The position numbers and the translations under genes are program-made. Positions 1-20,648 of a stretch of DNA of 20,648 nt are shown here, in pieces. The notes beneath the pieces were generated by a model. That model had not been told where the DNA came from. It did not search any database and saw nothing but the letters and a program-made list of their open reading frames with translations. Each line of letters starts with the position of its first letter. Position 1 is the first letter of the stretch. Source of the stretch: a virus; IMG/VR virus record IMGVR_UViG_3300043409_000996, positions 1 to 20,648 of that record. One strand, given 5' to 3'.

Positions 1-46
1 TTTTTTGTGAATTCTTGAAGCCCTGAATGTAAGTCTTAGTACGCAT
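1..46 (-). CDS. 5' end of a gene cut by the window edge
   Basis: An ATG at 46 opens a frame that stays open to the left edge (reads MRTKTYIQGFKNSQ). A good ribosome-binding site (AAGGAAAT) lies just upstream, and the strong promoter at 84-111 points into it with a leader of about 30 nt. Only about 15 residues are visible, so no function can be given. Confidence 0.6.
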   Translation of the reverse strand, partial: MRTKTYIQGFKNSQK

Positions 47-83
47 ATCAAATTTCCTTTTCTTTTCTCAATCTCTAGACTCT

Positions 84-111
84 AGTATACCACAATGGGT
101 ACACTTGTCAA
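84..111 (-). promoter_or_regulatory. sigma70-type promoter (P1)
   Basis: On the minus strand the -35 box is TTGACA (106-111), the spacer is 16 nt and the -10 box is TATACT (84-89). An A-rich GAAAATAATTC segment abuts the -35 box. The promoter lies between the stop codon at 160 and the partial gene that starts at 46. Confidence 0.85.
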
Positions 112-128
112 GAATTATTTTCAATTCT

Positions 129-144
129 GTTGTTTTTTTGCAAC
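129..144. promoter_or_regulatory. GTTG-N8-CAAC dyad, possible operator (copy 1)
   Basis: GTTGTTTTTTTGCAAC begins 18 nt from the outer edge of the -35 box of promoter P1. A very similar 16-mer lies at about the same distance from promoters P2 and P6. It abuts a second perfect dyad at 145-162 (TGAATACC/GGTATTCA) that contains the stop codon of the neighbouring gene. It could be a regulator site or a curved UP-type element. Confidence 0.5.
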
Positions 145-159
145 TGAATACCTTGGTAT

Positions 160-495
160 TCACATTGCTCCAGTCCAACGAACATTCTGAAAAGTCCGTG
201 CCATCGTGTTTCCACGTGCGAAATTCTTAGCGGGACCCGCCCAACCAGCGGCTTTCAAAATGTCACCCTTCGTGAACTTGCCCATGTCACGCAGGCAAAC
301 GAACGAATGGACGGAACGGCCGAAGCCATTCTTGCGGCCGCTAATGACCTTGATGTATCGTGAACCAACTTCGAATGTCAGACCATCGCAAAAGTCTTGC
401 GCCATTTGTTTCTGATTTTCAGAGGGTGTTGCACCTTGCCACTTGATATAGTCAGCTTTGATGCATTCGAGGTATTCGTTAAAACCATCAATCAT
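160..495 (-). CDS. T4-like phage conserved protein, unknown function, 111 aa
   Basis: A small soluble protein with no signal peptide or membrane segment. The C-terminal half, with GSRYIKVISG, RSVHSFVC, KGDILKAAGW, FARGN and NVRWTGAM, resembles a short conserved protein found in many T4-like phages (from memory). No catalytic motif is apparent. I placed the start at the ATG at 495 because AAAGGAAA lies at good spacing; the frame continues upstream only to a TTG. It follows a 30-aa and a 39-aa gene in a small operon served by the promoter at 778-805. The stop codon lies inside a dyad (145-162), so transcription may continue toward the left edge. Confidence 0.8.
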   Translation of the reverse strand: MIDGFNEYLECIKADYIKWQGATPSENQKQMAQDFCDGLTFEVGSRYIKVISGRKNGFGRSVHSFVCLRDMGKFTKGDILKAAGWAGPAKNFARGNTMARTFQNVRWTGAM

Positions 496-512
496 TTTCT
501 TTTCCTTTAAAA

Positions 513-605
513 TCAACCAAGTGTTTTAACAGACCCGCCAACCAGCGCACCTGTCAGAACCATTGTAACAAAAACACACATCAAAACCGTTAAAACTGTA
601 AACAT
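513..605 (-). CDS. 30-aa single-pass membrane peptide
   Basis: An ATG at 605, preceded by AAAGGAAAT, opens a 30-codon frame reading MFTVLTVLMCVFVTMVLTGA and ending in GGSVKTLG. Nearly all of residues 2-24 is hydrophobic, so this is a lone transmembrane helix with a short tail. It sits between two other short genes of the same operon with normal spacing. The good ribosome-binding site and exact fit of the gap support it as real. Its role is unknown; tiny membrane peptides made early by phages often modulate host membrane proteins or lysis, but nothing here shows that. Confidence 0.6.
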   Translation of the reverse strand: MFTVLTVLMCVFVTMVLTGALVGGSVKTLG

Positions 606-625
606 TTTATTTCCTTTATCAAAAA

Positions 626-745
626 TTAATCGTTGTCGTAGAGACAATCAAACGCATACTGCAAGTCTTCATCAAGACTAGTTTCTGCTGGAACATCCTG
701 CACACTTTGCAGGGACTCAAGGATTTCAGTATTTTCGCTATTCAT
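626..745 (-). CDS. 39-aa acidic protein, unknown
   Basis: An ATG at 745 with a GAGAG ribosome-binding site about 6 nt upstream opens a 39-codon frame. The product is acidic (about ten Asp/Glu, no Lys or Arg), begins MNSENTEILESLQ and ends AFDCLYDND. It is the first gene behind promoter P2 (-10 at 778-783), with a leader of about 25 nt, and is followed by the 30-aa and 111-aa genes. No family recognised. A small acidic early product could be a decoy or inhibitor, but that is only a guess. Confidence 0.6.
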   Translation of the reverse strand: MNSENTEILESLQSVQDVPAETSLDEDLQYAFDCLYDND

Positions 746-777
746 TTTTTGCTCTCTTTTCTCACTCAACAGATACA

Positions 778-805
778 AGTATACGCTCATTGGAGGGAAA
801 GTCAA
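778..805 (-). promoter_or_regulatory. sigma70-type promoter (P2)
   Basis: Minus strand: TTGACT at 800-805, 16-nt spacer, TATACT at 778-783, with GAAAATAGTTC next to the -35 box as in P1. It drives the 39-, 30- and 111-aa genes. Confidence 0.85.
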
Positions 806-820
806 GAACTATTTTCACTT

Positions 821-863
821 TTCGCAAAAATACAACACTCTTTTTTTGTTGCAAGAAAACAAC
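821..863. promoter_or_regulatory. two GTTG-N8-CAAC-like dyads upstream of P2 (copies 2 and 3)
   Basis: TTCGCAAAAATACAAC at 821-836 matches the reverse complement of the copy at 7211-7226 at 14 of 16 positions. GTTGCAAGAAAACAAC at 848-863 keeps both GTTG and CAAC arms. The first begins 16 nt from the -35 box, close to the 18 nt seen at P1 and P6, and the second is 27 nt further out. Tandem placement favours a protein-binding site over a chance A-tract. Confidence 0.45.
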
Positions 864-871
864 ACTTTGTG

Positions 872-921
872 GGGAAAAAACAACAGCCCTAGAACCGGTT
901 TTGGGCGGTTTTTAGGGCTGT
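872..921 (-). terminator. Rho-independent terminator
   Basis: Reading leftward, ACAGCCCTA and TAGGGCTGT (883-921) form a perfect 9-bp stem. The arm-proximal AACCG/CGGTT can extend it, and it is followed by TTGTTTTTT (872-882). It lies about 50 nt past the stop codon at 971 and just before promoter P2, so it closes the operon containing the 200-aa protein. A smaller hairpin (GACGGC/GCCGTC, 943-958) without a T-run precedes it. Confidence 0.85.
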
Positions 922-970
922 GGAGGGGTGTCAGTACACTAGACGGCCAAAGCCGTCCTAGACGGCGGCT

Positions 971-1573
971 TTAGGCGTCTTCTTCGGCTTCGTTCTCGTC
1001 CTGTGGGAGGGTTTCTCCGTTCGCTAGGCGGTGGGTGTCGCACAATGTTGAAATCCATCCGTAGTTGTTTGACCGACCAGGACTGCCACACACTTCACAT
1101 GTACGATATGACATGGATTCAGCCATGCGAATCATTCCACTAACTTCGTCAGTATATCCATTTGTGTAGAATCTCAAACCACCAAACTTTTCTTTCACTT
1201 GGCTTGCTGTGATGTGTGGTATGTATGTGGGAACTTCATTGAACTCTGCTTTCACAATTGCTTTATTCGCCCATTCAATTCCAAAACTATCGGGTTCTGA
1301 TTTATTACCAAATGTAAAATGCATTTGAAGTGGGCGTATATCGCCCGCCAATGCACGTTTCAATGCACGATTAAATCGCAATGCTCTTGCACGGGTTTTA
1401 CGTTTTTGATCTACATGATTTTGAATGTTTGAACATAATACATCAATGATATTGTACCAACCATCACCACATTCAAAACCCCAACACATAGCAGTATGCG
1501 TCATTGGTGCATGGCGATATTTGAAAATCTTGGGATACTTTGCTACCAATGTTTCGTCTAATTCTCTTTTCAT
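971..1573 (-). CDS. Phage conserved protein with a C-terminal zinc ribbon, 200 aa
   Basis: A soluble protein of a type common in phages. It has the conserved early block MCWGFECGDGWYNIID (residues 29-44), then a basic stretch, VKEKFGGLRFY (126-136), and a C-terminal CEVCG...LCDTH element (C159, C162, C178, H181) that should bind zinc. An acidic tail follows. The family is usually annotated as hypothetical, and the role of the zinc site is unknown. It starts 3 nt after the stop of the upstream gene with a weak GGAT ribosome-binding site, so it is probably translationally coupled. It is the last gene before the terminator at 872-921. Confidence 0.8.
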   Translation of the reverse strand: MKRELDETLVAKYPKIFKYRHAPMTHTAMCWGFECGDGWYNIIDVLCSNIQNHVDQKRKTRARALRFNRALKRALAGDIRPLQMHFTFGNKSEPDSFGIEWANKAIVKAEFNEVPTYIPHITASQVKEKFGGLRFYTNGYTDEVSGMIRMAESMSYRTCEVCGSPGRSNNYGWISTLCDTHRLANGETLPQDENEAEEDA

Positions 1574-1576
1574 AAT

Positions 1577-2143
1577 TTATCCAAAATGTTGTGCTAAACT
1601 AGGGGAACTCATTACACGATTTGAAATTGAATCTTTCTTACGATTTGGTTTATATTGTTCATCTAAATTCAATAGCGGCGGCTGACCAAATTGTTTAGTA
1701 TACAAGAAAACGTGTTCGGATTCAACTAGACTAACAAACGCACGAATAGAATACTCGTTCATCTTTTCATCTGGAATTGAAATACTTACGTATCTTTGTT
1801 TCTCTGGTTGAAGGAGTGGATTATAATTTTCAAAGAACATCTTAGACTTCTTACTTGATGCAGTTGGCTTTGACAAATACTTGTTATGAATTAGAAGTCT
1901 CTTCTGCAAGTATGTTACATATGTACCACCAGTTGGTGTACGATTTTTTTTATCAAAATATCTTCCACACGACATGCCAATATAGAATGTATCTTCCAGT
2001 TGAAACGGAAGTACATTATTCTTGGGCATTGTATTTACAAATGCAAAAGAGTATACAGCAAAGTCAATATTTTTGCTCACTTCGTAGGCATCTTTCCATG
2101 TGAACCAACCTAGATGCTTTCCGTTTTCATTATATAAGTACAT
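1577..2143 (-). CDS. Divergent GIY-YIG-like protein, 188 aa
   Basis: Residues 29-60 (beta strand, then FYIGMS at 53-58) look like the GIY...YIG half of a GIY-YIG nuclease. The spacing fits an Arg/His helix (KRLLIHNKYL, 81-90), a Glu in a helix (E141 in SLVESEHVFLY) and a closing PPLLN (155-159), as in GIY-YIG domains where the Glu binds metal and a terminal Asn is conserved. The first GIY strand is degenerate (YSFAF). The C-terminal 30 residues are basic and polar. If correct it is a DNA-cutting or DNA-binding enzyme, perhaps a homing or host-DNA nuclease; activity is uncertain. It starts directly behind the 62-aa gene. Confidence 0.55.
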   Translation of the reverse strand: MYLYNENGKHLGWFTWKDAYEVSKNIDFAVYSFAFVNTMPKNNVLPFQLEDTFYIGMSCGRYFDKKNRTPTGGTYVTYLQKRLLIHNKYLSKPTASSKKSKMFFENYNPLLQPEKQRYVSISIPDEKMNEYSIRAFVSLVESEHVFLYTKQFGQPPLLNLDEQYKPNRKKDSISNRVMSSPSLAQHFG

Positions 2144-2144
2144 G

Positions 2145-2333
2145 TTATTTCACTTCATCAAATTCTTCAAACTCATCCCAATCATCTTCTTTTAGATTCT
2201 TAGGGTCAATAAATTTTGTCTGGTGCTTGAATTTATCTTTTTGTTTTTTGGATTCGTTCAACTTCGGTTTCCCTTTGCGACCTTCGTCTTCATAGAAGTC
2301 ACGGAAACTGGAATATTTCTTTGTTTTGGCCAT
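2145..2333 (-). CDS. 62-aa highly charged protein, unknown
   Basis: A small, lysine-rich then acidic protein: residues 1-40 are basic (KKYSSFRDFYEDEGRKGK and KKQKDKFKH) and the last 15 are acidic (EDDWDEFEEFDE). It is probably largely disordered. No family is recognised. Start ATG at 2333, 4 nt after the stop of the 147-aa gene. It sits in an uninterrupted series with the RNase H gene upstream and the GIY-YIG-like gene downstream, and its codon use and packing support a real gene. Confidence 0.65.
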   Translation of the reverse strand: MAKTKKYSSFRDFYEDEGRKGKPKLNESKKQKDKFKHQTKFIDPKNLKEDDWDEFEEFDEVK

Positions 2334-2337
2334 TTTG

Positions 2338-2781
2338 TTACTCTGATTCTCCCTGCAAGATTTCAGGCAATGCTTCTTCGATGAGTTTTCGATTGATGCC
2401 TTTGTACGTAAGTTTTTTATCTTTCATCATCAAAACAAGTTTAGCCTCTTCTGGAGAAACTGTTTCAAGAACCTCAATAAAAATTGATTCACGCTTGATA
2501 GGATTCAAAGTACTTCCTTTTAGAAAATACTGAAACTTTCTCAATTCTTTTGGAAGGCGATTATGCCCCCAATTACCTGGAGTTTCCATAGGTTTGTATG
2601 GAGGCGCACCCGCCGGCAATTCGAATATAATGTTTTTGTGAAACGTGTATTGCAATACCGTTTTCAATTCTGGTGTCAAGTTTGCAATCTGCTTTAATGA
2701 GTTTGCTTTTTTAGCCGCTGGTAATTCTGCGACATGCTGTAGCAACTCGGGCAAAGTCATTTTACTAATATCAATAGCCAT
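2338..2781 (-). CDS. T4-like conserved protein (DUF6433-like), 147 aa
   Basis: A soluble protein beginning MAIDISKMTLPELLQHVAEL with a Pro-rich centre (PAGAPPYKP, about 76-84), FLKGSTLNPIKRE and a C-terminal helix around VSPEEAKLVLMMKDK. It resembles the DUF6433 family, which I recall from T4-like cyanophages and marine T4-like phages; the assignment is from memory. Function is unknown. The ATG has a good AGGAA ribosome-binding site, and the gene lies 1 nt behind the RNase H gene, a neighbourhood that suggests a replication or recombination role. Confidence 0.7.
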   Translation of the reverse strand: MAIDISKMTLPELLQHVAELPAAKKANSLKQIANLTPELKTVLQYTFHKNIIFELPAGAPPYKPMETPGNWGHNRLPKELRKFQYFLKGSTLNPIKRESIFIEVLETVSPEEAKLVLMMKDKKLTYKGINRKLIEEALPEILQGESE

Positions 2782-2782
2782 T

Positions 2783-3649
2783 TTAAAATTCCTGTATATG
2801 TTCCATTAACTGCTTCATGCGGTTTTGGATAAAATAGTTAAGTAGTTTTTCCCTACCACGTTTAGGGGTATTATTATAAGTTTCAAGAATCTTTTCTTGA
2901 TACTCAGTTGGAATCTTAGACAGGTCAATCAGCAATTCGTTTCGCTTGTAGTTTCTCAGCATCACTTCATCACAAAAAGACTCAGGTTCTTCTTCTAACC
3001 ACTTATTTAGCTTTTTCTCAGTTACAGGTTTCTGTCGTGCTTCTACGACAAATGTATCATCGGAAGACATAAAGTTAGGGATGCCATCGCTTCTGTCGCC
3101 TCTGATAATGTGTTCTTTCAAGAATGCTTCTGGAGTATTGGTACGCAAGAACTTCTTACCCATTGGGCTATACTGTTCTACATTAGCGAACTTCTGCAAT
3201 TGCATAAAGTCTTTGTCGCTAGATAGAATCAGAATCTTTTCGGTAGTACTGTTCTTAAGCGGCACACCGAACTTGTGCGTCAACGTAGCAATAACGTCAT
3301 CGGCTTCAGTCTTGTCAACTTGAATTACTTTGTATGGAAAGTATTCTTTGATTTCATCACGCACTTTGTTCAGCGTTTCAAAGATTAGATTCCAGTCAAA
3401 CGGAGATGCCTCTCTGTCTTTCTTACGTCCCGCTTTGTAGTACGGAAAATAATCACGCCGCCAATACTTTTTGTCATCGCAACAAATAACAATATCACCA
3501 TAGTCATCTTTGAATTTCATATTATACATGCGAATGCTATTCAGCACCATATGCCGTACCATATTTTCATCAATTACATTTGATGCATTTGAATTTATCT
3601 GCATCATCAAGTTTGAAATCATTACCTGATTCAAGTCAATCAAAATCAT
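2783..3649 (-). CDS. rnh: RNase H / 5'-3' exonuclease (T4 Rnh-like), 288 aa
   Basis: A FEN/PIN-fold nuclease that in T4 removes RNA primers and flaps on the lagging strand. Acidic metal-binding residues are visible in order: D5 in LIDLNQ, D58/D59 in CCDDKKYWRRDYFPYYK, E115/D117/D118 in KTEADDVI, D145/D147 in SSDKDFMQL, and D185/D188 in RGDRSDGIPN, the helix-hairpin-helix region. The YYKAGRKK helix after the second site is the usual DNA-arch contact. Length is close to T4 Rnh (305 aa). No motif is missing, so it should be active. Start ATG at 3649 with GAGAAT upstream. Confidence 0.92.
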   Translation of the reverse strand: MILIDLNQVMISNLMMQINSNASNVIDENMVRHMVLNSIRMYNMKFKDDYGDIVICCDDKKYWRRDYFPYYKAGRKKDREASPFDWNLIFETLNKVRDEIKEYFPYKVIQVDKTEADDVIATLTHKFGVPLKNSTTEKILILSSDKDFMQLQKFANVEQYSPMGKKFLRTNTPEAFLKEHIIRGDRSDGIPNFMSSDDTFVVEARQKPVTEKKLNKWLEEEPESFCDEVMLRNYKRNELLIDLSKIPTEYQEKILETYNNTPKRGREKLLNYFIQNRMKQLMEHIQEF

Positions 3650-3658
3650 TTTATATTC

Positions 3659-3841
3659 TCAATAGTTCTGAACGATCCAAGCAGATAGTTCCTTGACTCT
3701 GGATTCAAGTACCGAGATTGCAGTATGAATATGTCCAGTATCATGTTCTTCTATTCGACTATACAAGATTTTAATTTCATCTTTGAGAGCCGCACAATGA
3801 CTAACACGATCATGCACCTCACTTGTAGTAACGATTGCCAT
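3659..3841 (-). CDS. 60-aa helical protein, unknown
   Basis: A small soluble protein that looks mostly alpha-helical (residues 18-57, heptad-like I/L/V spacing in LKDEIKILYSRIEEH and AISVLESRVKELSAWIVQNY), so it may form a coiled coil. It has its own near-consensus promoter at 3876-3904 and lies 9 nt before the RNase H start, so this promoter probably also drives RNase H and the genes after it. No family recognised. Confidence 0.65.
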   Translation of the reverse strand: MAIVTTSEVHDRVSHCAALKDEIKILYSRIEEHDTGHIHTAISVLESRVKELSAWIVQNY

Positions 3842-3853
3842 AACTATTCTTTC

Positions 3854-4972
3854 TTAATTTATTACTCTAACAATAATTGTATCAGAGTTAATGCGCCCTG
3901 TCAACTCGGAAGGCTTGGTAGACAATCCGTCTAACAGTTTTTTCAACACAATCTTGCCACCATCAAGTACTTGTTTAACATTTACCTCTGGCTTACGCAA
4001 ACGTTTGCCCGTGGATGTTTCAGCATTGAAGTTTTGAATTGTCGTACCTTTGATTGTCAGTCCTTTTGCATTATCTGCATTGTACATACCCAACAATTTA
4101 GTTTTGGTATTATACAACCACACTTGATTTGCACCAATAATCTTTTCTGGTAGAACACTCTTCAAATTCAACTCAGCGAAATCTTTCATGTATTGCACTT
4201 TAGCGGCAATGACACTTGCGGGTTTCTCTTTTACTTTACGTGCTTTACGTGTAGGTTTCTTTTCTGCACCACGATTTGTTTCTGCAACAATTGCATCATA
4301 GAATTCTTTAATCTTACGCAATTGCACTTTACTGAAATTAGAATATGCTTCTTTGATATCAGCATCGGACGTATTCATTACTTCTTCGAATTCTTTAGAA
4401 CGTTTAATGAACACTTCACACATACGCTTTTGTACAACGGAAGATAATTCTTTACTCTTCAGATACGATTGCATATCTGGTTGCGACTTGAATCCGCCAG
4501 TAATAAATTCATCTACAAGCCCTTCAATTTCACCGACTTCTTCAGATGCCTTTTCACGAATTCTATCTTGAATAGAAACGACTGGTGTAGTTGATGCGAC
4601 AACGGGTGCTTTTGTTTTTTTAGTTTTCTTTGCAGTCTCTAGAGCAGTCTTAAACTCTTTCACAAAGAACTTTTTGAATGTTTCAGATGGTTCGTAGCCC
4701 ATACACATCATACGTGCTACCCATCCCAATTGGCTAGGGATATATGTATCGCCCGATGACACTAAAGAAATTTCTTCTTTGGGTCGATCAATGCTAGCCA
4801 TGTATTCGACAACAAAAGTTTTTGCTTGCTTGTTGTCGCAAAAATAGTTATACCAATTCAATGCACGAATTTCTTGAATCTTAAGATTCTTCATTTCGGA
4901 CTGATCGGTCCAAGAAGGTTCTGTGCCAAATGCTTTTATATCAGCGCCAGTATTAATCTTGGAAAATTTCAT
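3854..4972 (-). CDS. T4-like conserved protein, unknown function, 372 aa
   Basis: A large soluble protein, Lys-rich and without a signal peptide. The N-terminal third (MKFSKINTGADIKAFG, then RALNWYNYFCDNKQAKTFVVEYM) and GWVARMMCMGY are followed by a Lys/Thr-rich linker (about 116-127). A helical middle (DRIREKASEEVGEIEGLVDEF) and a basic segment (RGAEKKPTRKARKVKEKP) follow. The C-terminal domain is rich in beta strands (VWLYNTKTKLLGMYN, GTTIQNFN). Similar proteins occur in T4-like cyanophages as hypotheticals (from memory). The basic linkers suggest nucleic-acid contact, but no catalytic motif is seen. Its last 50 nt hold the promoter for the next gene. Confidence 0.75.
   Translation of the reverse strand: MKFSKINTGADIKAFGTEPSWTDQSEMKNLKIQEIRALNWYNYFCDNKQAKTFVVEYMASIDRPKEEISLVSSGDTYIPSQLGWVARMMCMGYEPSETFKKFFVKEFKTALETAKKTKKTKAPVVASTTPVVSIQDRIREKASEEVGEIEGLVDEFITGGFKSQPDMQSYLKSKELSSVVQKRMCEVFIKRSKEFEEVMNTSDADIKEAYSNFSKVQLRKIKEFYDAIVAETNRGAEKKPTRKARKVKEKPASVIAAKVQYMKDFAELNLKSVLPEKIIGANQVWLYNTKTKLLGMYNADNAKGLTIKGTTIQNFNAETSTGKRLRKPEVNVKQVLDGGKIVLKKLLDGLSTKPSELTGRINSDTIIVRVIN
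3876..3904 (-). promoter_or_regulatory. sigma70-type promoter inside the end of the 372-aa gene
   Basis: Minus strand: TTGACA (3899-3904), 17-nt spacer, TACAAT (3876-3881). It lies within the last codons of the 372-aa gene and about 35 nt ahead of the 60-aa gene, which leads into RNase H. Confidence 0.75.
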
Positions 4973-4975
4973 AGT

Positions 4976-5275
4976 TTATTCACCCAATGTAAATGATACA
5001 GACTTGATAGAATCGTAACGGAATGAACGCCATTCATTCTTCTCCAAGTCAACTACAGAGATAGACTCATCGGTTGAAGTGGTGCGAACACGTTCGGTTT
5101 TCTTTTCGTATGTTGGGATTGCAGACTCTTGCAATGTGCATTTCATGGTACGCATTGTGCCGTCTTTCTTGAGAAAGTCAACAGTCACAGGACCATATTT
5201 CAGATGGCTAGTCAGCCAGTCACGAAATAATTTCTGCTCTTTTGGTGTGGTTGTTGCATAATAAAAATTTGTCAT
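4976..5275 (-). CDS. T4-like conserved small protein (DUF2693/WYL-like fold), 99 aa
   Basis: A small beta-rich protein: MTNFYYATTTPKEQKLFRDW, then KKDGTMRTMKCTL, a polar linker, and SVVDLEKNEWRSFRYDSIKS. The KDGT...CTL and W-R-SFR-DS pattern is shared by a family of small T4-like phage proteins and recalls DUF2693 and the SH3-like WYL fold; the assignment is from memory. I start it at the ATG at 5275 because GGAG lies 9 nt upstream, rather than at 5290, whose ATG itself overlaps that GGAG. It has its own promoter at 5320-5348. Confidence 0.75.
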   Translation of the reverse strand: MTNFYYATTTPKEQKLFRDWLTSHLKYGPVTVDFLKKDGTMRTMKCTLQESAIPTYEKKTERVRTTSTDESISVVDLEKNEWRSFRYDSIKSVSFTLGE

Positions 5276-5291
5276 AAATTTCGTCTCCATG

Positions 5292-5756
5292 TTAAAAATA
5301 TCGTTCGTTCAATGTTTCTAGTATACTCATAACTTGCTCGATTGTCAAGTCTGTGCCTTCAATTCTTTCTTCCAATGGCAAAATATCCCAATTGTCATTC
5401 TCTACATCATACCATGCATAGATACAAACTTCTTCGGCAGGCCGATGTTGAATCATTGAACCGAATGTGAATGAAAAACTTTCATGTTCTGGAAATATAA
5501 AATCTTCTTGTGCGGAATCTTTGTGAATAAAGATTGCATAGGATTCCATGTTGGTGTTACCACCTTCAATATACTTATATTCTCCGTCCATATTTTCTTC
5601 TTCAAGATCACCATATCCATCAAAGATAATCTTCACTTCTGAAATATCAGAAATATTTCTACCAATTTCCAAATCTTCGGGGTCTCGCCAAGACATATTC
5701 ATTAAACTAACAATGATATCATCAAATCTCTTATAATCATATTCATAATCTAACAT
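5292..5756 (-). CDS. 154-aa acidic protein, unknown
   Basis: A strongly acidic soluble protein (for example DGYGDLEEENMDGEYKYIEGG, DSAQEDFIFPEHESF, CIYAWYDVENDNWDIL) with regular beta-strand spacing. No family recognised. Good AAGGAA ribosome-binding site before the ATG at 5756. The upstream gene's TAA lies inside that ribosome-binding region, so the two are coupled. Its 3' end contains a near-perfect promoter (5320-5348) for the next gene. The acidic composition would fit a DNA-mimic inhibitor, but I see nothing specific for that. Confidence 0.7.
   Translation of the reverse strand: MLDYEYDYKRFDDIIVSLMNMSWRDPEDLEIGRNISDISEVKIIFDGYGDLEEENMDGEYKYIEGGNTNMESYAIFIHKDSAQEDFIFPEHESFSFTFGSMIQHRPAEEVCIYAWYDVENDNWDILPLEERIEGTDLTIEQVMSILETLNERYF
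5320..5348 (-). promoter_or_regulatory. sigma70-type promoter inside the end of the 154-aa gene
   Basis: Minus strand: TTGACA (5343-5348), 17-nt spacer, TATACT (5320-5325). It lies within the last 19 codons of the 154-aa gene and about 45 nt ahead of the 99-aa gene. Confidence 0.85.
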
Positions 5757-5759
5757 AAT

Positions 5760-6026
5760 TTATTCCTTAGTTTCGTTTTGAAATTGTTTTTCGTGTTTAA
5801 CTTCACTATACAAGTAATCATACAATTCTTTTATACCACCGATGTATTGTGCGCCGTGGTATATATGTGGGACAAAATTTGTATCTGGAACTAATATTCT
5901 CAATTGGTCAATCGTATAGTCTCTGCCCAATAAAAATAATTTATAATCTCGCCTACAAACTGTCAGAAGTGTTTCAGCTTTTAATGTTGATCTACTTCCC
6001 TCTGCGCCATAAACATAATACGTCAT
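5760..6026 (-). CDS. Glutaredoxin-like protein lacking the CxxC site, 88 aa
   Basis: The layout is that of a glutaredoxin: YYVYG strand at 3-7, helix after it, then NFVPHIYHGAQYIGGIKELYDYL (51-73), which matches the usual TVPQIF...IGGYDDL region with the cis-Pro (P54) and GG (64-65). Where the active CPYC should be (about 9-14) the sequence reads EGSRST, so both catalytic cysteines are gone. C25 is the only cysteine. It is therefore unlikely to be a thiol-disulfide reductase; it may be a degenerate copy or a binding module. It overlaps the upstream gene's stop by 4 nt (ATGA). Confidence 0.7.
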   Translation of the reverse strand: MTYYVYGAEGSRSTLKAETLLTVCRRDYKLFLLGRDYTIDQLRILVPDTNFVPHIYHGAQYIGGIKELYDYLYSEVKHEKQFQNETKE

Positions 6027-6427
6027 GGGGCATTATACACCTGCACAAATTCACTTGGTTCATTATTTAAAATTGCAGTTTTTAGTGTACCCTTGAAATC
6101 ATATGTTACTTGATATCCTTTGACAACACTTTGATATACTTGCTCATTGACAAGTTTACATATAGGGGTTGAAAGCGGAGGCGTCATACCCAAGACTAGA
6201 GTACTAGTTCCTGGTCCCGAATAGTGTGTTATTCCATATTGTTTTTGACAATAATTTTTTGTAGTCATGTACGGTACCTTTTCTATAATAGGTTTCACAT
6301 TTATCACCTTTGCCATATAGTAGCCGTCATTAGTTGACGAATCTTCTACAAGAACAACTCCAGCTTGTGCAACATTACACAAAAATAAAGTTGTTATAAT
6401 ACTATGTAGCGTACATGTTTTTTTCAT
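6023..6427 (-). CDS. Small secreted protein, paralogue of the next one, 134 aa
   Basis: Residues 1-22 form a signal peptide (MKKTCTLHSIITTLFLCNVAQA). The mature part has a YMAKVINVKP strand, four cysteines in all with two in the mature middle (C60, C91 by count), and a C-terminal VTYDFKGTLKTAILNNEP segment. This closing segment matches VTFEYKGQIRTVKMNNDPG in the 119-aa neighbour. Together they resemble the C-terminal half of small betaproteobacterial envelope proteins with a YxV-x-Y-x-G...R/K-x-DPG ending, but without the glycine zipper. Likely periplasmic or outer-membrane associated. Role unknown. Confidence 0.7.
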   Translation of the reverse strand: MKKTCTLHSIITTLFLCNVAQAGVVLVEDSSTNDGYYMAKVINVKPIIEKVPYMTTKNYCQKQYGITHYSGPGTSTLVLGMTPPLSTPICKLVNEQVYQSVVKGYQVTYDFKGTLKTAILNNEPSEFVQVYNAP

Positions 6428-6430
6428 AGT

Positions 6431-6790
6431 TTACTCTACAGCATAAACTCTCGTAACTGTTTTAATTTGAATTGTATTGCCAGGATCGTTATTCATTTTA
6501 ACTGTACGAATCTGTCCTTTATATTCAAATGTCACATTGAATGCGATAACATTATAACGAAACTCTCTATCGTTATATGACACACATTTTTGTTGTTGGG
6601 TTTGAACAGGCGCACCAGCACCTTCGGTAGGTTCAATATTTGTGCAAGACATTCTAGGCATTGATACCGCCCTCATGTTTCCAATTGGATCAACTTTAAC
6701 AACTCTTGCAATTTCATAACTAACAAATTCATTTGCAAATGCGCTTGTTGCTATAAGCAAAGCACCAAAAACAATGCTAATATTTCTCAT
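6431..6790 (-). CDS. Small secreted protein, 119 aa
   Basis: Signal peptide MRNISIVFGALLIATSAFA, then ARVVKVDPIGNMRAVSMPRMSC, a Gln/Pro linker, CVSYNDREFRYNVIAFNV and VTFEYKGQIRTVKMNNDPG. It resembles short betaproteobacterial envelope proteins (from memory) and is paralogous to the downstream 134-aa protein. The ATG at 6790 has AGGAG at proper spacing; a GTG 6 nt further out is less likely. It has a dedicated promoter at 6817-6845. The Cys pair probably forms a periplasmic disulfide. A pair of host-like secreted proteins behind an early-type promoter could alter the envelope during infection; this is inference. Confidence 0.75.
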   Translation of the reverse strand: MRNISIVFGALLIATSAFANEFVSYEIARVVKVDPIGNMRAVSMPRMSCTNIEPTEGAGAPVQTQQQKCVSYNDREFRYNVIAFNVTFEYKGQIRTVKMNNDPGNTIQIKTVTRVYAVE

Positions 6791-6816
6791 AAACACTCCT
6801 ATATGTTACTTTAAAC

Positions 6817-6845
6817 AGTATAACACACCATATATGGCATGTCAA
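6817..6845 (-). promoter_or_regulatory. sigma70-type promoter for the two secreted proteins
   Basis: Minus strand: TTGACA (6840-6845), 17-nt spacer, TATACT (6817-6822). The -35 box overlaps the stop codon of the GIY-YIG gene. Confidence 0.85.
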
Positions 6846-7159
6846 AATGTATTCAACGATGGCTCAAACTCGGCAATCAATTCTCTTTCACGCTGATGCG
6901 CTGGCTTACGTCCACGAATCACTTCAAGAACTTCATATTGCCATGCGGCACCAGCCAACTCACGCAACGCATTACACATTGCCCAGTTTTTGTTTTCGCA
7001 CTTCGCACGACTCACATGTTTTTGCCAACGGATTTTAACCGAACGGACGTAGGCTTGTCCCTGTGCAACAGTCAAGCCAACATATGAATCGCCAGTATCT
7101 ACACATGTAACTTTGTACAGTACATGGTTTCTGTCGGAACGTTTCTTTCTCAATGTCAT
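6842..7159 (-). CDS. GIY-YIG family nuclease, 105 aa
   Basis: A minimal GIY-YIG domain: VLYKVTC (13-19) and SYVGLT (26-31) are the GIY and YIG strands, R44 and H48 lie on the following helix (KIRWQKHVSRA), a Glu lies in RERELIAEF (91-98), and N103 closes the domain. All key residue types are present. Stand-alone domains like this are often free-standing homing endonucleases in phages, or short nucleases. The start is the ATG at 7159; the further-upstream GTG lies in the -10 box and cannot be used from this promoter. Only 6 nt separate the -10 box from the ATG, so the mRNA would be leaderless or nearly so. Confidence 0.8.
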   Translation of the reverse strand: MTLRKKRSDRNHVLYKVTCVDTGDSYVGLTVAQGQAYVRSVKIRWQKHVSRAKCENKNWAMCNALRELAGAAWQYEVLEVIRGRKPAHQRERELIAEFEPSLNTF

Positions 7160-7165
7160 ATATAC

Positions 7166-7193
7166 AGTATAACACACCCATGGTAGAAGTCAA
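7166..7193 (-). promoter_or_regulatory. sigma70-type promoter (P6) for the GIY-YIG gene
   Basis: Minus strand: TTGACT (7188-7193), 16-nt spacer, TATACT (7166-7171), with CAAAATAAC next to the -35 box. The start codon follows 6 nt after the -10 box. Confidence 0.85.
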
Positions 7194-7210
7194 GGGTTAT
7201 TTTGCGTTTT

Positions 7211-7251
7211 GTTGTATTTTTGCAACGAATAAAGTGTTGTTTTTTTGACAC
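7211..7251. promoter_or_regulatory. two GTTG-N8-CAAC-like dyads between divergent promoters (copies 4 and 5)
   Basis: GTTGTATTTTTGCAAC at 7211-7226 lies exactly as far from the P6 -35 box as copy 1 lies from P1. A 14/16 match to copy 1 (GTTGTTTTTTTGACAC) follows at 7236-7251, 25 nt further. The outer copy overlaps a TTGACA at 7245-7250 that points rightward into the plus-strand island, so a bound protein could affect both directions. Confidence 0.45.
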
Positions 7252-7282
7252 AAAAAGCGAAAAATATAGTATATCATAAATA
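7245..7282 (+). promoter_or_regulatory. Candidate rightward promoters for the plus-strand island
   Basis: A perfect TTGACA at 7245-7250 is followed by TATATC-like or TAGTAT-like -10 boxes at less than ideal spacing (16 or 19 nt). CATAAATA at 7275-7282 matches the T4 late core TATAAATA at 7 of 8. Either would give a leader of about 115-125 nt ahead of the first gene at 7409. Because this unit encodes holin-like proteins, the late-type element is the more interesting candidate. Confidence 0.4.
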
Positions 7283-7344
7283 TAAAAGTGATTGTTATTT
7301 TTGATATGATCTGTCAAAAAAATGACTCGACTAAATCCCGCCGT

Positions 7345-7367
7345 GGGCTAATGTTTAACATGTGCCC
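7345..7367 (+). promoter_or_regulatory. Hairpin in the leader of the plus-strand unit
   Basis: GGGC..ATGT pairs with ACAT..GCCC across a 3-nt loop with a 2x2 internal mismatch. It ends about 40 nt before the start codon at 7409. There is no clear ribosome-binding site before that codon, so the leader structure might influence translation. No riboswitch family is recognised. Confidence 0.3.
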
Positions 7368-7408
7368 ATATACATACATTGTATTAACTATATCCACCCA
7401 TAAATCAT

Positions 7409-8251
7409 ATGAAAAAATTATTAGCCACATTATTTTTGATAGTCTCGTCAATTGCATATGCACAATTGCCGACTTCAACAGTACCACTTTCGCCAGATAT
7501 TGCCGCAATTAAAAAGCGCAATGTCTTAATAGTATCAATGACTAAAAAAGATAATCCCCCATTTTTCAGCGGCGATGAAGAAAATATTCGAGGACTTGAT
7601 GTTGAAATTGCACGCCGAATTGGTGTTGTAATTGGAGTTCCCGTACAGTTTAGGCGAGATGCAGAAAGTTTTGCTGAAGTAGTTGAACAAGTTAGAGACG
7701 GCAGAGCAGATATTGCAGTATCTAAATTATCAATTACTGGTCCAAGATTACTTACTGTACGATTCAGCGACCCATATATTAAACTCAAACAAGCAATGAT
7801 TATTAATCGTTTATGGCTAAGTCAAAATGGACAAGGCAAAGAAGTATATGAAGTGATTAGAACATTCAACGGCAAGATATCTTTCATTCGTAATAGCAGT
7901 TATGATACATTTGCAAGAGCAAACTTTCCAAAAGCAGTATATACACCAGAAGATAGTTGGGATAAAATTATCAGCAATGTAACTAGTGGCGCTATTGCGG
8001 CTGGTTATAGAGATGAATTTGAAATTAAGAAAATTTCATTTGAGTTTCCTAACGCCGCAATTACTACAAAGACAGTTACAATATCAGACAGCATAGACAA
8101 TATTGCTGTGGCAGTTAATGTGAATTCTACCCAATTACTTGGCATAGTTAACTATGTTATTAAAAATGAATATAGTAACATTGACACCAAAAAATTAATG
8201 GATCGATACAAGGCTGAGAAAAAACTTGTTGCTCCAACAGTAACAAAATAA
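7409..8251 (+). CDS. Periplasmic solute-binding protein, family 3 (amino-acid type), 280 aa
   Basis: Residues 1-18 are a signal peptide ending AYA before QLP, with no lipobox, so the mature protein is soluble in the periplasm. The rest is the SBP_bac_3 fold: NVLIVSMTKKDNPPF near the N-terminus, IRGLDVEIARRIG (60-72; the family hallmark G-x-D-x-E-I-A), VEQVRDGRADIAVSKLSIT, then R..RFSDPY, and the second lobe from about 130. Such proteins bind polar or acidic amino acids for ABC importers. Here no ABC permease or ATPase follows; a DAACS symporter starts 12 nt downstream. It may hand substrate to the symporter or act as a sensor. No clear ribosome-binding site precedes the ATG. Confidence 0.88.
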   Translation: MKKLLATLFLIVSSIAYAQLPTSTVPLSPDIAAIKKRNVLIVSMTKKDNPPFFSGDEENIRGLDVEIARRIGVVIGVPVQFRRDAESFAEVVEQVRDGRADIAVSKLSITGPRLLTVRFSDPYIKLKQAMIINRLWLSQNGQGKEVYEVIRTFNGKISFIRNSSYDTFARANFPKAVYTPEDSWDKIISNVTSGAIAAGYRDEFEIKKISFEFPNAAITTKTVTISDSIDNIAVAVNVNSTQLLGIVNYVIKNEYSNIDTKKLMDRYKAEKKLVAPTVTK

Positions 8252-8263
8252 TTAGGAAAAATC

Positions 8264-9550
8264 ATGCAATTTAATTTAAAATCATTTCTCTCTAGCCCGT
8301 GGACTATATTGAGTTCTATTATAGTGGGTGTGCTGGCTGGTGTGTACGCACCTGCCTTTAGCATGAACTTTGAAAGCATTGGTGGTATCTATATTAGCTT
8401 ACTTAAAGTGGTTGTAATTCCATTCTTGTTAGCTACAATTTTAGTTGGTGTTATCAGTCTTCTACAAAAAGAAGGTAGCGCAACAATGATACGCAAAATT
8501 ATTATTGGCTTTGTTGCTAGTATGTTTATTGCCGCAGTTATTGGAGTTGGCACAGTTGCATTGACTGGTAGCGAAATGACACCCGCAAAGCAAGCACAAC
8601 TCGGTTCAATTGTTAACGATAAAGAATCTGGTAGTGATCTCAATATCACACTAAAAGAACCTATGCCTGCCGCAGCCCATGTTGACCCAATGCAGATGGC
8701 GCAGAAATTTATTCCAGAAAACATTTTCAATACACTAGCCGCTGGTGAGAGTTTGAAGATTGTTATTTTCTGTTTAATCTTTGGTATTGCACTCGGCAAT
8801 ATTAAAAGCACAGGACAAGAAATCTTAGTTGATATGCTGAAGAGTGTTCAACAAGCAAGTATTAGCATCTTTAAATTTTTAAACTACTTTCTTCCATTTG
8901 CATTATTGGCAATGATTAGTAGTCAAGTAGGCAAAGTTGGTGTTGGTATCTTCTTGACTATGGTTGAGTTTATTATGCAACAAGCAATTGGTGGTTTCTT
9001 AGTTATTGCCGTAGGTACTTTTGTTATTTGGAAACGATCTGGATTAAGTCTGATGACTGTTATTCGTGAAACTAAAGAGACATTGATTGTCGCTGTCAGT
9101 TCACGCAGTTCATTAGCATGTATTCCATATGCACAAGAAGCATTGCATAAGTTGAAATTTGATAGAACAGGAGTTGAATTAACTGTTCCATTAAGTTTCA
9201 CAGTTAATCGTATCGGTAGTATTGTGTATTACGCAATTGCTACTGTATTCATTGCTAACATCTATGGCGCACCAATGGGCTTGACTGGATTAGCTGTTGT
9301 ATTGTTTGGTAGTATCTTAGCAGGACTTGCTAGTGCAGGCACAACAGGTATTCTTACTGTTGCTACTGTAGCAGTTGTTTGTGATTTGTTGAAACTTCCT
9401 AGTGAAGCTGTTTTAATATTGTTGATTGCAGTTGATCCGTTGATGGATATGATTCGCACAGCAAGTCATGTACATGGCAATGTAGCAGTAACCGCATTCG
9501 TATGCGACAAGGAAATAACAGATGGACAAACTCAAAGAGTTACTACTTGA
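8264..9550 (+). CDS. Acidic amino-acid/dicarboxylate symporter, DAACS (GltP/GltPh) family, 428 aa
   Basis: A full-length secondary transporter with about eight membrane helices and two re-entrant hairpins: HP1 with SSRSS (279-283) and HP2 with SAGTTG (357-362). In the last helix D391, D395, R398 and T399 correspond to GltPh D390, D394, R397 and T398, so the substrate amino-group Asp and side-chain carboxylate Arg are kept, predicting Asp/Glu-like cargo. The TM7 motif NMDGT reads NRIGS (315-319), and GltPh N401 and D405 are H402 and N406, so sodium ligands are changed. Good AGGAA ribosome-binding site. The next gene begins within its last 29 nt. Confidence 0.9.
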   Translation: MQFNLKSFLSSPWTILSSIIVGVLAGVYAPAFSMNFESIGGIYISLLKVVVIPFLLATILVGVISLLQKEGSATMIRKIIIGFVASMFIAAVIGVGTVALTGSEMTPAKQAQLGSIVNDKESGSDLNITLKEPMPAAAHVDPMQMAQKFIPENIFNTLAAGESLKIVIFCLIFGIALGNIKSTGQEILVDMLKSVQQASISIFKFLNYFLPFALLAMISSQVGKVGVGIFLTMVEFIMQQAIGGFLVIAVGTFVIWKRSGLSLMTVIRETKETLIVAVSSRSSLACIPYAQEALHKLKFDRTGVELTVPLSFTVNRIGSIVYYAIATVFIANIYGAPMGLTGLAVVLFGSILAGLASAGTTGILTVATVAVVCDLLKLPSEAVLILLIAVDPLMDMIRTASHVHGNVAVTAFVCDKEITDGQTQRVTT

Positions 9551-10127
9551 ACTTTTAAAGTTCATAGGCGAAAGCCCATTTAGACTATTCACAGTTATTC
9601 TACTTTGCTTTTTGGGTTTTGGTGGATGGATAATCTACTCCGAAAAGGATGCCTTTATGACATCCTATCGGGCTCAACAAGCACTACCAAAGATGAATGG
9701 TAAGTATGAAGAGGCTACGAATTTTATAATCAAAAACACGACAGCAGAGATGGTTGCTATTCTTGAAGTAAATACATTAGTAAATACTAGAAAAATAGCA
9801 TATCTATTTACTAGAGGTGCCGGAAGAGACAAAAACCATGACGGAGTTAATGTTGGACTGTTCTCAAAAAATTACGACAACAACAATGATGTAATTGGTT
9901 TAATGTCTGGCAAGATTCCCTGTAGCCCATATCTGAAACCGCAAAGTTTTATTGGATTTATCTATCGTGATTATGGCGTAACCTATATGTGCAGAATCAG
10001 CGTTCCTTCTGAACCTGGTGTGTTTATTGGACAAATCTCTGTTGGATGGAAAGAAACGCCAGAGAATTTGGATGATGTGCAAACCGCAATGCAAATAGCA
10101 TCGGGAATACTATTCAACAAAAAATGA
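9522..10127 (+). CDS. T4 T-like holin paralogue 1 (probable), 201 aa
   Basis: One N-terminal membrane helix (about 21-39, preceded by a short cytoplasmic part) and a large periplasmic domain with two cysteines (C134, C157), as in T4 holin T (218 aa, helix near residues 35-55). The ending YMCRISVP...FIGQISVGW followed by a final helix lines up by eye with T's C-terminus (CPYF...AGTITMYW, then AARIL helix); this comparison is from memory. T forms the membrane lesion that times lysis. The start has AAGGAA 8 nt upstream, confirming the 29-nt overlap with the symporter gene. Overlaps the racemase by 4 nt. Confidence 0.6.
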   Translation: MDKLKELLLELLKFIGESPFRLFTVILLCFLGFGGWIIYSEKDAFMTSYRAQQALPKMNGKYEEATNFIIKNTTAEMVAILEVNTLVNTRKIAYLFTRGAGRDKNHDGVNVGLFSKNYDNNNDVIGLMSGKIPCSPYLKPQSFIGFIYRDYGVTYMCRISVPSEPGVFIGQISVGWKETPENLDDVQTAMQIASGILFNKK

Positions 10128-10822
10128 AAAAATTAGGTGTGCTAGGGGGAATGGGTCCGGCCGCATCGGCTGAATTTATAAATAGATTGATAGCACAAAC
10201 TCCAGCGTCTTGCGATCAAGAACATATTCCATTTGTGCTATGGAGTGATCCTCGTGTGCCTGATCGTAGCACTAGTTTGCGTAATGGGGACAATCTACCG
10301 TTATCATTGCTTCTAGAAGGCATACTGGGATTGAAAAACGCTGGATGTAATTGCATTGTTATACCATGTAATACTGCACATTTCTGGTTTGATGAAATGA
10401 AAAGACATGCATCATGGAATTCAAAAATTATTCATATTGTCGATAGCGTTGCTGATGCATTGCGAGATGTGAAAGTAACAAACTCTACAATAGGAATCAT
10501 CGGAACACAAGCCACAATTGAGTTAGGCTTGTATCAATATATGCTGAATAAATTGGGTTGGAATTGTATCACTCCTGATAAAGAGGAGATGGATACATTA
10601 GTACAACCAGCAATTAATCTAATAAAGGCTAACAATATTGAAGCCGCCCAACCATTGATAATGAATGTTGTGAATAGATTAATTGCTAATGGAGCAAAGG
10701 CAGTTGTATTGGGGTGTACTGAATTACCTCTTGCAGTTAAACAAACTGAAGAGCAAGGAATTCCGTTAATTAATAGTATTGATAGTTTGGTTAAAGCAAC
10801 TCTTCTTTGGAATCGTCAATAA
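10124..10822 (+). CDS. Aspartate/glutamate racemase, 232 aa
   Basis: A complete PLP-independent racemase of the Asp/Glu family. It has GVLGGMGPAAS (5-15), the first catalytic Cys C82 in IPCNTAH, the second C198 in LGCTELPL, and a substrate-binding SD...R segment (41-48). Both cysteines are present, so it should interconvert L- and D-Asp (or Glu) in the cytoplasm. It is nearer in motifs to aspartate racemase (RacD/YgeA-like) than to MurI. Its ATG overlaps the stop of the holin-like gene (ATGA), so it is translationally coupled. It sits between two paralogous holin-like genes. Confidence 0.9.
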   Translation: MKKLGVLGGMGPAASAEFINRLIAQTPASCDQEHIPFVLWSDPRVPDRSTSLRNGDNLPLSLLLEGILGLKNAGCNCIVIPCNTAHFWFDEMKRHASWNSKIIHIVDSVADALRDVKVTNSTIGIIGTQATIELGLYQYMLNKLGWNCITPDKEEMDTLVQPAINLIKANNIEAAQPLIMNVVNRLIANGAKAVVLGCTELPLAVKQTEEQGIPLINSIDSLVKATLLWNRQ

Positions 10823-10870
10823 GCATTTTTGGGTAGTATTTTGTTATGTTAAAAATAACAGGAAACAACC

Positions 10871-11623
10871 ATGAGAACGCCAGTCAAAAAAGCACCAGCA
10901 AAAAAAGTTGCTGTAAAGAAATCTCCAGTCAAAAAAGTTGTCGCTAAGCCGACACCAGTTAAGCGCACCAAAAAACCAACAGCATCTTCTCCCATCGTCA
11001 TTGATGTTAGCAGTACTACTAAATCTGCATCGTCAATGCTAGATAAAGCCATTGATCTAATTAAGTGGGTTGACACACCTTTTAAATTGTTTGAAGTTAT
11101 TCTTCTTGCTAGTGTATTCTTTTTTGGATACTTTGCATGGGACAGTAGAACAGTTATTTTAAATGCTATCACACAATCAAGTCATGTAACAAATCTCAAA
11201 GAAGTTAATCATCTTGTTCCAGTTGCGGAGAGTTTACAAAAAGATTTAGAAGCAACAACTGTAATTGTACACAAAGCATCTCTTAATGTGAATACAAGAA
11301 AAACGATGTTAGCATTTGGTCCGAAGGGAAGAGATAATTCGCTAGATGGATTGAATTCTAGTTTGTTTAGTAAAGATCAATCTAGAAATGCTGGCATCAT
11401 TGGTATGCTAAATGGTGAAGTTGTTTGCGATAAAATAAGTGTGCTTGATAAATCTTCTGAGTGGGAATTTAAACAAGGCGTGACATTTGTTTGCCGTGGT
11501 GGTATTCCTCCTGAGATTGGAGATTTTGATGGATATGTTGCTGTGGGATGGAGAAAAGAGCCTAGTGACATTGCTGTTATTAAGACTAGAATTAATCTAG
11601 CATCTTCTGAAATGTCACAATGA
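10871..11623 (+). CDS. T4 T-like holin paralogue 2 with an H1-like basic N-terminus, 250 aa
   Basis: The C-terminal 180 residues are related to the 201-aa protein: shared NVNTRK, GRD...LDGLN...LFSKD, IIGMLNGE, VTFVCRGGIP and VAVGWRKEP, and the same Cys pair (C186, C208). One membrane helix at about 72-90. Before it lies a Lys/Ala/Pro/Val-repeat tail (residues 2-38, PVKKAPAKK-type) like eukaryotic H1 or bacterial AlgP/HctB tails; in T's topology this would face the cytoplasm. CAGGAAAC precedes the ATG. A 48-nt gap separates it from the racemase. Holin assignment is by architecture and recalled similarity to T. Confidence 0.6.
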   Translation: MRTPVKKAPAKKVAVKKSPVKKVVAKPTPVKRTKKPTASSPIVIDVSSTTKSASSMLDKAIDLIKWVDTPFKLFEVILLASVFFFGYFAWDSRTVILNAITQSSHVTNLKEVNHLVPVAESLQKDLEATTVIVHKASLNVNTRKTMLAFGPKGRDNSLDGLNSSLFSKDQSRNAGIIGMLNGEVVCDKISVLDKSSEWEFKQGVTFVCRGGIPPEIGDFDGYVAVGWRKEPSDIAVIKTRINLASSEMSQ

Positions 11624-11901
11624 GATGGATTGTGCTATTCGTAAGTATGTTTGTGTTGGTCGGATCGACAGCACAATCGCCAGCATCATGTAATCTCGGC
11701 GAGTTTAAAACTATTGCGCTGACAACGCATCATCCGGCGGAGCGCAACGAAAAAGTAATTTTGTGGTTAAAACAAAACGGTTCTCAATGCGATAAAGAAC
11801 AAGTCACAAAGATTTACAATAGTTTATCCTATCTACTAGGAACATCAGATAACGGTGAAGTTCGTGCTGTGACATATGAATTATATCGAAACGCAAAATA
11901 A
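11620..11901 (+). CDS. Secreted 93-aa protein with two cysteines; possible antiholin-like partner
   Basis: Residues 1-18 are a signal peptide or signal-anchor (MRWIVLFVSMFVLVGSTA). The mature part has two cysteines (C24, C57) and mostly helical content (HHPAERNEKVILWLKQNG, QVTKIYNSLSYLLG). It overlaps the T-like holin gene by 4 nt (ATGA), so the two are made together. T4's RI antiholin is also a small (97-aa) secreted protein that binds the periplasmic domain of T. Size, location and gene order fit, but I see no sequence match to RI. It could equally be another periplasmic lysis or virion protein. Confidence 0.65.
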   Translation: MRWIVLFVSMFVLVGSTAQSPASCNLGEFKTIALTTHHPAERNEKVILWLKQNGSQCDKEQVTKIYNSLSYLLGTSDNGEVRAVTYELYRNAK

Positions 11902-12135
11902 ATGGACGCCGTTCAATGGTTCCCAATAGTACAGCCAAGCTATGCAAATGTTGATGGCATACTAGCGGATGTACATGCTAGAAAAAATGAAGAAAAGTGG
12001 GAAGAATACAATAAACAACTAATTGAAAAAATACATCTTAGAGATTATTTGTATGATTTGTATTTAAAAAGAGCGCACGAAAAACAAATACGCATGGAAA
12101 TATTCAATGCGAATTCAATTGATGTTTATGTCTAA
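11902..12135 (+). CDS. 77-aa helical protein, T4-like conserved, unknown
   Basis: Begins on the base after the stop of the 93-aa gene with no ribosome-binding site, so it depends on coupling. No signal peptide. MDAVQWFPIVQPSYANVDGI is followed by a long charged helix (ARKNEEKWEEYNKQLIEKIHLRDYLYDLYLKRA by composition, about 27-60) and FNANSIDVYV. I recall similar short proteins in T4-like cyanophages, without a function. It is the last gene of the plus-strand unit and ends 2 nt from the end of a convergent gene. Confidence 0.65.
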   Translation: MDAVQWFPIVQPSYANVDGILADVHARKNEEKWEEYNKQLIEKIHLRDYLYDLYLKRAHEKQIRMEIFNANSIDVYV

Positions 12136-12137
12136 CT

Positions 12138-12428
12138 TTATTTTGGCGCCGGTTTTCTTCTCTTAGGCGCAGTAACTGCTTTAGCAGGTTGTTGTCTTTG
12201 TCTATTGGGTTTAGCAATAGCCGCAGGAGGATTCTTAGTCCATGCTTGTTCTTTTGCTGGCGCAGGTGCCGCAATTGACGCCTCAGTTCCTGCTGGTATT
12301 ACTTGAACCGTAGCAGTTATTGACTCTGTAGTTTCTTTAATATTTTTAACTGCAACATCTACCGCAGTCAAAGGAGCCTCTACTGCTGGTTTGCTACCCG
12401 TGAAAAATTCTTTAATTTTATTAAACAT
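12138..12428 (-). CDS. 96-aa low-complexity protein with a basic Pro/Lys tail
   Basis: Starts with a short amphipathic MFNKIKEFFTGSKP segment, continues with an Ala/Thr/Val-rich middle (about 17-58) and ends with a Pro/Ala/Lys/Arg tail (about 70-96, with RQRQQPAK and PKRRKPAPK). No signal peptide or full membrane helix. It has a good AAGGCG ribosome-binding site. It lies 13 nt behind the endolysin gene and ends 2 nt from a convergent stop codon. It is probably disordered, and the tail could bind nucleic acid or the inner membrane surface. Function unknown. Confidence 0.6.
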   Translation of the reverse strand: MFNKIKEFFTGSKPAVEAPLTAVDVAVKNIKETTESITATVQVIPAGTEASIAAPAPAKEQAWTKNPPAAIAKPNRQRQQPAKAVTAPKRRKPAPK

Positions 12429-12441
12429 GATTATCGCCTTT

Positions 12442-13062
12442 TTAAGTTAAAATTTCAATCGCATGATTGTAATGATTGATTCTGTCTTCTAAACCAATGT
12501 ATCCACCATTGATTCGTTTTGTCATTGTCTTAATGTCTCCAATATCTGCTAGTTCATTTAGTCTAGCGGCAGACCAGAACCAACAAGCAGAATGAATAGC
12601 ATACTCTGTTTCAAGTAACAAATCAGGATTCTCAACTAGCACATTGCTCTCAAACAATGATTGCGAACACTTGGTGTAGTTGTTCTTTCCTGTAATCTGT
12701 ACAATGCCTCTACCACGAAAGTACCAACCTTCTCCAGATGCTTCATCTCCATTACCCATACGATTAGCGTACACACGATTAGCAATCATCTGTGGTTTGC
12801 GTTCGTATGGTTTTGCTTGAGCCTCGGTCGGAAAGTATTTCTTGAAAGTGCCAACTAGACCTTTTGCAGAGTAATTCAAATTCTCTTGCATAAGAGTAAA
12901 CCCACCAGATTCATGTCCACATTGTGCCATGAATGCCGCAACTCTATGCGGTGTGTCTATGTCGTATTCTGGCAATATATTCAGTAAATTATTATACCAT
13001 TCGTCAAAGTTTTTTACTTTAGGTATCAACTGTCTTACTGCATCTTCCGTAAAAAAGTCCAT
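12442..13062 (-). CDS. GH19 chitinase-like endolysin, 206 aa
   Basis: A single GH19 catalytic domain: HESGGF with the acid Glu E51, second Glu E60 in LMQENLNYS, GWYFRGRGIVQITGKNNY (112-129) and the closing RINGGYIGLEDR. Phage members cleave peptidoglycan rather than chitin. There is no signal peptide or anchor, so it should accumulate in the cytoplasm and need a holin to reach the wall; the T-like holin genes encoded convergently nearby fit. Start ATG at 13062 has AGGAG at good spacing and follows the late-type promoter at 13084-13097. Confidence 0.9.
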   Translation of the reverse strand: MDFFTEDAVRQLIPKVKNFDEWYNNLLNILPEYDIDTPHRVAAFMAQCGHESGGFTLMQENLNYSAKGLVGTFKKYFPTEAQAKPYERKPQMIANRVYANRMGNGDEASGEGWYFRGRGIVQITGKNNYTKCSQSLFESNVLVENPDLLLETEYAIHSACWFWSAARLNELADIGDIKTMTKRINGGYIGLEDRINHYNHAIEILT

Positions 13063-13083
13063 TGCTATCTCCTATGATTATCA

Positions 13084-13097
13084 TAGTAGTATTTAGC
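13084..13097 (-). promoter_or_regulatory. T4-late-type promoter for the endolysin
   Basis: Minus strand GCTAAATACTACTA matches the T4 late consensus TATAAATACTATT over TAAATACTA, without a -35 box. It lies 22 nt before the endolysin start codon, in the only gap (13063-13116) of this operon stretch, giving a short leader with the AGGAG ribosome-binding site. Confidence 0.6.
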
Positions 13098-13116
13098 ATT
13101 TGTTAAATAGAGTTTA

Positions 13117-13683
13117 TCACCATGTCCAAGACACACAAGAATATCTAATTCCTTTTGTCACTGGTCTAACTAGATGTGGATATAAAAATGTAGAAGGAAA
13201 TATCATCAAATCTCCAGCTTTCAATTCAATTACTTCATCATCCCACATAGCAAATTCACCGCCTTCAAAATCATCATTTAATAAACTTAAAAGTGATAAT
13301 GTTGGAGCCCCTTTTCTTTCTCCATCAAATAGAGTTGTTATACCGTCAAAATGCTTTGCCATTAGTCTATTTTCGACATATCGATTGTAACGAACTGCAC
13401 TATAACCAGCCCACGCAGAATATCCAAGACCCTCTGATGCATATCTAGAAAGTCCATCATAGAACCTTTGCATCACAAGTGCATTTAATTCTTTCCCATT
13501 TACATTAAACCCAATATCTAATTCATTTTCACCAGACTGTTTGAAGTATTCAGTTGTAATTGGTGAGTAAAACTGATGTTGACTCCATTCAGTATTTTCC
13601 AGCTCATTAATTGCCCTATTACATAAATCGGAATCAATCCAATTCGAATATACTTTTACAAAAGACGCTAAATTTTTATCCAT
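13117..13683 (-). CDS. 2OG-Fe(II) oxygenase, prolyl-4-hydroxylase-like, 188 aa
   Basis: A double-stranded beta-helix oxygenase that uses 2-oxoglutarate, O2 and Fe(II). The iron ligands are H111 and D113 (AKHFDG) and H170 (LYPHLVRPV); R180 (GIRYSCVSW) should hold 2-oxoglutarate. GGEF (141-144) and AGDLMIFPS (156-164) are typical of this family. All residues are present, so it should be active; the substrate is unknown (protein, sugar or base). The start is the ATG at 13683, 2 nt after the upstream stop; a TTG 12 nt earlier is less likely. T4-like phages often carry several such enzymes. Confidence 0.88.
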   Translation of the reverse strand: MDKNLASFVKVYSNWIDSDLCNRAINELENTEWSQHQFYSPITTEYFKQSGENELDIGFNVNGKELNALVMQRFYDGLSRYASEGLGYSAWAGYSAVRYNRYVENRLMAKHFDGITTLFDGERKGAPTLSLLSLLNDDFEGGEFAMWDDEVIELKAGDLMIFPSTFLYPHLVRPVTKGIRYSCVSWTW

Positions 13684-13685
13684 AA

Positions 13686-14357
13686 TTAATCCCAAAGATT
13701 TTGATAGTATTTTCCAAACAAACGGAATCCGTTCTTGATTCGTTCCTCAACAATTCCCATGCCTTCATAGTCGCATTTGTATGTGTGATTTGGACCTTCT
13801 TCTAATTTGAACATTTTTGGCTTGCCATTTTCATACCACTCACAAGCAACTGACTTATGGTCAAATTCGCCTGAACGATATGCTTCTTCCCATTCTTTAT
13901 TAATGTGATGTTCAAAAGCAAAAATCATTTCATCCATGACCCAATCCCAACGCTTGAAATGATTGTCATCTGTATCCCATTCATTTTCTTTTGTTGGCGC
14001 TGAAGTAGACTTCAATTCTTCTGGCACATCTTCGTCATCAACAAAAGGTGCGCCGTGCTTCTTCTCTTTCAACTGTTTCAACATAGGCAAAGCAATTTGA
14101 CCGAGAGTGTGATCCATAGACCAAGTATCCCAATAGTCAATCTTCACATAGTCAACTTTGGGATGAATTACATCCAAGACCTTTGCAATTACTTTGCAGA
14201 TAGGGTCTAAAAAATTAACCCACTTCTCGTAAGGTGCGTTAGGTTTATCTTCAAGATTGTAAAATATGTCATCACTTTTTTCCCAAAAACAAACAAACTT
14301 TAAGATGTGATATGGGCTTAGCCAGTGGTCACGATATCCGCTGATGTAGACTTTCAT
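13686..14357 (-). CDS. T4-like conserved protein, unknown function, 223 aa
   Basis: A soluble acidic protein: MKVYISGYRDHWLSPYHILK, then KIDYWDTWSMDHTLGQIALPML (about 72-93), HGAPFVDDEDVPEEL, HFKRWDWVMDEMIFAFEHH and a C-terminal RIKNGFRLFGKYYQNLWD. These blocks, especially WDTWSMDHTL, are found in a protein carried by many T4-like phages and cyanophages (from memory), still without a known function. It overlaps the next gene's start by 4 nt upstream and is followed 2 nt later by the oxygenase. No catalytic signature recognised. Confidence 0.85.
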   Translation of the reverse strand: MKVYISGYRDHWLSPYHILKFVCFWEKSDDIFYNLEDKPNAPYEKWVNFLDPICKVIAKVLDVIHPKVDYVKIDYWDTWSMDHTLGQIALPMLKQLKEKKHGAPFVDDEDVPEELKSTSAPTKENEWDTDDNHFKRWDWVMDEMIFAFEHHINKEWEEAYRSGEFDHKSVACEWYENGKPKMFKLEEGPNHTYKCDYEGMGIVEERIKNGFRLFGKYYQNLWD

Positions 14358-14665
14358 GTTATTGTTGATTTCCTAGTGTAAATGTATGGATGTGGATTAG
14401 GACGATTACGAATTTCTTCTCCAGATATAAATGGATCGTCATTGTGTAATTCTCCGAATTCTTTTTCCATGTAATATCTTCCCATTGCTTTGATGCATTG
14501 ATCCATCAAACTATTCGAACCTGAAGAATCATCTTCTGCCCAAAAACAAATTTCAGACCTACCCCAAGTTTTATATCGCATTACATCGTGAAAAATCTTT
14601 CGATGTTTTTTATTGCTAGGGTCAAACGTTTCATGCGGTCTGCCGAATTGTTGAATCTTGCTCAT
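14354..14665 (-). CDS. T4-like conserved small protein, unknown, 103 aa
   Basis: A small soluble protein beginning MSKIQQFGRPHETFDPSNKK, with a FHDVMRYKTWGRSEICFWAEDD centre and a Pro/His-rich C-terminus. The FDP-N-KHR...TWG block resembles short conserved T4-like phage proteins (from memory). Start chosen at the ATG at 14665; the frame runs 12 nt further to a GTG. Its end overlaps the start of the 223-aa gene by 4 nt, and its start overlaps the 57-aa gene. Function unknown. Confidence 0.65.
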   Translation of the reverse strand: MSKIQQFGRPHETFDPSNKKHRKIFHDVMRYKTWGRSEICFWAEDDSSGSNSLMDQCIKAMGRYYMEKEFGELHNDDPFISGEEIRNRPNPHPYIYTRKSTIT

Positions 14666-14804
14666 TGATACTTTCACTTTCTATCATAATTAAAAGACGT
14701 TTTGATTCTCTACTAATCTCAGAGGTTATTGCCCACCCAAATCCTTCAGGATGTAATAACTCTTTTAAAAAATGTATAACTTCATTCTCAGTTTTCGGTT
14801 TCAT
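14631..14804 (-). CDS. 57-aa small protein, unknown
   Basis: An ATG at 14804 opens a 57-codon frame (MKPKTENEVIHFLKELLHPE, then GFGWAITSEISRESKRLLIMIESES). It overlaps the end of the 77-aa gene by 17 nt and runs 35 nt into the 103-aa gene. It fills an otherwise empty 120-nt gap in a tightly packed operon, and the protein looks globular (helix, then beta). The ribosome-binding site is weak, so it depends on coupling. No family recognised. Confidence 0.5.
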   Translation of the reverse strand: MKPKTENEVIHFLKELLHPEGFGWAITSEISRESKRLLIMIESESINEQDSTIRQTA

Positions 14805-15021
14805 CTGACAATCTCATAAATAAACTATTAATAGAAAAATCTTCTGGCAACTTTTCTACAATTTTTGTAAAATGATATGGGTCTGGATAATGTCTCAGAA
14901 TACTTGCCGCACGTTGGCGAATGTACTTTGGTACTTTAGGTGTTACTTTTGGATTCAACAAATCTAAAAGCATTTGCTGTCCGCATCGTAATGCACGATA
15001 TCTTTCATCAGGTAGGGTCAT
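14788..15021 (-). CDS. BPSL0761-like small protein, 77 aa
   Basis: MTLPDERYRALRCGQQMLLD, then TPKVPKYIRQRAASILRHYPDPY, matches the pattern of the BPSL0761 family (M-T-x-P-D/Y-E-R-x-R-A ... P-R-V-P-x-x-x-R-x-x-A-x-x-L-L-R-H-Y-P), small proteins common on betaproteobacterial chromosomes. Their function is unknown. The match is from memory but covers most of the protein. In a phage it points to a betaproteobacterial host or gene source. It overlaps the end of the AbrB-like gene by 14 nt. Confidence 0.75.
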   Translation of the reverse strand: MTLPDERYRALRCGQQMLLDLLNPKVTPKVPKYIRQRAASILRHYPDPYHFTKIVEKLPEDFSINSLFMRLSDETEN

Positions 15022-15493
15022 AATTATTCTCTCTAATATGTTCTTCCATCGTAGTAAAGAAAGTTTGAATTTTTAATTCATCATTCCACACTCTTGCATA
15101 GTCATTATCTTTATCACACATTGCCAATGCATCTTCTCTAGTCACTACACGATGCGACACAATAGTTTCACCAAGATGTTCTTGCGAGAATTCTTTTGCT
15201 TCTTCTAGTGTAACAGTATCAAGTGCCCATAATGTTTTATCTTTACCGTAGCTATCTGTGCCAACAGGCACTTCTACCATGTAGCGTTCACGAAACATAG
15301 ATACAGTTTCAACAAGAACCCATTGTGTTTCAATTTTCTTCATAGTCCAGCTTCCATCTTTATTGTCGATCCAATCAATACTGTCACCAGTCTTCCAACC
15401 AGTTTGCTCTAGTATATCATCATTCAATGGAAGAATCAAGTCACCAGTTTCGGGGTCTTCTTCCAAGTTTATAGTCCAAGTTTTGTTTGCCAT
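15008..15493 (-). CDS. AbrB-like N-terminal domain protein, 161 aa
   Basis: Residues 1-52 have the swapped-hairpin AbrB pattern: EEDPETGDLILPLNDDILEQTGWKTGDSIDW and DGSW. This domain occurs in DNA-binding regulators and antitoxins. The remaining 110 residues (VLVETVSMFRERYMVEVP, VTLEEAKEFSQEHLGE) form a second unrecognised domain, probably dimeric alpha-beta. Similar two-part proteins occur in T4-like cyanophages (from memory). It starts after GAGGAAC and has its own strong promoter (15519-15547), so it is likely made early and could be a transcription regulator. Confidence 0.7.
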   Translation of the reverse strand: MANKTWTINLEEDPETGDLILPLNDDILEQTGWKTGDSIDWIDNKDGSWTMKKIETQWVLVETVSMFRERYMVEVPVGTDSYGKDKTLWALDTVTLEEAKEFSQEHLGETIVSHRVVTREDALAMCDKDNDYARVWNDELKIQTFFTTMEEHIRENNYDPT

Positions 15494-15518
15494 GTGTGTT
15501 CCTCAAGTCAATACATTC

Positions 15519-15547
15519 ATTATAACTCAAGTTCTATGGAAAGTCAA
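15519..15547 (-). promoter_or_regulatory. sigma70-type promoter for the AbrB-like gene
   Basis: Minus strand: TTGACT (15542-15547), 17-nt spacer, TATAAT (15519-15524), with an A/T-rich stretch upstream. The -35 box overlaps the stop region of the 2OG oxygenase gene that ends at 15544. Confidence 0.85.
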
Positions 15548-16182
15548 TTAATTTTTAATTTAAAATTGCCAGAAACACTAATTCGATAGCCGTCACTAGA
15601 GAAAAATGGCCATACCATATGAAAGAAATTAGAAGGAAAAACTATTATTTTATTTTCCATAGTTTTATCTATTGGAATGTTAAAGGCTTCTATTCCTCCA
15701 ATGGTATCATTGTATAAAAAACTAAATTTTCCAGCCGCATTAAAGTTGGCTTCAACTCCTGGAGATAACTTACGTTCTTCTTCCATATCATAAGGAACAT
15801 TAATCCATATAACAAAACTTAAAAGTCCATAGTGTTTATGTGCAGGATTAAATTCATATTTTTTTTGAAAGTTAACCCAACATGTATCTAATACAATTGG
15901 TACATTATTCGTCAATTGGCCAAAGTTTTTCATATAGTCAAAGTCTTTATTATATGCACCAACTAGAGGCATTAATAAATTTTCCATATATTTTTCAGAT
16001 TCTATCAGACGATATTCTCGTTTGATATTTCCAGCTAAGTGAATATTATTTTTTTGATTTTCATACGAATCAAAATTTTTTTGTATATCATTGATTTCAG
16101 CTTTAATTGGTGCTAGTTCATCATTAGAAAGTTTGGCATCTAAAAATCCATAATTTTTCAAACCGCTTATATTATAAAACAC
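15544..16182 (-). CDS. 2OG-Fe(II) oxygenase, phage type, 212 aa
   Basis: A second, different oxygenase. The core NPAHKHYGLLSFVIWINVPY (112-131), with H115/H117, and FPSNFFHMVWPF...GYRISVSGNF (182-207), with H188 and R200, follows the phage TIGR02466-like pattern, in which the first motif holds an iron-binding His and the last Arg binds 2-oxoglutarate. The acidic second ligand is less clear than in the 188-aa enzyme. The start is a GTG at 16182 with AAAGGA 9 nt upstream; no ATG fits. Substrate unknown; neighbouring glycosyltransferase-like genes make a sugar or glycoprotein substrate possible. Confidence 0.78.
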   Translation of the reverse strand: MFYNISGLKNYGFLDAKLSNDELAPIKAEINDIQKNFDSYENQKNNIHLAGNIKREYRLIESEKYMENLLMPLVGAYNKDFDYMKNFGQLTNNVPIVLDTCWVNFQKKYEFNPAHKHYGLLSFVIWINVPYDMEEERKLSPGVEANFNAAGKFSFLYNDTIGGIEAFNIPIDKTMENKIIVFPSNFFHMVWPFFSSDGYRISVSGNFKLKIN

Positions 16183-16196
16183 AATTATATTTCCTT

Positions 16197-16490
16197 TTAT
16201 TGTATTATCATTCTAATTAATCCAACACTATCAATCGTAGTCAACAGTAAATAGTTAGCCAACATGCCAAAAGATTTCCTAGTCCAAGAAGCCCAAGCAT
16301 ACAAAGCACAGCCAGTGATCCAAACAGGATAAAGAGCAAGAAGCGGAGGGTTTGGGACTGTGATCGCCATAGTAATACTGCAACCAATACTAACAGCCCA
16401 AGCAAGCAACTCAATAAAAAAGCGAATCCTGTTAGACTTAAAGTCATCTTTTATCCATTCTACAGTAGGGCGAAACAAATCAATAATCAT
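16197..16490 (-). CDS. T4-like conserved small membrane protein, 97 aa
   Basis: A short cytoplasmic N-terminus (MIIDLFRPTVEWIKDDFKSN) and about three hydrophobic segments (FFIELLAWAVSIGCSITMAI, LLALYPVWITGCALYAWAS, SFGMLANYLLLTTIDSVGLI). Similar DLFRPTVEW...NPPLLALYP membrane proteins occur in T4-like cyanophages (from memory). I start it at the ATG at 16490, 4 nt past the upstream stop; a TTG at 16532 would make it 14 residues longer with a 38-nt overlap. Function unknown. Confidence 0.75.
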   Translation of the reverse strand: MIIDLFRPTVEWIKDDFKSNRIRFFIELLAWAVSIGCSITMAITVPNPPLLALYPVWITGCALYAWASWTRKSFGMLANYLLLTTIDSVGLIRMIIQ

Positions 16491-16494
16491 AAAA

Positions 16495-17313
16495 CTAGTC
16501 CAAGTTAAATAAATCGGGATGTGTCTTTGCAAAATACAATCTTAATAAATTCCAATGTTCAAAAAGTTCTTGTGATTGTCGTTCAACAATCATGCGCTTG
16601 ATGCCATACAATGATTCTAATACTTTACTAAAATCATTAATCTGATTTTGATACACGCTATAATCGTATGGCTGACTATAGACTTTATATTCTTTCATTT
16701 GAAGAAACGTAGAAAATAATCGTTCAACAATAAACGGAAACATATTCAGATTAGGGTCTCTGCTATAGTTTGCGCTACCATGATAAATTTCTGCATCTTC
16801 ACCAGTTAATGCTTCAAGATGTTTTTTAATATCTTTTAAGAATGCAATGTATTCTATCCAAAATGCTTTTGTCGCAACAAAGTAACTGCAATAGCAAGTT
16901 GAATCTGTCATTACATTATCAAGTGCGTTAGTGTCATAGCCACCAGCAGTAAATGCAGAACGAACAACTTGTTTAATTCCTGGATGAAAATAATCACCCT
17001 GTTCCCACACGTTCGCAGTTAGTGCATTCTGTACTCTAGCATGATTGAAAATATAAACATCATATCCGTCATTGTTATCAATAGCATCTTTGATTGTGTT
17101 AGCTTCATAACGCATCTTGCTTTGCCAGCGAGGACCAAACACACCCCATGCGTCTAAGTCATCTGCAAAGCCTTCATCAATAATACGATTAAATGAATGA
17201 AACTCACGCAACTCGGGCTTCTCATTTGAAGTATTATCAAATGGTGTTAGTAGAGAATCAACTTGTGCTATTTGATTCTGTTCAAAACAAATCTGAAAAA
17301 TCTTATAGTTCAA
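16495..17313 (-). CDS. Glycosyltransferase-like protein (DUF4422-like), 272 aa
   Basis: A soluble protein whose second half, CYCSYFVATKAFWIEYIAFL (about 149-168), NYSRD and FPFIVERLFSTFLQMKEYKVY, resembles the late part of GT-A sugar transferases of the DUF4422 type (Y-F-hydrophobic-K-F-W-x-x-Y and E-R-L). The first half (FNHARVQN, GVFGPRW, YDVYIFNHAR) fits a nucleotide-sugar domain only loosely, and no DxD is evident. It starts at a TTG that overlaps the upstream stop (TTGA), with GAGGG upstream. It may modify host or virion sugars; weak assignment. Confidence 0.5.
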   Translation of the reverse strand: MNYKIFQICFEQNQIAQVDSLLTPFDNTSNEKPELREFHSFNRIIDEGFADDLDAWGVFGPRWQSKMRYEANTIKDAIDNNDGYDVYIFNHARVQNALTANVWEQGDYFHPGIKQVVRSAFTAGGYDTNALDNVMTDSTCYCSYFVATKAFWIEYIAFLKDIKKHLEALTGEDAEIYHGSANYSRDPNLNMFPFIVERLFSTFLQMKEYKVYSQPYDYSVYQNQINDFSKVLESLYGIKRMIVERQSQELFEHWNLLRLYFAKTHPDLFNLD

Positions 17314-18020
17314 TCTGATACCCTCGCTCCGTTCGGTGCAATGTTTCCCTCTACACCAAGTTTACCAATGTTCTCAATCAGTATAGGATCAAGATGATGA
17401 AACAATAAATGTTCAATGTCAATATATCCCTTTGCGTTCAATCGATCTGTCATGTGATTAAACATGTCAGTATAAAGGTCTCTAACGTATGGAAGCAAGA
17501 ATGCATCAAAACTCCACAAGCGACTCATGTACTGTAGCGATACGCCGCCCGTAATTCCTGGTTTGAATTGACTTGTGAATGGACCACGAACAATAATCTT
17601 ATCTGTGGCTTGCATGTGTTTATCATAGTTGAAATCATCATTCAATGTATAACGCCCACTCATCTTAAATATACGTTTATACTTTTCACGCCAACCATCT
17701 TCCATAGCTTTATCAAAGAATGAACCATACATAATAATTTCAATCATGTTCTTAACAATGTCGTGATTGGGTACTTGTTGAAGCTGTTGAATATTCTCTG
17801 CATCAGCAAAACTATAAAATCTATCAATGTATTGCGATAGTATATCACGTTCTGTTTTTGTGATATCTTGATAGCCACCATCTAGTACAATGATATCTGC
17901 ATCACACTTGTTTCTAATAGACTTGCAGGTTTCAATAGTCTGTTCAAGTCTTGTCTGAGTATCATACACGCCATGCTTTGCATGAATTGCTGACGATACT
18001 AAAAATACACCATCACTCAT
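17310..18020 (-). CDS. Glycosyltransferase-like protein, 236 aa
   Basis: N-terminal GVFLVSSAIHAKHGVYDTQTRLEQTIETCKSI then DADIIVLDGGYQD gives a Rossmann-like start. FKMSGRYTLNDDFN (about 118-131) recalls the F-K-I-S-G-R-Y-x-L...F motif of a family of WbaX/WavE-like or viral sugar transferases (from memory). LLFHHLDP follows near the C-terminus. No clear DxD. Its ATG overlaps the stop of the ClpP-like gene, and the next glycosyltransferase-like gene overlaps its own stop, so the three are coupled. Likely role, by inference: sugar modification of virion, host wall or DNA. Confidence 0.5.
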   Translation of the reverse strand: MSDGVFLVSSAIHAKHGVYDTQTRLEQTIETCKSIRNKCDADIIVLDGGYQDITKTERDILSQYIDRFYSFADAENIQQLQQVPNHDIVKNMIEIIMYGSFFDKAMEDGWREKYKRIFKMSGRYTLNDDFNYDKHMQATDKIIVRGPFTSQFKPGITGGVSLQYMSRLWSFDAFLLPYVRDLYTDMFNHMTDRLNAKGYIDIEHLLFHHLDPILIENIGKLGVEGNIAPNGARVSD

Positions 18021-18675
18021 TTGTCTTCCTCGCTTTTTTAACAGGCGCCTTCTTGGGCGCAGGTTTGGCTCTAGGCTTTTTAGTCGCAGATTTTTTGGGC
18101 GTAGATGCCTTAATTATCTCTTCACTACGTTTGTTTAGACGTTTGAATACTTCATCTGGATCCATCCAAATGTCTTTATTCTCTAACATGGATTTGATTT
18201 CATCGTCTGTTAAGAATCCAGAATAGACACTTCGCATAAATTTATCTGACCACTTGCGTTCATACATGATGTTATCATACATTTCACCACCCTTGCCGAT
18301 AGTGCCACCAGAGTAATTGTGAAACATGAACATGGAGTTTTCTGATATTTCAAAACCATCCGCGGCTAAGAATATCATTGTTGCGGCTGACATACATGCA
18401 CCTTCTACTGATGCAATAATGTTTGCTTGAGACTCTGCCATAACACGCATCAACTGCACAGCAGTAAATAAATTACCGCCAGGAGAATTGATGTGAATTT
18501 TAATTATGTCAGTTTCATTTGCGTTTCTGATAATTTCAAACCACTCTACGTATTCGTTAGGCGCATTTAATTCGCCACACAAATATAGTGTGTATAATTG
18601 TCCAAGTATTTTTGGTTGTCTAGGTTTTTTGTCATCATCTAGACCAAACAAAGAACTAAGTTTTTCTTCTTCCAT
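18013..18675 (-). CDS. ClpP-like serine protease with a Lys/Ala/Pro tail, 220 aa
   Basis: A ClpP/crotonase-fold protease: INSPGG (62-67), nucleophile S96 in GACMSAATM, H119 in MFHNYSGG and D168 in KDIWMDPDEVF; these match the canonical Ser-His-Asp of ClpP. There is no ClpA/X-type ATPase in the window. In phages such proteins act as capsid maturation proteases or as ClpP-like housekeepers. After about residue 189 there is a tail of Lys, Ala, Pro and Arg (PKKSATKKPRAKPAPKK type), unusual for ClpP. Start at the ATG at 18675; GTG 9 nt earlier also possible. Own promoter at 18702-18730. Confidence 0.85.
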   Translation of the reverse strand: MEEEKLSSLFGLDDDKKPRQPKILGQLYTLYLCGELNAPNEYVEWFEIIRNANETDIIKIHINSPGGNLFTAVQLMRVMAESQANIIASVEGACMSAATMIFLAADGFEISENSMFMFHNYSGGTIGKGGEMYDNIMYERKWSDKFMRSVYSGFLTDDEIKSMLENKDIWMDPDEVFKRLNKRSEEIIKASTPKKSATKKPRAKPAPKKAPVKKARKTNE

Positions 18676-18701
18676 AATTATCACTTTCTATTATAATATA
18701 G

Positions 18702-18730
18702 AGTATACTCTATTTTGCTTCGGATGTCAA
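18702..18730 (-). promoter_or_regulatory. sigma70-type promoter inside the end of the RuvC-like gene
   Basis: Minus strand: TTGACA (18725-18730), 17-nt spacer, TATACT (18702-18707). A second TTGACA lies 8 nt upstream. It serves the ClpP-like gene and the two glycosyltransferase-like genes. Confidence 0.85.
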
Positions 18731-19279
18731 CTTGTCAAATCCATATTTGCATAGCCAATACGCATCAATCAAGTCGGAAGAAGGATTCCATTGCTTCTCT
18801 GTCATATGTAGTTCTTCTTTTAAACGAATGTCATTGAATTCTTCAAATACTTCTTGCATTCGTTCTTTATTTGCATTACCCTTACCAGTAGCATATTTCT
18901 TAAGTACTGTTGGTGGTATCTCTGTACACTCTACGGCAAACAACCACAGTCTGTATTTTAGAATGCCAGCGTTCTCTGCAATGTTAAACACTCTGCCTTT
19001 TGATCCCATAGAATATCCTTCTAGGAATACGTGGCAATCTTTATCTGTCTCTAACAATCTGTCAATGAAGAAGTTTGAAATACCATCGTATCGCAATACG
19101 TCAGTCATTCCTTCATGGTCAAAAAACTTACCTCTTATGTTTTTAAATTGTACATCATATTTTCTAGATTGTGTCAGAAAATAAAAATTACATTTTTCAA
19201 AACTAAACTCACCATCTTCAAGATCAAACACACACATTGCAGGACATGTTAGGGAATAATCTACTCCTGCGATAATCAT
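18710..19279 (-). CDS. RuvC-like Holliday-junction resolvase, 189 aa
   Basis: An RNase-H-fold resolvase: D7 in GVDYSLT, E87 in HVFLEGYSMG, and D169/D172 in SDLIDAYWLCKYG make the DEDD metal site; a basic KKYATGKGNANKERM loop (127-141) corresponds to the conserved Lys region of RuvC. T4-like cyanophages carry a similar protein in place of T4 endonuclease VII. It would cut branched DNA before packaging or during recombination. All four acidic residues are present. Its ATG overlaps the zinc-ribbon gene's stop (ATGA). Confidence 0.88.
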   Translation of the reverse strand: MIIAGVDYSLTCPAMCVFDLEDGEFSFEKCNFYFLTQSRKYDVQFKNIRGKFFDHEGMTDVLRYDGISNFFIDRLLETDKDCHVFLEGYSMGSKGRVFNIAENAGILKYRLWLFAVECTEIPPTVLKKYATGKGNANKERMQEVFEEFNDIRLKEELHMTEKQWNPSSDLIDAYWLCKYGFDKLTSEAK

Positions 19280-19488
19280 CTATCGTCTTCCGAGGACCAT
19301 TCATCATCTTCTATCAGTTTGTCCCAATCTTCATCTGTCCACTCTTCGTCTTTTTCTGATATTGCTTCTTCGGTTATTGTTGACCCGCAATAAGAGCAAT
19401 TTGTTGGTGCTGTTTTATCTCCGCCTACTAATGGAGTTACTGAATACTCAGCCTCGCATGTGTCACAGAATATGTTGTATGTTGTCAT
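19276..19488 (-). CDS. 70-aa zinc-ribbon protein
   Basis: Two CxxC pairs (C8-C11 and C31-C34) separated by a short beta hairpin make a zinc ribbon, followed by a very acidic C-terminal half (EKDEEWTDEDWDKLIEDDEW). Such proteins are small adaptor or regulator candidates in T4-like phages. AAGGAG lies at good spacing before the ATG. Coupled to RuvC downstream. Specific role unknown. Confidence 0.78.
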   Translation of the reverse strand: MTTYNIFCDTCEAEYSVTPLVGGDKTAPTNCSYCGSTITEEAISEKDEEWTDEDWDKLIEDDEWSSEDDR

Positions 19489-19497
19489 TTAATCTCC

Positions 19498-20130
19498 TTA
19501 TTCGTACATTACTGTATCAGCATCACCAATCGCCCATTTTGGATTTTGCTCTACAATGTATTTTTTTGTGCAGACTTTAAAGTCCGGAAATAGCATCTCT
19601 TTTGGATTGCTTGCGGCGTCAAGAAATATGCAACGGTTGTTCGGCTGTGCCGCATACTGTCCGTTGTCTAGTTCAAGAAAGTTATATGATTTATGATCTT
19701 CTGGATTTTCGCTATCGCCCATATCTAGATATTCATCAGACGCACAATTGTCAACAGTAAACATGTAATTACCCTGATACCATTGTTTATCTTTAGCGTA
19801 AAATTTGCCACTTAGATTTAATAGAAATGATTTTTGTATTACAGCAAGATCATACGACAAACAATCCCATATCTGTAAATGGTCTAGAGGCAAAAATTTA
19901 TCTATATTCAAATTGTGATTTCTACTTACATACGCTTCTAATGGAAGTTTATCGTACAATGCTCCATACTCAGGCAAATACGATTCGATGAAGAATGCTC
20001 TACGACTCATCGATTTGATTGATACCCAAATACAAGGTACGTATTCGCCAAAGCCTTTTTCGAAATTATAAAGAAATTCTTTTCTTATATAGCATCTAAC
20101 TCTTGGTATGTTTGCAACTAAAAAACTCAT
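19498..20130 (-). CDS. T4-like conserved protein, unknown function, 210 aa
   Basis: A soluble protein with the blocks RCYIRKEFLYNFEKGFGEYVPCIWVSIK, ESYLPEYGALYDKLPLEAYV (about 49-68), LDHLQIWDCLSYDLAVIQKS, KDKQWYQGNYMFTVDNC and NGQYAAQPNNRCIFLD. This is a well-conserved protein of T4-like phages and cyanophages (from memory), always listed as hypothetical. Its length is normal. No catalytic motif is recognised; the beta-rich pattern suggests a nucleotide- or protein-binding fold. Its start lies 3 nt after the 49-aa gene's stop, with no good ribosome-binding site. Confidence 0.85.
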   Translation of the reverse strand: MSFLVANIPRVRCYIRKEFLYNFEKGFGEYVPCIWVSIKSMSRRAFFIESYLPEYGALYDKLPLEAYVSRNHNLNIDKFLPLDHLQIWDCLSYDLAVIQKSFLLNLSGKFYAKDKQWYQGNYMFTVDNCASDEYLDMGDSENPEDHKSYNFLELDNGQYAAQPNNRCIFLDAASNPKEMLFPDFKVCTKKYIVEQNPKWAIGDADTVMYE

Positions 20131-20133
20131 TTT

Positions 20134-20283
20134 TTACCAATGCCTTATAATACCTGCTACAATAAACAGATTCGTTATTATATAGCAAAATACAATACAT
20201 GTTCTGATGATTGCAATTTTATCCGATTCTTTATCACAATCACTAGATTTGTGTCCTAGTGCTTTTGCCCACAGTCGCCACAT
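20134..20283 (-). CDS. 49-aa small membrane protein, T4-like conserved
   Basis: An ATG at 20283 opens a 49-codon frame beginning MWRLWAKALGHK, with a charged middle (CDKESDK) and one hydrophobic stretch of about 25 residues ending AGIIRHW. I recall very similar MWRLWAKALG... small proteins in T4-like cyanophages. It starts 2 nt after the stop of the secreted His-rich protein and ends 3 nt before the 210-aa gene. Probably a single-pass inner-membrane protein; function unknown. Confidence 0.75.
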   Translation of the reverse strand: MWRLWAKALGHKSSDCDKESDKIAIIRTCIVFCYIITNLFIVAGIIRHW

Positions 20284-20285
20284 GA

Positions 20286-20579
20286 TTATTGACTACAGGT
20301 TCTTTCACGATAGAGTTTACCATCGGAATATTGAATCTCCCTCCACTCAGTACACACTTGAGTTGGTGGTTGAATGATAACTGGTTGTTGCTGTATGAAT
20401 ACCTGCTGTTCTTGCTTTTTTGTAATCTCATACGTGATAACGCCGCCAATGATTGCAGGAACAATCCATCCACGAGAATGATGCCAATGACCACTATGTG
20501 GACCACGCCAATGCCCATGATGCTGTGCAAATGCTGACGCTGATAGCATTAATAAAAATATTGCTATTAGTTTTTTCAT
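20286..20579 (-). CDS. Small secreted His/Gln-rich protein, 97 aa
   Basis: Signal peptide MKKLIAIFLLMLSASAFA, then QHHGHWRGPHSGHWHHSRGW, a hydrophobic VPAIIGGVITYEI segment (probably membrane-anchoring), a Gln/Pro linker and CTEWREIQYSDGKLYRERTC with a likely disulfide. This plan occurs in small envelope proteins of Burkholderiales (from memory). The His-rich part could bind metal. Start chosen at the ATG at 20579, since the signal peptide begins there; the frame runs further upstream into the end of the previous gene. Host-derived gene likely; role unknown. Confidence 0.7.
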   Translation of the reverse strand: MKKLIAIFLLMLSASAFAQHHGHWRGPHSGHWHHSRGWIVPAIIGGVITYEITKKQEQQVFIQQQPVIIQPPTQVCTEWREIQYSDGKLYRERTCSQ

Positions 20580-20580
20580 G

Positions 20581-20648
20581 TTATTCACACCAAGAAGTTT
20601 TAGCTTCGCCGTAGTATTCACGGGCTAGCCCGTTTGCAATAAATGCTT
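20581..20648 (-). CDS. 3' end of a gene cut by the right edge
   Basis: An open frame entering from the right edge reads AFIANGLAREYYGEAKTSWC and ends in a TAA at 20581-20583, one nt before the ATG of the secreted His-rich protein. This tight spacing matches the rest of the operon. Too short to identify. Confidence 0.6.
   Translation of the reverse strand, partial: AFIANGLAREYYGEAKTSWCE

Follow-up and report, generated by a model that had tools for sequence, protein, structure and literature searches.

Gene content of the locus

The window, i.e. the whole stretch of DNA that was analysed, is the IMG/VR virus record IMGVR_UViG_3300043409_000996 (20,648 nt). Seven open reading frames (ORFs) form an island on the plus strand (Table 1), and the convincing genes flanking it on both sides are encoded on the minus strand. 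SYM and M1 overlap by 29 nt, M1 and RAC by 4 nt and M2 and o6 by 4 nt, with a gap of 0 nt between o6 and o7; SBP and SYM are separated by 12 nt, RAC and M2 by 48 nt. The genes, the overlaps and the zero gap given in the initial annotation are all real, and so are the coordinates. No T6SS genes were found among the window ORFs examined.

Table 1. Coordinates of the features in the window
Feature	Position	Strand	Description	Support
Inserted cassette	7215-10870	+	Approximate limits	Ends of homology to cassette-free L211/L212
Late promoter-like element	7275-7282	+	T4-type, CATAAATA, upstream of the cassette	
SBP	7409-8251	+	Secreted family-3 solute-binding protein, amino-acid type	Pfam SBP_bac_3 5e-17, alignment, PDB profile matches
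SYM	8264-9550	+	DAACS/SDF transporter homologue	Pfam SDF 1.6e-65
M1	9522-10127	+	Candidate holin of the T-like (class III) type, with a single TM segment and a GAF-like periplasmic domain	AF2 model
RAC	10124-10822	+	Asp/Glu-type racemase, both catalytic Cys	Pfam, PHROGs and NCBIfam profiles
M2	10871-11623	+	T-like holin candidate native to the lineage; Lys/Ala-rich N-terminal tail	
o6	11620-11901	+	Small secreted helical protein, two invariant Cys; candidate antiholin by position only	
o7	11902-12135	+	Small soluble protein; after o6 in part of the lineage	
Phage GH19 endolysin	12442-13062	-	Convergent with the plus-strand genes	phrog_181 endolysin 7e-79

Two units, one of them inserted

We scanned IMG/VR with SYM, RAC, M1 and M2 as queries and re-read every locus, the viral records compared being mostly fragments of uncultured phages. 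On these comparative grounds, the seven-gene island is made of two separate evolutionary units, SBP-SYM-M1-RAC (7409-10822) and M2-o6-o7 (10871-12135). In two close relatives of the window (L211 and L212) the flanking genes are the same, with the u6842 gene followed directly by M2-o6-o7 and no cassette; homology between them and the window breaks off at position 7214 and restarts at about 10876-11001. The cassette is an insertion, and its site is empty in these near relatives. A single seven-gene operon is ruled out, as M2-o6-o7 is retained in the cassette-free relatives.

M2, mostly with o6, was found in 48 loci, and in two large records (345 kb and 262 kb) a long distance separates M2 from the cassette. 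As o6 was found only with M2, the conserved partners of M1 are instead SBP and SYM. The locked gene set described in the initial annotation therefore has to be divided: M1 is tied to SBP and SYM without exception, whereas M2-o6-o7 is separate. Likewise, a transporter lying apart from the membrane genes was seen for M2, in the two large records, but never for M1. A fold search with o6, as a possible RI-type antiholin, yielded no structural match of significance, to RI or to anything else.

Order, mobility and carriers of the cassette

According to the loci recovered, the four-gene cassette (SBP, SYM, M1 and usually RAC) is carried by many large uncultured phages. Wherever the DNA downstream of a phage SYM is readable, M1 follows directly (66/66 distinct SYM sequences, 228/228 loci), and SBP precedes SYM in 219/219 loci with readable upstream DNA, the two locus counts including repeat fetches of the same contigs. 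Of the symporter-holin-racemase order, which the initial annotation had proposed to look for in other phages, the symporter-holin part holds in all these loci, with RAC usually next. Since it recurs without exception in the 66 distinct SYM sequences, the SBP-SYM-M1 linkage is not due to chance. In most cases the reading frames of SYM and M1 overlap by 29 or 14 nt, and SBP and SYM are mostly spaced by 9 or 12 nt or overlap by 4 nt. RAC is absent from 12 of the 64 cassettes with room for it, including the deepest M1 branches; judged from this distribution, it is an optional part that the cassette does not need.

The 5-kb flanks of at least 10 cassettes are mutually unrelated, and between unrelated flanks the identity of SYM can reach 98.8%; the cassette therefore moves. 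The comparison of flanks shows SBP-SYM-M1(-RAC) to be a horizontally mobile unit, in which a T-like holin candidate is combined with an amino-acid recognition/transport pair of bacterial type. Among the cassette-bearing records tested, 10/17 encode a large terminase, and in large records tens to hundreds of kb often separate the endolysin gene from the cassette. A second T-like holin, of the M2 type, was identified in only 2/28 cassette-bearing records; such records could also contain unrelated holins. The ABC permease domain PF00528 was detected in 0/16 phage records (14/14 control genomes being positive). We found no description of a phage symporter-racemase-holin set in the literature searched.

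The late element ahead of the cassette is TATAAATA. Of the 58 distinct cassettes, 46 have the motif [TC]ATAAATA in the 200 nt ahead of SBP, against a mean of 3.5 and a maximum of 8 in shuffled sequences (200 resamplings), and the most frequent position of the motif is 13-15 nt before the SBP start codon; none was found upstream of SYM or RAC in the distinct cassettes. This T4-type late promoter-like element suggests that the cassette is switched on late in infection. The count of 46/58 is due in part to common descent.

The binding protein, the transporter homologue and the racemase

SBP (280 aa) matches the family-3 profile, as the initial annotation had proposed. Like the family-3 proteins that work with ABC uptake systems, it has a signal peptide and amino-acid-binding residues; R113 and D202, to which alignment assigns the roles of carboxylate-binding Arg and amino-binding acidic residue, are invariant. 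Unlike in these systems, no permease or ATPase gene lies beside the cassette SBP. Because the tested records have no ABC permease, and most have no second T-like holin, the partner of SBP is probably SYM or M1.

SYM matches the SDF profile over 400 residues (222 bits, for a cut-off of 27.9) and by this profile shares the fold of the DAACS/SLC1 transporters (GltPh, GltP, DctA). The TM8 Asp and Arg that contact acidic substrates (D394 and R397 in the GltPh numbering) are kept as D395 and R398 in 64/64 sequences, and the symporter with acidic-cargo residues of the initial annotation is in this respect confirmed. SYM differs from DAACS/SLC1 members in three ways: NRIGS replaces NMDGT, H402 and N406 stand at the positions of GltPh N401 and D405 (His and Asn in 64/64), and the gene is always paired with SBP. 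Neither NMDGT nor the Na+-site residues (GltPh D312, N401, D405) are thus present, and their replacements are conserved among phage SYM. A fixed positive charge may take the place of a bound cation, and we predict from these residues either Na+-independent transport or a receptor role.

The distance correlation is 0.93 between SBP and SYM (partial correlation 0.85), higher than between M1 and SBP (0.76) or M1 and SYM (0.75). SBP and SYM therefore appear to act as one functional pair, with M1 as an exchangeable linked output. Co-evolution of M1 and SBP was rejected as a sign of contact, because it shows no excess over that of M1 and SYM.

RAC is a PLP-independent Asp/Glu-type racemase according to its profile (1.9e-43) and its two catalytic cysteines (Cys82, present in 49/49 readable homologues, and Cys198, in 47/47), as first annotated. 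Among the NCBIfam equivalogs that pass the cut-off, the best match is CuyB, a cysteate racemase.

M1, a T-like holin candidate

The AF2 model of M1 (pLDDT 90; helices 2-16 and 19-54) consists of a cytoplasmic helix, a TM helix and a GAF-like domain, and a single TM peak (residues 20-38) follows a short cytoplasmic region. The best VIA match of the model is the periplasmic domain of T4 T (6px4_B; Z 12.9, rmsd 3.2, 133 aligned), although GAF domains are tied with it (Z 12.3-12.7) and the match to T is thus not specific. In the viral library, proteins annotated as T or class III holins are among the structural matches. M1 has no match to any Pfam family, holin families included, and a relation to T4 T is not detectable from the sequence (hhalign probability 4.4). 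M1 and M2 are 27% identical and share PHROG 31287, whose function is unassigned. Both T4-T-like holins initially proposed look T-type; M1 resembles T in modelled fold and topology and M2 belongs to the same PHROG as M1, without Pfam or sequence support for the resemblance of either to T.

The genomic context points in the same direction. A homologue of M1 adjoins the lysozyme gene in Edwardsiella phage GF-2 and another is near a lysozyme gene in MW202825, while in one locus (L164) an endolysin gene comes directly after an M1 that has 71% identity and no SYM beside it. Stand-alone M1 genes (nine loci, eight distinct rows) fall at four points of the M1 tree, nested among cassette M1s, which is consistent with a loss of SBP-SYM with M1 retained. 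On fold, topology and context we call M1 T-like, and it probably acts as a holin.

In T4, the binding of RI to the periplasmic domain of T controls T in the periplasm (PMC11413866). M1 and M2 share with T a short cytoplasmic N-terminus, one TM segment and the fold of the periplasmic domain (modelled for M1), and here too a candidate partner is present in the periplasm. M1 differs by the lack of detectable sequence similarity and by its linked partner, which is a 280-aa amino-acid binding protein with a transporter and not a small RI-like protein.

Bacterial relatives and type VI secretion loci

The SBP-SYM pair also exists in bacteria. In a Burkholderiales MAG (L120), SBP-SYM (SYM 66% identical to phage SYM) is found on a contig with ordinary bacterial genes and no M1, and two alphaproteobacterial MAGs carry SBP-SYM with RAC on the opposite strand. 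This type of SYM was detected in 5/399 Burkholderiales genomes, sometimes as SBP-SYM-RAC-SYM2; in one case (L254) this arrangement is located within a type VI secretion cluster that also encodes ClpV, VgrG, MORN, TssK (VasE) and TssL (DotU). The same order of SBP, SDF symporter, Asp/Glu racemase and second symporter is known from T6SS-b of Paraburkholderia phymatum (Bphy_5989-5992), for which the authors proposed dicarboxylate sensing by the symporters (PMC8356804). The T6SS-type SYM relatives also deviate from NMDGT, with an Arg kept at the M311 position. The cassette also points to a DAACS branch with altered cation sites, always paired with SBP, that phages and type VI secretion loci would have in common. 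With a T6SS-type SYM as query, no relatives were found in viral contigs, nor was any published aspartate-racemase T6SS effector found in the literature searched.

The T6SS-b module of Burkholderiales and the phage cassette thus encode homologous proteins in the same order (SBP, SDF symporter, Asp/Glu racemase). The bacterial module lies between PAAR-like and tss genes and has no M1, whereas the phage cassette has M1 between SYM and RAC, no SYM2 and the late-promoter element ahead. Given these bacterial relatives without M1, the phage cassette is most simply read as a bacterial SBP-SYM-RAC module into which a phage holin gene was inserted between SYM and RAC, a direction of transfer that we infer. 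A bacterial origin of M1 was rejected, as none was found in 399 Burkholderiales genomes and three MAGs with related SBP-SYM, a search run with no positive control.

Possible roles of the cassette

Our preferred reading, a plausible one that corresponds to the first hypothesis of the initial annotation, is that acidic amino acids condition the timing of lysis. SBP would bind an amino acid in the periplasm and, because no ABC permease is present, would act with SYM; the occupancy or activity of this pair would change the moment at which M1 is triggered, by analogy with RI acting on the periplasmic domain of T in T4. RAC, when present, would interconvert the imported enantiomers, and the natural signal might be Asp/Glu freed by the lysis of neighbouring cells. 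That the cassette sets the time of lysis by the amino acids around the cell is a tentative proposal, to which we give somewhat less than an even chance. It is consistent with the constant SBP-SYM-M1 linkage despite unrelated flanks, the SYM/M1 frame overlap, the late promoter element, the T4 T-like fold and topology of M1, the position of M1 or its homologues beside or near lysozyme or endolysin genes, the restriction of o6 to M2, and the lack of an ABC permease and, in most records, of another T-like holin. The sensing proposed for the related T6SS symporters (PMC8356804) and the periplasmic control of T by RI (PMC11413866) argue in the same sense. Against it, M1 occurs without SBP/SYM at four places of the tree and can therefore work without them, its correlation with SBP and SYM is clearly weaker than that of SBP with SYM, nothing points to an M1-SBP contact that co-evolves tightly, and the linkage could come from shared late expression. 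A more specific version, in which the recruited SBP and a DAACS homologue with replaced cation sites control the T-like holin as a ligand-gated clock, Asp/Glu-like molecules from dying neighbours advancing or delaying lysis, is rather unlikely as a whole; SYM may then signal rather than pump.

To our knowledge, what is known of environmental sensing in phage lysis comes down largely to lysis inhibition, in T-even phages and a few others. If lysis timing by amino acids is true, a widespread mobile cassette linking a holin with a transporter and an amino-acid binding protein would provide a second sensing route, and four genes would suffice for a direct test of nutrient-dependent lysis timing.

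Almost as likely is the third hypothesis of the initial annotation, that the cassette serves nutrient uptake late in infection, next to a holin. SBP, SYM and RAC would boost the supply of acidic amino acids, and M1 would simply be the holin on the same late transcript, travelling with them. Metabolic genes are common in phages, a bacterial SBP-SYM-RAC-SYM2 operon exists without M1, and M1 has been swapped among cassettes more freely than SBP and SYM. Against a plain nutrient function stand the 66 distinct phage SYM in at least 10 neighbourhoods, none of which lacks M1, and the replacement of the typical DAACS Na+-site residues.

Two further explanations are improbable. Since the collapse of the membrane potential triggers holins, a flux of acidic amino acids through SYM could lower the proton motive force and thereby trigger M1, with no protein contact. 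This would account for the constant adjacency despite the weak co-evolution of M1 with SBP and SYM, but the loss of cation ligands in SYM may mean uncoupled transport, without depolarisation. Equally doubtful is a role of M1, instead of that of a holin, as a GAF-type sensor in the periplasm or as a partner subunit of the SBP-SYM transporter. GAF domains match M1 about as well as T does, the sequence of M1 matches neither T4 T nor a Pfam family, and every phage SYM is followed by M1. This role fits poorly with the structural matches to annotated T holins, with the homologues beside or near lysozyme genes and the M1 found by an endolysin gene without SYM, and with the absence of M1 from bacterial SBP-SYM operons.

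Finally, another hypothesis of the initial annotation was that D-amino acids are made to weaken or edit peptidoglycan before lysis: RAC, fed by the transporter, would make D-Asp/D-Glu or deplete L-Asp and so weaken the wall. Although RAC belongs to a clear racemase family and keeps both catalytic cysteines, this is very improbable as the core function, because RAC is missing from the 12/64 cassettes mentioned above, the deepest M1 branches among them.

Substrate of the racemase

We compared four racemases of the Asp/Glu type, of phage and bacterial origin, with the NCBIfam model of the cysteate racemase CuyB. All four (from the window and from loci L250, L121 and L102) scored above its cut-off. 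Therefore, cysteate, rather than Asp or Glu, could be the cargo. In Burkholderiales, the bacterial set (family-3 binding protein, symporter homologue, racemase and second symporter) is enclosed in a type VI secretion cluster in L254, where this was checked with Pfam, and also in L251 and L252. The binding protein and the DAACS homologue, which lacks the usual cation-site residues, look like a distinct branch of transporters or sensors.

Insertion site and organization of the cassette

In the relatives L202 and L203, two other small membrane-protein genes occupy the slot between u6842, the gene flanking the cassette in the window, and M2, the lineage's own T-like holin candidate. This slot thus looks like a variable insertion site. 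In the window, an ORF with weak likeness to GIY-YIG nucleases adjoins the insertion point of the cassette.

In most M2 loci (the window; L202-L248), the M2 gene overlaps by 4 nt with that of o6, a small secreted protein; this conserved pairing possibly unites a holin with its antiholin. Stand-alone genes for M1, the holin candidate of the cassette, are followed in L134, L135 and L156 by a gene for a 98-aa secreted protein, also with a 4-nt overlap.

IMGVR_UViG_3300027749_002876 (524,565 bp) carries two cassettes on opposite strands (L016 and L078). Their symporters are 97.9% identical, but their M1 proteins fall in separate branches.

The late-promoter element starts 134 nt upstream of the start codon of the binding-protein gene in the window; the distance is only 13-15 nt in L009, L012, L016, L026 and others, where the late mRNA would therefore be nearly leaderless.

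Coordinates of the features discussed
Feature	Record	Position	Strand
GIY-YIG-like ORF	window	6842-7177	
Racemase	window	10124-10822	+
M2-o6 pair	window	10871-11901	+
Occupied u6842-M2 slot	L202, L203	about 4334-4992	
Bacterial set in type VI secretion cluster	L254	2070-15438

Follow-up and report, generated by a model that had tools for sequence, protein, structure and literature searches.

Gene layout of the locus and the relation of A to B

The window, i.e. the whole stretch of DNA analysed (20,648 bases of its record), belongs to a virus of bacteria and is probably a fragment. The genes considered here, including those of the two predicted T-like holins A and B, are arranged as follows.

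6842-7177, minus strand: GIY-YIG nuclease-like gene (Pfam GIY-YIG, E 0.0014; a weak match, below the Pfam cut-off)
7409-8251, plus strand: SBP, secreted family-3 solute-binding protein (PF00497, 5e-17)
8264-9550, plus strand: SDF, glutamate/aspartate symporter family protein (PF00375, 1.6e-65), with NRIGS in place of NMDGT
9522-10127, plus strand: A, predicted T-like holin, 201 aa (phrog_31287; AlphaFold2 model closest to T4 T)
10124-10822, plus strand: Asp/Glu-type, CuyB-like racemase, 232 aa (PF01177, 1.9e-43)
10871-11623, plus strand: B, predicted T-like holin, 250 aa (phrog_31287; paralogue of A)
11620-11901, plus strand: p93, small helical protein, secreted, in which two Cys are invariant; candidate antiholin of the RI type, paired with B
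11902-12135, plus strand: p77, cytoplasmic protein, following p93 in large-phage loci
12138-12428, minus strand: p96, Lys/Pro-rich small protein
12442-13062, minus strand: GH19-type endolysin (phrog_181 endolysin, 7e-79; PF00182, 1.8e-08)

The open reading frames of A, the racemase, and B lie where the earlier note on this DNA had placed them. The start of A (9522) falls within the SDF gene, which ends at 9550, and the start of the racemase gene overlaps the stop of A by 4 bp. The same gene order is found in an independent contig (L010) with about 90% nucleotide identity to the window, and the arrangement is therefore not an assembly quirk.

A and B align with 29% identity over 191 residues (BLASTP, E 5e-26), the alignment including the motifs that the earlier note had picked out as common to the two, and both match phrog_31287, a PHROG without assigned function (6.8e-16 for A and 3.1e-20 for B); judged by these matches, they are real paralogues. 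Each has a single hydrophobic segment near the N-terminus (residues 20-38 of A and 71-89 of B), as had been claimed, preceded in both by a predicted amphipathic stretch. The Cys pair noticed before (C134/C157 of A, corresponding to C186/C208 of B) proved to be invariant across 75 family members, as are R90, P162, and G170. Prediction from sequence and model gives the phrog_31287 family a layout in which an amphipathic helix in the cytoplasm is followed by one membrane helix and then by a GAF-like periplasmic domain. All parts of the cassettes described below are under purifying selection, with dN/dS of 0.02-0.26 where measurable.

The cytoplasmic N-terminal tail of B is Lys/Ala/Pro-rich. Such histone H1-like tails occur in three places in the window, namely the N-terminal part of B (10871-11020), p96 (12138-12428), and the C-terminal part of a ClpP-like protease (18013-18684). 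A membrane protein of 111 aa is encoded at 16197-16532 on the minus strand, with a weak, below-cut-off match to YwiC-like proteins.

Two exchangeable cassettes at one site

The BLAST comparison of all loci, together with counts of neighbouring genes, resolved two conserved units, SBP-SDF-A-racemase and B-p93-p77. In two relatives (L020 and L021) the GIY-YIG gene leads straight to B, at a distance of 0.2 kb as against 3.8 kb, with the whole SBP-SDF-A-racemase block missing between the same flanks, whereas in another (L084) the racemase leads straight to p96 and B-p93-p77 is missing, again between the same flanks; L010, like the window, carries both. The GIY-YIG nuclease-like gene forms the left border of the exchange site across the A-only, B-only, and double alleles, and p96 forms the right border. 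A and B are thus parts of two separate cassettes that can replace each other at one site, of which relatives hold either and the window both. The flanks of the A unit form 24 clusters upstream and 18 downstream, which indicates that the unit is transferred as a whole.

The earlier note had offered a duplication around an inserted gene as one explanation of the two copies, and such a history, in which a single t gene was recently duplicated and the racemase inserted between the copies, would account for adjacent paralogues with a racemase in between. The 29% identity of A and B, however, speaks against it, and in the tree A lies within its own clade (support 95/100) and the window B among the B genes of other phages, the two clades being deep and separate. 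Moreover, the empty-site alleles show block exchange, and the racemase gene directly follows A in 42 of 56 loci, as a member of the A operon rather than an insertion. Recent duplication is contradicted by the tree and the empty-site alleles, and we regard this history as highly improbable.

Most large records have one phrog_31287 family member; in G004, G005, and G015 there are two, well separated from each other. The contig IMGVR_UViG_3300027749_002876 (524,565 bases; L066 and L096) contains two A cassettes at widely spaced positions (about 280 kb and 87 kb).

Likeness to T4 holin T and the predicted role in lysis

The assignment of A and B to the layout of T4 holin T, made by eye in the earlier note, stood as regards layout, fold, and a lysis role of the family. 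The profile PF11031 (T holin) had no match above cut-off in A, B, their relatives, or the records searched, the T4 control scoring 1.3e-119. Because PF11031 fails to match, A and B, differing in this respect from the T-like holins of the T4 and T5 types, are termed T-like and not proven T orthologues. The profile-profile comparison with T that the same note had proposed as a check gave a colinear match of the family alignment to the T alignment (174 columns; probability 77%); the full score was 41.3, as against at most 36.0 for 60 shuffles in which the transmembrane part was kept, and the periplasmic part alone scored 24.9, the highest value from 100 shuffles being 20.3, a modest excess. Searches of PDB sequences with A and B returned nothing meaningful.

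For the fold comparisons with T, all made with A, an AlphaFold2 model was built from 69 sequences (pLDDT 87, pTM 0.72). The periplasmic domain of T4 T (6px4_B) was the best match among 350,542 PDB chains (Foldseek E 2.8e-5; TM 0.70 by target) and headed the VIA list (Z 13.3; 133 of 141 residues; rmsd 3.3), and among the matches in BFVD are proteins that carry the names T holin and class III holin. The structural comparison proposed earlier hence places T first in the PDB, with generic GAF domains tied within 1 Z of it, and the fold is not exclusive to T; our literature searches, of partial coverage, found no report of a GAF reading of holin T. A and B share with T4 T the amphipathic N-terminal helix, which in T precedes the membrane helix and is essential (PMC12162936), as well as the one transmembrane helix, the GAF-like periplasmic domain, a similar length, and a predicted role in lysis. 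On the other hand, the disulphide pair C175-C207 of T4 T is apparently not conserved as such: of the invariant family pair C134/C157, only C157 aligns near C175 of T, and the partner Cys differs; and A and B, unlike T4 T, are linked to SBP-SDF-racemase or to p93. The predicted layout of A and B and the modelled fold of A are T-like, and both proteins are predicted holins.

In Edwardsiella phages GF-2 and Edno5, a phrog_31287 family member occupies the second place in the order Q, relative, lysozyme, and Rz, and Vibrio phage IKEMa6-1 has a similar lysis cassette, with the relative directly before the lysozyme gene and an Rz-like protein after it. In all three the relative is the only transmembrane protein before the lysozyme, which has no membrane segment, and PF11031, PF11351, and phrog_1544 (T, 3TM, and TeaA-family proteins) were not found in the three records. 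By position, the family presumably works as the holin in at least these phages. In addition, S13 and Ci1 (Straboviridae) have a member of the family and no PF11031, the GH19 gene adjoins B in L053, and the order in L035 is B, p93, 3TM holin, and GH19. A and B would be expected to make holes in the membrane.

Another reading is that A and B do not form the pore but regulate, as T-like antiholins or sensors, a 3TM holin whose gene lies elsewhere. GTA_holin_3TM was over cut-off in 14 of 22 records with A or B, and lies near B in L030, L035, and L053. L051 and L055 have a TeaA-family protein (phrog_1544) near B together with a muramidase-like endolysin. In phages with GTA_holin_3TM, A or B could therefore be a regulator. 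As a general account, however, the regulator reading has against it the holin slot held by the family in GF-2, Edno5, and IKEMa6-1, the lack of a detectable 3TM holin in the window, itself an incomplete 20.6 kb fragment, and the lysis-locus proteins of ICP1, whose ORFs have no similarity to A, B, or p93; we consider it quite unlikely. The TeaA/ArrA lysis inhibition of ICP1 (PMC7182436) is comparable in being a phage lysis-timing locus and in the TeaA-family protein near B in L051 and L055. ArrA, tried as a relative of A and B, was dropped because of the dissimilarity of the lysis-locus ORFs.

A candidate controller of B is p93. In each of the 37 loci, its gene overlaps the stop of B by 4 bp, and the protein has a signal-peptide-like start, two invariant Cys, and four predicted helices. 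In layout and gene order, p93 looks like a secreted antiholin of the RI type: the likeness to T4 RI comprises a length of about 95 aa, a hydrophobic, signal-like N-terminus, two invariant Cys, helical character, and secretion, and two reports (PMC8385771; PMC11413866) describe RI as carrying a cleavable signal peptide. The two differ in that T4 rI is not next to t, and in fold searches of the PDB (Foldseek and VIA) RI was not among the matches listed for p93, which were weak helical ones. In the proposed mechanism, p93 probably holds back the triggering of B by binding to it in the periplasm. Other small genes occupy comparable places. For three of the eight A genes that are without SDF, a 98-aa secreted protein overlaps A by 4 bp; the two-Cys protein of this length (phrog_25396) at L061:4129-4425 and L082:4142-4438, overlapping the A stop where SBP-SDF-racemase is absent, is a possible alternative periplasmic partner of A. 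A phrog_32327-like family of 155-257 aa with a C-terminal membrane helix (L049:6658-7125, L051:6590-7081, and L011:7247-8020) is encoded next to or soon after B.

The SBP-SDF-racemase module and its relatives in type VI secretion clusters

A scan with SDF, made separately from that with A, recovered 80 loci, many of them on contigs shared with the A scan and some on contigs that are near-copies of one another. SBP lies directly upstream of SDF in 73 of 73 phage loci, a T-like gene directly downstream in all 69 loci with enough sequence, and a racemase within 4 kb in 58. The reverse linkage is looser, SBP-SDF being missing for 8 of 58 A genes, and A thus does not need SBP-SDF. No report of a phage SBP-SDF-holin operon was found in our literature searches, whose coverage was partial. 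The phage SDF has NRIGS, invariant in the aligned phage copies, in place of the canonical cation/substrate motif NMDGT, and Asn in place of the last Asp of the Na+ site, while D..D..R of TM8 (the substrate site) is kept; the functional meaning of the NMDGT and Na+-site positions is assumed to be that in GltPh. SBP retains the conserved Arg and Asp at the positions that are usually taken to bind the ligand. The racemase keeps both catalytic-Cys motifs (PCNTAH and GCTE), and its score for NF052483 (cysteate racemase CuyB; 220.6 bits against a cut-off of 190) predicts a CuyB-type enzyme.

These data can be read in terms of auxiliary metabolism, SBP, SDF, and the racemase importing and interconverting acidic amino acids for phage synthesis, with A an ordinary late T-like holin that is co-expressed without regulatory coupling. 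All three proteins are of metabolic families, and the retained racemase motifs, the TM8 substrate site, and the SBP ligand residues also speak for this reading. Yet a holin-free cassette would then be expected sometimes, and none was found among the 69 loci; the cation-site motif is gone from the aligned phage SDF copies; no ABC permease or ATPase that could serve SBP lies nearby in the window; and no SDF carrier is known to need an SBP. We judge this account somewhat unlikely, and coupling is favoured over plain metabolism because of the strict SBP-SDF-T-like linkage.

Among 84,980 genomes scanned, one close bacterial SBP-SDF pair (63 and 66% identity) was found, in a Burkholderiales MAG in whose genome no A gene was detected. 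SDF matches with E below 1e-50 occur in 9 of 299 genomes of the family of this MAG, with 32-36% identity except for the close copy; SBP stands alongside in these nine, and a racemase and a second SDF (SDF2) in most. In the four loci read at length (L144-L146 and L148), these SDFs lie between VgrG/DUF4280 genes and core genes of the type VI secretion system (T6SS), and in L147 and L149 they are also beside T6SS genes. Most of this T6SS-linked SDF subfamily has LLRxGP where the canonical motif is NMDGT. The gene set of T6SS-b of Paraburkholderia phymatum (Bphy_5989-5992, encoding SBP, SDF, racemase, and SDF2; PMC8356804), for which dicarboxylate sensing was raised there as a possible role of the symporters, comprises the same families in the same order as the phage module, and no bacterial relatives closer than T6SS-linked SDFs of this type were found. 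The two differ in that T6SS-b has no T-like gene between SDF and the racemase, where the phages have A, and in that SDF2 and the T6SS genes are missing from the phage cassette, which in the window consists of SBP, SDF, A, and the racemase only. The phage racemase shares 40% identity with a Salmonella racemase and 32-37% with those of T6SS-b; it is not clearly closer to the latter than to other Asp racemases, and it may or may not have been captured from T6SS-b along with SBP-SDF. Long branches make rooting of the SDF tree unsafe. Judged by family and gene order, the module of the A cassette has a relative within type VI secretion clusters of Burkholderiales.

Taken as a whole, the locus may be explained by two alternative T4-T-like holins, each at the centre of a lysis-control cassette and paired with a periplasmic controller of its own, a tentative account in which our doubt slightly outweighs our belief. 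For the A cassette, SBP and SDF would act on an acidic amino acid (aspartate, glutamate, or cysteate), either detecting it or moving it, and thereby set the time at which A triggers, and the racemase would adjust the ligand pool. Bursting timed by amino acids is hinted at rather than proven by these data. The fuller proposal, that SBP and a transport-altered SDF, of common stock with T6SS accessories, sense acidic amino acids as a sign of nutrient state or of lysed neighbours and control the T-like holin, an input other than superinfecting DNA, which T4 RI is believed to sense, appears to us unlikely. If these readings are true, T-like holins would form a wide and modular family in which phages exchange the periplasmic controller, and lysis would have become linked in phages to an amino-acid binding/transport-like module that is also present in type VI secretion clusters. 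This would supply a second, testable lysis-timing input besides superinfection and a clue to the role of the unexplained symporter-racemase genes in T6SS clusters.

Two further arrangements were seen in the bacterial loci: SBP-SDF-racemase-SDF2 lies within T6SS clusters in L144-L149 of Burkholderiales, and an MscS channel with a cyclic-nucleotide-binding domain adjoins SBP-SDF-SDF2 in L130 and L149.
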